The translations under genes were made by a program, and so were the position numbers. A stretch of 64,000 bases of DNA from Hoeflea sp. IMCC20628 (GTDB lineage: Bacteria; Pseudomonadota; Alphaproteobacteria; Rhizobiales; Rhizobiaceae): the NCBI RefSeq assembly GCF_001011155.1, contig NZ_CP011479.1:2436501-2500500 (forward strand), read 5' to 3'. Under the pieces are notes generated by a model. That model ran no database searches. It worked only from the letters and a program-made list of their open reading frames with translations, and was not told the DNA's origin. Positions 1 to 64,000 of this stretch are shown here, piece by piece (within the stretch, counting starts at the first letter, position 1; each line of letters opens with the position of its first letter).

Positions 1-196
1 AGGTCATCTGTCCGAGGATGGGTTTGCCCGCCTGCCCCGGATTGACTGGGATGACGTCATAGCCCTTGGCGAGCAGGTATTTCGTCACGAAAAAGCTGGG
101 CCTGACATCATTGGCCGACGCGCCGACGACTGCAATTGTCCTGACCGATTGCAATATGCCGGAGATGTAGGAATTGGCGTAGCTGTAGTGGTCCAT
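1..196 (-). CDS. CoA-binding domain protein, 3' end cut by window
   Basis: Reading the minus strand from the ATG at 196 gives about 65 residues in one open frame that runs off the window edge. They contain the Rossmann-like start typical of the CoA_binding_2 (YccU-like) family: a beta strand IAVVGAS followed by a NDVRPSFFV segment, then YLLAKGYDVIPVNP and GKPILG. Family members are small cytosolic proteins of about 140 residues thought to bind CoA; their biological role is poorly known. Only the N-terminal half is visible, so domain completeness cannot be judged. The longer minus-strand frame at 85-516 that overlaps it is spurious. Confidence 0.8.
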   Translation of the reverse strand, partial: MDHYSYANSYISGILQSVRTIAVVGASANDVRPSFFVTKYLLAKGYDVIPVNPGQAGKPILGQMT

Positions 197-337
197 CGGT
201 AGCGCATCCCGTAAAATCTGGTCTGGTTGTCGCAAACGGCATCTGAGGGCGTCAAGCCATCGCCTTTGTCCGTGGACAAATCTGCGACATATTGCGTCTG
301 TAACCTGCAGTGTGAGGCCAGACAGGAGACAATCACC

Positions 338-700
338 ATGAGCATGCGCCTGATCACAAGCAGTATAATCGCGATGGCTGCGGCAACGGCGAGCTTTATC
401 GCTGAGAGCGACCCGGCACACGCCATCAGCCGCATTGAAACCACCAAGACCGATTGCCATGCGATCAGGGGCGCCCTGATCCGCGAGGGGGCTGCCATCC
501 TGCGGCATACGTCCAAAAACGGCTTGCCAATCTATGATCGTTACGTCAGTTCATCGCTGATGTGCCAAAGTCCGGAGATCGGCGTCTGGGCCAGCGTGCC
601 GGCGCGCGACACCAAGAGCTGTCGGGTGATCGCTTGCGATGCCAACGCCAGCGACGACGATCTGATCCGGTTCCGGCCGCTGTTGCGGATTACGCCATAG
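338..700 (+). CDS. Small exported protein of unknown function
   Basis: A 120-residue protein. The ATG at 338 is preceded by CAGGAGAC (323-330), a good ribosome binding site, and starts a Sec-type signal peptide: a short basic N-terminus, a hydrophobic run rich in Ile/Ala, and a likely cleavage after AHA near residue 30. The mature part is about 90 residues with three or four Cys, which suggests a disulphide-bonded periplasmic protein. I do not recognise the family. An in-frame ATG at 227 would add a leader that hides the signal peptide, so the downstream start is preferred. The gene is convergent with the VOC gene, with only 8 bases between them. Confidence 0.6.
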   Translation: MSMRLITSSIIAMAAATASFIAESDPAHAISRIETTKTDCHAIRGALIREGAAILRHTSKNGLPIYDRYVSSSLMCQSPEIGVWASVPARDTKSCRVIACDANASDDDLIRFRPLLRITP

Positions 701-708
701 GCAAGCTG

Positions 709-1143
709 TCAGTCTGGCAAGCTCATGTGACCGTCTTCGCCCAGAGGCATGAATGGATTGTGCGCCAATTCCCACAAATGCCCGTCCGGATCGGCGAAAT
801 AGCCCGAATACCCGCCCCAAAACACCTCATGCGGCTTTTTCACCGGCTTGGCGCCGCATTCAACTGCAAACTCCCAGGCGGTATCGACTTCGGTGCGCGA
901 ACCAAAATTGTGAGCCAAGGTAACGCCCTCAAAACCGTGCCGCCTTGTCGGCTCCTGGCCCGCGTCGGCAGCCAGCGCATCACGCCCGAACAGCCCCAGC
1001 ACAGTGCCATTCATGTGGAAAAACGTCACGCTGTCATTGGATGCGGAAGACCGCTTGAACCCCAATCTCTGATAGAACGCGGTCGCGACAGCGACATCGG
1101 CAACGCCGAGCGTGATCATGGTGATGCGCGGGTCAAAACTCAT
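709..1143 (-). CDS. VOC-superfamily (glyoxalase/bleomycin-resistance fold) protein
   Basis: A 144-residue protein starting MSFDPRITMITLGVADV, the usual first beta strand of a vicinal-oxygen-chelate domain. The C-terminal DPDGHLWELAHNP motif carries the conserved Glu that acts as a metal ligand in VOC enzymes. The substrate cannot be told: the fold covers glyoxalases, dioxygenases and resistance proteins. The start at 1143 is chosen because ACAGGAG lies just upstream; an in-frame extension to 1239 has no such site and a non-homologous-looking leader. It lies downstream of the crotonase gene on the same strand with a gap of about 125 bases, so it may be co-transcribed. Confidence 0.82.
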   Translation of the reverse strand: MSFDPRITMITLGVADVAVATAFYQRLGFKRSSASNDSVTFFHMNGTVLGLFGRDALAADAGQEPTRRHGFEGVTLAHNFGSRTEVDTAWEFAVECGAKPVKKPHEVFWGGYSGYFADPDGHLWELAHNPFMPLGEDGHMSLPD

Positions 1144-1267
1144 CGTCTGAAACTCCTGTAGCAACTCTGTCTGAACAGCCAGGCGCCTGCTTGGATTAGC
1201 ACATATAGAGAACAAACCTGCAAGCCAGCAGCAAGTCAAGACGCTACTGAAGATCGAGGCCTTTCGG

Positions 1268-2092
1268 CTACTCCCCGGTCCATTCCGGCATTCGCTTGTC
1301 GATGAAGGCGTTCATGCCTTCCTCCGCGTCACGGGCCAGCATGTTTTCGACCATCACCTGGGCGGTGTAATCATAAGCATCTTCCAGTGACATTTCGGCC
1401 TGGCGGTAGAAGGCCTCCTTGCCGATCTTCACCGTCAAAGGTGATTTGGAGGCAATGACATCGGCGTATTTCATCACCACCTGAGTCAGGTACTGGCGCG
1501 GCATGATCCGGTTGATCAGGCCGAACTCGCGCGCAGTCGAAGCGTCGATGGTTTCGCCGGTAAGCAGCATTTCCATGGCCTGCTTGCGGTGCACATTGCG
1601 ACTGAGCGCCACCATCGGGGTGGAGCAGAACAGCCCGATATTGACGCCGGGGGTGCAGAAGGCGGAAGTGTCCGTGCACATGGCCAGATCGCATGATGCC
1701 ACAAGCTGGCAGCCGGCAGCGGTGGCAAGGCCGTCGACCTCGGCGATCACCGGGACCGGCAGATGCACAATCGCCTGCATCAGTTCGGCGCAGAGTTTCA
1801 TGGATCGGGCAAAGAACGCCCTGCCCCGGTCCTCATCGGCACGGTGCAATGTCAGTTCCTTGAGGTCATGACCGGCGGAAAACAGCTTGCCGGGCGTCGC
1901 CGAGGCGATGATCACCACCCGGATGGCCTTGTCCTGACGGGTTGCATCCAGCGCATCCTTGAGCGCCTGCATCAGCGCAATCGACAAAGCGTTGGCCGGT
2001 GGGTTGTTCATCTCCAGTCGCAGCACACCATTGCGGATTTCGGATTTGACCAGGCCGGTCGGCGTGCTCGGGTTCAACTCAACGACGTTCAT
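1268..2092 (-). CDS. ECHDC3-like crotonase-fold protein
   Basis: A 274-residue enoyl-CoA hydratase/isomerase family member. The CoA-binding and oxyanion-hole segments are seen as FSAGHDLKEL and GLATAAGCQLVASCDLA, followed by TPGVNIGLFCSTP. In classical enoyl-CoA hydratase the two catalytic acids are Glu in the GGCEL and PEILLG positions; here they are Gln (AGCQL) and Gly (TPGVNIG). The same pattern is known in the ECHDC3 branch, so ordinary hydratase activity should not be assumed. The product may be a thioester hydrolase, isomerase or non-catalytic CoA binder. The gene is monocistronic or leads the VOC gene. Confidence 0.85.
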   Translation of the reverse strand: MNVVELNPSTPTGLVKSEIRNGVLRLEMNNPPANALSIALMQALKDALDATRQDKAIRVVIIASATPGKLFSAGHDLKELTLHRADEDRGRAFFARSMKLCAELMQAIVHLPVPVIAEVDGLATAAGCQLVASCDLAMCTDTSAFCTPGVNIGLFCSTPMVALSRNVHRKQAMEMLLTGETIDASTAREFGLINRIMPRQYLTQVVMKYADVIASKSPLTVKIGKEAFYRQAEMSLEDAYDYTAQVMVENMLARDAEEGMNAFIDKRMPEWTGE

Positions 2093-2231
2093 GCAGGAAA
2101 CCTTTCATGTTCGGGTTTCAGTTTAACCCGATGATCAGGGCGCGGGAACCCCATCCCGGCGTTGACCGGACACCGATTTTCCGCAACGTTGCCGGGCAAA
2201 CAGAATCCCGCCTCCGCACAGGATCACAGGT

Positions 2232-2669
2232 ATGCCCACACCAGCCAAGCCGGTCATGACCGCTCCAGAAGTTTCCGCCTATCTCGACGAGGTGTTTCCG
2301 CAGATCAAGGCCAATGGCGACAACATTTCTGTTGCGGAAGTGTCAGCAGGAACCGCGCTTGTGCGGCTTGCGGCGGACGACAAGCACCTGCGCCCCGGCG
2401 GCACTGTCAGCGGGCCGACACTGTTCATGCTGGCCGATCTTGCGGCTTACGCGGTGATCCTGGCCCATATCGGTCGCGTCGCGCTTGCGGTGACGACCAA
2501 TCTCAACATTAATTTTTTGATGAAGCCCGAACCGGGGCCGCTTGATGCCACTGCAACCATCCTCAAATTGGGCAAACGGCTGGTGGTCACCGACATCGCA
2601 ATCCGCGATTCCGGGGGCGAACTGGTGGCCCACGCCACCGCCACCTATTCGATTCCGCCACGAAATTGA
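2232..2669 (+). CDS. PaaI-family hotdog-fold thioesterase
   Basis: A 145-residue hotdog-fold protein. The central segment RPGGTVSGPTLFMLADLAAYAVI matches the hotdog helix with the usual active-site Asp-type region (here SGPTLFMLADLAA), and TTNLNINFLMKP is the conserved strand after it. Such proteins hydrolyse acyl- or aryl-CoA thioesters in the cytosol; substrate unknown. It is divergent from the crotonase gene with 139 bases between the starts, so the two acyl-CoA genes may share control. The gene ends 20 bases before a perfect 20-bp palindrome that precedes rplM. Confidence 0.83.
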   Translation: MPTPAKPVMTAPEVSAYLDEVFPQIKANGDNISVAEVSAGTALVRLAADDKHLRPGGTVSGPTLFMLADLAAYAVILAHIGRVALAVTTNLNINFLMKPEPGPLDATATILKLGKRLVVTDIAIRDSGGELVAHATATYSIPPRN

Positions 2670-2689
2670 CCGGTTTGAAGCGAGAAATG

Positions 2690-2709
2690 TGCGGTATTAT
2701 AATACCGCA
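2690..2709. promoter_or_regulatory. Perfect 20-bp palindrome upstream of rplM
   Basis: Bases 2690-2699 read TGCGGTATTA and bases 2700-2709 are its exact reverse complement, with no spacer. There is no T-run, and a hairpin without a loop is a poor terminator, so a dimeric protein-binding site is more likely. It lies 21 bases past the thioesterase stop and about 55 bases before the -35 box of the rplM promoter. The 10-base string ATGCGGTATT, which contains most of one arm, recurs at 6411-6420 just upstream of the yrhK-like gene. The cognate regulator is unknown. Confidence 0.5.
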
Positions 2710-2764
2710 TAGATAACCCGCTGTTTTCATTGCGTTATATTTGCAAGACTGGCTTTTGCACTGC

Positions 2765-2793
2765 TTGACGGTGTTTTCTCAGCCGCTTATAAG
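2765..2793 (+). promoter_or_regulatory. Sigma70-type promoter of rplM-rpsI
   Basis: TTGACG at 2765-2770 and TATAAG at 2788-2793 are separated by 17 bases, a near-consensus housekeeping promoter. It is about 135 bases before the rplM start, leaving an untranslated leader of roughly 125 bases. It is the strongest promoter match noticed in the window. Confidence 0.65.
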
Positions 2794-2927
2794 CACGCAG
2801 CGTCCACGTCCTTGAGGCGATGGCGCACAGTTGGTTCGTGACCTGTTGTGGTTCCGGGACAACCCAAGCAACAAGAAACGTCCGGGCGGGTTATCCTGCC
2901 TCGGATCCTGAATGAAAAGAGAAACCC

Positions 2928-3392
2928 ATGAAAACCTTCTCGCAGAAGCCTGCAGAGGTGGAAAAGAAGTGGATCATTATCGACGCCGAGGGTCTCGTCG
3001 TCGGTCGTCTGGCCACTGTCATCGCCACCATCCTGCGCGGCAAGCACAAAGTCACCTACACCCCTCACGTTGACGATGGCGACAATGTCGTGGTCATCAA
3101 CGCTGAAAAGGCGGTTCTGACCGGCAGCAAATATGCCGACAAGAAATATTACTGGCACACCGGCTATCCCGGCGGCATCAAGGAGCGCACCGCGCGCCAG
3201 ATCTTCGAAGGTCGCTTTCCTGAGCGGATCGTCGAAAAGGCTGTCGAGCGCATGGTTCCCCGCGGACCGCTTGGCCGTCGCCAGATGAAGAACCTTCGGG
3301 TTTATGCTGGTTCCGAACATCCGCATGAAGCTCAGCAGCCGACCGTTCTTGACGTCGCGGCCCTGAATTCCAAGAACAAAAGGAGCGCCTGA
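2928..3392 (+). CDS. rplM: 50S ribosomal protein L13
   Basis: A 154-residue protein with the full L13 signature: [17 protein letters not shown] near the N-terminus, [30 protein letters not shown] and the alphaproteobacterial C-terminal extension ending in KNKRSA. It binds 23S rRNA early in large-subunit assembly. Length is normal for alphaproteobacteria (enterobacterial L13 is 142). It is translationally coupled with rpsI, whose ATG lies 2 bases after the stop. The promoter at 2765-2793 and terminator at 3905-3931 bracket the pair as an operon. Confidence 0.98.
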
Positions 3393-3394
3393 TT

Positions 3395-3874
3395 ATGGCT
3401 GAACTCAATTCGCTTGAGGAGCTCGGCGCAACTGTGACCGCAGCAGCCGAACCGGCAGCCCCGGTTCACGTCCGCAAGGTCGACGACCTCGGCCGGTCCT
3501 ACGCAACCGGCAAGCGCAAGAACGCGATTGCCCGCGTCTGGATCAAGCCAGGCACCGGCAAGATCACGGTCAACGGTCGCGATTTCGTCACCTATTTCGC
3601 ACGTCCCGTGCTTCAGATGGTCGTCCAGCAGCCTGTCGTTGCTGCTGACCGTCAGGGCCAGTTCGACGTGGTCTGCACCGTTGCAGGCGGCGGTCTTTCC
3701 GGCCAGGCCGGCGCCGTTCGTCACGGCATCTCCAAGGCGCTGACCTATTACGAGCCGGGCCTGCGCCCAGTGCTCAAGAAGGGTGGCTTCCTGACCCGCG
3801 ACAGCCGCGTTGTCGAACGTAAGAAATACGGCAAGGCCAAGGCCCGCCGATCGTTCCAGTTCTCCAAGCGTTAA
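3395..3874 (+). CDS. rpsI: 30S ribosomal protein S9
   Basis: A 159-residue S9. A non-conserved N-terminal extension of about 35 residues, usual in rhizobia, precedes the core motif [37 protein letters not shown] and the C-terminal [24 protein letters not shown] follow; the terminal Lys-Arg reaches the ribosomal P site in known structures. It is the second gene of the rplM operon and is followed after about 30 bases by a strong intrinsic terminator. Confidence 0.98.
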
Positions 3875-3904
3875 GTCGCCTGGTCGACATTGGAAAGCAT
3901 ATTG

Positions 3905-3931
3905 GACGGGGCTTCGGCCCCGTCTTTTTTT
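3905..3931 (+). terminator. Intrinsic terminator after rpsI
   Basis: Stem GACGGGGC (3905-3912) and GCCCCGTC (3917-3924) around a TTCG tetraloop, followed by seven T (3925-3931). This is a textbook rho-independent terminator on the plus strand. Confidence 0.93.
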
Positions 3932-4059
3932 GTGCCTTGTCCGAAGAGTGCGGTCGTGCCCACGGCGAAAAGACAACACGCCTGCCCGCCCGGCTTTATC
4001 ATGTTGCAGGATTGGGTTAGACCAGTAAAGAAGTCCTTCTCGCGTCCGGAACCTGACCC

Positions 4060-5010
4060 ATGGCCAACAAATCCATCGACCACGCTTTCACCACACGTTC
4101 GCTGACATCGGCGGCGAGTGACCCGACTTACGCCGGAGCGCTGTCGTTCATGCGGCGCAAATACACCAAGATGCTGAAGGGCGCCGATGCCGTGGTCTGG
4201 GGCATTCCGTTTGACGCGGCGGTGTCCAACCGCCCCGGTGCGCGCTTTGGCCCGCAGGCGATCCGTCGTGCATCTGCAATCCTCGACAATGATCCGCAAT
4301 ACCCCTTCAACCGCGACCTGTTCGAGGCGATGGCGGTGATCGATTATGGGGATTGCCTGCTCGATTACGGCAATCATCAGAAAACCCCCGCGACGATCGA
4401 ACGCGAGGCAACAAAGATCCTCGCTTCAGGCGCGTTCCTGATGAGTATGGGCGGCGATCATTTTGTCACCTGGCCGCTGCTCAAGGCGCATGCGGCAAAG
4501 CACGGACCGCTGGCACTGGTACAATTCGACGCGCATCAGGACACCTGGTTTGACGACGGCAAACGGATTGATCACGGCTCCTTTGTCGGACGCGCTGTGC
4601 GCGATGGCGTGATTGACCCGACGCGGTCGATTCAGGTCGGCATCAGAACCCATGCGCCGGAGGATTGCGGCATCCGGATCCTCTATGGTCACGAAGTCGA
4701 GGACATGACGGCTGCGCAGATAGCCAGCACGATCCTTGAGCATGTCGGCGATGGCGCCTGCTACCTTACCTTCGATATCGATTGTCTCGATCCGGCCTTT
4801 GCGCCCGGAACCGGAACGCCGGTGGCCGGCGGCCCGTCGAGCGCCAGAATGCTATCGGTGCTGCAGAAACTCGGAGGCCTTGATATCAAGGGCGCTGATA
4901 TTGTAGAAGTGGCGCCAGCCTATGACCACGCGGACATTACCGCGATCGCCGGAGCCGCCGTAGCCATGCAATATCTCGGACTTCTCGCAGAACGCCGCGT
5001 GCGACGATAA
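4060..5010 (+). CDS. speB: Agmatinase/ureohydrolase
   Basis: A 316-residue arginase-family enzyme. The binuclear Mn ligands are present in GGDHFVTWPLL, FDAHQDTW and DIDCLDPAFAPGTGTP, all in order. The family hydrolyses guanidino groups to urea; the alphaproteobacterial branch beside rpsI and argC is usually named agmatinase (agmatine to putrescine), but guanidinobutyrase or a related activity is possible from sequence alone. The same rpsI-speB-argC order is known in rhizobia. No Mn-responsive site was recognised upstream. Confidence 0.88.
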   Translation: MANKSIDHAFTTRSLTSAASDPTYAGALSFMRRKYTKMLKGADAVVWGIPFDAAVSNRPGARFGPQAIRRASAILDNDPQYPFNRDLFEAMAVIDYGDCLLDYGNHQKTPATIEREATKILASGAFLMSMGGDHFVTWPLLKAHAAKHGPLALVQFDAHQDTWFDDGKRIDHGSFVGRAVRDGVIDPTRSIQVGIRTHAPEDCGIRILYGHEVEDMTAAQIASTILEHVGDGACYLTFDIDCLDPAFAPGTGTPVAGGPSSARMLSVLQKLGGLDIKGADIVEVAPAYDHADITAIAGAAVAMQYLGLLAERRVRR

Positions 5011-5098
5011 AGTCTCGCAAGCCTCATGAGCCGCTTCGGGCATCGATTCCGAAGCGCTGCGCAAGCCCTTGATTTTTATGCATGAACGGAGAAGCCCG

Positions 5099-6028
5099 AT
5101 GGCTCCCAAGATTTTCATTGACGGTGAACACGGAACAACTGGTCTGCAGATCGTTTCGCGACTGCAGGACCGGGCCGATATCGAGCTGATGTCGATGCCG
5201 CCCGAGCAACGGCGGGAGGCCGATGTCCGAACAAAGTTCCTGCGCGAGGCCGACATCGCCATTTTGTGCCTTCCCGACGATGCGGCGCGCGAAGCAGTGG
5301 CGCTGGCGGCAGATGCCGGAACCCGGTTTATCGACGCGTCGACCGCGCACCGGATCCATCCGGACTGGGCTTTTGGCTTCGCCGAGCTTTGCGAAGGTCA
5401 GGCCGCGCGTATCGCGGCAGCGCAGTTCGTCTCCAATCCCGGCTGCTATTCGACCGGTGCCCTTGCGCTGATCGCCCCGCTGGTCGCTGCCGGCCTGCTG
5501 CCCGCCGATTATCCGCTGACCATCAATGGAGTGTCAGGCTATACCGGCGGCGGCAAACAACTCATCGCGCAGATGGAAAATGCCGGCCAGGATGATGCGA
5601 TCACAGCGGCCTATTTCGCCTATGCGCTGACGCTTGGCCACAAACATGTGCCGGAGATCGTCAGCCATGCGGGCTTGACGCGGAAACCGATTTTTACCCC
5701 TGCGGTTGGCCGGTTCGCGCAAGGCATGCTGGTCAGTGTGCCGTTGCATCTCGATCTGATGACGGGCATCCCGTCAATGGCCCAGGTGCACGCGTCGCTC
5801 GCCGCACATTATGCAGGCTCGGCTGTTGTTGAGGTGGCAGCACTTTCAGATGCCGCGACACTGGCCCGGCTCGATCCGGAAGAGATGACCGGCACGGACC
5901 GCATGAAACTCTATGTCTGCGGAAAGGAGGGCGCCGGCCAGGTCAATCTGGTGGCGTCGCTCGACAATCTCGGCAAGGGCGCCTCGGGTGCTGCGGTTCA
6001 AAATCTCGACCTGATGATCGGCGAGTAG
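5099..6028 (+). CDS. argC: N-acetyl-gamma-glutamyl-phosphate reductase, type 2
   Basis: A 309-residue protein of the shorter type 2 ArgC class. It opens with [15 protein letters not shown], the NAD(P)-binding strand and loop of this class, and has the catalytic Cys in [10 protein letters not shown], followed by [10 protein letters not shown] and a His in LGHKHVPEI. It performs the NADPH reduction of N-acetylglutamyl phosphate in arginine synthesis. The ATG at 5099 is preceded by CGGAG at good spacing; an upstream in-frame start at 5069 would add ten residues without family support. Confidence 0.95.
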
Positions 6029-6109
6029 GGCCAATCAATAGCGCCGAGTCATAGCAATACAGCAGGTTGATCCCGGCAGGGCAAAACCTGCTGATTGCCG
6101 CTCATCGCG

Positions 6110-6391
6110 TTAGGGTTCGAACCGTTTGGCGAGATCTTCGTAGTCGTTGTCCTTGACGTAGCGCAGTTCACGGATGATGCGCAGCGTCGGCTTCAGCGCG
6201 AAACAGACGGACCCGATGACAAAGCACCAGGTTCCGGCCGTGCTCCAGTCATCATAAAACCCCATGATGGATCCCGCCACGAACAGCACTGCGGCGCTAA
6301 CGTCGACAGTCGTGTAAGCCAGTTCGAACCAGGCGTAGTATTCTTCGTCGGAGACATATTTGCGATGACGAGACAGCTTGAAAAGCGCCAT
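6110..6391 (-). CDS. YrhK-like small membrane protein
   Basis: A 93-residue protein with a charged N-terminus, two likely membrane segments (about residues 25-45 and 52-72) and a charged C-terminus. The segment GTWCFVIGSVCFALKPTLRIIRELR resembles the YrhK domain family. Function is unknown. The start has a very strong site, AAGGAGGAGAG, upstream. The 10-base string ATGCGGTATT at 6411-6420 repeats one arm of the palindrome before rplM. Confidence 0.72.
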   Translation of the reverse strand: MALFKLSRHRKYVSDEEYYAWFELAYTTVDVSAAVLFVAGSIMGFYDDWSTAGTWCFVIGSVCFALKPTLRIIRELRYVKDNDYEDLAKRFEP

Positions 6392-6453
6392 TGCACTCTC
6401 CTCCTTAAAAATGCGGTATTGCCCTCACACCGTCTCCCGACGGCACGGCTTGG

Positions 6454-7578
6454 TCAACTCCTGAGACGGATTTTGGTCTCCAGCGGATAGGCGCCGTAAA
6501 AGCCGCGCCAATGGGCGACTGCGAAGCCTAGCACGACAATGGCCCAGCCCTGATGCACCAGCGCCCAGCCAAAAGGCACCTGCCCCAGGATCACGACAAT
6601 TCCGATCAGCGCCTGAATAGTGACCATTACGAAAAGCAGCACGGCGCGACGGCAATGGGTACTGCCCCTGCCCTGAACGATTGACGCCACCATGTGCCAC
6701 AGCGTCAGGGCAAACAATATATAGCCGCCCAGGCGATGCACGAATTGAACCGTCAGCTCGTTCTCGAAGAAATTGCGCCAGGCCGGCATAATTTCCAGCA
6801 GTCCCTCAGGCACCAGTGCGCCATTCATCAACGGCCAGGTGCTGGAGGCCAGACCGGCATCAAGTCCTGCCACCAGCCCCCCCAGATAGATCTGCACCAG
6901 CACGAGGCCAACCAACGCCCCTGCCCCACGCCTCAGTCCAATGCTTGGAACAGGATCGGCGGAATGTGGCGCAAGCCCGCGCATCACCCAGACAATCGCC
7001 GCGAAAATCAGACAGGCAAGCGTCAGGTGCGTGGCCAATCGGTACTGGCTGACATCGACGCGATCAATCAGGCCGGACGCCACCATCCACCATCCCACCG
7101 CACCCTGTAGCCCGCCCAGGACCAGCAGCCCGAACAGCGGCCAGCGCAGCCGTTTTTCAACACGGCCGGTGGCAAGGAAGACCAGAAACGGAATTCCAAA
7201 CAGCACGCCGACACCGCGGGCCAGGAACCGGTGCACCCACTCCCACCAGTAGATGGTCTTGAACTGATCCAGGCTCATGCCCTTGTTGATCAGCTGGTAC
7301 TCGGGGATTTGGCGATAGAGTTCGAGCTCCTCCTGCCATTCCGGCTCGCTCATCGGAGGGATCACACCGTGAATCGGCTTCCACTGTGTGATCGACAAGC
7401 CTGAATCGGTCAGCCGGGTGGCGCCCCCGACCAGAATCAGGGCAAAAATTGCGACAAGAACCAGGCCAAGCCATATCCGCTGCGCTGTTCGATTGCGACG
7501 AATACGCCGCTCTTCGGTGATCGCGGGGCCACCGTCGTGAACGGCAGGGGTGGACGGTGTTAACGGCATGGCGGGCAT
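6454..7578 (-). CDS. ctaA: Heme A synthase, COX15/CtaA family
   Basis: A 374-residue, eight-helix membrane protein that oxidises the heme O methyl group to make heme A for cytochrome aa3 oxidase. Visible landmarks: [22 protein letters not shown] with the first helix and loop, [15 protein letters not shown] with a conserved His-Arg, ATHLTLA, and HRLGGYILF and [10 protein letters not shown] carrying the C-terminal heme-ligand His residues. The frame extends to 7785 but the upstream part overlaps the divergent DUF2842 gene and lacks family character. ATG at 7578 is preferred with AAAGGAT upstream; 7569 is an alternative. Confidence 0.93.
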   Translation of the reverse strand: [374 protein letters not shown]

Positions 7579-7744
7579 CGGCGATCTTATCCTTTGAACA
7601 GTGCCGAACATGTGCACCACCCCCCGTTGCAAGGCAAGAGCGGCGCCTTTGCGGCATGCGGTCGCGGCGCAGTCCACCCCGCCTGCCCTTGCGTTCAGCG
7701 CCAAAGCCGTTATGTCCAAGTTCGAACAAGGAAAAGGCCCATCC

Positions 7745-7963
7745 ATGCCCGTCCGCATCAGAAAGCTTATCGGAACCGTGCTCATTCTGGCGCTTGTCGT
7801 GCTTTACGCGCTCGTCGCCACGACGATTGCGACCTATCGCCTGGCAGAATCCGCCTGGTATGTGCATTTGCTCTATTTTCTGCTCACCGGCATCTTCTGG
7901 GTGGTGCCGGCGATGTTCCTGATCCGGTGGATGGAAGGCCCGCGCAAAAGCAAGCAGCCCTGA
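7745..7963 (+). CDS. DUF2842 small membrane protein
   Basis: A 72-residue protein with two predicted membrane helices (about residues 7-25 and 40-60) joined by a short RLAESAWYVH loop, ending in a charged tail. This arrangement matches the DUF2842 family, found beside the heme A synthase gene in alphaproteobacteria. Function is unknown; a link to cytochrome oxidase maturation is only suggested by position. Upstream in-frame starts to 7601 exist but would run into the ctaA control region. Confidence 0.78.
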   Translation: MPVRIRKLIGTVLILALVVLYALVATTIATYRLAESAWYVHLLYFLLTGIFWVVPAMFLIRWMEGPRKSKQP

Positions 7964-8121
7964 CTGTCATGCCCGCATTCGACCGAACTCACCGCAGTTG
8001 TTAACGCCACATTAGCCTTCGGAACGGCTTTTTGCTTCGCGCGCGGCGCTCTTTACCGGACACTAGTGAGATCCGGGCATGCTTGGCGCCAGAAGCATGA
8101 TTTTCCGCGAGCGTTGAAACA

Positions 8122-9351
8122 ATGGCGAACACACATGACATGACAGCGCCGATCTCCCGGCCCACCGCCAGACACTCAAACCCGCCAGCCAACAGCCTGA
8201 TCGCACATGTTGCTTCTGGTCCGGATGACGTATTGGCGTTATGGCAAAGGCTGGAAACTGATCCGGCGGTGACATTTCATCAAAGCCGTGTCTGGGTCGA
8301 GGCCTGGACGGCTGCCACCAGCGCTCGGCTTTCTATTGTCACGCTGGAACACAATGGCGATGCAATTGCGATTCTGCCGCTCGAGATCACCCATATCGGC
8401 GGTTTGAAGATCGCACAGTTCGCCGGAACCGCCTTCTCCAACGAAAATTCAGGGCTTTTCGATCTTGCCAAACTGAGCGTTGTCGACCCGATTTCCGCAG
8501 CCGAGCTTGCAGCCGCTCTCTCTCATGCGGGCCTGGACGCCGATATCGTATTACTCGACAAGATGACGCCGGAAACGGCTGCATGTGCAGCTTTTTCAGA
8601 TTTACCGCGCGTCTTCCATCAAAATCCCAGCTTCCAGTTGCCACTGTTTGCCGACTTCACGGCTGTGCTGGCGCAAATCAATGGCAAACGCCGCCGGAAG
8701 AAGTTCCGGGTTTCGGAACGGCGCCTTGAAGCCCTGGGCGGATACCGGCACATCATCGGCGATGATGATGCTCTGGCGTTGCGATTGCTCGACACATTCC
8801 TAGAGCAGAAGACGCTGCGATTTGCCGCCCAAGGCTTGCCGGATGTTTTTGCCGATCCCGGTATTCGCAAATTCTTTCGTCAACTCGCCACCACCCGCGA
8901 CGCAGAAGGCCGGGCAGCGCTCGAGCTTCATGGCATCGAGCTGACCGGCGGAGAGCATGAAGGCCAGATCATCGCTGTTGCCGGGTTGACGATCAAGCAT
9001 CGGCACGTCACCTGCCAGTTCGGTTCCATCAATGAAGAGATCGCCGCAGATGTGAGCGCCGGCGAGTTGCTTTTCTACCGGATGATTGAACGGGCCGCGT
9101 TAGCTGGCCATGCAGTCTTCGATTTTGGCGTCGGAGATCAACCGTACAAACGCTCATGGTGCCCGCAACGCAGTGAACTGGTGGATTGTTATGTTCCGCT
9201 CACTGTGAAAGGGCGGATGGCCGCTCCGCTGATCGCCGGCCTGATCCGGCTGAAACGAACCATCAAGACCTCACGCAGACTGCACCGCAGCGCTGTCTGG
9301 GCGCGCGGGTTGCTGACACGCAGACAACAGCTAACACCCGAGGCCGACTAG
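8122..9351 (+). CDS. CelD/BcsL-type GNAT acyltransferase of the polysaccharide locus
   Basis: A 409-residue protein of the COG5653 class (CelD/BcsL, FemAB-like GNAT). The N-terminal half has QSRVWVEAWTA and LPLEITHIGGLKIAQFAGTAFSNENSGLF; the C-terminal half has the GNAT core, with GQIIAVAGLTIKHRHVTCQFGSINEEIAADVSAGELLFYRMIERAA and FDFGVGDQPYKRSWCP, typical of these acyltransferases. They are thought to acylate a polysaccharide or its lipid-linked precursor in the cytosol. It lies convergent to the co-polymerase gene, and its context supports a role in exopolysaccharide decoration. Confidence 0.82.
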   Translation: MANTHDMTAPISRPTARHSNPPANSLIAHVASGPDDVLALWQRLETDPAVTFHQSRVWVEAWTAATSARLSIVTLEHNGDAIAILPLEITHIGGLKIAQFAGTAFSNENSGLFDLAKLSVVDPISAAELAAALSHAGLDADIVLLDKMTPETAACAAFSDLPRVFHQNPSFQLPLFADFTAVLAQINGKRRRKKFRVSERRLEALGGYRHIIGDDDALALRLLDTFLEQKTLRFAAQGLPDVFADPGIRKFFRQLATTRDAEGRAALELHGIELTGGEHEGQIIAVAGLTIKHRHVTCQFGSINEEIAADVSAGELLFYRMIERAALAGHAVFDFGVGDQPYKRSWCPQRSELVDCYVPLTVKGRMAAPLIAGLIRLKRTIKTSRRLHRSAVWARGLLTRRQQLTPEAD

Positions 9352-9392
9352 GTTGCTTCATGCACGTTGTGCATTGGGCAACAGATCATGGA

Positions 9393-11534
9393 TCATGCCG
9401 CCGAATTGCGCTGACCCAGAGGCCCTGTTGGAAGACCTGGCGTCATCAGCAACACATCTCCAAAGCCCTGTTCGTTGAACTCCGCAAGGAACCGTCCCAC
9501 TTCCGATGCATCCGAGCGCAGGATGGACAGCACGATTTCACTGTTCTCCACCCGGGCAATGCGGGCAACCGCGGCCGCGTCAGCAGCACCGCATTCCACG
9601 ATGACCATGTCATAGGCTTCCGTCAGCGCGTCGATGATCATTGGCAACCGGTCGATCGCACGCATCGCGCGGCGTGCGTTGGCGTTGCCGTGCGGAATGA
9701 TGTGGGCTGATGACAACCGGTCGGGATGGATCGAATCTGCAATGGCGATATCGCCACACATCAGATCCGTCAGACCGGGCAAGCGCCGGGACTCGGCCAT
9801 CAGCTCGGTAGGACAGGCAGATCCGGTAAGATCGATCAACAAAGTCTTGAGGCCGTCGCCAGCAACCGTACGCGCCAGCATGACTGCTGCTGCTGACCCC
9901 TCGTCGCCCTCCGGCGATACACAGATCGCTACCGGAGTTCCGTCGGTGACGAGCTGGTCGGCGACCGACTCGACGCTGAAATCATCTGCGTCGTTGGAGA
10001 TGTTTGGCAGGGTCTCGATCGCCAGCTGCGGCTCGGCGGAAGGTTCACCGCCTGTGTCCTCGGCAACAGCCACGGAATGCTCATCAGTCGCCACGGAGTG
10101 CTCGTCTGTCTCGTCAGCATCGCGGATCAGGCCTGTGGATGGCCGCAAGGCCCGCCCGGAGAACAGCTCACCAAGCATCACCCCAATGGACGACAACAGG
10201 AAAGTCGCAAACGCGGCAACACCGATGATCGGCAGCATCTTGGGATAATGCGATTCTGAAGCCGGCACGGCGCGCGAAATCACCCGGGCATCGGCAGGCA
10301 AGGATTTTGGTTCGGTGCGTGAGGCAGCCTCGCGATAGCGTCCCAGATAGGTCTCGAGAAGATCGCGCTGAGCTGCAGCTTCGCGCTCCAGCGAGCGCAA
10401 TTCAACGGATTCCTCGCCTTCACGCGCAGAACCAGCCTTGAGTGCGTTGAGCTGGGCCGTCAGTTCTTCTTCGCGAATTCGCGCCACGCGCGTGTTGCTC
10501 TCCAAGCTTGACAGCACCTTGCGGATTTCGCTGTAGATTTGCCGTTCCACATCCTTCAGTTGGGCCCGCAGGCCTTTCATGCGCGGATGCGCCTCAAGCA
10601 AGGTGGTCGACAGATCGGCGATCTGTGCACGGATATTGCCTTCGCTTTCACGCAGACGCTGAACCACCGGCGAGCCCAGAACATCAGAAACCGCATCAAC
10701 TGCCTGGCCGTTACTCAGCGCGTTGCGGACCGATTGCGCCCGGGCTTCGGAATCTGCCCGTTCGGCACGAACCCGGCTCAATTCGGTTGAAATGTCGGAC
10801 AATTGCTTGGCCGCGATGGTGTCTTGCTGATTAACCAGCAGCAGCCCGGTTTCCGAGCGGTAGGCCGCGACTTTCTCTTCAGATTCGCGGACTTTTCCAC
10901 GCAGCCTGGCAATTTCCGGTTCCAGCCAGGCGCTGGCGTCGGTGTTGTTTTCGAGCTTTGCGCTCGACTGGAAGGCAAGATAGGCATCGACAAGCGCGTT
11001 TGGCACACGCGCGGCAAGCGCTGCGTCCTCTGATGAAAACTCGATCCCGATGACCCGCGATCCGGGCACAGCATAGACGTCGAGCTTCTTGAAGAACTCC
11101 TTCAGGATGCGCTCTTCGGCAGGCACATCAAGCGGGTTCTTCTTCAGCCCGATCATCACCAGCAGATCGCCAATCGCTGACGGATTTGCCGCGGGGTCAA
11201 ACTCTTCGCGAGACGACAGATCGAGCTCACGGGCCACCTGTTTGACAAGATCGGTCGACTTCAGAATCTCGACCTGGCTGGTCACCGCCCGCTCGTCCAG
11301 CGCTACATCTGCGGTCTGCTGGTTCTGGTCGCCCGAATAGACCGGCTCCCGGGTTTCGACCAACAACCGGGTCTCCGACTTGTAGAGCGGATTAATCATA
11401 CCGGTGACAAGAAAGGCCAGCCCCGCAGCGGCGGCAGTCAGCCCCAGGACGAGAGTCTTCCGCTCCCAGACGGCTGTTACCAGACGGCCAAGATCAATAT
11501 CGACATCGGGTTGCGGCGTTGCTGAAACGGACAT
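9393..11534 (-). CDS. Wzz/GumC-type polysaccharide co-polymerase with degenerate BY-kinase domain
   Basis: A 713-residue inner-membrane protein. Residues 1-60 hold the Wzz domain with TM1 (about 31-49); a long periplasmic coiled coil (about 200-420) follows; TM2 is at about 433-455. From residue 534 a P-loop-like domain begins: a strand, SPEGDEGSAAA where Walker A should be, TLLIDLTG for Walker A' and MVIVECG for Walker B. The Walker A Lys is absent and the C-terminal tail has no tyrosine cluster, so tyrosine kinase activity is unlikely. A 7-residue repeat TDEHSVA occurs twice between TM2 and this domain (DNA 10069-10110). Its role is likely control of chain length and export. An IS66 element sits 76 bases upstream of its start. 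Confidence 0.88.
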   Translation of the reverse strand: MSVSATPQPDVDIDLGRLVTAVWERKTLVLGLTAAAAGLAFLVTGMINPLYKSETRLLVETREPVYSGDQNQQTADVALDERAVTSQVEILKSTDLVKQVARELDLSSREEFDPAANPSAIGDLLVMIGLKKNPLDVPAEERILKEFFKKLDVYAVPGSRVIGIEFSSEDAALAARVPNALVDAYLAFQSSAKLENNTDASAWLEPEIARLRGKVRESEEKVAAYRSETGLLLVNQQDTIAAKQLSDISTELSRVRAERADSEARAQSVRNALSNGQAVDAVSDVLGSPVVQRLRESEGNIRAQIADLSTTLLEAHPRMKGLRAQLKDVERQIYSEIRKVLSSLESNTRVARIREEELTAQLNALKAGSAREGEESVELRSLEREAAAQRDLLETYLGRYREAASRTEPKSLPADARVISRAVPASESHYPKMLPIIGVAAFATFLLSSIGVMLGELFSGRALRPSTGLIRDADETDEHSVATDEHSVAVAEDTGGEPSAEPQLAIETLPNISNDADDFSVESVADQLVTDGTPVAICVSPEGDEGSAAAVMLARTVAGDGLKTLLIDLTGSACPTELMAESRRLPGLTDLMCGDIAIADSIHPDRLSSAHIIPHGNANARRAMRAIDRLPMIIDALTEAYDMVIVECGAADAAAVARIARVENSEIVLSILRSDASEVGRFLAEFNEQGFGDVLLMTPGLPTGPLGQRNSAA

Positions 11535-11602
11535 GCGAGGGCTACTCCATACTTACACTTGCGGAGAAGCGTAAACGAACATGGTAACGCAACGGTTAAG
11601 GG

Positions 11603-11610
11603 GCCGGTGA
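11603..11610. repeat. 8-bp target duplication, left of IS66 copy 1
   Basis: GCCGGTGA directly before the left end of the element; the same 8 bases follow the right end at 12986-12993. Eight-base duplications are characteristic of IS66-family insertion. Confidence 0.93.
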
Positions 11611-12985
11611 GTAATTACCCACCCCTGAATTCGTGATTTCCGGTTCTTCTACCGGCCTATGCCAGGACGGATGCGATGACCTGGAAGGGGTTTGCGCCTT
11701 TGAGGCGTGCGGTATCGACTGTCGTGCGTATGTTCGCTTCGGCTTGGGCGGCCCACATGGCGCGATATCCGTTTGTCACCTTTCGCTGAATGACCCATGG
11801 ACGGAGCTTTCGCTCAGATGTGTTGTTGGTGACATCGACTTCTCCGGGATAGTCGCAAAACGTCAGCAGCTGATCGCGGGCCCGCCCGATCTTGGCCTGG
11901 AGCTTTTGGGCCAGGTCGCATGAAGTCGGGGCGCATAGAAGCCCGGCAAGCTGTTTATCGAATTTGCGCTTCTTGCTTGCGACGGTAGACGCAGCGAATG
12001 TGCTTATGGCTCTGGCGAAATCAAACACACGGCCAAACCAAAGCTGGAAGCGAAGAGGGAGATCATCCTCGCCATGTTCCAGCGCAAAGGCTGTATCACG
12101 CGCCAAATGTGCAAGGCAGGTTTGATGTCGATGGCCGTGAGATTGCTGGGCTGAATACCGATCAGATATCCATACCTCGGGGACATGGCCGCCCATGGTC
12201 TCGTGAACGACCCGTGCTGCACGGGAGTAATCGGGCTGGTGGACAACGGCATCCTTGCAATGAAAAACCCAGTGTTGGGCATTTGTGCCCTCAATACGCA
12301 CACCGGTTTCGTCGCTGGCGACAACGCGGGCGGCTCGAAGGCTGGCCTTGGCGGCCTGTGCTGTGGCCTGGAAGCTCGGACGGGAGCGGGCAAACATGTT
12401 CATGATCGCGCCCTCGCTCGCATGGAGGCCGAAGATATCCATGAACACACCGCTCAGGCGTTCGTAAGACAATGCATGGAAACTCTTGAGGTAGATCGCC
12501 AGCGCGTGAATGCCTGGCCCGAACGGCGTTGCGGTTGCCACGGCAGGTGCGGTGGCTTTTGTCGTCGTGCCGCATTGCGGGCAATGACAGGAAAAACGCC
12601 GATGCCGGGTGACATGAGGACGGATCGCAGGAATATCGATCTCGTCATAGGCCCCGGCCAGCACCATCGTATCATCACCGGAAAACGCATGGCCGCATCT
12701 CTTGCAGGCGGTCGGTTCATGATCGCGAAACATGTCGGCAAAATCCGCCAGCACCCTATTGTGGGGTTCATGCCCGGGCTTGGCTCCACCCGGTCGTGAG
12801 TTGACGCGTTTCTCTTTCTTGTCCGTAGAGGGCGGCTTGGAAGACGTCCGAGAATCCTTGGCAGGCCGTTGGAGCCGAAGCACCATCTCGATCAATTCGT
12901 CCTTGCTCAGCTGCTGCAAATCAGTCCGATCCATATCATCATGGATTCAGACATTGTGGTGCATGGCAAGGGGGTGGGTAATTAC
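11611..12985 (-). mobile_element. Complete IS66-family element (ISBst12-like), copy 1
   Basis: A 1375-bp element with 15-bp terminal inverted repeats beginning GTAATTACCCACCCC at both ends, and an 8-bp target duplication. The ends start with GTAA as is usual in IS66. It carries one long transposase gene and lacks the small tnpA/tnpB genes of classical IS66, which is the ISBst12 subgroup pattern. It differs from copy 2 by one substitution that I could find. It is inserted in the intergenic region between the minus-strand co-polymerase gene and the plus-strand export lipoprotein gene. Confidence 0.95.
11657..12934 (-). CDS. IS66-family transposase (ISBst12 group), copy 1
   Basis: A 425-residue transposase. 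Order of parts: N-terminal LSKDELIEMVLRLQ leucine-rich helix, RTSSKPPSTDKKEKR and the conserved Arg/Gly/Pro-rich linker PGGAKPGHEPHNR, a zinc-finger-like region with CKRCGH and CHCPQC, then the DDE domain with ASDETGVRI (first Asp), WISDRYSAQQ (second Asp) and the Glu in NNTSERKLRPWV. All catalytic positions are present, so the protein is probably active. Confidence 0.95.
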   Translation of the reverse strand: MDRTDLQQLSKDELIEMVLRLQRPAKDSRTSSKPPSTDKKEKRVNSRPGGAKPGHEPHNRVLADFADMFRDHEPTACKRCGHAFSGDDTMVLAGAYDEIDIPAIRPHVTRHRRFSCHCPQCGTTTKATAPAVATATPFGPGIHALAIYLKSFHALSYERLSGVFMDIFGLHASEGAIMNMFARSRPSFQATAQAAKASLRAARVVASDETGVRIEGTNAQHWVFHCKDAVVHQPDYSRAARVVHETMGGHVPEVWISDRYSAQQSHGHRHQTCLAHLARDTAFALEHGEDDLPLRFQLWFGRVFDFARAISTFAASTVASKKRKFDKQLAGLLCAPTSCDLAQKLQAKIGRARDQLLTFCDYPGEVDVTNNTSERKLRPWVIQRKVTNGYRAMWAAQAEANIRTTVDTARLKGANPFQVIASVLA

Positions 12986-12993
12986 GCCGGTGA
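12986..12993. repeat. 8-bp target duplication, right of IS66 copy 1
   Basis: GCCGGTGA, identical to 11603-11610. Matching duplications on both sides mean copy 1 inserted here and has not exchanged flanks with another copy since. Confidence 0.93.
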
Positions 12994-13139
12994 CGCTTCC
13001 TTTACCTTTGGCGCCCTGCTCCAGAGCGCAGCTTTTTCACCCGACGCCACATTTATCTGCGGAGTTTTACCGCCCGTTAACCCTAATGGATCGATAACGG
13101 TAATCGAAATTCACACGTTTCGCGTGGAGCACGTAAAGA

Positions 13140-13715
13140 ATGAAACCCGCCAAGTCCAAAGTGACGACCCTGCTGGCGGCCGCCATGACTTCAGTCATGC
13201 TGGCGGGATGTTCCGGCTATCATCCGGCGCCCAAGGCATTCCATGAAGCCGTGATGCAGCCCTACCGGCTTGATGCGGGAGACCGATTGCGCGTCACCGT
13301 TTTCGAGCAGACAGGATTGACCGGAACCTATTCCATTGACCAGGCCGGTTATATCGCCTTTCCGCTGATCGGTGCCGTGCCGGCGCGCGGACGGACGCTG
13401 CAGGAGATGGAAGGCACGATCGCCGGAAGCCTGCGGCAAGGCTATCTGCGCGATCCGGACGTAACCATTGAAATCGACCGGTACCGTTCATTTTTCGTCC
13501 TGGGTGAGGTTGGTCAGGCCGGGCAGTATTCCTACGTCGCCGGAATGACCGTACAAAATGCTATCGCCATCGCTGGTGGTTACTCGGCAAGAGCCTATCA
13601 ACACAATGTCGACATTACCCGCAACATCAACGGCGAAATCATGACTGGTCGGGTGAAGATTACCGATCCGATCCTTGCGGGTGACACGATTTATGTGCGC
13701 GAGCGGTTGTTCTAA
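13140..13715 (+). CDS. Wza-type polysaccharide export lipoprotein
   Basis: A 191-residue protein. The signal peptide ends in a lipobox, LAGC (Cys about residue 24), so it should be anchored to the outer membrane. The poly_export (SLBB-type) core follows: YRLDAGDRLRVTVFEQ, YSIDQAGYIAFPLIGAV and LRDPDVTIEI. Then one SLBB-like repeat, VLGEVGQAGQYSYVAGMTVQNAIAIAGGYS. It is shorter than E. coli Wza (about 380) and similar to rhizobial ExoF-like short forms. It opens the plus-strand gene set wza-like, glycosyltransferase, WcaJ-like, Wzy-like; the next start is only 4 bases away. Confidence 0.9.
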   Translation: MKPAKSKVTTLLAAAMTSVMLAGCSGYHPAPKAFHEAVMQPYRLDAGDRLRVTVFEQTGLTGTYSIDQAGYIAFPLIGAVPARGRTLQEMEGTIAGSLRQGYLRDPDVTIEIDRYRSFFVLGEVGQAGQYSYVAGMTVQNAIAIAGGYSARAYQHNVDITRNINGEIMTGRVKITDPILAGDTIYVRERLF

Positions 13716-13719
13716 CACC

Positions 13720-14868
13720 ATGGTTTCAGACAAGCCCTTGCGGATCCTGCATTGCTTCCGGTCACCGGTGGGTGGAATTTTCCGCCATGTCCGGGATCTG
13801 GCGGAAGAACATGCCAAGGCGGGTCATCAAGTCGGTATCATCTGCGATTCCAACACCGGCGGCGCCTATGAGGACGCCCTGTTTGAAAGCATCATGCCAC
13901 ATCTGGCGCTCGGGCTCACACGCTTGCCCATGCGCCGGTCCCTCGGAATTTCCGACATCGCGATAGCAGTCAAAACCTTTCGTGAAGTCAAAAGTTTGCA
14001 GCCGGATGTGTTGCACGGACATGGCGCCAAGGGCGGCGCTTACGTGCGACTTGCCGGCTCCCAGTTACGGGTATCCCAGTCTCGCGTTGCCCGTTTTTAT
14101 TCACCGCACGGCGGAAGCCTGCATTACGACCAGAAAACACTGCGCGGCCAGGCCTACTTCGCCATCGAACGGCTGCTTGAACGCTGGACGGACAGGCTAA
14201 TCTTTGTCTCGGACTACGAGCGGCGGACCTATGAGGAAAAAATAGGAAAGCCGCGCGCCGAGTGGCGTCTGATCCACAATGGGCTGCGCGCGCATGAATT
14301 TGAGCCAGTCGAAAACGTTTCGGACGCGGTGGATTTTCTCTATATCGGCATGATGCGCGACCTCAAGGGACCGGATGTGTTCATTGAGGCGATGCGGCGG
14401 GCCGAGCAACTGGCGGGAAAGCCGTTGCGCGGCGTCATGGTCGGTGACGGCGAGGACAAGCCACGCTACCAGGCGCGGCTCGACGCGCTCGGCATGGGTG
14501 ACCGGGTGACAATGCGCGATGCGATGCCTGCACGGGAAGCCTTTGCGCTTGCCCGCACAGTTGTTGTTCCGTCCCGGGCTGAATCCATGCCCTATATCGT
14601 TTTGGAAGCGGTTGCCGCTGGCAAGCCGGTGATTTCGACGCAGGTTGGCGGCATCCCTGAAATTCTCGGGCCTGACTTTGCAGGTTTCGTGCCGCCCGGA
14701 GATGCCGAATCGCTTGCCGGTGCGATGGCCAAGACCATCAACAACACGGACTGGTTACCCTCGGCGATGCCGGAGATGGACAGTTTTCGCAGTCATTTTT
14801 CTGCGCTGACAATGGCCGAACGGATGTCGGCCGTCTATCAGGAATGCCAGATCGGCACTGTTTCCTGA
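13720..14868 (+). CDS. GT4-type family glycosyltransferase
   Basis: A 382-residue GT-B enzyme. The N-terminal acceptor domain has LRILHCFRSPVGGIFRHVRDLAEEHAKAGH with the glycine loop, and DVLHGHGAKGG; the C-terminal donor domain has VDFLYIGMMRDLKGPDVFIEA, RGVMVGDGEDK and the sugar-nucleotide motif VVPSRAESMPYIVLEAVAAGKPVISTQVGGIPEI (E-x7-E). It should transfer a sugar to the lipid-linked repeat unit at the cytosolic face. The ATG at 13720, four bases after the previous stop, is preferred over an overlapping upstream start at 13675. Confidence 0.9.
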   Translation: MVSDKPLRILHCFRSPVGGIFRHVRDLAEEHAKAGHQVGIICDSNTGGAYEDALFESIMPHLALGLTRLPMRRSLGISDIAIAVKTFREVKSLQPDVLHGHGAKGGAYVRLAGSQLRVSQSRVARFYSPHGGSLHYDQKTLRGQAYFAIERLLERWTDRLIFVSDYERRTYEEKIGKPRAEWRLIHNGLRAHEFEPVENVSDAVDFLYIGMMRDLKGPDVFIEAMRRAEQLAGKPLRGVMVGDGEDKPRYQARLDALGMGDRVTMRDAMPAREAFALARTVVVPSRAESMPYIVLEAVAAGKPVISTQVGGIPEILGPDFAGFVPPGDAESLAGAMAKTINNTDWLPSAMPEMDSFRSHFSALTMAERMSAVYQECQIGTVS

Positions 14869-14948
14869 GCGAATAGCCAACGGCGTCAAGCCTTTCTTAG
14901 GGTGCACATGCTATCCCGGTAGCATGAGTTTCCGGGGAGAGTTCGGCC

Positions 14949-16514
14949 GTGAACAAGATCGACAATCACAACACCTTCAGTTCGGCATCCATTCGCAAGG
15001 CGATGGCCGAGATTGAAACCAAGCCGGGCCCGAAGGGCAAGGACGGCGAAACCGGTATCCAAATGAGCCGCCTGGCGCTTCAAACCGCCAACCGGCTCTC
15101 GCAGGAAAACTACTCCCCGACCATGATCATCGGCACGCTGCGGCTTGCGGAATTTGCACTGATCGCAATTACCGGGTTTGTCGTTTACGCTCTCTATGTC
15201 GGCATTACCCAAGAGGCAACGCTGCTCTACTACGGACCGGCCATTCTCATCGGATCTTCGTTGGTGGTTCTGCTGATTCAGATCGCAGACGGCTATCAGG
15301 TCCCGGCGCTCCGAAGCGCCCTGAAAACCTTGCCCAAGGTGCTGTCGTCATGGGCCATCGCGTTTGCGGTGATCGCCCTGGTGGCCTTCTTTCTACAATA
15401 CAGTCTGGCATTCTCGCGGGTGTGGTTTGCCGCCTGGTTCATTTCCGGCGCCGTTTCCCTCATCATCAGCCGCAACATCGTCGCCTATGGCATTCGTCGC
15501 TGGGCACGCAACGGGGTGATGGAACGCCGCGCCATCATCGTCGGCGGCGGCGAGATCGCAAAGGCGCTGATCCGGTCCATCGAACAGGACGCCGACAACG
15601 ATATCCGTATCTGTGGCTTCTTTGATGATCGTGACGAACGGCGCTCGCCGTCAATGGTGGCAGGCTATCCGAAACTCGGCAATATCGACTCGCTGATGGC
15701 ATTTGCCCGTATGGCCCGCATCGACATGCTGATCATCGCGCTGCCGCTCAATGCTGAATCGCGGGTGTTGCAGTTGCTCAAGAAGCTCTGGATCCTGCCG
15801 CTCGACATCCGCCTTGCAGCGCACGCCAACAAGCTCCGGTTCCGGCCACGCGCCTATTCCTACGTCGGCGCCGTGCCGATGCTCGACATTTTCGACCGTC
15901 CTATCACCGACTGGGATTCGGTGGCCAAGCGGATTTTCGACGTGTTCTTTTCGCTGCTGGCGATTGCGCTGCTGTGGCCGGTGATGATCGGAGCGGCGAT
16001 AGCCATCAAGCTCGATTCCAAGGGACCGGTCCTGTTCAAGCAGAAACGCCACGGCTTCAACAATGAAGTTGTGGAAGTGTTCAAGTTCCGGTCGATGTAT
16101 ACAGATCAATGCGATCCCACCGCGCGCGCTGCCGTCACCAAGGGTGATCCGCGCGTCACCAAGGTGGGCCGCTTCATCAGAAAGACGTCAATCGACGAAC
16201 TGCCTCAGTTCTTCAATGTTCTGCGCGGCAATCTTTCGCTGGTCGGACCGCGGCCCCACGCCGTTGTCGCAGCCACCCATGACCGGCTGTTCGCAGAAGT
16301 CGTTGACGGCTACTTCGCCCGTCACCGGGTCAAGCCGGGCGTGACCGGCTGGGCCCAGATCAACGGCTGGCGCGGCGAGATCGACAATGACGAAAAGATC
16401 AAGCAACGCACCGCCTGCGATCTCTACTACATCGAGAACTGGTCACTGCTGTTTGATCTCAAGATCCTGTTTCTCACGCCGATCCGGCTGTTCAACACGG
16501 AACACGCCTATTGA
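14949..16514 (+). CDS. Undecaprenyl-phosphate sugar phosphotransferase (WcaJ/ExoY type)
   Basis: A 521-residue polyprenol-phosphate hexose-1-phosphate transferase. The start is GTG at 14949 after GGGGAG. Four N-terminal membrane helices (about 60-190) are followed by a CoA-binding-like nucleotide fold (RRAIIVGGGEIAKALI), a fifth hydrophobic segment (about 330-355), and the catalytic domain with KRIFDVFFSLLAI, PVLFKQKRHGFNNEVVEVFKFRSM, RKTSIDELPQFFNVLRGNLSLVGPRPH and KPGVTGWAQINGWRGE. It starts repeat-unit assembly by moving a sugar phosphate, often glucose, to undecaprenyl phosphate. Confidence 0.93.
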   Translation: MNKIDNHNTFSSASIRKAMAEIETKPGPKGKDGETGIQMSRLALQTANRLSQENYSPTMIIGTLRLAEFALIAITGFVVYALYVGITQEATLLYYGPAILIGSSLVVLLIQIADGYQVPALRSALKTLPKVLSSWAIAFAVIALVAFFLQYSLAFSRVWFAAWFISGAVSLIISRNIVAYGIRRWARNGVMERRAIIVGGGEIAKALIRSIEQDADNDIRICGFFDDRDERRSPSMVAGYPKLGNIDSLMAFARMARIDMLIIALPLNAESRVLQLLKKLWILPLDIRLAAHANKLRFRPRAYSYVGAVPMLDIFDRPITDWDSVAKRIFDVFFSLLAIALLWPVMIGAAIAIKLDSKGPVLFKQKRHGFNNEVVEVFKFRSMYTDQCDPTARAAVTKGDPRVTKVGRFIRKTSIDELPQFFNVLRGNLSLVGPRPHAVVAATHDRLFAEVVDGYFARHRVKPGVTGWAQINGWRGEIDNDEKIKQRTACDLYYIENWSLLFDLKILFLTPIRLFNTEHAY

Positions 16515-17743
16515 CCAGCGCCGCCCTCCCCGCACCCGCTACCTTTCAGCCGCAACGCGCGGCGATCTCGCTGATTGCCTCTCTCGGCGTGGCCTTCGGC
16601 GTGTTCCTGTCGGGGTTCGTGATCAACGAGCCGGCGCCCTATGAGGTGTATTTTGCGGCATTGATCGGCATCTGGGCGATTTTCGGGCTCAGACTGTCGC
16701 GCCACATCGCCCCGCTGATCGGCTTGTACATCGTCTTCAACATCGGCGGAATGTTCTCGATCCTGACCATGGAAGAGGTCAACGATACGCCTATGTACAT
16801 GGCTGTGTCGCTGTTTCTGGCTTTCACGGCGATGTTCTTCGCCGCCATCATCGAGGCCGATCACCGGCGGCTCCGGTTGATCTATCGCGCCTATCTGGCG
16901 GCTGCGATCATCACCGCGCTGCTGGGGATACTCGGGTATCTCGGCGCCATCCCCGGCGGCGAGATATTTACCCGCTACGGCCGCGCCATGGGGGCCTTTC
17001 AGGATCCCAACGTGTTCGGACCCTACCTGGTGTTGCCGGCGCTCTATCTCATGCACGGGCTTCTGACCGGTACACTGAAAGCCGCGCCGTTGCGGGCCAT
17101 CGGCCTGACGATTCTTGTTCTCGGCGTGTTTTTCTCATTCTCACGCGCGGCCTGGGGGCTTCTGGCAATCTGCATGATGCTTCTGGTCCTGACCATGCTG
17201 ATCAAGGAACGTACCGGCGCATTCCGCCTGAAGATCCTGATCATGACGTTGATCGGCTCCTTGCTGCTGGTTGGCGCAATCATAGTTGCCCTGCAGTTCG
17301 ACCAGATCGCCGATTTGTTTTCCGACCGCGCAAAGCTTGTCCAGGCCTATGACGGCGCGCGGCTCGGCCGTTTTGAACGGCATGCGATCGGCTTTTTGAT
17401 GGCGATGGAGCACCCGCTGGGCATCGGCCCGCTGGAGTTCGGACTGATGTGGGGAGAAGATACCCACAATATCTGGCTCAAGGCGCTGATGGATTATGGC
17501 TGGCTCGGATTTGTCAGTTACCTGGTGCTGATTACATGGACGCTGGTGCTGGGATTCCGCTTCCTGCTGCGCGAACGTCCCTGGCAGCGCTATCTGATGC
17601 TGGCCTACATCGTGCTGGTCGGCCACACGATTATCGGCAGTGTGATCGACACCGACCACTGGCGGCATTTCTATCTGTTGATGGGCATCGTCTGGGGCTG
17701 TATTGCGCTTGAAATGCGCTGGCAATCCGACCTGCGACGCTGA
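16511..17743 (+). CDS. O-antigen ligase/polymerase-like (Wzy-type) membrane protein
   Basis: A 410-residue protein with about 10-11 hydrophobic segments and the large periplasmic loop typical of the Wzy_C family, with RFERHAIGFLMAMEHPLGIGPLEFG and EDTHNIWLKALMDYGWLGFVSYL. The start is a TTG whose last bases overlap the stop of the previous gene (TTGA), so translation is probably coupled. It is the likely polymerase of the exopolysaccharide repeat unit; ligase activity is the alternative. The FSFSRAAWG segment is also usual in this family. Confidence 0.85.
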   Translation: MTSAALPAPATFQPQRAAISLIASLGVAFGVFLSGFVINEPAPYEVYFAALIGIWAIFGLRLSRHIAPLIGLYIVFNIGGMFSILTMEEVNDTPMYMAVSLFLAFTAMFFAAIIEADHRRLRLIYRAYLAAAIITALLGILGYLGAIPGGEIFTRYGRAMGAFQDPNVFGPYLVLPALYLMHGLLTGTLKAAPLRAIGLTILVLGVFFSFSRAAWGLLAICMMLLVLTMLIKERTGAFRLKILIMTLIGSLLLVGAIIVALQFDQIADLFSDRAKLVQAYDGARLGRFERHAIGFLMAMEHPLGIGPLEFGLMWGEDTHNIWLKALMDYGWLGFVSYLVLITWTLVLGFRFLLRERPWQRYLMLAYIVLVGHTIIGSVIDTDHWRHFYLLMGIVWGCIALEMRWQSDLRR

Positions 17744-17872
17744 AGCGGCGCAGGAATACCACGGCGCAATCACAACACACCTGTCGATTCAGACGCGAAC
17801 ATCCGGACACCGTGAGGCGTCTGCTCGGGCTCTTTGAACCGACAAACGATAAAAAATCAGGTTTTGAATAAA

Positions 17873-17949
17873 TGGTCGGAGCGGCGGGATTCGAACCCAC
17901 GACCCCTTGTCCCCCAGACAAGTGCGCTACCGGGCTGCGCTACGCTCCG
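17873..17949 (-). tRNA. tRNA-Pro (anticodon GGG)
   Basis: Minus-strand cloverleaf of 77 bases with CCA encoded. Acceptor arms CGGAGCG and CGCTCCG pair fully; the anticodon stem CTTGT/ACAAG encloses a loop CTGGGGG, giving anticodon GGG; the T-arm has GGGTTCGAATCCC. It reads CCC proline codons. It lies 130 bases past the polymerase gene, on the opposite strand. No attachment-site duplication was seen near its 3' end. Confidence 0.96.
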
Positions 17950-17960
17950 ACTGGTCAAAG

Positions 17961-17989
17961 GCCATAGATCATCGACGTTTTCGGCGCAA
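17961..17989 (-). promoter_or_regulatory. Possible promoter of tRNA-Pro
   Basis: On the minus strand TTGCGC (17989-17984) and TATGGC (17966-17961) are 17 bases apart, and the tRNA begins 12 bases further on. The boxes are weak matches; position supports the call. Confidence 0.4.
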
Positions 17990-18259
17990 GGCCGGTTTTG
18001 ATTTTTGCGGCAAAATCCATGCTGGATTTCTGTCACCGACACCCCGGAGGTTCTCCCGAATCCAGGCGAGACCACCAATTCTCACCCCCAACAATTTCAA
18101 TGCAATTGTTAGATGTGTTCCGGCTTTATCAAATGTTCCTTTAACCTTGAATCGTAGTTTGGACGACAGAAATACCAGAAAACAGGGCAGAAGATGACCG
18201 TTCGACAAGACAAATCGACGCCAACCGCCCGAGCCAGGTACAGATTCAGGGATATCGAG
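17990..18259. other. Upstream region of first tadG-like gene, with block shared by its paralogue
   Basis: No gene is seen here. TTGTTAGATGT at 18106-18116 and TTTAACCTTG at 18140-18149 are also found before the second tadG-like gene, at 22268-22278 and 22302-22311. The two blocks are exactly 23 bases apart in both places and lie about 105-110 bases before each start. The paralogues therefore appear to share a duplicated control region. Confidence 0.55.
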
Positions 18260-19828
18260 ATGCTGAAGAAAGCCGCCGTGCTTAAAGACACATCCGGCAA
18301 TTTTGGGATGGCATTCGCCATCCTTTCCGTGCCGGTCATGCTGGCTGGCGGGCTCGCGGTCGACTATGTCGGTTTGAGCGTTCAAAAGAGAGAATTACAG
18401 AACGCGACGGATGCAGCCGCATTGGCGGTTGCCCGCGAAGGCAATGTCACCGGCCAGCAAGCAGTAGAGATCGCACGTCAAATCGTTGCCGCCAATTACG
18501 GCTTCACCGCCGCGCAGATCACTGCCACCTCGGAAGACGGGGTCGCAAGCGTGAATGCAAGCATCGACAAGCCACTGGTTTTTGGCGGGCTCATGAGCAA
18601 GACGTCCATGCTGGTGGATGCCACTTCGGAAGCAACCTATGCTTCCACCAAATACGAAATCGCGCTCGTGCTCGATACCACCAACTCAATGTTGGGCGGG
18701 AAACTGGTGACATTGCAGAACGCCATCATTGGCCTTGTTGAGGATATTGAAGGACTGGGTCTTGCAAAGGACCAGGTCAAGATTGCACTCGTCCCCTACT
18801 CGGGCTTTGTCAACGTCGGTCCGGAATTCGGCCCAGTGATCAACGGCGGTGGCAAGGTCAAGACTCCTGCGGCCGACTGGCTTGATCAGGACGCCAAGGC
18901 GCCAATCCCGCAATCGGATTTGCCGTCGGAGTTCAGCCGCTTCGCCATGTTCAGGCATTTGAAGGTGGATTGGCCCGGATGTGTGGAAACCCGTGTGCCC
19001 AATGGCAGCGCCTTGCACGACGTGTATGACACCGTTCCCGACCCGGCAGACAAGCAGTCGCTGTTCACGCCGTTCTTTGCAGTCGATGAACCCGACATCC
19101 CGCTGTTGTATGCAAATTCCTACCTGGCGGATTCCGGACTGCCTCTAATTGGCAAAGGCGCGACGGAAACCGACAAGGAAGATCAACTTGCTCGCTATGG
19201 CCGTACGGGCAAATACGTCAAACCAAAGGATACGGATGACGCCATCGTCCAGGTGATGAAATGGAAGAAGCCGAAGACAGATTTTTCGCCTTCCAGTACG
19301 CTTTCCATCCGGTCTGCACCTAAAGGCCCTGGCTTTGGCTGCGAAGCTGAGCCGCTGGTGACGCTGACAACCGACTTTACCGAGATCAAGGCATCAGTGA
19401 AAAATCTCACAGCCTCCGGAACCAACAATATGCTGGAAGGTGTGATGTGGGGCTGGCGGGTGCTTTCGAGCCGCGAACCCTTTACCGAAGGTGCAGCTGA
19501 AGGCTCGAGCGGTGTCGAGAGAATCATGATCTTCGTCAGCGATGGCCAGAATTCCTTTGGCAATCTGAGCAATCTCATGGGGTCGGGTTACACCAGCATG
19601 GGTTACCTGGTTGACGGCCGGCTGGATGGTATCACCGCCGCAAGCTCTGGTCAGACTGCCACGGCGCTCGACAAGAAAACACTGGCCGCCTGCACCAATG
19701 CCAAGGAAGACGGCATTGAGATCTACACGGTGCGGCTCGAAAAACCCATCGTCAGCACGGAAACAGTATTGTCGGAGTGCGCCTCCACGGTAATTACCCA
19801 CCCCCTTGCCATGCACCACAATGTCTGA
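18260..19828 (+). pseudogene. TadG-like VWA pilus-assembly protein, interrupted by IS66 (5' part)
   Basis: ATG at 18260 follows AGGGA at good spacing. 510 native codons run to 19789; the frame then enters the IS, adds 12 foreign residues and stops at 19828. Native parts: a Tad-type N-terminal helix (FGMAFAILSVPVMLAGGLAVDYVGLSV), the ELQNATDAAALAVAR stretch typical of TadG N-termini, and a VWA-like domain with VLDTTNSM at the metal-binding site (the paralogue has VLDTTGSM). The missing 31 residues lie beyond the IS array at 21965-22060, in frame. Joining them gives 541 residues, exactly the length of the intact paralogue. Loss is therefore recent. Confidence 0.93.
19782..19789. repeat. 8-bp target duplication, left of the IS66 array
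   Basis: CCTCCACG before the left end of copy 2; identical bases at 21957-21964 after the right end of the truncated copy 3. The outer ends of the array thus belong to one original insertion. Confidence 0.93.
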
Positions 19829-21164
19829 ATCCATGATGATATGGATCGGACTGATTTGCAGCAGCTGAGCAAGGACGAATTGATCGAGATGGTGCTTCGG
19901 CTCCAACGGCCTGCCAAGGATTCTCGGACGTCTTCCAAGCCGCCCTCTACGGACAAGAAAGAGAAACGCGTCAACTCACGACCGGGTGGAGCCAAGCCCG
20001 GGCATGAACCCCACAATAGGGTGCTGGCGGATTTTGCCGACATGTTTCGCGATCATGAACCGACCGCCTGCAAGAGATGCGGCCATGCGTTTTCCGGTGA
20101 TGATACGATGGTGCTGGCCGGGGCCTATGACGAGATCGATATTCCTGCGATCCGTCCTCATGTCACCCGGCATCGGCGTTTTTCCTGTCATTGCTCGCAA
20201 TGCGGCACGACGACAAAAGCCACCGCACCTGCCGTGGCAACCGCAACGCCGTTCGGGCCAGGCATTCACGCGCTGGCGATCTACCTCAAGAGTTTCCATG
20301 CATTGTCTTACGAACGCCTGAGCGGTGTGTTCATGGATATCTTCGGCCTCCATGCGAGCGAGGGCGCGATCATGAACATGTTTGCCCGCTCCCGTCCGAG
20401 CTTCCAGGCCACAGCACAGGCCGCCAAGGCCAGCCTTCGAGCCGCCCGCGTTGTCGCCAGCGACGAAACCGGTGTGCGTATTGAGGGCACAAATGCCCAA
20501 CACTGGGTTTTTCATTGCAAGGATGCCGTTGTCCACCAGCCCGATTACTCCCGTGCAGCACGGGTCGTTCACGAGACCATGGGCGGCCATGTCCCCGAGG
20601 TATGGATATCTGATCGGTATTCAGCCCAGCAATCTCACGGCCATCGACATCAAACCTGCCTTGCACATTTGGCGCGTGATACAGCCTTTGCGCTGGAACA
20701 TGGCGAGGATGATCTCCCTCTTCGCTTCCAGCTTTGGTTTGGCCGTGTGTTTGATTTCGCCAGAGCCATAAGCACATTCGCTGCGTCTACCGTCGCAAGC
20801 AAGAAGCGCAAATTCGATAAACAGCTTGCCGGGCTTCTATGCGCCCCGACTTCATGCGACCTGGCCCAAAAGCTCCAGGCCAAGATCGGGCGGGCCCGCG
20901 ATCAGCTGCTGACGTTTTGCGACTATCCCGGAGAAGTCGATGTCACCAACAACACATCTGAGCGAAAGCTCCGTCCATGGGTCATTCAGCGAAAGGTGAC
21001 AAACGGATATCGCGCCATGTGGGCCGCCCAAGCCGAAGCGAACATACGCACGACAGTCGATACCGCACGCCTCAAAGGCGCAAACCCCTTCCAGGTCATC
21101 GCATCCGTCCTGGCATAGGCCGGTAGAAGAACCGGAAATCACGAATTCAGGGGTGGGTAATTAC
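19790..21164 (+). mobile_element. Full-length IS66-family element, copy 2
   Basis: 1375 bp with the same ends as copy 1 but in the opposite orientation. Its left flank is the duplication CCTCCACG but its right flank is TGAACATG, the first bases of the truncated copy 3, so it has no matching duplication of its own. One substitution against copy 1 was noted, at 20195 (Pro to Ser in the transposase), which lies in the 583 bases that copy 3 lacks. This fits a hybrid element whose 5' part came from an older copy. Confidence 0.94.
19841..21118 (+). CDS. IS66-family transposase (ISBst12 group), copy 2
   Basis: A 425-residue transposase identical to copy 1 except Ser for Pro between the two Cys of the CHC-x-QC zinc-finger-like motif (CHCSQC). 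The DDE residues in ASDETG, WISDRYS and NNTSERK are intact. The substitution lies between metal-binding Cys residues and may be tolerated. Confidence 0.94.
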   Translation: MDRTDLQQLSKDELIEMVLRLQRPAKDSRTSSKPPSTDKKEKRVNSRPGGAKPGHEPHNRVLADFADMFRDHEPTACKRCGHAFSGDDTMVLAGAYDEIDIPAIRPHVTRHRRFSCHCSQCGTTTKATAPAVATATPFGPGIHALAIYLKSFHALSYERLSGVFMDIFGLHASEGAIMNMFARSRPSFQATAQAAKASLRAARVVASDETGVRIEGTNAQHWVFHCKDAVVHQPDYSRAARVVHETMGGHVPEVWISDRYSAQQSHGHRHQTCLAHLARDTAFALEHGEDDLPLRFQLWFGRVFDFARAISTFAASTVASKKRKFDKQLAGLLCAPTSCDLAQKLQAKIGRARDQLLTFCDYPGEVDVTNNTSERKLRPWVIQRKVTNGYRAMWAAQAEANIRTTVDTARLKGANPFQVIASVLA

Positions 21165-21956
21165 TGAACATGTTTGCCCGCTCCCGTCCGAGCTTCCAGG
21201 CCACAGCACAGGCCGCCAAGGCCAGCCTTCGAGCCGCCCGCGTTGTCGCCAGCGACGAAACCGGTGTGCGCATCGAGGGCACGAATGCTCAGCACTGGGT
21301 TTTTCATTGCAAGGATGCCGTTGTCCACCAGCCCGATTACTCCCGTGCAGCACGGGTCGTTCACGAGACCATGGGCGGCCATGTCCCCGAGGTATGGATA
21401 TCTGATCGGTATTCAGCCCAGCAATCTCACGGCCACCGACATCAAACCTGCCTTGCACATTTGGCGCGTGATACAGCCTTTGCGCTGGAACATGGCGAGG
21501 ATGATCTCCCTCTTCGCTTCCAGCTTTGGTTTGGCCGTGTGTTTGATTTCGCCAGAGCCATAAGCACATTCGCTGCGTCTACCGTCGCAAGCAAGAAGCG
21601 CAAATTCGATAAACAGCTTGCGGGGCTTCTATGCGCCCCGACTTCATGCGACCTGGCCCAAAAGCTCCAGGCCAAGATCGGGCGGGCCCGCGATCAGCTG
21701 CTGACGTTTTGCGACTATCCCGGAGAAGTCGATGTCACCAACAACACATCTGAGCGAAAGCTCCGTCCATGGGTCATTCAGAGAAAGGTGACAAACGGAT
21801 ATCGCGCCATGTGGGCCGCCCAAGCCGAGGCGGATGTACGCACAACCGTCGATACCGCCCGCCTTAAAGGCGCAAATCCCTTCCAGGTTATCGCATCCGT
21901 CTTGGCGTAGGCCGACATCAAGGCCCGAAATCATAAATTCAGGGGTGGGTAATTAC
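21165..21956 (+). mobile_element. 5'-truncated IS66-family element, copy 3
   Basis: 792 bp corresponding to bases 584-1375 of the full element, directly joined to the right end of copy 2. The right end GTAATTAC (minus-strand sense) is intact and is followed by the outer duplication CCTCCACG. It has diverged: several substitutions in the coding part and a clearly different stretch between the transposase stop and the right end. It is thus the oldest copy here. Confidence 0.92.
21170..21910 (+). pseudogene. IS66 transposase remnant (C-terminal 246 residues)
   Basis: The frame begins at the internal MFARSRPSF segment and continues to the normal C-terminus, including the three DDE positions. The N-terminal zinc-finger and DNA-binding part is missing, so the product, if made, should be inactive. 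An AU-rich start site is not evident. Confidence 0.88.
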
Positions 21957-22060
21957 CCTCCACGAAAAGCCACTACTTCGACGCGCCATCGCGGCAGCAG
22001 CTTGCGCCGATCATGGACGCGATCAAGAAGGGCGTGGTCCAACTGCGCATCACTTCCTGA
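21957..22060 (+). pseudogene. TadG-like gene, 3' part beyond the IS66 array
   Basis: After the duplicated CCTCCACG, the frame continues KSHYFDAPSRQQLAPIMDAI and KKGVVQLRITS then TGA. The intact paralogue ends KAHFFDAPSRQQLAPIFDAI, KKGVVKLRLSS, confirming the match. Together with 18260-19789 this completes the broken gene. Confidence 0.92.
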
Positions 22061-22415
22061 CAGACAGATCGGGAAGCATAGCCAATGGAAAAGGCCGGGA
22101 CAGTGCCAAACAGTCCGGGTCTTCTCTATGAGAGAACTTTGCTGCGCGTAGTCGCGAAACCTGACCGGCCATTCCGAACGATGGCAGTACTTATCATCTG
22201 ACACCGAGGCGTCCAAAGAACCTCAGGTAGCGCAAAGAGTGCCAGACCCCTCCGAAAAATATGGCAGTTGTTAGATGTTTCATCGTTTTCTAAACCGAAC
22301 ATTTAACCTTGTAGCTTACAAAATAGGCAAGTTCCGGACCTGACCATTGCAAAGAGGTTCGCTTCGGAACGCACATCGCCTTTTGATCGCAACACGACAG
22401 GAGCCAGTTCGGATT
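22061..22415. other. Upstream region of second tadG-like gene
   Basis: No gene is seen. The block TTGTTAGATGT (22268-22278) and TTTAACCTTG (22302-22311) repeats the arrangement found before the first paralogue. The part near 22090-22130 holds a GC-rich imperfect dyad that could be a weak terminator for the broken gene. Confidence 0.45.
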
Positions 22416-24041
22416 ATGCAGAAACAAGCATCAATCTTCCGGGATAAATCCGGAAACTTCGGCCTGGCTTTCGCAATTCTTTCCGTACCGGTCATGCTGG
22501 CTGGTGGGTTGGCGGTCGATTATGTCGGTTTGAGCGTCGAAAAAAGCGAGTTGCAGAATGCATCCGATGCAGCTGCACTGGCGGTTGCCCGGGAAGGCAA
22601 CCTCACCGACAAACAGGCTCTGGAGATGGCACGTCAAACCATTGCTGCCAACTACGGATACACCGCCGCGCAGGTTTCTGTCACGATGAAAGACGGCGTC
22701 GCGGCCGTTGACGCCAGCGTCGACATACCATTGATCTTCGGTGGCTTCATGGGCAAGAAGTTCATACCGGTGAATGTCGCTTCGGAAGCAACTTTTGCCT
22801 ATACGAAATATGAAATTGCGCTGGTGCTCGACACCACCGGCTCGATGGCCGGTGGCAAGCTTGTTTCCTTGCAAGACGCCGTCATCGGCTTGGTCGACGG
22901 TATGGAAGCGCTGGGACTGCAGAAGGATCAGATCAAGTTCGCACTGGTTCCCTATGCCGGTTTTGTCAATGTCGGGCCCGATTATGGTCCGAAGGTCGAT
23001 GGTCTGGGGCTGATTTCCAAGCCCGGTGCCGATTGGCTGGATCAGGATGCCAAGGCGCCGGTCTCTCAATCTGACTTGCCATCGGAGTTCAGCCGGTTCG
23101 CGATGTACAAGCACCTGGGCGCCAAATGGCCTGGCTGTGTGGAAACCCGTATTCCCGAAGGCAAAGCCCAGCATGATGTCGATGATACGGTGCCCGACAT
23201 CACCAATGCCAAATCACTCTTCACACCGTTCTTTGCCAGCGACGAACCGGATGTCGCATGGAAATATCCGAATTCCTACCTCCCGGATGAAGGACAACCG
23301 ATCAAGGGCAAGAACGCGACAGAGACGGATAAGGAAAACCAGCTTGTTCGCTATGGCATGACCGAGAAATACGAAAAGCCGAAAAATGTTCTCGACGCAA
23401 TCATTAAAACCCTCAAGTGGAAGAAGCCGAAAATCGACGATTCTCCGTCGTCCTTCTACTCAAACAAATCCGACCCGAAGGGTCCCGGCTTTGGCTGCGA
23501 AGTCGAACCGCTGGTGCCACTGACCGCGAAGTTCAGCGATATCACCAAGACCGTGAAGAAGCTTGAAGCCAATGGCTCTACCAACATGCTCGAAGGCGTG
23601 ATGTGGGGATGGCGGGTGCTTTCCAGCCGCGAGCCCTTTAGCGGTGGTGCGGACGAAAGTGACAGTTCGGTCGAAAAGATCATGATCTTCCTGACCGACG
23701 GCAAGAACTCCTTCGGCAATCTCAACAACGATCTCGGGTCTGATTACACCAGCATGGGATATCTGGTTGACGGGCGCCTGGACAATCTGACCGCCGCGTC
23801 CGCAAATCAAACCACCAGCGCGCTGGACAAGAAGACCCTGTCCGCCTGCACCAACGCCAAGGCGGACGGCATCGAGATATATACAATCCGGCTCGAGGAA
23901 CCAGATCTTGCGACAGGCAACCTGCTTTCCGAATGCGCTTCAACAAAGGCCCATTTCTTTGACGCCCCGTCGCGCCAGCAGCTTGCACCGATCTTCGACG
24001 CCATCAAGAAGGGCGTGGTGAAACTCCGGCTCAGCTCGTAA
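22416..24041 (+). CDS. TadG-like VWA-domain pilus-assembly protein
   Basis: A 541-residue protein with an N-terminal hydrophobic helix (about residues 15-37, FGLAFAILSVPVMLAGGLAVDYVG), the ELQNASDAAALAVAR motif of TadG N-termini, and a VWA-like domain starting YEIALVLDTTGSMAGGKL, whose DxTxS-type motif can bind a metal. A later IFLTDGKNSFG matches the second VWA strand. TadG-type proteins are envelope proteins of the Tad (Flp) pilus system. No other tad gene is nearby, so these are orphan copies. The ATG at 22416 matches the paralogue start; a strong terminator follows. Confidence 0.85.
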   Translation: MQKQASIFRDKSGNFGLAFAILSVPVMLAGGLAVDYVGLSVEKSELQNASDAAALAVAREGNLTDKQALEMARQTIAANYGYTAAQVSVTMKDGVAAVDASVDIPLIFGGFMGKKFIPVNVASEATFAYTKYEIALVLDTTGSMAGGKLVSLQDAVIGLVDGMEALGLQKDQIKFALVPYAGFVNVGPDYGPKVDGLGLISKPGADWLDQDAKAPVSQSDLPSEFSRFAMYKHLGAKWPGCVETRIPEGKAQHDVDDTVPDITNAKSLFTPFFASDEPDVAWKYPNSYLPDEGQPIKGKNATETDKENQLVRYGMTEKYEKPKNVLDAIIKTLKWKKPKIDDSPSSFYSNKSDPKGPGFGCEVEPLVPLTAKFSDITKTVKKLEANGSTNMLEGVMWGWRVLSSREPFSGGADESDSSVEKIMIFLTDGKNSFGNLNNDLGSDYTSMGYLVDGRLDNLTAASANQTTSALDKKTLSACTNAKADGIEIYTIRLEEPDLATGNLLSECASTKAHFFDAPSRQQLAPIFDAIKKGVVKLRLSS

Positions 24042-24070
24042 TTCTATTATTGGCTATGTCGCAAACAACG

Positions 24071-24107
24071 AAAGACCGGGATTGCACCACGCAATCCCGG
24101 TCTTTTT
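24071..24107 (+). terminator. Intrinsic terminator after tadG-like gene
   Basis: A perfect 15-bp stem (AAAGACCGGGATTGC, 24071-24085, with its complement at 24091-24105) around a 5-base loop, ending in a T-run. The A-rich left arm makes it usable in both directions, also for the minus-strand gene at 24212. Confidence 0.93.
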
Positions 24108-24211
24108 CTGTTCATGGGGCCGTTGCTCCATGGCTGCTTGGAATAAAACCGGACGGGCGCGCCGCGAACGGTGGCGTCAACCCTTGCACCCGCCCGGCAA
24201 ACCGCTGGTCG

Positions 24212-24481
24212 TTAGGCTTCCCCGGCGGTTTTGGAGTTCAGAAGGACGATATTGTCGCTCCGTTCTGAAAACGCGAGTTTCATTTTAAGACGCAGCAATG
24301 CATCCAGATTTGTTTCCGAACCTTTTGACGGCTCGCTGCCTTCCCAATCGAGCGCGGTCTGCAGCACGGCCATGTTGATAAGATGGCTCAGATCACCATT
24401 CTTGAGCCGTTCTGCTTCGTCACGGCAGGTGACCAGCGTGCGGATGATCCAGGCATAGGATGTCGCTTCAGTTGAAAGCAT
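24212..24481 (-). CDS. Small protein of unknown function downstream of GNAT gene
   Basis: An 89-residue, probably soluble and helical protein with no signal peptide or membrane helix. It begins 12 bases after the end of the GNAT gene, with GAGAGGCAG as a plausible ribosome binding site, so the two are likely one transcript. I do not recognise the family. Composition fits coding sequence: few rare residues and regular helix-like patterns such as AWIIRTLVTCRDEAERLKNG. Confidence 0.6.
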   Translation of the reverse strand: MLSTEATSYAWIIRTLVTCRDEAERLKNGDLSHLINMAVLQTALDWEGSEPSKGSETNLDALLRLKMKLAFSERSDNIVLLNSKTAGEA

Positions 24482-24493
24482 CAGCTCTGCCTC

Positions 24494-25714
24494 TCACATC
24501 TGCTGACTATGAAAATGCGCATGACGCGCAGCGGAGAGTTCAAGCGGGCCCTGAACATGCCACGCGCCTTCCGGACGGATCAGGCGATAGGGCCCGTCCA
24601 TAAGCGAGATGGCGGTCGGAGAAGGCTCGATATCATCGACCATTTCAACAAACACATGATCGGAGAAGGCAAATGGCGCGCCGTTTTCCTTGAGCTTGAA
24701 GCCGAAATGCTGCCAGAAGGGCAGATAATCCTCGCGCGCGTGACCATAAATGCGGCGGAAGCCCTTCTCCTTGCACAGCGCAACACTGGCGCGCACCAAC
24801 TCGAAGGCCGTGCGTGAGGTGCGGAACTCCTTGCGCACTGCCAGCCGCTCCATTTTGGCGAAGTCACCAAAATAGCGCACGCGCATGCATCCTGCCGGCT
24901 CGTTGTTGACCAGCGCGAGCAGATGGGTCGCAGCCAGATCATTGCCATCGAATTCCTCATCGAACGGGCAAGCCTGCTCACCGATGAAGACCGCCGAGCG
25001 CACCGCAGCGACGCGCATCATGTCATCAAAGCCGGTGACCACCCGAATGCCGGTTGGCCGCAAAACAGGATCATGCGTGGCATAGCGAGGCAGACGCTCG
25101 GCAAGTGTTTTCGGCCGGCGCGGGATCATGTAGAAATCCTCGAGAAAGCGGCCTTCGTGCCAGACGCCGTGCTCAAATCCGCGCCGCACCATGGCGCGAT
25201 GTCCACGGACGGTAAACGACGTGGAGACAACGTCCGCCTCGGCATAATGGGGCGAATCAAACCGATCCATGACGCGGTTGATCCCGGCAGCCAGGATGCC
25301 CGGCGTAAAACTTGCCCAGACATAAATTGCCGCCGGTCGCTCATGTTGGCACACAAGATATTCGTCCTGCGGATCGAGCAGGTTCAAGCTGCCGTCGAAA
25401 AGAGCTGAACGTCCTGCTTCATTGAGCAAAAGCGCCGACATGAAGCCCTCTGCGTGGGACCTGCCCCGGCGCGCGAACAACCATATCGCGTCAGGGTTTT
25501 TCTGCGCAATGCGAATGACTGTTTCAGGTTCTGCCAGCCGTCCGATGACCTTTCCAGCTGCCTCCAGAAGTCGCGGCACTTCGGCCTGTTCCAACCTGTT
25601 TGACACAGTAACCATCGCGGCGGCACGCTGCATCCGTTCAGCTTCCAGTGCCGCCTCCGCAGTCAACCCGCTTGCATTTGCTGGGAAAAAACTATTTTGT
25701 GGTGTGGCGGACAT
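24494..25714 (-). CDS. GNAT-fold acyltransferase, two-part architecture
   Basis: A 406-residue protein. The C-terminal half (about 210-345) has a GNAT core: IRVVTGFDDMMRVAAVRSAVFIGEQACPFDEEFDG, AGCMRVRYFGDFAKMERLAVRKEFRTSRTAFELV and GFRRIYGHAREDYLPFWQHFGFK; the ERLAVRKEFR stretch is the acyl-CoA-binding strand and loop. The N-terminal half (AVPRLLEAAGKVIGRLAEPETVIRIAQKNPDAIWLF) is not a recognised domain to me. The early GEQACPFDEEFDGND segment recalls acyl-homoserine-lactone-synthase-like proteins, but that is only a fold resemblance. ATG at 25714 has GAGAGGG upstream. It is divergent from a LysR gene with 85 bases between starts. Confidence 0.78.
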   Translation of the reverse strand: MSATPQNSFFPANASGLTAEAALEAERMQRAAAMVTVSNRLEQAEVPRLLEAAGKVIGRLAEPETVIRIAQKNPDAIWLFARRGRSHAEGFMSALLLNEAGRSALFDGSLNLLDPQDEYLVCQHERPAAIYVWASFTPGILAAGINRVMDRFDSPHYAEADVVSTSFTVRGHRAMVRRGFEHGVWHEGRFLEDFYMIPRRPKTLAERLPRYATHDPVLRPTGIRVVTGFDDMMRVAAVRSAVFIGEQACPFDEEFDGNDLAATHLLALVNNEPAGCMRVRYFGDFAKMERLAVRKEFRTSRTAFELVRASVALCKEKGFRRIYGHAREDYLPFWQHFGFKLKENGAPFAFSDHVFVEMVDDIEPSPTAISLMDGPYRLIRPEGAWHVQGPLELSAARHAHFHSQQM

Positions 25715-25799
25715 GGTGCGACCCTCTCGATCTTGCCGAGAACGTAACCAAGTCCTTCGCGTTTGACTTTGGCAAATAGTGCTACAGAGAGTTCCCCCT

Positions 25800-26798
25800 A
25801 TGGAACACCAATGGCGGAACGCTGATTGGAACAGCATCCGGGTTTTTCTATCCGTTGCGAGGCTCGCGAGCTTTCGCAAGGCGACAAAAGAGCTCGGCAT
25901 GTCTGTCAATACGGTGCGTCGAACGATTACCAGGCTCGAAGACCAGTTGGGCTATGCTTTGCTGTTTCGCGAATCCGAGGGCGTGAGATTGACCGACGAA
26001 GGCCGCCGCGTGGTGCTGGCCGCGCGGGACGTCGAAAGTTCTGTATCGGACATGTGGCGCGTGGCCGCCATGGCAGAGCGCGAGGCCAGTGGCCCGATCC
26101 GGCTTGCCATCACCGAAGGCCTGGGCAGTTTCTGGCTGACGCCGCGAATTGTCGATTACATGAACCAGACCGGCGCACAGAACCGGATCGAGCTGCAATG
26201 CGCCATGCGGTCAGTTGATGTCTTGCGCATGGAAGCCGACATTTCCGTACAACTGGAAATGCCCAAGCGGCCGGAGCTCAAGGTCAAACGGCTGGGGTAT
26301 CTGCACCTCATTCCCTTTGCCAGCGCAAGCTATCTGGAGCAATTCGGTCGCCCTAAAAATGTTGCCGACATGGTCAATCACCGCGTCGTCGAACAGCAGA
26401 CCGACCAGTTGCGGGGCTATGAACTCGACAAGATCTTCGGATCCAAGATTGCCGACCGCATGGTGCGGATGAAGACCAATTTTTCCTCCGCGCATTACTG
26501 GGCCGTCGCAAAGGGCGCAGGCATCGGCCTGATGCCGAATTATGCAAGAGCAATCGGCGGCGATGTCGAGCACATCGATCTCGGCTTCGATTTTCGTGTC
26601 GAAATCTGGCTTGCGACCCACCCGGAAGTCGCCAAAAGCGCCCGCCACAAAGCCTTTATCGATTTTCTGACAGACAGCTTTGACGACCGGAAATATCCAT
26701 GGTTCGGACCTGACACAATGACGCCCGCGGAGATCGAGAAGCGGTTTTCGCAGGACGACCTCAGGTCATATTTCGAAGGGTTTACTGCACGCTCATGA
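25800..26798 (+). CDS. LysR-family transcriptional regulator
   Basis: A 332-residue regulator. Winged helix: WNSIRVFLSVARLASFRKATKELGMSVNTVRRTITRLEDQLGYALLFRESEGVRLTDEGRRV. The effector domain begins GPIRLAITEGLGSFWLTPRIVDYMNQ. The spacing to the divergent GNAT gene (85 bases) suggests it controls that gene and itself. The C-terminal tail past the effector domain is longer than usual. The 67-residue gene overlaps its stop by ATGA. Confidence 0.92.
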   Translation: MEHQWRNADWNSIRVFLSVARLASFRKATKELGMSVNTVRRTITRLEDQLGYALLFRESEGVRLTDEGRRVVLAARDVESSVSDMWRVAAMAEREASGPIRLAITEGLGSFWLTPRIVDYMNQTGAQNRIELQCAMRSVDVLRMEADISVQLEMPKRPELKVKRLGYLHLIPFASASYLEQFGRPKNVADMVNHRVVEQQTDQLRGYELDKIFGSKIADRMVRMKTNFSSAHYWAVAKGAGIGLMPNYARAIGGDVEHIDLGFDFRVEIWLATHPEVAKSARHKAFIDFLTDSFDDRKYPWFGPDTMTPAEIEKRFSQDDLRSYFEGFTARS

Positions 26799-26998
26799 CT
26801 TCGCGCCGTTCATCACGTGTCTCCCCGGACGTTGTCACCCTGGCGACGCAAGATGAGAGCGATCGTCTCGCCATGATCGTGATGCAACTGGACATGGCGC
26901 TGGCGCTGGCGCGCGACAAGGGATTTGTTGACGTTGTGACCTATCTCGAATCGGCGCTGGACGAAGCACGGCGGGTCCACAGAACATGGTTGAACTGA
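26795..26998 (+). CDS. Small protein of unknown function coupled to LysR gene
   Basis: A 67-residue protein whose ATG overlaps the LysR stop (ATGA), a sign of translational coupling. It is predicted helical after a basic N-terminus (DRLAMIVMQLDMALALARDKGFVDVVTYLESALDEARRV). No family is recognised. The pairing mirrors the GNAT side, where a small gene also follows directly. Confidence 0.6.
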   Translation: MTSRRSSRVSPDVVTLATQDESDRLAMIVMQLDMALALARDKGFVDVVTYLESALDEARRVHRTWLN

Positions 26999-27027
26999 GC
27001 GCTGATCGTCCCTGCTCTTTCAACCGG

Positions 27028-27585
27028 TCACCGGACCTGATCAAGTAGCCGCTTGCATTCCAGAAGATCGTAAAGCGCTTCCTGCAGAAGGGCCCTGTCG
27101 TCGCGCATAAGTCCGCCGCCGCTTGATCCGGCCGCCCCTTCCGAAGCCTCCTGCCCGGACTTGTCGGTGTCGCCGCCAAGTCCGAAAAACCGGCGGGTAG
27201 AGGGCAACCGCGCTTTACCAACCAACTGGTCTTCTTCTTCCACCTTGGCCGGAGGCCGTGATGGGGCCGCCTCCTGGGCCATACTGGCAGACAAGGCCTC
27301 GACTGCCGCCATGTCACCGGCGCCAACAGCATTGACGAACTTGTTGCCGTTGACCTTCAACAGCTTCTGCACGCCCTTGATCGTGTAACCCTGATCGTAA
27401 AGAAGGGTGCGGATACCCTTGAGAAGGTCAATGTCGTCCGGCCGGTAATATCTCCGGCCTCCGCCACGCTTCATCGGCTTGATCTGGGTGAATCTTGTCT
27501 CCCAAAATCGCAGCACATGCTGCGGGAGGTCCAGGTCATCCGCCACCTCGGAAATAGTCCGGAACGCGTCAGGGCTCTTGTCCAT
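27028..27585 (-). CDS. MerR-family transcriptional regulator
   Basis: A 185-residue regulator with the MerR winged helix at the N-terminus: [69 protein letters not shown]. The C-terminal half is low-complexity and Gly/Ala/Glu-rich with no clear effector domain or Cys ligand set. It lies downstream of ihfA in the plsX-fabH-ihfA set, an arrangement conserved in alphaproteobacteria. Start at 27585 with GGAG upstream is preferred to 27624. Confidence 0.88.
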
Positions 27586-27841
27586 AATGCTACTCCGTTT
27601 TTGGGGCCATCCCTGCCCGAACACATGACCGCGCAGATCGCTCCAACACTTCGATTTTCTGCATCGAGATTTTAGAGCATCAAGCCGGATTTACCGATCA
27701 GTGCAGCAGCGAATCGCAATCATTGACCGTCAGGTCAGCGCTATTTCAAAGGTTTGCGAAGACATTATCAAGTGCGGTATGACCGATGCCCACCGTTACG
27801 GCAGATCCAACCAGACTCGCCATGGCTTGGGCAGGCGACAA

Positions 27842-27858
27842 AAGCCGCCTTACGGCTT
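27842..27858 (-). terminator. Possible weak terminator overlapping the ihfA stop
   Basis: On the minus strand AAGCCG and CGGCTT (27858-27853 and 27847-27842) pair around TAAGG, which includes the ihfA stop codon, and TTTTG follows. The stem is only six bases, so part of the transcription may continue into the MerR gene. Confidence 0.45.
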
Positions 27859-28179
27859 GGTCTTGCCTTTGACCTTGCGGGTCGTGTGGCCTTTGAGGAC
27901 GCGGCTCTTGAGCACGTTGGAAGCTTTGAAGGTCATCACCCGGCGCGGACTGATCGGCACCTCTTCCCCGGTCTTGGGGTTGCGCCCGATCCGTTCCTTT
28001 TTCTCGCGGACTTGAAATGTCGCAAATGAGGAGAGCTTTACGCTGTCGCCACGAACGATGGCTCCACAGACTTCGTCAATGACCATTTCAACAAGTTCTG
28101 CAGATTCAGTTCTGGAGAGCCCTACTTTGCGGAATACCGCTTCTGCAAGGTCAGCTCTGGTGATCGTTTTACCACTCAT
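27850..28179 (-). CDS. ihfA: Integration host factor alpha subunit
   Basis: A 109-residue HU/IHF-fold protein with [31 protein letters not shown] at the dimer core and the DNA-clamping arm containing [23 protein letters not shown], which holds the intercalating Pro. It bends DNA as a heterodimer with IhfB. The C-terminus is a basic tail ([14 protein letters not shown]). ATG at 28179 is used; a TTG three codons earlier is an alternative. Confidence 0.93.
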
Positions 28180-28353
28180 AATTTCCAACCAAACTGGTCA
28201 GCTTCCCCGCCGCCCGTTAATGCAGTTCGATAACACTATGGTTCAAGCCGCTCAAGGTCAAGCAACTCCGGCGAAGCCACATGCGTTGTCACCGACAAAC
28301 CCTAATTCGCAATACACTGTGGCGGCCAAATTCCTGTTTAGACGACCATCTGG

Positions 28354-29325
28354 CTACCAGCGCAAAAGCACCGATCCCCATGTGAAGCCACCACCCATCG
28401 CTTCAAGCAGGACAAGGTCGCCCTGCTTGATCCTGCCATCAGCCGCCGCTTCGGCAAGCGCCAGCGGAATTGATGCTGCAGAAGTATTACCATGGTGGTC
28501 AACGGTGACAACCACTTTGGCATCGTCAATGCCGAGTTTGCGCGCTGACGCGTCGATGATCCGACGGTTTGCCTGATGCGGAACGAACCAGTCGATGTCA
28601 TCGGACCCCAGACCGGTGGCTGCATAGGCTGCCTCGATCACGTCGGTGATCATCCCGACCGCGTGCTTGAAGACTTCGCGTCCCTGCATGCGCAAATGCC
28701 CTACAGTGCCGGTGGTCGACGGACCGCCATCGACATAGAGTTTTTCGCGGTGGGCGCCGTCTGAGCGCAAATGCGCCGTCAGCACGCCGCGATCGTCGTT
28801 GGTCCCGTCACCTTCGGCTGCCTCCAGCACGATCGCTCCTGCGCCATCGCCGAACAGCACGCATGTGGTCCGGTCTTCCCAGTCAAGAATTCGGGAAAAC
28901 GTCTCGGCACCGATGACCAGCACACGCTTGGCCAGGCCCGACTTGATGTAGCTGTCGGCCGTCGTCACGGCAAAAACAAATCCCGAGCAGACCGCCTGCA
29001 AATCAAAGGCCGCACCATGATGCATGCCGAGACGGTTCTGGATGTTGACCGCGGTTGCCGGGAATGTGTTGTCCGGCGTCGAGGTTGCGCAGATGATCAG
29101 GTCAATATCTGCTGGTGTCATTTCAGCGCGAGCGAGGGCTGCTCGAGCGGCCATTTCTCCGAGTGAAGCGGTGGTTTCGCCTTCGCCTGCAATATGGCGC
29201 TGACGAATACCGGTCCGCTGAACGATCCATTCGTCACTGGTCTCGATAACACCTTCGAAATCACTATTTTTCATGATTCGCTCGGGGAGTTGAGCCCCGA
29301 AACCACGTACAACTGAACGGATCAT
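28354..29325 (-). CDS. fabH: 3-oxoacyl-ACP synthase III
   Basis: A 323-residue ketoacyl synthase III. The catalytic triad is visible: Cys in [10 protein letters not shown], His in [11 protein letters not shown] and Asn in [13 protein letters not shown]. It condenses acetyl-CoA with malonyl-ACP to start fatty acid synthesis. It follows plsX after 12 bases and precedes ihfA, the common alphaproteobacterial order. Confidence 0.96.
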
Positions 29326-29337
29326 TATTCTGGCATC

Positions 29338-30396
29338 CTAGCTGGAAGAGCTGTCGACGGCCGGCACGGCAAGCGCGGAGCGACGTGTGTGATAGAGATT
29401 GAGATCGTGCTCGATCTTGGATTTCAAACCATTGCGGACCATGTCGTAGCCGACATCGACCGCTGCGGCGAAGCCATCGACGTCAGCGCCGCCATGGCTC
29501 TTGATGACAATGCCGTTGAGGCCAAGAAACACGCCACCATTGACCTTACCCGGATCCATTTTCTCGCGCAGCAGATCAAAGGCACCCTTGGCGAAAAAAT
29601 ATCCAATCCGAGCCATCAGGGTTCGCGACATGGCGGCCCGCAAATATCCGGCGATCTGGCGAGCTGTGCCCTCCGCCGTCTTGAGCGCTACATTTCCGAC
29701 GAAGCCTTCGGTGACCACCACATCGACGGTCCCCTTGCCCAGATCACCGCCTTCGACAAAGCCGTAATAGTCGAAACTTGGCATCGCCGCCTCGCGAATC
29801 AGGCGCCCGGCTTCCTTGACCTCTTCCATGCCCTTGACTTCCTCGACACCGATATTGAGGAGCCCGACAGTGGGTTTTTCGATCTCGAACAAGGCCCGCG
29901 CCATCGCGGCTCCCATCATGGTGAAGTCAATAAGCTGCTGTGCATCGGCGCCGATTGTGGCGCCGACATCAAGCACGATGCTCTCGCCGCGCGCGGTGGG
30001 CCAGATCGCCGCAATCGCCGGACGATCTATATTGGCCATGGTACGAAGGCAAAACCTCGACATCGCCATCAATGCGCCGGTGTTGCCTGCCGAAACGCAG
30101 ACATCTGCGTCACCGGTCTTGACGGCCTCGATGCTGCGCCACATCGACGACCGGTACCGTCCGTGGCGCAACGCCTGACTCGGCTTGTCATCCATGCTCA
30201 CTGCAATTTCGCAGGCCACGAAGGTCGAGGCTTGGCGAAGAGCGGGAAACTTCTCAAGCACGGCAAGACACTCGGCCTCGAGGCCGAACAGGGTGAAGCG
30301 GATCTCCGGGTGACGCTCCAACGCCTTGGCGACGCCGGGCACGACCACCTTGGGGCCATGATCACCCCCCATTAAGTCCACTGCGATTCTGATCAC
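29338..30396 (-). CDS. plsX: Phosphate acyltransferase PlsX
   Basis: A 352-residue enzyme with the conserved start [14 protein letters not shown] and internal [11 protein letters not shown] and [27 protein letters not shown] segments. It makes acyl-phosphate from acyl-ACP for phospholipid synthesis at the cytosolic side. The start codon is GTG. It is followed closely by fabH. Confidence 0.95.
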
Positions 30397-30492
30397 ACCC
30401 CATCCTTTATCCCCGGCTCTAAAGGCCGGATTGGTCGGCAGAAAATACCCGTTTTCGCACAGGGCACAACCGCTTTGTCACGGTGGATGCAG

Positions 30493-31056
30493 CTAACCGG
30501 TGGAATCTTCGCGCTTCAATCCTTGCAGAACAGAAAAAGGTGACGGTTTTTTGTCCGATGACGGATCACTCTCGATCCTGTCACTGAATTCCAGACCCGG
30601 TTTGCGTGGGTAGGAATCGATTGCAAGCGCTGCAAATTCGGCAACGACAGCACCAAGATCGATAGAATCGCCACTGAAGGTTTCCGGCAAATCCGGACCT
30701 TCCGGGTCGAGAAACATCTCGCCATTGCCGTCGAGTATGCGGGCTGCAAGTCGGGAGTTCTCCGGCAGGAAGATGGTTTCGAAGTCCTCTTCAAGCTGCT
30801 GAGTCACCGGCTCCAGGGTCGCGACACATGGCTGGACGATTGAAGCACTGATATGACCGGAAACCCTTACGCCATCGCGTTTCCATCGGCCCAGCACCAC
30901 TTCTGCCTTGAATGCCGTCACCTCGGACACGCCCCATTGGCTCTCAAGCCGCTTGAGATCGGCTGCATCAGCTGAAAAGCGAAGGGTAGCCGGGCTGGCC
31001 GATATGTTGCTTACCTTGACCGGATAGGAATACGGATCGTTGTCTGACTGTTTCAT
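30493..31056 (-). CDS. YceD/DUF177 family protein
   Basis: A 187-residue protein of the YceD family linked to 23S rRNA accumulation in other bacteria. The family segment VSGHISASIVQPCVATLEPVTQQLEEDFE has the conserved Cys, and the acidic stretch EMFLDPEGPDLPETFSGDSIDLGAVVAEFAALAIDSYPRKPG is characteristic. In many bacteria it precedes rpmF; here rpmF is absent and plsX follows. It sits 13 bases after the chaperone gene. Confidence 0.85.
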   Translation of the reverse strand: MKQSDNDPYSYPVKVSNISASPATLRFSADAADLKRLESQWGVSEVTAFKAEVVLGRWKRDGVRVSGHISASIVQPCVATLEPVTQQLEEDFETIFLPENSRLAARILDGNGEMFLDPEGPDLPETFSGDSIDLGAVVAEFAALAIDSYPRKPGLEFSDRIESDPSSDKKPSPFSVLQGLKREDSTG

Positions 31057-31069
31057 CGGATCATCTTTC

Positions 31070-31606
31070 TCAATTCGCCTCGGGGAAAGACAATTGCCCC
31101 GCGGCCAGCGTTTCTTCGGAGACGTCCTCGAGCTTCTGCGCCGTGATCATCATCCACTCCGAGAGTGCTTTCATCGACGGCGCCGTGTCAGGGTGGTCGG
31201 GATGCAAGTTGCGCCTTAACGCATCGACCAAGGCATCACTGTCACCGGCGGCAATCGCCACTCCATAGGATTTGGCCCGGCCATAGAACATGCGAGCCAA
31301 TTTCTTCATCCGTTTGGGCACGCCGGTATCACCCACGCCCAGTTCACGGATGGAATGATCAATGTCTTCAAAAAAGGCATCCACAATTTCCTGGGCAATG
31401 CCCTGCGAGGCATCGCCCGCAGTGCCGGTTCGCCGAAGATACAGCACCAGATGCAGTGTAATCATCTCGAAACGGCCCATTACCGTATCAGGCGCGCCCA
31501 TTTCCGCATAGAATACGGGAGAGCGAGCAGATCGGGTGATCTGAGCATATTGCCTCTCAACCAGAGCCTGATTGGCTTTATTTCGCTTGAACAGGTTCCA
31601 GATCAT
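31070..31606 (-). CDS. Ubiquinol-cytochrome c chaperone family protein
   Basis: A 178-residue protein of the Cbp3/UQCC1-type family, recognised by VFYAEMGAPDTVMGRFEMITLHLVLYLRRT and FFEDIDHSIRELGVGDTGVPKRMKKLARMFYGRAKSY. Homologues assist assembly of the cytochrome bc1 complex in mitochondria and alphaproteobacteria. ATG at 31606 follows GAAGG. It opens the minus-strand series yceD-plsX-fabH-ihfA and is divergent from bamE. Confidence 0.88.
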   Translation of the reverse strand: MIWNLFKRNKANQALVERQYAQITRSARSPVFYAEMGAPDTVMGRFEMITLHLVLYLRRTGTAGDASQGIAQEIVDAFFEDIDHSIRELGVGDTGVPKRMKKLARMFYGRAKSYGVAIAAGDSDALVDALRRNLHPDHPDTAPSMKALSEWMMITAQKLEDVSEETLAAGQLSFPEAN

Positions 31607-31754
31607 CAAAATGCCTTCAATAGCGGATGGATATCATCGCAACTGCGATTGACTGGCGTGTTGCATCCGTGTGGAAGCTGGTTTACCGAATGGAACACAA
31701 AACGCAATGGCTGCAGCAGTCAGGCTCGCATGCCAAAGGGAGATGTTGTTGACG

Positions 31755-32255
31755 ATGAGAGTTTTCAAGGCAACCGGACGGTGTTTACGTCTCGGCACCG
31801 CAATCGCGGTCGTCTCAGCGCTCGCGCTAACCGGCTGTTCAACGGGTGAAGTGTTCAATCAGGGCTATGTCGTTGACCAGACATCACTGGACCTCACTCC
31901 CGTCGGGTCAAGCCGCGAGCAGGTCCTGTTGTCGCTGGGGACGCCGTCAACGACGGCGACCTTCGACAATGAGGTCTTCTACTATGTTTCTCAAAAGCGC
32001 ACACGTGCGGCAAGTTTCATGAAGCAGAAGCTGGTCGGACAATCGGTGCTGGCGGTCTATTTTGATGAAGAAGGCACCGTCAAGAACATCGCCAACTACA
32101 CACTGCAGGACGGCCGGGTGTTCGATATGATTACCCGCACCACTCCAACCGGTGGCCTCGACAAGTCCTTCCTGGCGCAAATTCTGTCTGGTGCAGGCGG
32201 GGCGGATGGAACACGGAATTCCGTCGCCCGATCTATTCTGGGCGGCGGCACCTGA
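31755..32255 (+). CDS. bamE: Outer-membrane assembly lipoprotein BamE
   Basis: A 166-residue lipoprotein. The signal peptide ends in LTGC (lipobox), then the SmpA/OmlA (BamE) domain follows: VGSSREQVLLSLGTPSTTATFDNEVFYYVSQKR and YFDEEGTVKNIANY. It is an accessory part of the BAM complex that inserts outer-membrane proteins. The start is uncertain between 31743 and 31755; GGGAG upstream fits the later one better. A strong shared terminator follows. Confidence 0.9.
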   Translation: MRVFKATGRCLRLGTAIAVVSALALTGCSTGEVFNQGYVVDQTSLDLTPVGSSREQVLLSLGTPSTTATFDNEVFYYVSQKRTRAASFMKQKLVGQSVLAVYFDEEGTVKNIANYTLQDGRVFDMITRTTPTGGLDKSFLAQILSGAGGADGTRNSVARSILGGGT

Positions 32256-32341
32256 TCCGCGCCTCGGACTGCAAAAACCTTCGGGTTTGCGCAATCTGAG
32301 ACGGACTGACATGCTGCCTCCGTCGATTAGCAGACACATAA

Positions 32342-32375
32342 AAAACCCCGCGGAGATCGCTCTCCGCGGGGTTTT
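32342..32375. terminator. Bidirectional terminator between bamE and hppA
   Basis: A 15-bp perfect stem (AAAACCCCGCGGAGA, 32342-32356, with complement 32361-32375) around TCGC. A-run on the left and T-run on the right let it serve both convergent genes. Confidence 0.95.
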
Positions 32376-32407
32376 CAGTTTGAAGGCCGTGTGCCTGTCT
32401 GTCTGGC

Positions 32408-34561
32408 TTAGTGCGCGAGCACGGCCAGCAGCAACAACGCCACGATGTTGGTAATCTTGATGGCCGGATTGACGGCCGGACCGGCAGTGTCCTTGTAAGG
32501 ATCGCCGACGGTATCACCGGTCACAGATGCCTTGTGGGCATCGGAACCCTTTTCGTGCTTGACGCCGTCCTTGTCGACGAAACCGTCTTCAAAGGATTTT
32601 TTGGCGTTGTCCCATGCACCACCACCCGAAGTCATCGAGATGGCGACGAACAGGCCGTTGACGATCACGCCCAGGAGCGATGCGCCCAGTGCGGCAAAGG
32701 CCGAGGCCTTGGAGCCAGAGATCAGCAGCACGCCGAAATAGACGAACAGCGGAGCCAGAACCGGCAGCAACGACGGCACGATCATTTCCTTGATCGCGGC
32801 CTTGGTCAGGATGTCCACGGCGCGGCCATAGTCAGGCTTTTCGGTGCCTGCCATGATGCCTGGCTTTGCCTTGAACTGAGCGCGGACTTCTTCCACGATC
32901 GAACCCGCAGCGCGACCCACGGCTGTCATGGCGATACCGCCGAACAGATAGGGGATCAGACCGCCGAAGATCAGGCCTGCGACCACGTAAGGATTGGACA
33001 GATCGAACGAGATCTCGCCCATGTCCTTGAAGTAAGGATAGAGCGTTGAGCCTTCGGCATTTGCCTTGGCGGCAAAGAACTTCAGGTCGTTCGAGTAGGC
33101 AGCAAACAGCACCAGTGCGCCGAGACCGGCAGAGCCGATGGCGTAGCCCTTGGTCACGGCCTTGGTGGTGTTGCCGACCGCATCAAGAGCGTCGGTTGCC
33201 TGACGCACTTCCGGCGGAAGACCGGACATTTCGGCAATGCCACCGGCATTGTCGGTGACCGGACCGAAGGCGTCGAGAGCCACGATCATGCCGGCAATGC
33301 CGAGCATGGCGGTGACAGCGATACCGGTGCCGAACAGGCCAGCAAGCTGGTAGGTCGAGATGATGCCGCCGACGATGACGATTGCCGGCAGAGCGGTGGA
33401 TTCAAGCGAAATGGCGAGGCCCTGGATCACGTTGGTGCCGTGACCTGTGACCGAAGCCTGGCTGATCGAGTTGACCGGACGCTTGTTGGTACCGGTGTAG
33501 TACTCGGTGATCACCACGATGAGCGCGGTGACGATCAGGCCGACAACGCCGCAGGCAAACAAGCCTGAACCGGTGATCGACTTGCCGTCGATCACAGCGA
33601 TTTCGCCCCAACCTATAGTCAGCGACGTCGCGCCGCCAAGACCGACAATCGACAGCAGCCCGGTGACGATCAGGCCCTTGTAGAGAGCGCCCATGATCGA
33701 GCCGTTCTGGCCGAGCTTGACGAAGAAGGTGCCGACGATCGAGGTGATGATCGAAGCGCCACAGATGGCCAGCGGATAGAGCATTGCCGATCCGAGGATA
33801 TCCATGCCGCCGAAGAAGATCGCTGCCAGAACCATGGTGGCGACAACGGTCACCGCATAGGTTTCAAACAGGTCGGCGGCCATGCCGGCGCAATCGCCAA
33901 CATTGTCGCCGACATTGTCAGCGATGGTGGCCGGGTTGCGAGGATCATCTTCCGGGATACCGGCTTCAACCTTGCCGACGAGATCGCCGCCAACGTCAGC
34001 GCCCTTTGTGAAGATGCCGCCGCCCAGACGGGCAAAGATCGAGATCAACGATGCGCCGAAACCGAGAGCCACCAATGCGTCGATAACCTGGCGGCTGTCC
34101 GAGGCAAGCGCCATCGGGCCGGTGAGGATGTAGTAATAAACCGCAACGCCGAGAAGCGCGAGGCCAGCAACCAGCATGCCGGTGATGGCACCCGCCTTGA
34201 AGGCGATGTCGAGACCGCTTGCAAGATTGACGGAGGAAGCCTGTGCCGTGCGCACGTTGGCGCGTACCGAAACGTGCATGCCGATGTAACCGGCCGCACC
34301 CGACAATATGGCGCCGATGAGGAAGCCGACTGCGGCGGTGCCGCCAAGCAACAGATAGGTTACGACGACAACGACTACGCCGACGATGGCGATGGCAGTG
34401 TACTGACGGTTCAGGTAGGCCTGAGCGCCTTCACGAATATAGCCTGCGATTTCCTGCATGCGTGCATTGCCCTGATCGGCGGCCATCACCGATTTGGTCG
34501 CCCAGATGGCGTAAACAATGGAAAGCAATCCACAGGCGATCACAGCAAAAAGAATGTTCAT
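32408..34561 (-). CDS. hppA: Membrane-bound proton-translocating pyrophosphatase
   Basis: A 717-residue protein of about 16 membrane helices. The substrate-binding motif is seen as [37 protein letters not shown]. The segment [12 protein letters not shown] carries Lys at the position that separates K+-independent (Lys) from K+-dependent (Ala) enzymes, so this is a K+-independent H+ pump. It couples PPi hydrolysis to proton export. GGAGGG precedes the start. Confidence 0.96.
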
Positions 34562-34806
34562 GCTGATTTCCCTCCAATTTGACCGGAATCAAAAGACTCC
34601 CCCCGGCCATAAAATACCGCGGCGAAAGGAGTTAGAGCCACATGCTCAGACCCCCTGCCGCATCGCGGCGGATGATTGCGACACAGGCGGGGTGCCGTCA
34701 AGAGCAGAGGCGGGCGAATTGCCGGGGCGTGCGCAATAAGCTCTGGGAAACCCGCCTGAACGGTCAAATTGAACCTGTCTGCTGCGGATCCTAGCCTAAA
34801 GGCGTA

Positions 34807-36045
34807 TTACAGGGACCTGCGGCGTTCCCACAGATTCTGTGTGCCCAGCGCCAACAGGCAGAACAGCGCCACCGGCCAAAACAAGCTGTTGAGCGCATCC
34901 CAACCCCAGGCATTGAGAACCTTGCCGGACATCAGGGAAGTGAACGCGACAATTCCGAACAGGGTGACATCGTGAAACCCCTGCACCTTGTTCTTTTCCG
35001 ACGGGCGGTAGGTCGCGGTCACCATGGTGGTGGCGCCGATGAAGCCAAAGTTCCAGCCAATGCCCAGCAGCACAAGGGCAAGCCAGAAGTTCCACAACTC
35101 GATCCCCATATGGGCGACGACGGCACAGCCAAGCAGGATGACAAGGCCAGCAGCCGTGATGGTGTCGCGGCCGAAACGGGCGATCAGCTTGCCGGTGAAA
35201 AAGCTCGGTGCAAACATCGCCATCACATGCCACTGAATGCCAAGCGTGGCGAGTTCGGGCGAGAAGCCGCAGCCGACCATGGCCAGCGGAGCGCCGGTCA
35301 TCATGAACACCATCAAGGAATAGGATCCGACACCGCAGATCATCGCGGTTACGAACCGCGGCTGGCTGATGATTTGACACAACGGGCGGGCCGGCGTTTC
35401 ATCGTGCCCGGCTTCGCCCGGCTTGGTGTCATTGGGAATGCGCAGGAACCAAATGATCGACATGGTGATGAGTGCCAGCGGCACCAGCGCCATGAACGAG
35501 CCTGCGAACATGACCGGCGCAAACAGCTCCCGCGTGTAGATGACTGTTTGCGGACCGATAATTGCAGCAAAGACGCCGCCGGCAAGCACCCAGGATATGG
35601 CCTGCGCCTTGAAATTGGACGGCGAACCGTCGGCTGCGGCGAATCGGTACTGCTGAACAAATGCACCGCCCAACCCGATGAAGGCCATTCCGAAAGCGAA
35701 GAACCAGAATTCATGACGAAACAGGGCGATCGCCGAAAGGATGCCGCCAAGCGCGGTCATGGCCATGCCCGACAGGAAACCATATCGCCGACCGATCTGG
35801 CGCATCAGCCAGGCGGCAGGCAGAGCTCCGACGGCAACACCAAGGTTGAAACCGGTGACTGGTGCGGTTGCCAGCGACTTGTCGGCGCCAAGAAGATAAA
35901 ATCCGGCAAGACCGCCCATGGAAATGGCGATCGGCGCCGCAGCACCACCAAAAGCCTGAGATGCTGACAGCAGCAGCGCATTGCGGCGCGCCAGGTTCTC
36001 GGCATCGGTCGCGCCGGCCAATCCGACCTTATCGAGAAAAGCCAT
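34807..36045 (-). CDS. MFS transporter
   Basis: A 412-residue carrier with about 12 membrane helices and the MFS loop motif after helix 2 (PAAWLMRQIGRRYGFLSG). The central loop between helices 6 and 7 is short. Substrate unknown. It starts 5 bases after nusB on the same strand, so it is likely the last gene of the ribH-nusB unit. Confidence 0.87.
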   Translation of the reverse strand: MAFLDKVGLAGATDAENLARRNALLLSASQAFGGAAAPIAISMGGLAGFYLLGADKSLATAPVTGFNLGVAVGALPAAWLMRQIGRRYGFLSGMAMTALGGILSAIALFRHEFWFFAFGMAFIGLGGAFVQQYRFAAADGSPSNFKAQAISWVLAGGVFAAIIGPQTVIYTRELFAPVMFAGSFMALVPLALITMSIIWFLRIPNDTKPGEAGHDETPARPLCQIISQPRFVTAMICGVGSYSLMVFMMTGAPLAMVGCGFSPELATLGIQWHVMAMFAPSFFTGKLIARFGRDTITAAGLVILLGCAVVAHMGIELWNFWLALVLLGIGWNFGFIGATTMVTATYRPSEKNKVQGFHDVTLFGIVAFTSLMSGKVLNAWGWDALNSLFWPVALFCLLALGTQNLWERRRSL

Positions 36046-36050
36046 TGAGG

Positions 36051-36557
36051 TCAGTCCTTGCCGGTTTTTTGATCACCGCGATACTTGCGTGCCAGACGGT
36101 CAAGCACAGCATTGACGATTTTGGTCTCGTCACCTTCAAAAAATGCCCGCGCCACATCGACATATTCGTTGACGATGACTGCAACCGGCACGTCCCTCTT
36201 GGTGGTCAGTTCCCAGGCCCCTGCTCGCAGGATCGCGCGCAAAGTGGCGTCGAGCCGTGACAGCGGCCAGTCTTCGTTCAGGCTGGCACGGATTTCCGGA
36301 TCTAGCTCACGCTGATTTTCGACAACACCCGAAACAACGGCGCGAAACCAGGCCGCATCCGCAGGCCGGTATTGCTCGCCGTCAATCTCGTTGCCGAGGC
36401 GATGGGCTTCATATTCGGCCACGATTTCCAGAACGCCGCCGCCGCCGATATCCATCTGGTACAGCGCCTGAACTGCAGCCAGCCGTGCAGCGCCACGCTG
36501 GTTGGCTGACTTGATTTCGGACGAGGGCGTCGAAGATGGGGGGTGATCAGTTGTCAT
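36051..36557 (-). CDS. nusB: Transcription antitermination/ribosome biogenesis factor NusB
   Basis: A 168-residue protein: N-terminal [21 protein letters not shown], central [20 protein letters not shown] and C-terminal [33 protein letters not shown], the NusB signature. It binds boxA RNA with NusE in rRNA antitermination. ATG at 36557 lies 2 bases after the ribH stop; a GTG two codons upstream overlaps that stop. Confidence 0.95.
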
Positions 36558-36559
36558 GG

Positions 36560-37015
36560 TCACCCTGCCAGCTGGCTTTTCAGCGCGATCATCGACAGCG
36601 CCGCACGTGCGGCAAAGCCGCCCTTGTCGAGCCGGTCCTTCTTGACCCGCTCCCAGGCCTGATCGGCATTTTCTGTGGTCATGATGCCATTTCCGATGGC
36701 CAGCGATTCGGACACCGACAACGTCACCAGACCGCGGGCGGACTCGTTTGCGACAATTTCGAAATGATAGGTTTCGCCGCGAATGACGACGCCGAGCGCG
36801 ACAAAACCGTCAAATTCAACCCCACCTTCATCCATGGCATCCAGCGCCATGGCGATGGCTGCCGGAATTTCCAGCGCACCAGGCACTGTGACAACTTCAT
36901 AAATAGCGCCTGCCGAGTCGAGTGCGGATGTAGCGCCATCCAGAAGCGCATCGGACATATCATCATAAAACCGCGCTTCAACAATCAACAGATGCGGTGT
37001 CTTGGACTTGGCCAT
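36560..37015 (-). CDS. ribH: 6,7-dimethyl-8-ribityllumazine synthase
   Basis: A 151-residue lumazine synthase with [57 protein letters not shown] and [14 protein letters not shown]. The His in RGETYHFE is the catalytic residue. It condenses the ribitylaminouracil with dihydroxybutanone phosphate, the step before riboflavin synthase. It is separated here from ribD and ribE by two unrelated genes. Start at 37015 after AAGGAA is preferred to 37048. Confidence 0.95.
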
Positions 37016-37288
37016 GACGGAGTTCCTTCTTGCGTGCGGTTTTTCCACGCGTCACGGGGTTCCGGAACGGAACCGGATAAACAGGTCGGATCAGAGCGCG
37101 GTCAAAACACTTTGTCCGCCGCTTGGCAAGCGGAAAAGGACGTCTGCGGCGGCTTAGCGGCCTTTTGTCCTTGTGTAGGATGAAACTTGCTCTGGCGACT
37201 GACGACGCTGGCAACCAGCACAATCGGTACGGCGAGGCCGACACACATGATCTTTGCGCTGCAGCGCGACTCCGCTATGCAGGCAATC

Positions 37289-37996
37289 ATGCGCACACCA
37301 AAACCCAAGGAAACCGACCTCTATCCACCGGTCAAAGCCCTGCTCGAAAGCCAGGGCTATGCGGTCAAGGGCGAAATCGGCGCGGCTGACATTGTCGCCA
37401 TCCGCGATGATGAGGATCCGGTTGTCGTCGAACTGAAGACCGGCTTTTCGCTGTCGCTGTTTCATCAAGGCATCGAGCGGCAGGCCATAACTGACGTGGT
37501 TTATATCGCCGTGCCGCGTGGCACCGGACGGGCGTTCCACAAAGCGCTGGCTGCCAACACCTCACTGTGCCGCAGGCTTGGCCTGGGCTTGATGACCGTA
37601 CGCCTGAAGGACGCGCTGGTTGAAGTTCACGCCGACCCCTCTCCCTACAAGCCACGAAAATCCAAGATCAAGAAGGCCCGGCTTCTGCGTGAATTCGCAA
37701 AACGGACCGGCGACCCCAATGCAGGCGGCGCGACGCGTCAAGGTCTGATGACTGCCTATCGTCAGGACGCTTTGCGCTGCGCCCGAACCTTGTCCGAACT
37801 CGGCCCCACCAAGGCAGCACAGGTGGCGAAAGCCTCCGGCGTGGAAAGGGCGCGAACGCTGATGGCGGCCAATCATTATGGCTGGTTCGAACGGGTGGAT
37901 ACCGGGATCTACGCGCTTTGCGCCAAGGGGTCTGAAGCACTGCTGCTGCTTGGCGACCCGGATGGCGGGCAGGCATCGACTGAGAATATTGATTGA
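37289..37996 (+). CDS. DUF2161 protein with PD-(D/E)XK nuclease-like core
   Basis: A 235-residue protein. Near the N-terminus: ETDLYPPVKALLESQGYAVKGEIG, then GAADIVAI with Asp34 and VVVELKTGFS with Glu48 and Lys50, the residue pattern of a PD-(D/E)XK phosphodiesterase core, as assigned for DUF2161. The C-terminal half has a winged-helix-like stretch (GPTKAAQVAKASGVERARTLMAANHYGWFERVDTGIYALC). Biological role unknown. Start is uncertain; frames to 37187 exist. It lies in an insertion between the two riboflavin gene groups. Confidence 0.75.
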   Translation: MRTPKPKETDLYPPVKALLESQGYAVKGEIGAADIVAIRDDEDPVVVELKTGFSLSLFHQGIERQAITDVVYIAVPRGTGRAFHKALAANTSLCRRLGLGLMTVRLKDALVEVHADPSPYKPRKSKIKKARLLREFAKRTGDPNAGGATRQGLMTAYRQDALRCARTLSELGPTKAAQVAKASGVERARTLMAANHYGWFERVDTGIYALCAKGSEALLLLGDPDGGQASTENID

Positions 37997-38124
37997 TGCG
38001 CCGACGATGAGCCAGCGTCATGTTTCCCTACTTATGCCAATTGGTCTGAGCGGCGAAAAATTTACCGTTGATTAACCATAAATGCGGATGCTTGCAGCCT
38101 GACACCTCTTGCCCAGGCAATGGC

Positions 38125-39501
38125 ATGCGCCATCCATCTTTCGGTATTCCCGGACAGCCGGCCCGACCGGTTTTGCCCCAACTGCAAAGCGGACGGCACC
38201 TGGCTCGTCCCGGTGCAATGCCGTTCCGTGTGGTCCGCATGACCGCCGTCATTTTATCGGCACTCGGCCTGGCGCTGATGCTGATTTCGTTACGCCCATT
38301 TGCTGGCGCCAGCATAGTCAACGAGACCGGCGCCAATGAGGGCAGCCTGCTCAATCAGGTCGGCTTTGTTGCTGCCGGTCTGGTGTTTGCGCTGGCGATG
38401 ATGGGCCTGACCAGCCGCAAGGTTCTCGCCAGCCTGCTGACACCGAGCATGCTGCTGCTGGCCCTGGTGCTCGGGTACAATGTCGCGACCTCTCCAAATC
38501 CCGATTCAACGTTGCGCGCCGTGGTTTTCACCGTGATCGGCATGTTCATTGCTTTTTCGACCGTCGTTCTGCCGCGCGGCGAGAAAGATTTCCAGATAGC
38601 GCTGATGATAGGCGCGGCTGCAGCGCTGGCGATGTCCTATGGCGGGCTTGTTCTCGTCCCGAATCTGGCAATGCACGGCTTCGACGCCTATGAACCACAA
38701 CATGCCGGCTTGTGGCGCGGCCACTTCAGTCACAAGAATGTTGCTGGCCCGGTGATGTGCATCATCGCGATTTTCGGTGTCTATCTGATGCGCACCGGCC
38801 ACCGTTTTGTCGGATTGATCATCTTTGCAGCCGGTGCATTGTTTGTGCTGAAGACCGGATCCAAGACCACCAGTGGCTTCTTTCCGCTGTCGATCCTGAT
38901 CGTATTCATGGCAAGTCTCTTCGGGCGCAGTTCCGCAGCAATCCTCGTCCACCTTGTCGTGCTCACCATGGTTGGTGTGCTTACTCTCGGCTCGCTCTAC
39001 AGCCCGGAAGTCTCCAACATGGTCGCAGACCTGTTGAAGGACGAAACCTATACGGGCCGCACCACATTGTGGGAATTCGGCCTGTCAAAGATTCCCGAGC
39101 ATCCATGGCTGGGATTTGGGCTTTACAATTTCTGGGGTACCGACACTGTCTTCCTGCTCGATAAGCCGTTCGAATCCGCGTGGGACTACCGCTTCATCGT
39201 CCACGGACATAACAACTATGTCGACATCCTGCTCAATCTCGGTCTGATTGGCGGCTCGGTGGTGATCTGGTTTCTGTTTGTCGGCCCGATTTTCAATTAT
39301 GCGAAGGCGCGGCGTATTCCCGGCAATGCCAGGCTGGCCGACATGTTTTTCATGGTCATTGTCTTTGCCAGTCTGCTGTCATTCCTCGAGACGTTCTTTC
39401 TGGCGCGCAACAGTCCGCTATGGCTGATGCACGTCTTCGCCGTCTTCGGGCTGCACCTGCTTGCCCGGTTCCGCATGGGCAACCCGGTTCCAGGGCGGTG
39501 A
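38125..39501 (+). CDS. O-antigen ligase/polymerase-like membrane protein
   Basis: A protein of about 458 residues with 10-11 hydrophobic segments. A large periplasmic loop carries GLWRGHFSHKNVAGPVM, the usual O-antigen-ligase motif with His, and YTGRTTLWEFGLSKIPEHPWLGFGLYNFWG, then HGHNNYVDILLNLGLIGGSVV, all typical of Wzy_C/ExoQ-like proteins. It is separate from the main polysaccharide locus. Start is uncertain: 38125 has AGGC upstream; 38218 is closer to the first helix. Confidence 0.8.
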   Translation: MRHPSFGIPGQPARPVLPQLQSGRHLARPGAMPFRVVRMTAVILSALGLALMLISLRPFAGASIVNETGANEGSLLNQVGFVAAGLVFALAMMGLTSRKVLASLLTPSMLLLALVLGYNVATSPNPDSTLRAVVFTVIGMFIAFSTVVLPRGEKDFQIALMIGAAAALAMSYGGLVLVPNLAMHGFDAYEPQHAGLWRGHFSHKNVAGPVMCIIAIFGVYLMRTGHRFVGLIIFAAGALFVLKTGSKTTSGFFPLSILIVFMASLFGRSSAAILVHLVVLTMVGVLTLGSLYSPEVSNMVADLLKDETYTGRTTLWEFGLSKIPEHPWLGFGLYNFWGTDTVFLLDKPFESAWDYRFIVHGHNNYVDILLNLGLIGGSVVIWFLFVGPIFNYAKARRIPGNARLADMFFMVIVFASLLSFLETFFLARNSPLWLMHVFAVFGLHLLARFRMGNPVPGR

Positions 39502-39514
39502 GTGACCCTAGCCG

Positions 39515-40129
39515 TCAGGCCTGTGCGGCACTCTCGGCAAGACGCGCCGCATAGCGGGCCATCTGGTCAACCTCGAGATTGACGTGATCGCCCTCCGCCC
39601 GCTCGCCCCAGGTGGTGACGGACAGCGAATGCCTGATCAGAAGCACATCGAAGTCGCTACTATTGACCGCATTGACGGTCAGGGATGTTCCATCCAGCGC
39701 CACCGATCCCTTTGGCGCGATGAATTTGGACAGCTCGACTGGTGCGCGCAGGGTAAAGCGGCGGGCCTCGCCCTCGTCCTTGATGGCGATGATCTCCGCC
39801 TGTCCATCGACGTGACCCGAGACCATGTGGCCGCCGAGCTCATCGCCAATTTTCAGCGAGCGCTCGAGATTGATGCGTTGACCCTGCGTCCAGTTAGCGA
39901 TGGTGGTCAGCCGCAGCGCCTCTTCCCAGGCCTCAACCTCGAACCAGCGTGAATTGTCACCGTGCTGCGGCAAAGCCGTGACGGTCAGGCAGACGCCGGA
40001 ACAGGCAATGGATGCGCCGATGTCGATGCCAGCCGGATCCCAGGCAGTTTCGATGCGAAGGCTGACGCCTTGATCGCGCGCCGCCACAACGGCCACACGG
40101 CCGATATCGGTGATGATGCCGGTAAACAT
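39515..40129 (-). CDS. ribE: Riboflavin synthase alpha chain
   Basis: A 204-residue protein with MFTGIITDIGRV at the N-terminus and two homologous lumazine-binding halves (IGASIACSGVCLTVTAL and GSVALDGTSLTVNAV). It dismutates two lumazines to riboflavin. The start at 40129 follows AAGGG and lies 4 bases after ribD. An in-frame extension to 40249 overlaps ribD and lacks family support. Confidence 0.95.
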   Translation of the reverse strand: MFTGIITDIGRVAVVAARDQGVSLRIETAWDPAGIDIGASIACSGVCLTVTALPQHGDNSRWFEVEAWEEALRLTTIANWTQGQRINLERSLKIGDELGGHMVSGHVDGQAEIIAIKDEGEARRFTLRAPVELSKFIAPKGSVALDGTSLTVNAVNSSDFDVLLIRHSLSVTTWGERAEGDHVNLEVDQMARYAARLAESAAQA

Positions 40130-40133
40130 GGTT

Positions 40134-41237
40134 TCAAACCCTTTCGTATTCGTCCATCCGGTCGGTGCCAAAGGTCGCGGATGAGACCAGACGGAAAGCT
40201 GATGGGATGGTCTGGCGTGTGATCGGTGCATCCACTGCATCGCCGTCAATTGTCGCTTCGCCGGTCAGCAGCACGAGACGATCAACCAGCCCCTCGGCGA
40301 GAAACGATTGCGCCACCGCGGCACCGCCTTCAACGAAGACAGTGGAAAGACCGCGTGCCGCCAGATCTTCCAGCAATTCGGGCAGCGCCAGCCGGTCCTG
40401 ATGTGCATCGGAGGCGATGAACTCCGCGCCGCAGGCCGCAAGCTCTGCGCGCCGCGGATCGTCCTGTTGGGCCGCGGTGGCGATCCACAGCGGCACGTCG
40501 CGCGCGGTGTGCGCCAATCGCGACGTCAGCGGCAGTCTGAGATGCGTGTCGAGCACCAGCCGGATCGGAGACCGGTCTTCGAGGCCAGGAAGCCGGCAGG
40601 TCAGATCAGGGTCGTCATTGATGGCGGTTCCGACACCGATCAGAATCACATCCGACAGCGCCCGCAGGGCATGCACCTGCCGGCGGGAGATTTCCCCGGT
40701 GATAGCGACCTGCTTGCCATCGCGGCGACCGATCTTGCCATTGGCGGAAACTGCAAGCTTCAGAGTCACATGCGCCCGGTTCTTCATGCGTCGAGTCAGG
40801 TAACCGGCGAGTCCACGCTCGGCTTCGGCGGCCAGCACCCCCTCCTCCACCTCGATACCGGCGGCACGCAAGATCGCGTAGCCCCGCCCCGAGACTCGTT
40901 CATCCGGATCGGTGGCGGCGGCCACCACACGGGCAATGCCTGCCGAGACCAAAGCCTCAGCGCACGGTGGCGTCCGGCCATGATGGGCGCAGGGTTCAAG
41001 CGTGACATAGGCGGTTGCGCCACGCGCCAGCTCACCTGCTTCTGCCAGCGCTTGCGGCTCGGCATGGGGACGCCCGCCTATCGCGGTGACGCCACGGCCG
41101 ACAATTACCGGCGAACCGTCAATCTCGCGGACGATCAGCGTAGCCACGGATGGATTGGAGCCGGTGCGGCCTTCGTGCTCGCGCGCCAGACGGATTGCCG
41201 CCGCCATCAAGCGTCGGTCAAGCGCCTCGGCGGACAT
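40134..41237 (-). CDS. ribD: Bifunctional deaminase/reductase RibD
   Basis: A 367-residue protein. The N-terminal deaminase has HAEPQAL and PCAHHGRTPPCAEAL with the zinc ligands; the C-terminal reductase has GRRDGKQVAITG, DVILIGVGTAINDDP and VFVEGGAAVAQSFL. It catalyses steps two and three of riboflavin synthesis. ATG at 41237 is 4 bases after the nrdR stop; the ORF extends to 41273 inside nrdR, less likely. Confidence 0.95.
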   Translation of the reverse strand: MSAEALDRRLMAAAIRLAREHEGRTGSNPSVATLIVREIDGSPVIVGRGVTAIGGRPHAEPQALAEAGELARGATAYVTLEPCAHHGRTPPCAEALVSAGIARVVAAATDPDERVSGRGYAILRAAGIEVEEGVLAAEAERGLAGYLTRRMKNRAHVTLKLAVSANGKIGRRDGKQVAITGEISRRQVHALRALSDVILIGVGTAINDDPDLTCRLPGLEDRSPIRLVLDTHLRLPLTSRLAHTARDVPLWIATAAQQDDPRRAELAACGAEFIASDAHQDRLALPELLEDLAARGLSTVFVEGGAAVAQSFLAEGLVDRLVLLTGEATIDGDAVDAPITRQTIPSAFRLVSSATFGTDRMDEYERV

Positions 41238-41241
41238 GGGC

Positions 41242-41724
41242 CTAGATATCCCCGACAGAGCTATCGCCGGCAATCCGCGCGGTCAGTTCGGAGATTGTCC
41301 GCTCGAAATCCTCGGGCCCGGTGAAGTCCCGGTAGACCGATGCATAGCGGACGAAGCCGACATCATCGAGCGCCTTGAGCGCTTCGAGCACCAAGAGACC
41401 AATAGCATCGGTGGCGATCTCGGTTTCGCCGGAGCTTTCCAGGCGGCGGACAATGCCCGACACCGCACGGTCGATCCGCTCGGGATCGACCGGCCGCTTG
41501 CGCAGCGCGATCTGGAATGATTTCGCCAGCTTGTCCCGATCAAACGGCACCTTGCGTCCGGTTTTCTTCAGCACCTGCAAATCGCGCAACTGCACCCGCT
41601 CGAATGTGGTGAAGCGGCCGCCGCAATCGGGGCACACCCGACGCCGGCGGATCGCGGCGCCGTCTTCGGCGGGCCGCGAATCCTTCACCTGGCTGTCTTC
41701 AGAACAGCAATAGGGACACCGCAT
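41242..41724 (-). CDS. nrdR: Transcriptional repressor NrdR
   Basis: A 160-residue regulator: zinc ribbon [20 protein letters not shown] with [15 protein letters not shown], followed by the ATP-cone domain ([26 protein letters not shown]). It represses ribonucleotide reductase genes in response to nucleotide levels. It is 6 bases after glyA and directly before ribD, the standard alphaproteobacterial order. Confidence 0.97.
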
Positions 41725-41730
41725 CCGCCG

Positions 41731-43044
41731 TTACCCGAGATAGGGGTAGAGAGGGAAACCGTCGGTGAGCGCCATTACCTTCTTCTTCACTGCAGCCTCC
41801 ACTGCAGCATTTCCGTCCTCGGAATTGGCCATTTTCAGACCATCGAGCACCTCGGAGATGAGATTGCCGATTTCGCGGAACTCAGCCTCGCCGAAACCGC
41901 GGGTGGTGCCCGCAGGACTGCCGAGCCGGACGCCGGATGTGACAAAGGGCTTTTCCGGGTCAAATGGGATGCCGTTCTTGTTGCAGGTGATATTGGCGCG
42001 GCCAAGTGCCGCTTCAGCGCGCTTGCCGGTGGCATTTTTCGGCCGCAGGTCAACCAGCATGAGGTGATTGTCAGTACCGCCGGAGACGATATCGAGACCG
42101 TTGTCCTTCAGCGACGCCGCAAGTGTGCGGGAATTGGCGACGACGTTTTCGGCATAGGTCTTGAAAGCCGGCGTCAGCGCTTCCGCAAAGGCCACGGCCT
42201 TGGCGGCGATGACATGCATCAAAGGACCGCCCTGCAGGCCCGGAAACACCGCCGAATTGACCTTCTTTGCAATGACTTCGTCATTGGTCAAAATCATGCC
42301 GCCGCGCGGGCCGCGCAGTGATTTGTGGGTTGTGGTGGTGACCACATGGGCATGCGGAATTGGCGAAGGATGCTGACCACCGGCGACCAGACCAGCAATA
42401 TGGGCCATGTCGACCATCAGATAGGCGCCAATGGAATCAGCAATCTCGCGGAACCGCTTCCAGTCCCAGATGCGCGAATAGGCGGTGCCGCCGGCAATGA
42501 TCAGCTTGGGACGTTCGCGTTCTGCTGTTGCCGCGATCGCGTCCATGTCGAGGAGATTGTCATCCTCGCGCACGCCATAGGAAATTACCTTGAACCACTT
42601 GCCCGACATATTGACGGGCGAGCCGTGGGTCAGGTGTCCGCCAGAATTGAGATCGAGGCCCATGAAGGTGTCGCCGGGCTGCAGAAGCGCCAGGAACACC
42701 GCCTGGTTCATCTGCGAGCCGGAATTGGGCTGCACATTGGCAAACTGGCAGTCGAACAGCTTCTTTGCCCGTTCGATGGCAAGGGTTTCGGCAATATCGA
42801 CGAATTCGCAGCCGCCATAATACCGCTTGCCCGGATAGCCTTCGGCATATTTGTTGGTCATGATCGAGCCTTGGGCTTCAAGCACAGCGCGCGACACAAT
42901 GTTTTCTGATGCGATCAGCTCGATTTCATGCCGCTGGCGACCCAATTCACTCTGGATCGAGCCAAACACTTCCGGATCGGCTTCGGCCAATGGCTTGTTG
43001 AAAAAGGCGTCCGCCAGGCTGGCGGCAGAAGTCGCGTTGGACAT
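41731..43044 (-). CDS. glyA: Serine hydroxymethyltransferase
   Basis: A 437-residue PLP enzyme. The PLP Lys is in [52 protein letters not shown] and [33 protein letters not shown] are family landmarks. It interconverts serine and glycine with tetrahydrofolate. It opens the glyA-nrdR-ribD-ribE operon. No glycine riboswitch was recognised upstream. Confidence 0.97.
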
Positions 43045-43240
43045 GTTCCAGGTTCCTTGTGTGGCTCGGGTCTGGCAGAACGACTGCCTGGTTTCGGCGG
43101 CGCTCCGGAAATCGGTTCGACTCCGGCACGAACCGTGTCGAGCCGGAAGCGGCTGTTTAACCCTGTCGCATCACAAGGGCAATATCCGCAGGCTCAAATG
43201 CGTCATTGTGAGCATCAAACACACCCTCCATACAAGAAAA

Positions 43241-43264
43241 GCCGCCCGTGTCAGGGCGGCTTTC
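43241..43264 (-). terminator. Terminator after the L,D-transpeptidase gene
   Basis: Stem GCCGCCC (43241-43247) and GGGCGGC (43254-43260) around GTGTCA, flanked by AAAA on the left, so the minus-strand transcript ends in a T-run. It lies 30 bases past the transpeptidase stop. Confidence 0.82.
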
Positions 43265-43292
43265 TAAGGTTGTGATCCCGGTTGGGCAGAGC

Positions 43293-44561
43293 TCAGCGCA
43301 GCGCCAGTTCTTCCACACCGTCGCGCTGATAGACATCATCGCGGAACTGGACAACGCCATCTTGCGAGGCCCAGGCGGTGAAATAGGTGAAATACACCGG
43401 CACCGGGGTTGTCAGCAGGATTTCCGTGTTCTCACGCGAGGCGATGGTCGCCTCCATGGTCTGCCGGTCCCAGCCGGGCGTGTCCCGGAGAAGCCAGGTG
43501 TTGAGGTCGCGCACGTTCTGAACACGCACACAGCCGGATGATTCAAACCGCAACAACTTGTTGAACACGCCCTGCTGTGGGGTGTCATGCATGTAGACGG
43601 CATGCGGATTGTGGAAATTGATCTTGGTCGAGGACATGGCGTTGCCCTTGCCCGGATCCTGACGGAACATCAGGTTCGGAGCCTTTTCGGCATTCCAGTC
43701 AACCAATTCGGGCTGGACTTCATTGCCCTGGCCATCAAACAGACGAATGTTGTTCCGCGTCAGATAGGTCGGATCCTTGCGCATCAACGGCACGATGTCT
43801 TTTTCGATGATCGAGCGCGGCGAGGTCCAGTAGGGATTGAGAATGATCTCGTGGATCTTGGAATTCAGGATCGGTGTCTGACGGTCAATCTTGCCAACGA
43901 TCGCGGTGTGCCGCAGCACAACGCTGCCGTTTTCGACTGCCTCGATCTGCGCCGCGGGAATATTGACCATCACATAACGGTCGCCCAGAAAGCCCGACAT
44001 CGAGCGCAGCCGCACGAGATTGGTCTCAAGCTGCCCCAACCGAACGTCGGTAGAAACATTGAGCGCCTGATAGGTGTAGCTGCCCAGAACACCATCCGGG
44101 GGAAGGCCGTGGCGCGCCTGGAATTTCTTGACGGCTCCATCGACATAGGAATCGAATTCGTTGGAAAGACCCGCGCTGCGGTCCATATCGCCGGAGGCGA
44201 TCAGACGCTCGCGCAGAATGCGCACGTCAGGATCGGACACGCCCATGCGCAATTTCTTGGTTGCCGGCACCCTTGGCCAGCCGCCGCGTGCGAGCGAATC
44301 CTGATAATCAAAAATCGCGCGTTCGACAAAAGCGATGGTGTCGGCGCTGGCGATGGGATGCCGTGTCGCCGTCTCGGCCACCGAACGGGAGCTCTTGGCG
44401 TCGAACTGATCGTCCCATGAGCCACGCCGGGGTGAACTGATGATGTCCTGGATTGTCGACTGGGCGAAAGCCGGGCCTGCGGCAAGTGCTGCAGCGGCCA
44501 TGGCTGCCGTGCGGCCGATAAAGCGGCGCCGGGAAACCTTGTCTAGTCCGGTTTTTGTCAT
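43293..44561 (-). CDS. Tat-exported L,D-transpeptidase with peptidoglycan-binding domain
   Basis: A 422-residue protein. Signal: SRRRFIGRTAAMAAAALAAGPAFAQ holds a twin-Arg motif and Ala-rich core, so Tat export is likely. A peptidoglycan-binding helix set (DGAVKKFQARHGLPPDGVLGSYTYQAL, about 140-170) precedes the YkuD domain with HDTPQQGVFNKLLRFESSGCVRVQN, where SSGCVRV is the active-site Cys motif. It makes 3-3 crosslinks or attaches proteins to peptidoglycan. The LdtR-type gene upstream matches the known ldtP-ldtR pairing in Liberibacter and Sinorhizobium. Confidence 0.9.
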   Translation of the reverse strand: MTKTGLDKVSRRRFIGRTAAMAAAALAAGPAFAQSTIQDIISSPRRGSWDDQFDAKSSRSVAETATRHPIASADTIAFVERAIFDYQDSLARGGWPRVPATKKLRMGVSDPDVRILRERLIASGDMDRSAGLSNEFDSYVDGAVKKFQARHGLPPDGVLGSYTYQALNVSTDVRLGQLETNLVRLRSMSGFLGDRYVMVNIPAAQIEAVENGSVVLRHTAIVGKIDRQTPILNSKIHEIILNPYWTSPRSIIEKDIVPLMRKDPTYLTRNNIRLFDGQGNEVQPELVDWNAEKAPNLMFRQDPGKGNAMSSTKINFHNPHAVYMHDTPQQGVFNKLLRFESSGCVRVQNVRDLNTWLLRDTPGWDRQTMEATIASRENTEILLTTPVPVYFTYFTAWASQDGVVQFRDDVYQRDGVEELALR

Positions 44562-45028
44562 GTGTAATCCACCATGCATTCGAAGCTGACGTTTAGAGTT
44601 GCGAATTCGAGTACCATGCTAATACTAAAAATTTGGAACCAAAAGCTATCCCTCAAGCCTGTCGCGACACATTTGCGTGAGCGCGAGACAAGACCGCGAC
44701 CTCATGGGCCGTTTCCTTGCTGCCTGAGTGATGGCCATTGTAACAGCTGTCACGGCAATATGGCTAATTCATGGTGTGCCGCAGCATGCAGTCTTTGTCA
44801 GGAGACAAGGGACCGCGAGCTTCAACCGGATAATCCACATGAAATCAAAGCTTTAACCCAAACAAGACGACCCGGATCGAGATCCGCTCGGCAAATCCTG
44901 CATCGGTATCGGAGCTACCCAGCGCTTTGGACACGATCGAGCCGATGACATCCGAATTCGTTTGAACCCTGGACAAAAAAGCGGCGGAACCGAGTCCGCC
45001 GCATTTTTCTATAATAATCGCGACCGGA
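44562..45028. other. Spacer between transpeptidase and ldtR, with ldtR terminator
   Basis: No gene is supported; the plus-strand frame at 44574-44948 looks random. TGTCGCGACA at 44660-44669 is a perfect 10-bp palindrome about 100 bases before the transpeptidase start and could be part of an operator. A terminator lies at the right end. Confidence 0.45.
44975..45002 (-). terminator. Terminator after the ldtR-like gene
   Basis: Stem GCGGCGGA (44981-44988) and TCCGCCGC (44995-45002) around ACCGAG, with six A at 44975-44980 giving a T-run on the minus strand. A plus-strand T-run also follows at 45004-45008. Confidence 0.88.
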
Positions 45029-45553
45029 TCAAAGGCGATAGAGAATCTGGTCGTTCCAGAACCGGTCAAGCCGCTGCATCAGCCTGTTAAGTTCCTCGAA
45101 CTCGCTGGCACCAATGCCGCCAACCTTGGCGATCGAGTTGATGTGGCGGTCATAAAGACTTGCAACGATCTCGGCGATTTCGATGCCGTGCTCGGTCAGG
45201 CTGATCCGCACTGCGCGGCGGTCGACCCGTGAGCGCTGATGATTGATATAGCCCAGATCAACCAGTTTCTTGAGGTTGTAGGACACGTTCGAACCCAGAT
45301 AATAGCCACGGCTTCTCAATTCGCCGGCGGTCAGTTCCGAATTGCCAATATTGAACAGCAACAGGGCCTGGATTGCGTTGATATCGGTGCGGTTGGCGCG
45401 GTCGAACTCATCCTTGATGACGTCCAGCAGCCGGCGATGAAGCCGCTCGACCAGCTGGAGCGATTCCATGTAAAGGTCGCGCAGACCTTCCGACTCGTCA
45501 TTTGCTGCATCTGGCTTGGGCGCTGCGGCGAGCGCGGAATTGGTATATGACAT
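45029..45553 (-). CDS. ldtR: MarR-family regulator LdtR
   Basis: A 174-residue MarR protein. Winged helix: NAIQALLLFNIGNSELTAGELRSRGYYLGSNVSYNLKKLVDLGYINHQRSRVDRRAVRISLTEHG. The C-terminal LYDRHINSIAKVGGIGASEFEELNRLMQRLDRFWNDQI is the family's dimer helix set. The close match in domain pattern and its place next to an L,D-transpeptidase gene fit LdtR, which controls ldtP and wall stress in Liberibacter and S. meliloti. It is followed by a terminator. Confidence 0.86.
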   Translation of the reverse strand: MSYTNSALAAAPKPDAANDESEGLRDLYMESLQLVERLHRRLLDVIKDEFDRANRTDINAIQALLLFNIGNSELTAGELRSRGYYLGSNVSYNLKKLVDLGYINHQRSRVDRRAVRISLTEHGIEIAEIVASLYDRHINSIAKVGGIGASEFEELNRLMQRLDRFWNDQILYRL

Positions 45554-45678
45554 AAGGACTGCCTCACTGTTTGTTGTGGCGGTTATTAGTCCCGCCTTGA
45601 GACAGACCCTATCGAATACCCATAAAATTCTACTTAAACTGTAGGCTTAACAGCAGGTTACCTTTGGGCGACCGCAGA

Positions 45679-46125
45679 TTAGAGTGAATCAGTTCTTACC
45701 TGCTTTGCATCCTGGCGACGCTTCACGAACAGCGCGACACGAAATCCTATATAGACAGACGCCACCATCGCGTGGGCGATCATCAGCAGCGGGCGCTCGC
45801 CGAACCACAACGGCAACCCCTTGTGCATAGCCACTTCAGAACCTGCTGCTGCCACCCAGATCACCGGACCCCAGGGCACATGCATCCAAAGGCCAACAGC
45901 TGCCACAGGAAGTAGTACCGCCAGCGAGGCGGATGCCAGTTGCCAATAGGATGGGATCAAATCAAAACGGGACATGCCGCCATCCGAATAGCCAATCAGC
46001 CGACCCCAGTATTGCAATCCCGCGATGATACAGCTCACCGCCACAAGACGCATGAACAGCCGGAAACTGGCTTCAAGAGCGCCTGTGCCCAATTCCGGCG
46101 CGGTGCCAATCTGCAGTATCGCCAT
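45679..46125 (-). CDS. DUF6163 membrane protein
   Basis: A 148-residue protein with four hydrophobic segments (about 25-42, 62-80, 85-100, 112-130). The segment FRLFMRLVAVSCIIAGLQYWGRLIGYSDGG and the WHVPWGPVIWVAAAGSEVAMHKG-type stretch agree with the DUF6163 family, which lies beside ldtR and hemB in rhizobia. Function unknown. It is divergent from hemB. Confidence 0.75.
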   Translation of the reverse strand: MAILQIGTAPELGTGALEASFRLFMRLVAVSCIIAGLQYWGRLIGYSDGGMSRFDLIPSYWQLASASLAVLLPVAAVGLWMHVPWGPVIWVAAAGSEVAMHKGLPLWFGERPLLMIAHAMVASVYIGFRVALFVKRRQDAKQVRTDSL

Positions 46126-46356
46126 AAACGGCTTCTCCTGTTGAGGTGCATGCGTCGCGCATACGCGTCATTGAAGTGCAGTCATACTCATTCCGACGTT
46201 CGCGGCGCAAGCCTGAGCCAGTGACCCAGGCGCGGCAAGTGATCAAAGCCATGGCAATCTGCTCTGCTTCTTGACCGCCCTGCCCCGGTTGCGGTCTAAG
46301 CACAAACCAGATGAGCGCGGGCCACCGCGCAGCCGGGACAAGAAGGACGCAATGAC

Positions 46357-47412
<1,056 letters not shown>

Positions 47413-47481
47413 ACCGACAGGATTGCAGCGTCCGGTGATACCACCTGCTGTCAGCGAAAAGGCATAACCTCTCAGGCTTGC

Positions 47482-47630
47482 GTCATCCCGGCCTCCGAGC
47501 CGGGAACCAGCCACCACGCGTCGGCGTGGTGAGAGACTCCATTAGGCGATTCAACAGACGTGAGCCATAAAGAGTCTACAGGCTCGCAGACGCTCGCCTG
47601 CTAGATACCGGATCGGTGTCCGGCATGACG
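47482..47630. repeat. Intergenic repeat element with terminal inverted repeats
   Basis: About 149 bp between hemB and the RDD gene. It starts CGTCATCCCGG and ends CCGGCATGACG, 10 of 11 bases inverted-complementary. Internal dyads include CACCACGCGTCGGCGTGGTG near 47512-47531. No ORF is found in it. It resembles palindromic intergenic repeats of rhizobia, but a genome search is needed to show more copies. Confidence 0.6.
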
Positions 47631-47785
47631 GTGTGGGGAGATGCCTGCCTAAAGCGCCACTGAAATTGTATCATGAGCGTCGGCATGCGGCCAAACCGGC
47701 AGCAAACCCTTTAACTGCGGCGTCTGACTTCCTACATCTGGTTGAACGCGCGGCATTTGCCCGCATCCGACGACAGGAGAGACCC

Positions 47786-48256
47786 GTGAGCCAACCGTTC
47801 CCAGACAGCGCCCCAGAGCAGGCAACAGGCCGCTATGACGACATTGCGCTGTATGATGGTGTGCGCACCAAACGCATCATGGCTTTCTTCATTGATTACG
47901 CCATCGTGCTGGCGCTGTGCGTACCGATGGCAGTGCTGGTGTTCTTCATCGGCGTTTTCACGCTGGGTCTGGGGTTCTTTCTCTACCCGATCCTGTTCCT
48001 GCTGGTGGTCATTCCCTATGTCGGCATGACGATGGGTGGACCGAATCAGGCCACACCCGGCATGCGAATGATGGGCATTCGCGTCGTCAGGCTTGATGGC
48101 CGCCCGGTCGATTTCATGCTGGCAGTCGTCCACAGCATCTTGTTCTGGGCGCTCAACGCCGTTCTGACCCCGCTGATCCTGCTTGCCACCCTGGTGCTCG
48201 ATCGCAAGCAGACGGTGCACGACTGGTTGCTCGGGACCGTAGTGGTGCGAGGCTAA
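47786..48256 (+). CDS. RDD-family membrane protein
   Basis: A 156-residue protein from a GTG at 47786 after AGGAGAGA. It has the RDD layout: RTKRIMAFFIDYAIVLALCV (Arg and Asp of helix 1), a second hydrophobic pair with GPNQATPGMRMMGIRVVRLDG between helices, and a last helix ending VLDRKQTVHDWLLGTVVV, with the second Asp in VLDRK and HDW. Function is unknown. The frame extends upstream to 47633 through the repeat, which is not credible. Confidence 0.85.
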   Translation: MSQPFPDSAPEQATGRYDDIALYDGVRTKRIMAFFIDYAIVLALCVPMAVLVFFIGVFTLGLGFFLYPILFLLVVIPYVGMTMGGPNQATPGMRMMGIRVVRLDGRPVDFMLAVVHSILFWALNAVLTPLILLATLVLDRKQTVHDWLLGTVVVRG

Positions 48257-48562
48257 TTTTCGCCACCGCCCGAACCTTCGGGCCCTAATACCGCCTTTCG
48301 TCGTCATCTCGTCCGCGAGCCGACTGACTTCAGCTGTGGCGACGGCGGGGTGAGCCAGCATCCGATAAGATCGGCTGCTCTACCTCTCCGCCCGCGCCTC
48401 GCATCCCCTCCCCAGCTATCGCAAATCCGTTCCCCGATGCCATCCTCCCCTGCACCGGGCGTTTCGCCGCATCAGTTGAGCCGGAAATTTTTGCCCTATG
48501 CGGGGGAACCGGCATCGCGGTAAAGTGGCTGCAAGTCCGCAGCAACAGGTCACCACGCATTC
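48257..48562. other. Spacer between RDD and SLC13 genes
   Basis: A hairpin GCCCGAA-CC-TTCGGGC at 48268-48283 follows the RDD stop by about 12 bases but lacks a T-run; it may be a weak terminator. The rest has no gene, repeat or riboswitch that I can support. Confidence 0.35.
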
Positions 48563-50383
48563 ATGCCCGATTTTCATCTCATTGCGACCTTTGTCATCAT
48601 CGCGGCAACCATTATCGCCTATGCATCGGAACGCTGGGCCATGGAGGTGGTGTCGCTGGTGTCGCTGGCCGCGGTCCTGATCCTCTTCGGCATCGTGCCC
48701 TATTCCGGCATCGATGGCGCCGTGCTGCAGCCCGAGCGACTGCTGGCGGGATTTTCCAATCCTGCGCTGGCCACTGTCATCGCGCTGCTGATTGTCGGTC
48801 AGGGCCTGTTTGCCACCGACGCCATGGAGGTGCCTGCGCGCAAACTCGGTCGCATGGGCGGTTCAAGCACATTCCGGCCGATCCTGTTCATTCTGGTCGG
48901 TGCTGCGGTGATCTCCGCATTCCTGAACAACACACCGGTGGTGGTGATCTTCATCCCGATCCTGGTGGTGATTGCGGCGCAGCGCTCGATCTCGCCAAGC
49001 CGGGTGTTCATTCCTTTGTCCTTCATCACCATTCTGGGCGGCATGACCACGCTGATCGGCTCGTCGACCAATTTGCTGGTGGCCGGCGTGGTGCGCGATT
49101 ATGGCTATGAGATCGGTTTTTTCGACATCACCGGCATGGGCGTGATTCTGGCGCTGGTCGGCGGCGCCTATGTGCTGGGCGTGCTGCCGCGATTGCTGCC
49201 CGAACGCGATGCGGAGCTCTCGGTGGGCGCCAAATCCGGTGCGCAGTTCATTGGCGAGATCACGTTGTCGCGCGACCACCCCTTTGTCGGGATATCGGCC
49301 AAGGCCGGCATGTTTCCGGGCCTTGGCGATCTGACCTTGCGGATGTTGCAGCGCCGCGACGTCCCGGTGTTGCCGCCATTCGAGGACATGACCCTGTCGT
49401 TCGGCGATACGCTGGTGGTGACCGGGACCCGCAAGGCTTTTTCCAAGGTGCTGTCACGAGGCCGCGCCGGACTAGAAGCCGATGACGGACCATCCGACGA
49501 GGTATCGCAGGATACGCCACCAGGACCGGATTACCATCTGGCCGAAGCGGTCATTGCACCGGGATCGCGCTATGCCGGACGCACCATCCAGTTGTCCGGA
49601 CTGAGGCCTCGTTTCGGCATTTCGGTGCTGGGCGTTCAGCGCAAGAGCCGCATGGCACGCTCGGCGCTCTCCGACATCCGGATGGAACCGGGTGACACGT
49701 TGTTGATCGGCGGACCAGTGGAGGCAATCCAGTTGCTCAGGGGCAATCACGATCTGCTGCTGCTTGAGCATTCGGCCCAGGCCGTGCCGCAATCGCGCAA
49801 GGCCCGCATTGCAGTGTCGATATTCGCGGCCATCGTGCTGGTTTCGGCGTTTTCCCTGGTTCCGATTGTGGTGGCGGCAATCTGCGGCGCGGTGCTGATG
49901 CTGCTCACCGGCTGTCTGTCGTTCCTGCAGGCGGCGCGCGCCTTCGACCGGCAAATCTTTCTGCTGGTCGGGTCATCGGTGGCGATGGCCACAGCACTTG
50001 AAGCAACCGGCGGCGCGGCGCTGATCGCGTCAAGCTCGCTGGCGTTGCTGGATGGCGCCCCGCCCGGCGTGATTCTGTCCGGCCTGTTCCTGGTGATGGC
50101 GGCTCTGACCAACGTGCTGTCCAACAATGCCACCGCAGTGCTGTTCACGCCGATCGCGCTTGGAATCGCCAAGGGCATGGGCGTGTCGCCCGAACCGTTT
50201 ATCGCTGCAGTCATTTTCGCGTCCAATGCATCCTTCGCCACACCGATCGGCTACCAGACGAATTTGCTGGTGATGGGTCCCGGCCACTACCGGTTCAGCG
50301 ATTTTTTGCGCGCCGGCACCCCGCTTGTGATCATCATCTGGTTGACCTTTTCGTTACTTGCTCCATGGTATTACGGACTTTGA
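48563..50383 (+). CDS. SLC13-family permease with TrkA-C (RCK_C) domains
   Basis: A 606-residue transporter. Helices at both ends flank two cytosolic RCK_C domains (about 205-290 and 300-385), shown by [16 protein letters not shown] and [19 protein letters not shown]. The N-terminal half has [15 protein letters not shown] and [17 protein letters not shown] and the C-terminal half [15 protein letters not shown] and [14 protein letters not shown], the paired SNT motifs of the ion-transporter fold. The substrate may be an anion such as sulphate or a dicarboxylate. Confidence 0.88.
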
Positions 50384-50405
50384 ACCGTTTCGACACCAAG
50401 GCATG

Positions 50406-51152
50406 ATGAACCAGAACGTCAACTCACCGCAGTTCTTTCTCACTGCACCCTCGCCCTGTCCCTACCTGGAAGGCGAGAGCGAGAGGAAGGTGTTTACGCA
50501 TCTGGTTGGAGCCAAAGCGCCGGCGCTCAATGATCTTTTGACCCAGGGCGGGTTCCGGCGCTCGCAGAACATCGCCTATCGCCCGGCCTGCGAAGCTTGC
50601 CGCGCCTGCGTCTCGGTGCGTATTCTGGCCTCCGAATTCCAGCCGACCCGGTCGATGCGCCGCAACCTAGCCGCCAATGCCGATCTGGTCGCCACCGAGT
50701 ATCATGCCGAACCATCAAGCGAGCAATACAAGCTTTTCCGCCGCTATCTCGACGACCGTCACCAGCACGGCGGCATGGCCGACATGAGCATTGGCGACTA
50801 CGCCATGATGGTGGAAGATTCGCATGTCGATACCAAAATCATCGAATATCGCATCAAGACCGAGGGCGATGGGCTGCTGGAAGTTCCGGCCGGAGAACTG
50901 ATCGGCGTGGCCTTGACCGACTATATGGGCGACGGGCTGTCGATGGTCTATTCGTTCTACAAGCCCGAAGAAACAGCGCGCTCACTGGGTACCTACATGA
51001 TCCTCGATCATATTGCCCGCACGCAGGCGCTGGGGCTGCCTCATGTCTATCTTGGCTATTGGGTCAACGGATCGCGCAAGATGGAATACAAGACCCGGTT
51101 TCAGCCCCAGGAACACCTGATGGCCCAGGGCTGGCAGCGCTACGCACCATAG
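50406..51152 (+). CDS. bpt: Aspartate/glutamate leucyltransferase
   Basis: A 248-residue Bpt/ATE protein with [18 protein letters not shown], the cysteine motif [13 protein letters not shown] and [12 protein letters not shown], plus the C-terminal [39 protein letters not shown]. It adds Leu to N-terminal Asp or Glu so ClpS/ClpAP can degrade the protein. Start is 50406 or 50403. It begins about 20 bases after the permease stop. Confidence 0.93.
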
Positions 51153-51288
51153 CCGGGCGCCCTTCGCTCACACTGACACGCAGGCAAACATCACCCGATG
51201 ACTTGGAGCTTGACGGCAGCGGGCAATCCCTGCTCCACCGGACATCAGGCAACACTCCAAATTGCAAACCACCAAGGCCAGCCCCGTC

Positions 51289-52200
51289 ATGCAAGATCCC
51301 CTCACCGCTGCGGCCAGCCATCGCAAGGGCCTTCTGATCACCGCCTTTGGCGGCTTGATGCTGACCATAGACATTCCACTGCTTCGCCTTTCACAAAGCG
51401 ATGCGTGGTCGGCACTGGCAGTCCGCAGCTTGCTGACCTTTTTCGCAGCGGTGGTTGCCTGGAGTGTGCTCCGGCTTGTGTTCAAAAAACATGTGCCGAT
51501 CATTCCGGGCAAGGCCGGGATTTTGGTGGTGTCACTGTACGGGTTTGCATCAATCACCTTCATGCTGGCGGTGTTCAACACCACCACCGCCAATCTGGTG
51601 TTCATCCTGGCGTTCAACCCGATGTTTTCGGCGCTGCTGGCATGGTGGCTGATTGGCGAACGACCGAAGCCCCAGACCTTCCTCGCCATGCTTGTCATGA
51701 TCGTCGGCGTCCTGCTGATTGTCTTTGACGGCCTGAAGGCGGGAAACATTACCGGCGATCTGCTGGCGCTTGCCTCCAGCTTCATTCTTGCCGGCGCCAT
51801 CACCGCCAGCCGGAAGGCGCGCACCGACATGGGGTTCGCGCCGCTGTTTGCAGCCGTGGTGCCGGCGATGATCGGGTTGACCATGGTGGGCGGTCCGGCC
51901 GGGCTGGTTGTCGACGAACCGGTCTGGCTGGTGCTCAACGGCTTGATCATCATCCCGATCGCGTTCTGGTGCCTGGCCACCGGTCCGCAGTTCATCTCCG
52001 GCCCCGAAGTGGCGATGTTCTATCTGCTCGAGACCATTCTCACCCCGATCTGGATCTGGATGATCTTCGCCGAAGCGCCAACACCCACCGGCCTGATTGG
52101 CGGTGCCATCATCGTGACCGCACTGGTGACGCATTCCGTGTGGCAATTGCTGCACCACCGGCGCAGGGCGCGGAGCCTGATGCCGCGGCATCCGGTGTAA
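51289..52200 (+). CDS. EamA/DMT-family transporter
   Basis: A 303-residue protein with ten hydrophobic segments in two repeats of the EamA type (NTTTANLVFILAFNPMFSALLAWWLIGERP and SGPEVAMFYLLETILTPIWIWMIFAEAPTPTGLIGGAII). These are inner-membrane exporters of metabolites or amino acids; the substrate is not known. ATG at 51289 is used; an upstream TTG at 51262 is possible. Confidence 0.88.
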   Translation: MQDPLTAAASHRKGLLITAFGGLMLTIDIPLLRLSQSDAWSALAVRSLLTFFAAVVAWSVLRLVFKKHVPIIPGKAGILVVSLYGFASITFMLAVFNTTTANLVFILAFNPMFSALLAWWLIGERPKPQTFLAMLVMIVGVLLIVFDGLKAGNITGDLLALASSFILAGAITASRKARTDMGFAPLFAAVVPAMIGLTMVGGPAGLVVDEPVWLVLNGLIIIPIAFWCLATGPQFISGPEVAMFYLLETILTPIWIWMIFAEAPTPTGLIGGAIIVTALVTHSVWQLLHHRRRARSLMPRHPV

Positions 52201-52301
52201 AACACCTTCTTGCGGCGCGGGTTCTCCTCTTTGCCGCAGAAACGTCGCAAGGCCATGCTTGAACATGCCGGTCCGAAAACACCGGAGGCACACTTTCCCG
52301 C

Positions 52302-53027
52302 ATGAAGAAACTCATCCTGTTTGTGGTGTTGTGCTTTGTCGTCCCGGCACTGGCATCGCTTGGCGTGCGCGCAGCCGGTTCGCAACCCGGCTCCTGGCGC
52401 AGCGCCGACTGGTCGTCAGCGGGCTTGTTTCCTGATGCAGATATCGATAAGCCAGCCGCGCTCTATGTGATGGCCGCCAGAACCGGTGGACTGAAGGGCG
52501 CGCTTGCGGTGCACAGCTGGATAGTCACCAAGGCTGAAAACGAGCGCTACACCCGCTACGACAAAGTCGGCTGGGGCAGCCCGATCCGCACCAATGCCTA
52601 TCCTGCCGATGGCCGCTGGTATTCCAACGTTCCTGAAATCCTGATTGAGCTTCACGGCGAAGATGCGACGCGTCTGATCCCGAAGATCGAGGCAGCGGTG
52701 AAGGCCTACCCGTTTGCCGAGCGTGGTGATTACACCATATGGCCGGGCCCGAATTCCAATTCCTTCGTCTCCCATGTGCTCAGAAATGTACCCGAACTGG
52801 GCATAACACTGCCGCCCGAGGCGGTGGGCCGCGATTTCCGCCCCTTTGGCGATTTCGTCACGCTGTCACCTGACTGGCACAATCTCGAACTCTCGCTCGG
52901 CGGCTATGCCGGACTTGCGGTCGGAACTCTCTACGGCGTCGAACTGCGGCTCGGCGGACTGGTGTTCGGTTTCGACATCGCAAAACCGGGCATCAAGCTG
53001 CCGGGGTTTGGACGGATCGGTGTATGA
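52302..53027 (+). CDS. DUF3750 exported protein
   Basis: A 241-residue protein with a signal peptide or N-terminal anchor (KKLILFVVLCFVVPALASLG). Core pattern: ALAVHSWIVTKAENERYTRYDKVGWGSP, YPADGRWYSNVPEILIELHG, and YTIWPGPNSNSFVSHVLRNVPEL, which match DUF3750 and look like a NlpC-type fold with a conserved His and Asn-Ser-Asn-Ser. Function is unknown. It converges with parC, 27 bases apart. Confidence 0.8.
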   Translation: MKKLILFVVLCFVVPALASLGVRAAGSQPGSWRSADWSSAGLFPDADIDKPAALYVMAARTGGLKGALAVHSWIVTKAENERYTRYDKVGWGSPIRTNAYPADGRWYSNVPEILIELHGEDATRLIPKIEAAVKAYPFAERGDYTIWPGPNSNSFVSHVLRNVPELGITLPPEAVGRDFRPFGDFVTLSPDWHNLELSLGGYAGLAVGTLYGVELRLGGLVFGFDIAKPGIKLPGFGRIGV

Positions 53028-53053
53028 GGCGGGAAGCGATCCGCCTTGCCTGA

Positions 53054-55300
53054 TCAGCTGAACTTGCCGGACCTCGGGAAGCCCTTTGGCACCAGGCGGC
53101 CGGCCTGGGCCCGGTCGGCGATCCATTCGGTCAACTCGTCCTTCTTGCGATTGTGCATGCGGCCGGCGCTGTCTTCCCAGGTCAGCCCCTCCTCCATCGC
53201 AAAGCAGCGGATGTCGGCGGCACCACCATCCTTGTAGCGCTGCAGCCGGACGCCCTTGCCGCGGCTCATTTCCGGCAGTTGCGTCAAAGGGAAGATCAGC
53301 ATCTTGCGATTTTCGCCGATGATGGCGACATGATCGCCGGTCACAGGAACGCACAGCCGGGCTTCGACCGGAAGACTGACATTCATGATCTGCTTGCCCT
53401 TGCGGGTGTTGGCCACCATGTCGCTTTCCGCCACGATGAAACCATTGCCGACGGTCGAGGCAATCAGCAGCTTGCGCGCCGGGTCATGAACGAAAGCGGT
53501 CAGCACCGCCTGATCATTGTCCATATCGACAATGATCCTGAGCGGTTCGCCATGGCCGCGACCGCCGGGCAGCTTGTCGGCGCCAAGCGTATAGGCCTTG
53601 CCGCCAGTGGTGACGATGACGACCTTGTCGGTGGTGTTGGCGTGGAAGGCGAGCTTGAGCTGATCGCCGTCCTTGAACTGCAGCCCGGCATAATCGGCCA
53701 TGTGGCCTTTCATGCCGCGGATCCAGCCCTTTTCCGAAATCACCACGGTGATCGGTTCTTTCTCGATCATCGACTGCTCGATTGCCGCAAGATCAGCGAC
53801 CGGTGCAGCGGCAAACTTGGTGCGGCGGGCACCCAGTGCAGTTTCCTTGGAGAAGGTCTCGCGAACCTTGCCGACTTCCCATGCCACCGTCTGCCATTGC
53901 TTGGAATCGGAGGCCAGCAATGCCTCGATTTCAGCTTTCTCACCGGTCAAGCCATCGAATTCCTTGCGGATTTCCATTTCCTCGAGCTTGCGCAACGAAC
54001 GCAGCCGCATGTTGAGGATCGCCTCGGCCTGAATATCGTTGAGCTCGAAGGTCTTCATCAATTCGAGCTTCGGCTCATCTTCCTCGCGGATGATGCGGAT
54101 CACCTCATCAAGGTTGAGATAGGCAATCAGGTAGCCTGCGAGCAGTTCCAGCCGGCGCTCGATCGCCGCCAGCCGGTGCCGCGACCGGCGTTGCAGCACA
54201 TCGCGGCGGTGCGCCAGCCATTCGGTCAGCACCTCGGCCAGGTTCATCACCTTGGGCACCTTGCCCATCGACAGGACATTGAGGTTGAGCGGAATGCGGT
54301 TTTCCAGGTCCGAAAGCCGGAACAGCGATTCCATCAGCAAGGTGGGATCAACTGCGCGGCTTTTGGGAACCAGCACCAGACGCACGTCTTCTGCAGATTC
54401 ATCGCGGACATCATCCAGCAAAGGCAGCCTGCGAGCGATCAGCAGTTCGGCGATTTTTTCGATCAACCGGGACTTCTGCACCTGATAGGGCATCTCGGTG
54501 ATGACGATCTGGTAGCCGCCACGACCGGTGTCCTCGGTCTCCCACTTGGCGCGAACCCGGAAGCCGCCACGCCCGGTCCTGTAGGATTCCAGAATGGACT
54601 CACGACTGTCGATAACGACGCCGCCAGTGGGAAAATCCGGTCCTTCGACATATTGCAGAAGGTCTTCCACAGTGGCTTCCGGCTTGCGGATCAACGCCAG
54701 TGCTGCGTCGCAGAGTTCGGCTGCGTTGTGCGGCGGGATCGAGGTTGCCATGCCGACGGCAATGCCGGTCGAGCCATTGGCGAGCAGGTTTGGAAACGCG
54801 CCCGGCAGCACAACCGGCTCGCTGTTTTCCTCATCATAGGTGGTGCGGAAATCCACCGCGTCTTCGTTGATGCCCTCTATCAGCAATTCAGCGACGGCAG
54901 TCATCTTCGATTCGGTGTAGCGCATCGCAGCGGCGCTATCGCCGTCGATATTGCCGAAATTGCCCTGACCATTGGCCAGCGGATAGCGGACGGAAAAATC
55001 CTGCGCCAGCCGCACCAGCGCGTCATAGATCGACTGGTCGCCATGGGGATGGAAGTTACCCATCACCTCGCCGACGATCTTGGCGCATTTCTTGAATGAC
55101 CCGGCTGACTTCAGACCCATCTCGCTCATCGCGTAGACGATGCGGCGATGCACCGGCTTCATGCCGTCACGCACATCGGGCAGCGCCCGGTGCATGATGG
55201 TCGACAAAGCATAGGCCAGATAGCGCTCTTCGAGCGCCTTCTTCAGGTCAACGGCTTGAATGTGGTCTCCACCACCGGGCGGAAGCAGGCTTTTTCCCAT
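53054..55300 (-). CDS. parC: DNA topoisomerase IV subunit A
   Basis: A 748-residue type IIA topoisomerase. The winged-helix segment [20 protein letters not shown] is the quinolone-target region and the catalytic Tyr is in [10 protein letters not shown]. The C-terminal beta-pinwheel repeats include [15 protein letters not shown] and [13 protein letters not shown]. It decatenates chromosomes with ParE. GyrA would be longer and carry the GyrA-box, which I do not see here. Start chosen at ATG 55300. Confidence 0.93.
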
Positions 55301-55522
55301 GGGCACGGGTTAACGGAAGCGCTGATTCGGGGCAAGAGGCGGCAGCGTCAAGCCCTGCCGTGCAGCCGCGTTCCCACACATTAATGCCATCCACGCCATT
55401 TTTCCGCCGTTTATAGAGGGATCATGGCTGGACGGTGTGGCGTGACCGATCTAACTTTTAACGCGAATTCGTGAATACCGCCCGGCAAGCCGGACCCGCT
55501 CGGCCCTTAAAAGGACAGTCAA

Positions 55523-56740
55523 ATGAATTTCCATCCCCGCTTCATGCAAAAGCTTTTTGTTTCCTCAGTGCTGGGGTTCGCCCTGGCAAGTCCGGCGTTG
55601 GCGCTCGACGCAGATGATTTTGCCACCAAGGTCGCAGCCGTGGCCAGTCAGGGCGGCGTCAAGATGAGCTTTGCATCGGTGGAGCCCGATGGCGACACGA
55701 TCGTGTTGAAATCTGCGCGTTTTGAGGCGCCGGGCGAACCGCCGGTCGACATCGGCAACATCACCTTCAATGGGGTCGAGGATGAAAATGACGGCAGCTA
55801 TTATGTCGATCAGATGCAGTTTGATGACGTCAACATCACCAAGGACGGCGTCAGCGTCTCGGTTGTCGACATCGAGATGTCGGGACTGACGGTTCCGGCT
55901 GATCCGGTTTATGACACGATCGACAACATCATGTTCTACGAGGGATTTTCGACAGGCAAGATCAGAGTTCAAAAAGACCGCAAAGAGGTTTTTTCAATGG
56001 CTGGACTGAACCTGGAGGTTGATCGCGCCGATGATGATTCCAGCGTCAGCATGGTGATGGATGGTTCGGACATGGCAATTGATCTGAGCCAGATTGATGA
56101 CGCCAAAGCCAAGGAAGCCCTGTCGGAGCTTGGCTATACAAAATTAACCGGCGATCTCAAGCTTGACGGCGTCTGGGAGGTAGAGCCCGGCACTTTCAGC
56201 CTTCGCGAGTATTCTCTCAGCCTTGACGACATCGGCCAGCTTGCGATGTCGCTGGAAATCTCCGGTTACACACTGGAATTCATCAAGGCAATGCAGCAGG
56301 CGCAGGCGGCAGCTGCCGCCAATCCCGACCCCGAAGCAGCGCAACAAGCCATGGGATTTGCCATGCTGGGCATGCTGCAGCAACTCAGCTTCAAATCCGC
56401 CGCCATCCGCTTTGATGATGCATCGGTGACTGAAAAGGCCCTTACATTCGCTGGCAAGAAACAGGGCATGAGCGGCGATCAGATGCGGATGGCGATCAAG
56501 GGCATGATGCCATTGATGCTGGGGCAACTGGGGCTTCCGGCGTTGCAGCAGCAGATCTTAGCCGCCACCAACATCTATCTCGACAATCCCGGCAACATCA
56601 CCATCTCTGCCAAGCCAGCCAATCCGGTTGCGGTGCCGGTGATCATGGGCGCTGGCATGGGTGATCCCAAAACACTGGTGGATCTGCTCAATGTGCAGGT
56701 CACCGCCAACGACCCGGTCGTTCTCTGCTGCAAGGAATAA
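55523..56740 (+). CDS. Periplasmic protein of unknown function, beta-rich
   Basis: A 405-residue protein with a Sec signal (KLFVSSVLGFALASPALAL, cleavage near 27). The mature part is strongly acidic, with alternating strand-like segments (KSARFEAPGEPPVDIGNITFNGV, VSVVDIEMSGLTVP) and a helix-rich Ala/Gln/Met stretch at 255-345. It ends in VLCCKE, a Cys-Cys pair. Conserved in rhizobia as far as I know, but no domain is recognised. It may be an envelope sheet-type lipid or protein carrier; this is speculation. Confidence 0.65.
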   Translation: MNFHPRFMQKLFVSSVLGFALASPALALDADDFATKVAAVASQGGVKMSFASVEPDGDTIVLKSARFEAPGEPPVDIGNITFNGVEDENDGSYYVDQMQFDDVNITKDGVSVSVVDIEMSGLTVPADPVYDTIDNIMFYEGFSTGKIRVQKDRKEVFSMAGLNLEVDRADDDSSVSMVMDGSDMAIDLSQIDDAKAKEALSELGYTKLTGDLKLDGVWEVEPGTFSLREYSLSLDDIGQLAMSLEISGYTLEFIKAMQQAQAAAAANPDPEAAQQAMGFAMLGMLQQLSFKSAAIRFDDASVTEKALTFAGKKQGMSGDQMRMAIKGMMPLMLGQLGLPALQQQILAATNIYLDNPGNITISAKPANPVAVPVIMGAGMGDPKTLVDLLNVQVTANDPVVLCCKE

Positions 56741-56934
56741 GCAAGGCTGATCGCCGCGGTCCCGGTCTTTGATCCGGGCTGCGGCGCTTCGCCGCCGCCT
56801 CAAAACGATGTATTGCGGCGCCGCCGATGTTGCTTGTTGGTCGTTGCAAGCGCAGGATGAACCCAGACAATGAGTGATTTGGCGCCCACTTCCCGCGCCA
56901 ATCGCCGCCCTCGTACACGCATCGGATTGCCCGC

Positions 56935-57099
56935 ATGATTCGCTATCAAGCCACACCGGAAAAAAAGACGGCAGAAACGCCTGCCGCCAAAACAACAAAG
57001 GCCGCGGCCAAGGCTCCAAGCAAGGCCAAGGCCGCTGCAGCTACGCCGAAGAAAGACCTGCTCGATATTGCGCCGGAGACCACCGACGACAAGGACTGA
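56935..57099 (+). CDS. Tiny Lys/Ala-rich protein (54 residues)
   Basis: ATG at 56935 opens 54 codons: MIRYQATPEKK, then a Lys/Ala/Thr/Pro-rich middle (KTTKAAAKAPSKAKAAAATPK) and an acidic end (DLLDIAPETTDDKD). Composition recalls histone-H1-like tails of DNA-binding proteins. It stands alone between the periplasmic-protein gene and aspS and is followed by a good terminator 30 bases on, which supports real transcription. No clear ribosome binding site is seen. Confidence 0.5.
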   Translation: MIRYQATPEKKTAETPAAKTTKAAAKAPSKAKAAAATPKKDLLDIAPETTDDKD

Positions 57100-57129
57100 G
57101 CGAAACTTCGGACAGACCGAGACATCAAG

Positions 57130-57166
57130 AAAAAGCCCGGGAAACATCAGTTTACCCGGGCTTTTT
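57130..57166. terminator. Bidirectional terminator between tiny ORF and aspS
   Basis: Stem GCCCGGG (57135-57141) and CCCGGGC (57155-57161) with an inner AAAC/GTTT pair, five A before and five T after. It can end the plus-strand small gene and the minus-strand aspS. Confidence 0.93.
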
Positions 57167-57189
57167 GATGATTTGATTCCGGTGAAGCC

Positions 57190-58977
57190 CTATTCAGGCT
57201 TGGGCGGAATCGGGCGGATAGAGAGATCGCGCAATTGCGCCGGCGATGCCGGGCTTGGAGCGCCCATCAACAGGTCCTGGGCCTGCTGGTTCATCGGGAA
57301 CAGCGCCACTTCGCGCAGGTTCTTGGCGCCGACGATCAGCATGATCACCCGATCGACACCGGCTGCCATGCCGCCATGCGGTGGCGCACCGTACTGGAAT
57401 GCACGGTAGAGACCGCCGAAGCGTTCTTCCACATCGGCCTGGCTCAAGCCGACCTTTTCAAAGGCCTTGACCATCAGTTCGGGCGACTGGTTACGAATCG
57501 AACCCGAGGCAATTTCGAAGCCGTTGCAGACGAGATCGTACTGATAGGCCATGAGGCTCAGCGGATCCTGGGTCTCGAGCGCTTCCATGCCGCCCTGAGG
57601 CATCGAGAACGGGTTGTGTGCAAACTCGACCTTCTTGGCGTCCTCGTCCCATTCGTAGAACGGGAAGTCGACAATCCAGCACAGTTCGAAACGGTCTTCG
57701 TCGACGAGGTTGAGTTCCTCGCCAGCGCGGGTGCGGGCGTCGCCTGCAAAGCGGGCGAACTTCGCCGGATCGCCGGCTGCGAAGAAGCAGGCGTCACCGT
57801 CTTCAAGGCCCATCTGGATGCGGAGGGCTTCGGTGCGCTCCGGTCCGATGTTCTTGGCGATCGGGCCGGCACCTTCGATGGTGTCGCCTTCCTTGCGCCA
57901 GAAGATATAGCCCAGACCCGGCTGGCCCTGGCCTTGCGCCCAGGAGTTCATCCGGTCGCAGAATGCGCGGCTGCCGCCGGTCTTGGCGGGAATGGCCCAG
58001 ACTTCAACCTTGGGGTTGTTGGCGATCATGCCGGCAAACACCTTGAAGCCGGAACCGGCGAAATGTTCGGTCACCGACTGCATCTCGATCGGGTTGCGCA
58101 GATCGGGCTTGTCGGAGCCGTATTTGCGGATCGATTCGGCATGCGGGATGCGGCGGAATTTCTGTGTCACCGGCTTGCCTTCGGCAAACTGTTCGAACAC
58201 GCCGCGCATCACCGGCTCCATCGTGTCCCAGACATCTTCCTGGGTGACGAAGCTCATTTCCAAATCAAGCTGGTAGAATTCGCCCGGCAGACGGTCAGCG
58301 CGCGGGTCTTCATCGCGGAAACACGGTGCGATCTGGAAGTAGCGGTCAAAGCCAGCGACCATCAGGAGCTGCTTGTATTGCTGCGGCGCCTGCGGCAGGG
58401 CGTAGAACTGGCCCGGATGAATGCGGCTCGGCACCAGGAAGTCGCGGGCGCCTTCGGGCGATGACGCGGTCAGGATCGGCGTGGCGTATTCGGCGAACCC
58501 GATCTCGGTCATGCGGTTTCGCATGTCGGCAATCACCTTGGTGCGGGTGACGATGTTCTTGTGCAGGGTTTCGCGGCGCAAATCGAGGAAACGGTATTTG
58601 AGGCGCACGTCTTCGGGATAATCCGGCTCGCCAAAGACCGGCAGCGGCAGCTCCTTGGCCGCCGAAAGAACTTCGATCTCCTGGGCAAAGACCTCGATCT
58701 CGCCGGTGCCGAGATTGGTGTTGATGGTGTCGGCCATGCGTTCCTTGACGACGCCGTCGATGCGGATCACCCATTCGCCGCGAACCTTTTCCGCGGTCTT
58801 GAAAGCCGGCGAATCCGGATCGGCGACGATCTGGGTCAGGCCGTAATGGTCGCGAAGGTCGATGAACAGCAGACCGCCATGGTCACGGACACGGTGCACC
58901 CAGCCCGAAAGTCGAACGGTGGCGCCGGTATCGCTCTTGCGAAGCGCAGCACAGGTATGGGAACGGTAGGGATGCAT
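57190..58977 (-). CDS. aspS: Aspartyl-tRNA synthetase, bacterial type
   Basis: A 595-residue class II synthetase. N-terminal OB fold: [31 protein letters not shown]. Motif 2: [25 protein letters not shown]; a large GAD insertion domain (about 300-420); motif 3: [14 protein letters not shown]. Alphaproteobacterial AspRS often lacks strict tRNA-Asp discrimination and relies on GatCAB; that cannot be settled here. ATG at 58977 with GAGGAT upstream is used; the long frame to 59418 is not real. Confidence 0.96.
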
Positions 58978-59211
58978 GGCATATCCTCGATGGCTGGGAC
59001 CAATGGGTGGAATCGGCGGATTGGCGGAGTGCAAAAAGAGGTTCGCATCGCCGCCTCGGCGCACGGTAAAAATCGCGCGGAAAAGCGCATGACCCACCCT
59101 CTTTGTCAAGGTGAAACGGCGCAATCGCACTGTGCATTGGCGGGATTTCGCCACGACGGGCAGACAAATCCGGTGTAGGACTCGGGTTACTGTTTCTCGT
59201 ATCGGCCTGTC

Positions 59212-60495
59212 ATGCATTCGCTTCGTCCGCTCATACCACTTTTGACAACCGCAGGCGTGCTGCTGGCCGGCAACGGTCTGCAGGGCACGCTGATCAGCCT
59301 GCGTGGCTCGGCGGAGGGGTTTTCGCCGACCGTCATCGGGCTTGCCGGCGCGGGCTATTATTTCGGTTTCATCATCGGCTGCTGGATGACGCCGTGGCTG
59401 CTGCGGACCACCGGACACATTCGCGCCTTTGCCGCCATGGCCGCGATTGCGGCTTGCGCCTCGCTCGCCATGGTGATGGTCATCGATCCGTTCTTCTGGT
59501 TCCTGATGCGGCTGGTCACCGGGATCTGCTTTGCATCGCTGTTTGCCAATGTGGAAAGCTGGATCAACTCACAGATCACCAACGCCAACCGGGCCAGAAC
59601 CCTGGCGATCTACCGTTTTGTCGATCTGGGCGCCGTGACCGCATCACAGTATCTGTTGCCGATTTTCGGCATTGGCGGGTTCGAGATCTTTGCAGTGATG
59701 ACGATGCTGATCATCCTGTCGATTGTGCCGGTGTCGCTCGCAGATCGTTCGAACCCTGCCCCGCCAGCACCCTTTTCCTTCAGCCCAAAACGATTGTGGC
59801 TGGTGTCGCCGCTGGCCTCGGCCGGCGCCATCACCGTCGGGCTGACAACGGCGTCATTCCGCTCGGTGGGACCGCTCTATGCGGAAAGCCTCGGCCTGCA
59901 GGTCTCCGACATCGCCTCGTTCATGAGTGCCGGCATCATCGGCGGGATCATGCTGCAATATCCGCTCGGCTATCTGTCCGACAAGATCGGCCGCCGTACC
60001 GTGCTGCTGATGGCAACCACCGGCTCCACCCTGTGCGGGCTGTTCATGGTCTGGTTTGCGGGCAGCGATGTGGCGCTCAATCTGACCGGCATTTTCCTGT
60101 GGGGGGCGTTCACCATGCCGCTCTACTCGCTGTCGGCGGCACACGCCAATGACCGGGCCAAGGACGGTGAATTCGTGCAGATCGCCTCTGGCCTGATGTT
60201 CTTCTGGGCCATCGGCGCCTCGATTGGCCCGCTTTTGTCGGCAGTGCTGGTCGACTGGCTCGGCCCGGTGGCGTTTTTCGCCTTTATCTGTGCCATGCAC
60301 GGCAGCTTCGTTGTCTACACCATCATACGGATCATCCGCGGAGCGCCCGATGAACCCGACCGTGGCCGGTTCACCGGATTGTTGCGCACCTCGCCGGTTT
60401 TTGCGCGCATGGCGTCACAGTCAGTCAACCGAATGCCGGACACGGATGATCCAAATCCGTTTCCAGGGCAAGACAAACCGGAAAAATCCCGCTAA
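59212..60495 (+). CDS. MFS transporter (YcaD-like)
   Basis: A 427-residue carrier with about 12 helices. Loop motif [16 protein letters not shown] in the second half; the first half has [26 protein letters not shown], a stretch typical of the YcaD/UMF-like MFS group, in which substrate is unknown. It is divergent from aspS and followed by rnd after 9 bases, so the two may be co-transcribed. Confidence 0.87.
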
Positions 60496-60504
60496 AGGCC
60501 AATC

Positions 60505-61656
60505 ATGGACATGATTACAACGACCGAGGCGCTTGCCGCCTTTTGCACCCGCCTTGCCAGCCACGACTTTGTCACTGTTGACACCGAGTTCCTGCGTGAG
60601 ACCACCTATTGGCCCGAGCTCTGCCTCATCCAGATGGCAGGCCCGGACGACGAAGGTATCGTCGACCCGCAAGCTGAAGGGATTGATCTCAAACCATTTT
60701 TTGACCTGATGGCGGATTCGTCGGTGATCAAGGTGTTTCACGCCGCGCGCCAGGACATCGAAATCGTGGTCAAGCTCGGAGATCTGGTTCCGCACCCGAT
60801 TTTCGACACCCAGGTCGCGGCCATGGTCTGCGGTTTCGGCGAATCAATTTCCTATGATCAGCTGGTTTCGCGGATCACCGGCGCACCAATCGACAAATCC
60901 TCGCGATTTACCGACTGGAGCCGCCGGCCGCTCAGCGACAAGCAGCTGGATTACGCCCTGGCCGACGTCACCCATCTGCGCGATGTCTATCTCGAGCTTG
61001 TCTCCCGGCTGGAAGCCGAAAACCGCGCCCATTGGCTGATCGACGAAATGGCCATACTGGAAACGCGCGCCACCTATGAGGTCGAGCCCGAGGACGCCTG
61101 GCGGCGGCTGAAGATGCGGGTCAAGAAACCCGCCGAGCTGTGCGTGCTGCAGCATGTGGCAGCCTGGCGCGAACGCGAAGCCAAGGCCCGCAACGTGCCG
61201 CGCGGCCGGGTGATCAAGGACGACGCGATTTACGAGATCGCACAGCAGCAGCCGCAGGACAGCGAAGCTCTGTCGCGGCTGCGGACAATTCCGCGCGGCT
61301 GGGAGCGGTCGCAACAGGGCGCCACCATCGTCGAGATCGTCAAGGAAGCGCTTGAAACACCAAAGGACGAGATGCCGCGGCTGCCGCGCCAGAGACAGGC
61401 GCCCGAGGGTGCTCAGGCCGCGGTGGAACTGCTGCGCGTGCTGCTCAAGCTGACGGTGGAAAAAGAGAATGTTGCCGCCAAGATCATCGCCACTTCCGAT
61501 GACCTTGAAGCCATTGCCATTGACGGCGAAGCCGCCGATGTCGGAGCGCTGAAAGGCTGGCGCCGGGAATTGTTCGGCGACCGGGCGCTCAAGCTCATTC
61601 GCGGCGAAGTGGCGCTCAGATTTACCGACAAGAAGGTCGAAGCGGTCGAGCTTTAA
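60505..61656 (+). CDS. rnd: Ribonuclease D
   Basis: A 383-residue DEDDy exonuclease: Exo I FVTVDTEFLRE, Exo II VFHAARQDIEIV, Exo III YALADVTHLRDVY with the catalytic Tyr and Asp. An HRDC-like helical domain follows (about 205-285). It trims tRNA 3' ends. Length matches the family. Confidence 0.94.
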   Translation: MDMITTTEALAAFCTRLASHDFVTVDTEFLRETTYWPELCLIQMAGPDDEGIVDPQAEGIDLKPFFDLMADSSVIKVFHAARQDIEIVVKLGDLVPHPIFDTQVAAMVCGFGESISYDQLVSRITGAPIDKSSRFTDWSRRPLSDKQLDYALADVTHLRDVYLELVSRLEAENRAHWLIDEMAILETRATYEVEPEDAWRRLKMRVKKPAELCVLQHVAAWREREAKARNVPRGRVIKDDAIYEIAQQQPQDSEALSRLRTIPRGWERSQQGATIVEIVKEALETPKDEMPRLPRQRQAPEGAQAAVELLRVLLKLTVEKENVAAKIIATSDDLEAIAIDGEAADVGALKGWRRELFGDRALKLIRGEVALRFTDKKVEAVEL

Positions 61657-61662
61657 GGCCGC

Positions 61663-62958
61663 TTATCTATACAAATCAGCACGGGTCGGCGGCAATCCCG
61701 CCGGTCCACGTCTGACGCGCGTCGTCACGGTCTGGTAGAGCCGCACCGTGTTGCGCTCGAACGCAATCGAGCAGCCGCCGAGATAGACAAGCCAGAGCCT
61801 GGTCTTGACCTCTCCGACTTCGGCGACGGCGGCGTCGTAATTGGCCAGCAACCGGTCGTGCCAGAGCTTGCAGGTACGCTGGTAATGCTCGCGCCAGTTC
61901 TCTACATCATGCACCTCGAAGCCGTGCTGCTCCAGATTCATCACCGTATTGCCGATGTGATCAAGTTCGCCGCCGGGGAAGATGTATTTCGTCAGCAGCG
62001 CGAACTCCTTGTTCTTCTTGCGGAAGGTCTTGGCGTCCTTTTTGGCAGGCCGGGTGATGGCGTGGTGCAGATAGATGCCGCCCGGCTTGAGCACGCGGGC
62101 GATGGTTGAGTAATAGGTCGGGTAATTGTCGATGCCGATGGCTTCATGCATGCCGATCGAGGAGATCTTGTCGAATTCGCCCTCCACCTTGGCATAATCA
62201 AGCAGGATGAAATTCACCCGGTCCGACAATCCAAGCTCCTCGGCTTTTGCCTTGGCAAATTCAAACTGGCGCTCGGACAGGGTGACGCCGGTGACATGAA
62301 CAGCGTAATTGGCTGCCGCATAGAGCGCCAGCGAGCCCCAGCCAAAGCCGATGTCGAGCATCTTGTCGCCGGGCTGCAGCCGCATTTTGCGGCAGATCAT
62401 CTCCAGCTTGTCGCTCTGCATCTGGTCAATGTCATTGTCCCAAAGGGTGCAATAGCCGCAGGTGTAGACCATCTGCTCGTCGAGAAAGAGATTATAAAAC
62501 GCGTTTGAGACATCATAGTGATAGGCGATGTTCTTCTGGTTTTCCTCGGCATTGCCGTCAGACGGTTTCTCGTCGGGCTGATCGCTCAGCGGCCATGGCC
62601 CGCCCTTGCCGACAAACATGAATTTGCGCAGCGTGTTGAAAACCAGGAATTTGTTGAGCGTCTTGCGGATCTCGCGGGTACGAACCTTGGGCCGTCGCGC
62701 CACCAGGTCGAACATGTCGCCGTTTTCAAAGTCGATGCGCTTGGACACCCAGAGATTGAGCAGGGTTTCGGGATTGGGAGAGCGCAACAGCGCTGCAACC
62801 AGACCTTCGTCAGCCAGAAGGATCGTAAAGGCCTTTGGATCAAGATCCTCGGGTACGGTTGATCCGTCCCAGAGCCTGAATCCGATGTCGAGTTCAAGAA
62901 CCTTGCGTGCATGAGCGACGAGTTTGCGGAAACTTTTCAGACGGCTTTTGGCGCTCAT
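61663..62958 (-). CDS. cfa: Cyclopropane-fatty-acyl-phospholipid synthase
   Basis: A 431-residue SAM-dependent methyltransferase. Motif I DKMLDIGFGWGSLALYAA, then VTGVTLSERQFEFAKAKAEELG, KISSIGMHEAIGIDNYPTYYSTIARVLKPGGIYLHHAI and the Cys in YTCGYCTLWD. It adds a methylene to membrane unsaturated acyl chains, often in stationary phase or acid stress. Start at 62958 (a GTG at 62964 is an alternative with GGGAG nearer). Convergent with rnd, 6 bases apart. Confidence 0.93.
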   Translation of the reverse strand: MSAKSRLKSFRKLVAHARKVLELDIGFRLWDGSTVPEDLDPKAFTILLADEGLVAALLRSPNPETLLNLWVSKRIDFENGDMFDLVARRPKVRTREIRKTLNKFLVFNTLRKFMFVGKGGPWPLSDQPDEKPSDGNAEENQKNIAYHYDVSNAFYNLFLDEQMVYTCGYCTLWDNDIDQMQSDKLEMICRKMRLQPGDKMLDIGFGWGSLALYAAANYAVHVTGVTLSERQFEFAKAKAEELGLSDRVNFILLDYAKVEGEFDKISSIGMHEAIGIDNYPTYYSTIARVLKPGGIYLHHAITRPAKKDAKTFRKKNKEFALLTKYIFPGGELDHIGNTVMNLEQHGFEVHDVENWREHYQRTCKLWHDRLLANYDAAVAEVGEVKTRLWLVYLGGCSIAFERNTVRLYQTVTTRVRRGPAGLPPTRADLYR

Positions 62959-63377
62959 CAACACTCACTCCCGGAAAAATACCATCGCCGAAGCAATAGC
63001 ACGCCGGTCTTTCGACCGGCCATCAATCAATTGCCCCCCTTTTATGCCACCTGCCCGCCAAGGCAACCTCCAATACCGAAGCGTCATTGTAGCTGGCTGC
63101 GGCAATCGCTAGCCGGTGCACCGTTTCTTATTGAACTTTCTTCCCGACGTTGGGCCCGCTCGCATCAACTCCACCCCTGCCATGCGGTCCACAGCACGGT
63201 GAAGACCAGCGACGTACCGATTTGCTCTGACCGACGCAGATCTGCCTTTTCAGGTTTCGGTGTCGCCAGACGCGAAGGCCGGATGCGCCAAGCCCCCCCC
63301 CCCCCGCGAATAGCGCCTTGCAAAATCCATCTTGCCAACGTACCGACCAGTTGGTATGCTGACCAAAACTGGAACCA
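62959..63377. other. Spacer between cfa and tetR-like gene
   Basis: No gene can be supported. It holds a 13-C homopolymer (63293-63305) and a dyad operator (63341-63356). A minus-strand frame ending FTVLWTAWQGWS near 63180 could be the tail of an old gene, but it starts in the homopolymer and has no start codon or ribosome site. Confidence 0.4.
63341..63356. promoter_or_regulatory. Probable TetR-type operator
   Basis: TACCGACCAGTTGGTA, 12 of 16 positions symmetric (TACC-n-AC-nn-GT-n-GGTA). It lies 21 bases before the tetR-like start, as expected for an autorepressing member of this family. Confidence 0.55.
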
Positions 63378-64000
63378 ATGATGACCGATACGTTAGCCGA
63401 AACCGTCCCAACACCACAAAACGCCCGCGACAAGCTGCTGACTGCAGGTCTGGCCGTGATCCGCTCCAAGGGCTATTCCGGCACCACCGTTGATGAGCTT
63501 TGCACAACCGCGGGAGTGACCAAGGGCGCGTTCTTTCATCACTTCAAGAGCAAGGAAGCACTTGGGGTAGCTGCTGCGGACTACTGGTCGGAGTTCACTG
63601 GTGAGCTATTTGCCTCGGCGCCCTATCACGACCATCCCGATCCGCTCGACCGGGTGCTGGGCTATATCGATTTTCGCCGGCTTTTGCTGGCAGGCGAATT
63701 GCCGGACTACAGCTGCCTGGTCGGCACCATGGTGCAGGAGACCTATCTGACAGCACCGGCGATCCGTGACGCCTGCCACGCCGCCATTGCCGGCCACGCG
63801 GACACGCTGGCGCCCGACATCCAGGCGGCGATGGACGCGCGGGGCATGAGTGACGCCGGATGGACCGCCGAGAGCCTGGCGCTGCACACGCAAGTGGTGC
63901 TGCAGGGCGCCTTCATTCTGGCCAAGGCGGAGGATTCCGTCTCGGTCGCCATCGACAGTGTCGCCCATCTCAAGCGTTACGTGACGCTGTTGTTTTCCCA
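63378..64000 (+). CDS. TetR/AcrR-family regulator, cut by window end
   Basis: An open frame runs from ATG at 63378 to the window edge, about 207 residues. N-terminal helix-turn-helix: ARDKLLTAGLAVIRSKGYSGTTVDELCTTAGVTKGAFFHHFKSKEALGVAA, as in TetR. The C-terminal ligand domain includes DYSCLVGTMVQETYLTAPAIRDACHAAI. The protein is almost complete because family members are about 200-220 residues. Target genes lie outside the window. Confidence 0.88.
   Translation, partial: MMTDTLAETVPTPQNARDKLLTAGLAVIRSKGYSGTTVDELCTTAGVTKGAFFHHFKSKEALGVAAADYWSEFTGELFASAPYHDHPDPLDRVLGYIDFRRLLLAGELPDYSCLVGTMVQETYLTAPAIRDACHAAIAGHADTLAPDIQAAMDARGMSDAGWTAESLALHTQVVLQGAFILAKAEDSVSVAIDSVAHLKRYVTLLFS

Follow-up and report, generated by a model that had tools for sequence, protein, structure and literature searches.

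The IS66 array that interrupts a TadG-like gene in Hoeflea sp. IMCC20628 is very probably a copy of a self-nested mobile unit of 2167 bp, whose nesting took place earlier and elsewhere. Because the same 2167 bp with the same junction are found at seven sites of the genome, and target duplications can be traced at six of these, the array most likely reached the gene ready-made, as one unit. Beyond this, and with only a slight preference, we read the genome as having preserved a full cycle of an insertion sequence (IS): self-nesting, spread of the nested unit to several sites and recombination that frees chimeric 1375-bp elements, which spread in turn.

The array in the TadG-like gene

The window, i.e. 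the whole stretch of 64,000 nucleotides analysed here, is G000:C1:2436501-2500500 of a genome of 5.12 Mb in 3 contigs. The features needed for the argument are given below in window positions. A type denotes the base of the full IS copy and C type the base of the fragment behind it, at 30 diagnostic sites.

11603-11610 and 12986-12993: target duplication of copy 1, GCCGGTGA (plus strand sequence)
11611-12985, minus strand: simple A-type copy, "copy 1" (L010), with its own target duplication
18260-19789, plus strand: 5' part of the TadG-like gene, 510 codons, with Tad N-terminal domain and VWA domain (PF13400, PF00092)
19782-19789, plus strand: left copy of the target duplication, CCTCCACG, 8 bp
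19790-21956, plus strand: composite unit, 2167 bp, one of seven in the genome
19790-21164, plus strand: full A-type single-ORF IS66 copy, 1375 bp, whose first 15 and last 15 bases are perfect terminal inverted repeats
19841-21118, plus strand: transposase ORF, 425 aa, IS66 family (PF03050, E 1.4e-31; NF033517, 263.6 bits, cut-off 180)
21165-21956, plus strand: diverged C-type fragment, IS bases 584-1375, right end included (from the base alignment)
21165-21172, plus strand: TGAACATG, putative remaining half of the ancestral IS-into-IS target duplication
21957-21964, plus strand: right copy of the target duplication, CCTCCACG, 8 bp
21965-22060, plus strand: stranded 3' remnant of the TadG-like gene, with the last 31 residues and the stop (from reading the frame)
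22416-24041, plus strand: intact tandem paralogue of 541 aa, its frame extending upstream as far as a TTG at 22347

The copies were aligned base by base. The full copy differs from copy 1 by a single substitution, at IS position 406 (20195 in the window), whereas fragment and full copy are separated by 30 substitutions and no indels. The preliminary description of this DNA had named 20195 as the sole substitution against copy 1 and had the full 1375-bp copy run directly into bases 584-1375 of a diverged copy; the alignment agrees base for base, the fragment adjoining the full copy without a gap at 21164/21165. Its remark that 583 and 792 add up to 1375 is correct as a sum, but this shows only that the fragment reaches the right end free of indels and is not independent evidence. 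CCTCCACG is present at exactly the coordinates reported for it (19782-19789 and 21957-21964), and this flanking duplication supports the view that the outer ends of the array stem from one insertion.

The ORF of the host gene continues upstream of 18260 as far as an ATG at 18194; it now enters the IS and stops at 19828. A profile search of 18194-19828 matched PF13400 (50.4 bits against a cut-off of 22.3, E 2.9e-13) and PF00092 (25.4 bits against a cut-off of 23.8, E 1.8e-05), i.e. the TadE/G-like N-terminal region and the VWA domain by which a TadG-like protein is recognised, in line with the identity proposed earlier. The gene had been called broken by the array. It is indeed interrupted, but the damage is confined to its 3' end: 510 own codons, counted from 18260, are retained and followed by 12 IS codons and a stop, and the last 31 residues of the product are lost. 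Removal of the array was said to restore the length of the paralogue, and it does: with the flanks read separately, the joined frame comes by arithmetic to 542 codons including the stop, or 541 residues, the length of the paralogue read from 22416. The paralogue reads through the position equivalent to the insertion site, and so does an intact homologue of 559 aa in the genus-mate G017, with a DNA identity of 80% to the left flank and, over 83 bases, of 90% to the right flank. The stretch lost by clipping is alike in the stranded end, the paralogue and the G017 homologue. Genes of polysaccharide type lie near the TadG-like gene, at 9393-16514, according to a profile scan of the neighbours.

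Copies of the unit in the genome

A search of the same genome for the IS gave at least 42 matches, the best 40 of 65 first-look candidates being scored. By pattern (at most 3 mismatches), 32 left and 40 right IS ends were counted, and all of them are explained by 30 full copies, seven fragments 584-1375 and five other pieces (1-1166, 276-1375, 1-971, 964-1375 and 1144-1375); this census covers pieces with at least one IS end, and pieces that have neither end may escape it. Seven of the 30 full copies are part of composites and 23 are simple. Each of the seven fragments follows a full copy with the identical junction, so that every unit measures exactly 2167 bp, and two separate junction searches both counted seven junctions in the genome.

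This recurrence bears directly on the history proposed in the preliminary description, in which the array was a single local product: a C copy inserted into the TadG-like gene, an A copy inserted into the C copy at TGAACATG, and the middle was then lost by recombination between the 5' parts. Junction and outer duplication agree with such a course of events. However, the same 2167-bp unit with the same junction is present at seven genome sites, and the six further loci would have to have been seeded from here or to have arisen by repeated identical events. Moreover, there is no spare left end for a C-type left part, since full copies account for 30 of the 32 left ends and the pieces 1-1166 and 1-971 for the other two. 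The base at 20195, offered as evidence for the recombination, fails as such because the variant is not private to the array of the window: 406T is found in the window composite and in the simple copies L020, L022 and L023, and only there. Taken as an account of this gene, the local history is very unlikely. What remains of it is the entry of one copy into another at TGAACATG, which the junction fits but which most likely happened in another place, and recombination between 5' parts as a possible origin of the first unit, now deprived of its SNP support.

The target duplications of the composites differ from site to site. Four of the seven composites have exact and mutually different 8-bp duplications, CCTCCACG in the window and GATTTCGC, CGCTACCG and TATTATAA elsewhere; by our own arithmetic, a chance match of 8-bp flanks is expected at about 1.5e-5 per site. 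Composite 1313907 (plus strand) has AACAGCGT on its left and CGTTATGG on its right, and composite 1323173 (minus strand) has CGTTATGG on its left and AACAGCGT on its right, as an inversion between two oppositely oriented composites would give. Altogether, target duplications are traceable at six of the seven. Composite 4049349 lies inside another IS copy, which it splits into 1-971 and 964-1375 with bases 964-971 duplicated, and the interrupted copy retains its own outer duplication, CCGACCAC. The flanks of composite 3493659, ATAGAATG and CCGAACCG, differ from each other; this one composite of seven lacks a target duplication, which counts against movement as a unit. Intact duplications around a composite could also result if resident simple copies were converted by a composite.

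The sequence types among the composites point to copying of the whole unit and, in addition, to some exchange. The fragment is of C type at all 30 sites in four composites and a mosaic in the other three (4049349, 3493659 and 3596298), with A bases at 6 of the first 7 sites. Composites 4049349 and 3493659 are identical over 2167 bp, mosaic fragment included, and lie more than 0.5 Mb apart, as expected if the unit is copied whole. In composite 1323173 the full copy is of C type from 1201 onwards, and this 3' part indicates that exchange between copies occurs as well. From 1201 to the right end, all seven composites have the C base at each of the 23 diagnostic sites, and 13 of the 23 simple full copies are of A type at all 30 sites.

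Could the composites have arisen where they stand, from resident simple copies with duplications of their own that were converted by one founder? Exchange is visible in the mosaic fragments (3 of 7) and in the C-type 3' part of one full copy, and rearrangements at 1313907-1323173 would also suit this explanation. It would, however, require two events per site and not one. It also sits badly with the right ends, C type in all seven composites, whereas A-type right ends are present in 13 of the 23 simple copies: the chance that six conversions would hit no A-type right end is about 0.45^6, or about 0.008, by our own arithmetic, which assumes the present pool. We consider conversion improbable. 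That the assembly produced tandem or mis-joined IS copies is scarcely credible; repeats of 1.4-2.2 kb are difficult for short reads, but the genome is in 3 contigs, and a recurrence with varied fragments and different exact duplications would hardly come from a mis-join. Arrival of the array as a ready-made unit is the reading that we carry forward.

Origin of the unit and chimeric simple copies

The junction is best explained if one IS had earlier inserted into a diverged relative at TGAACATG. An A-type single-ORF IS66 element would have inserted, at a place other than this gene, into a C-type relative at base 584, and a derivative consisting of the whole A copy and the last 792 bp of the C copy would then have been mobilised. 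In transposition, this unit would use the left end of A together with the right end of C, presumably driven by the transposase of a full copy; junctions and target duplications are the structural features that suggest its movement. The first unit may have arisen when the mixed pair of ends was used in the nested precursor, without any deletion. The same product would result from recombination between the 5' parts or from a deletion beside the A left end. The left junction of the nested precursor was found in none of 18 genus genomes, G000 included (pattern, at most 3 mismatches), and no left part in the genome of the window could be assigned with certainty to the C type. Tested as C type, with related copies of the genome G003 (D type) as outgroup, the 5' part of the full copy showed 6-7 differences in 583 bases, a number that by our own rough arithmetic does not discriminate.

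The unit has one left and two right ends and contains a 792-bp direct repeat. Homologous recombination between its halves would delete 792 bp and collapse the composite to a 1375-bp element whose left part is A and whose right part is C. Nine simple copies, L020-L028, have an A-type left and a C-type right part and may have arisen in this way. The switch from A to C lies between 1041 and 1201 in eight of them and between 1201 and 1248 in L020; L021 and L024 have the A base again at 1284. Copies from outside the genome identify the C type as the probable foreign right end. Over bases 1201-1375, the D-type copies of G003 differ from A at 9 and from C at 20 of 175 positions, the copy of G009 at 12 and 24 and that of G010 at 13 and 26, respectively; the C2 fragment of the genome of the window, with 17 differences from A and 18 from C, does not discriminate.

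A further full simple copy, L030, is probably a tenth chimera. It is of C type at all 30 sites, and its bases 536A, 869A and 1237A are otherwise found only in composites 1313907 (536A and 1237A) and 1323173 (all three). L030 sits in a local duplication. We also considered it as a surviving C ancestor, which is less likely in view of these three bases, common to L030 and composites, and of the local duplication.

Exact 8-bp target duplications flank six of the copies L020-L028, and L026 has one of 9 bp. These are no proof that the chimeras moved, since a duplication would survive the collapse of a composite in place. Chimeras of identical sequence are found at several sites (L025-L028 at four, L022 with L023 and L021 with L024 at two each), which suggests, as far as sequence comparison goes, that the chimeras themselves did move. 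Since 406T is limited to L020, L022, L023 and the window composite, these three look like offspring of a window-like composite. The breakpoints point the same way: eight of the nine fall in one 159-base interval, though intervals of 143 and 185 bases were also open to them. Release of chimeras as part of the cycle would then be represented by two breakpoint intervals, or by three with L030, and here, too, we lean only a little towards this reading.

Occurrence elsewhere and relation to known systems

The composite junction (at most 3 mismatches) was found in one of 18 genus genomes and in one of 297 family genomes, themselves a sample of a larger group; in both cases this was the genome of the window itself. 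With the best 16 candidates per genome scored, the whole 2167-bp unit was likewise found only there. Searches for the exact junction patterns gave no hit in genome_contigs or viral_contigs, and megablast gave no match in a plasmid set, all three sets being ones that may omit the genome of the window. By blastn, 26 plasmid records matched at 60-80% identity. G003 has at least 22 full simple D-type copies (at least 24 matches, the best 40 of 62 candidates scored), and the composite junction (at most 3 mismatches) was not found in it. Relatives of the IS are also present on contigs of Hoeflea sp. BRH_c9 and NORP7; NCBI assigns this genus to the Rhizobiaceae. In open-licence papers we found no description of a self-nested IS66 unit.

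If our interpretation is correct, a single-ORF IS66 element from a little-studied group would be able to work with either of two right ends, and a single genome would keep a record of how nesting, spread and collapse followed one another. This would suggest a simple way for insertion sequences to become chimeric, with self-nesting as a route to the exchange of right ends and to new IS lineages. It also advises caution: the rest of a genome should be checked before a local history is inferred for an IS array.

Profile matches to PF03050 and NF033517 predict an IS66-type DDE transposase for the element of the window. The 8-bp target duplication of the IS66 family is exact in 17 of the 23 simple full copies; among the six exceptions, the repeat of L026 is 9 bp long, that of L023 has one mismatch in 8, and L013, L014, L024 and L030 have none. 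The 1375 bp hold one transposase ORF of 425 aa, and the further ORFs called mechanically inside the IS all overlap this gene. This fits the ISBst12 group of the IS66 family, which comprises single-ORF elements such as ISDge4, whose transposition was called by its authors the first reported active transposition in this group (PMC12898284). The element shares with ISDge4 one IS66-family transposase ORF, terminal inverted repeats and 8-bp duplications (PMC12898284); unlike ISDge4 as described there, it also exists as a full copy joined to a relative's right half, a fusion that is apparently mobile.

Transposable modules (TMos), as reported for ISPme1 and ISEcp1 of the IS1380 family, consist of a single IS that is mobile together with an adjacent segment (PMC9330008, PMC3281130). 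The composite resembles them in that one IS and its adjacent DNA form a unit, whose movement we infer. The segment of a TMo is other genomic DNA, whereas the adjacent 792 bp are IS sequence here, derived from a sister IS and bounded by a genuine right end. For TMos the review mentions misrecognition of the terminal structure (PMC9330008, PMC3281130), and the IS of the composite belongs to another family than theirs. A composite transposon, with two IS and a core, differs in another way: the unit has one complete IS, its second copy being without the left 583 bp, and neither a core nor a passenger gene. What it would have in common with a composite transposon, as portrayed in these sources, is that a larger unit is moved by means of IS ends (PMC3281130, PMC9330008).

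Other insertions in the window

Besides the composite, the window carries a simple copy of the 1375-bp IS66-family element, bounded by the target duplication GCCGGTGA; the gap between genes that it occupies has the look of a divergent promoter region. The right part of the composite itself contains an open frame, which starts at an internal ATG and spans the C-terminal part of the transposase. Against NF033517 this frame scored 166.7 bits, under the cut-off of 180; any function in regulation is speculative.

9393-11534, minus, Wzz-type gene, left neighbour
11603-12993, simple IS copy with its target duplication
13140-13715, plus, polysaccharide export gene, right neighbour
17873-17949, minus, tRNA-Pro (ggg), immediately ahead of both TadG-like genes
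21170-21910, open frame, 246 aa

Clustered and partial copies elsewhere in the genome

The following regions, on the contig that carries the window, hold full or partial copies of the element.

G000:C1:1313000-1324000 (L035), IS cluster, four units in 9.3 kb
G000:C1:4046000-4053000 (L031), IS cluster, copies spanning about 5 kb
G000:C1:2078579-2079678 (L037), partial copy, bases 276-1375
G000:C1:4200760-4201925 (L036), partial copy, bases 1-1166

At L031, a composite splits a second IS copy, which is located 111 bases beyond a simple one. L035 comprises two composites, whose flanks are swapped with each other, and two simple copies, and an exact 311-bp duplication lies between successive units. 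The partial copies L036 and L037 break at a common sequence, TGTCCGTCGTCAGA and its complement, which is perhaps the end of another mobile element.

Related copies in the genus

A genome of the same genus, G003, harbors at least 22 full simple copies of a related type, which are nearly identical; at one place (G003:C1:3005941-3007649), bases 1-334 of one copy are followed by a full copy in inverse orientation.
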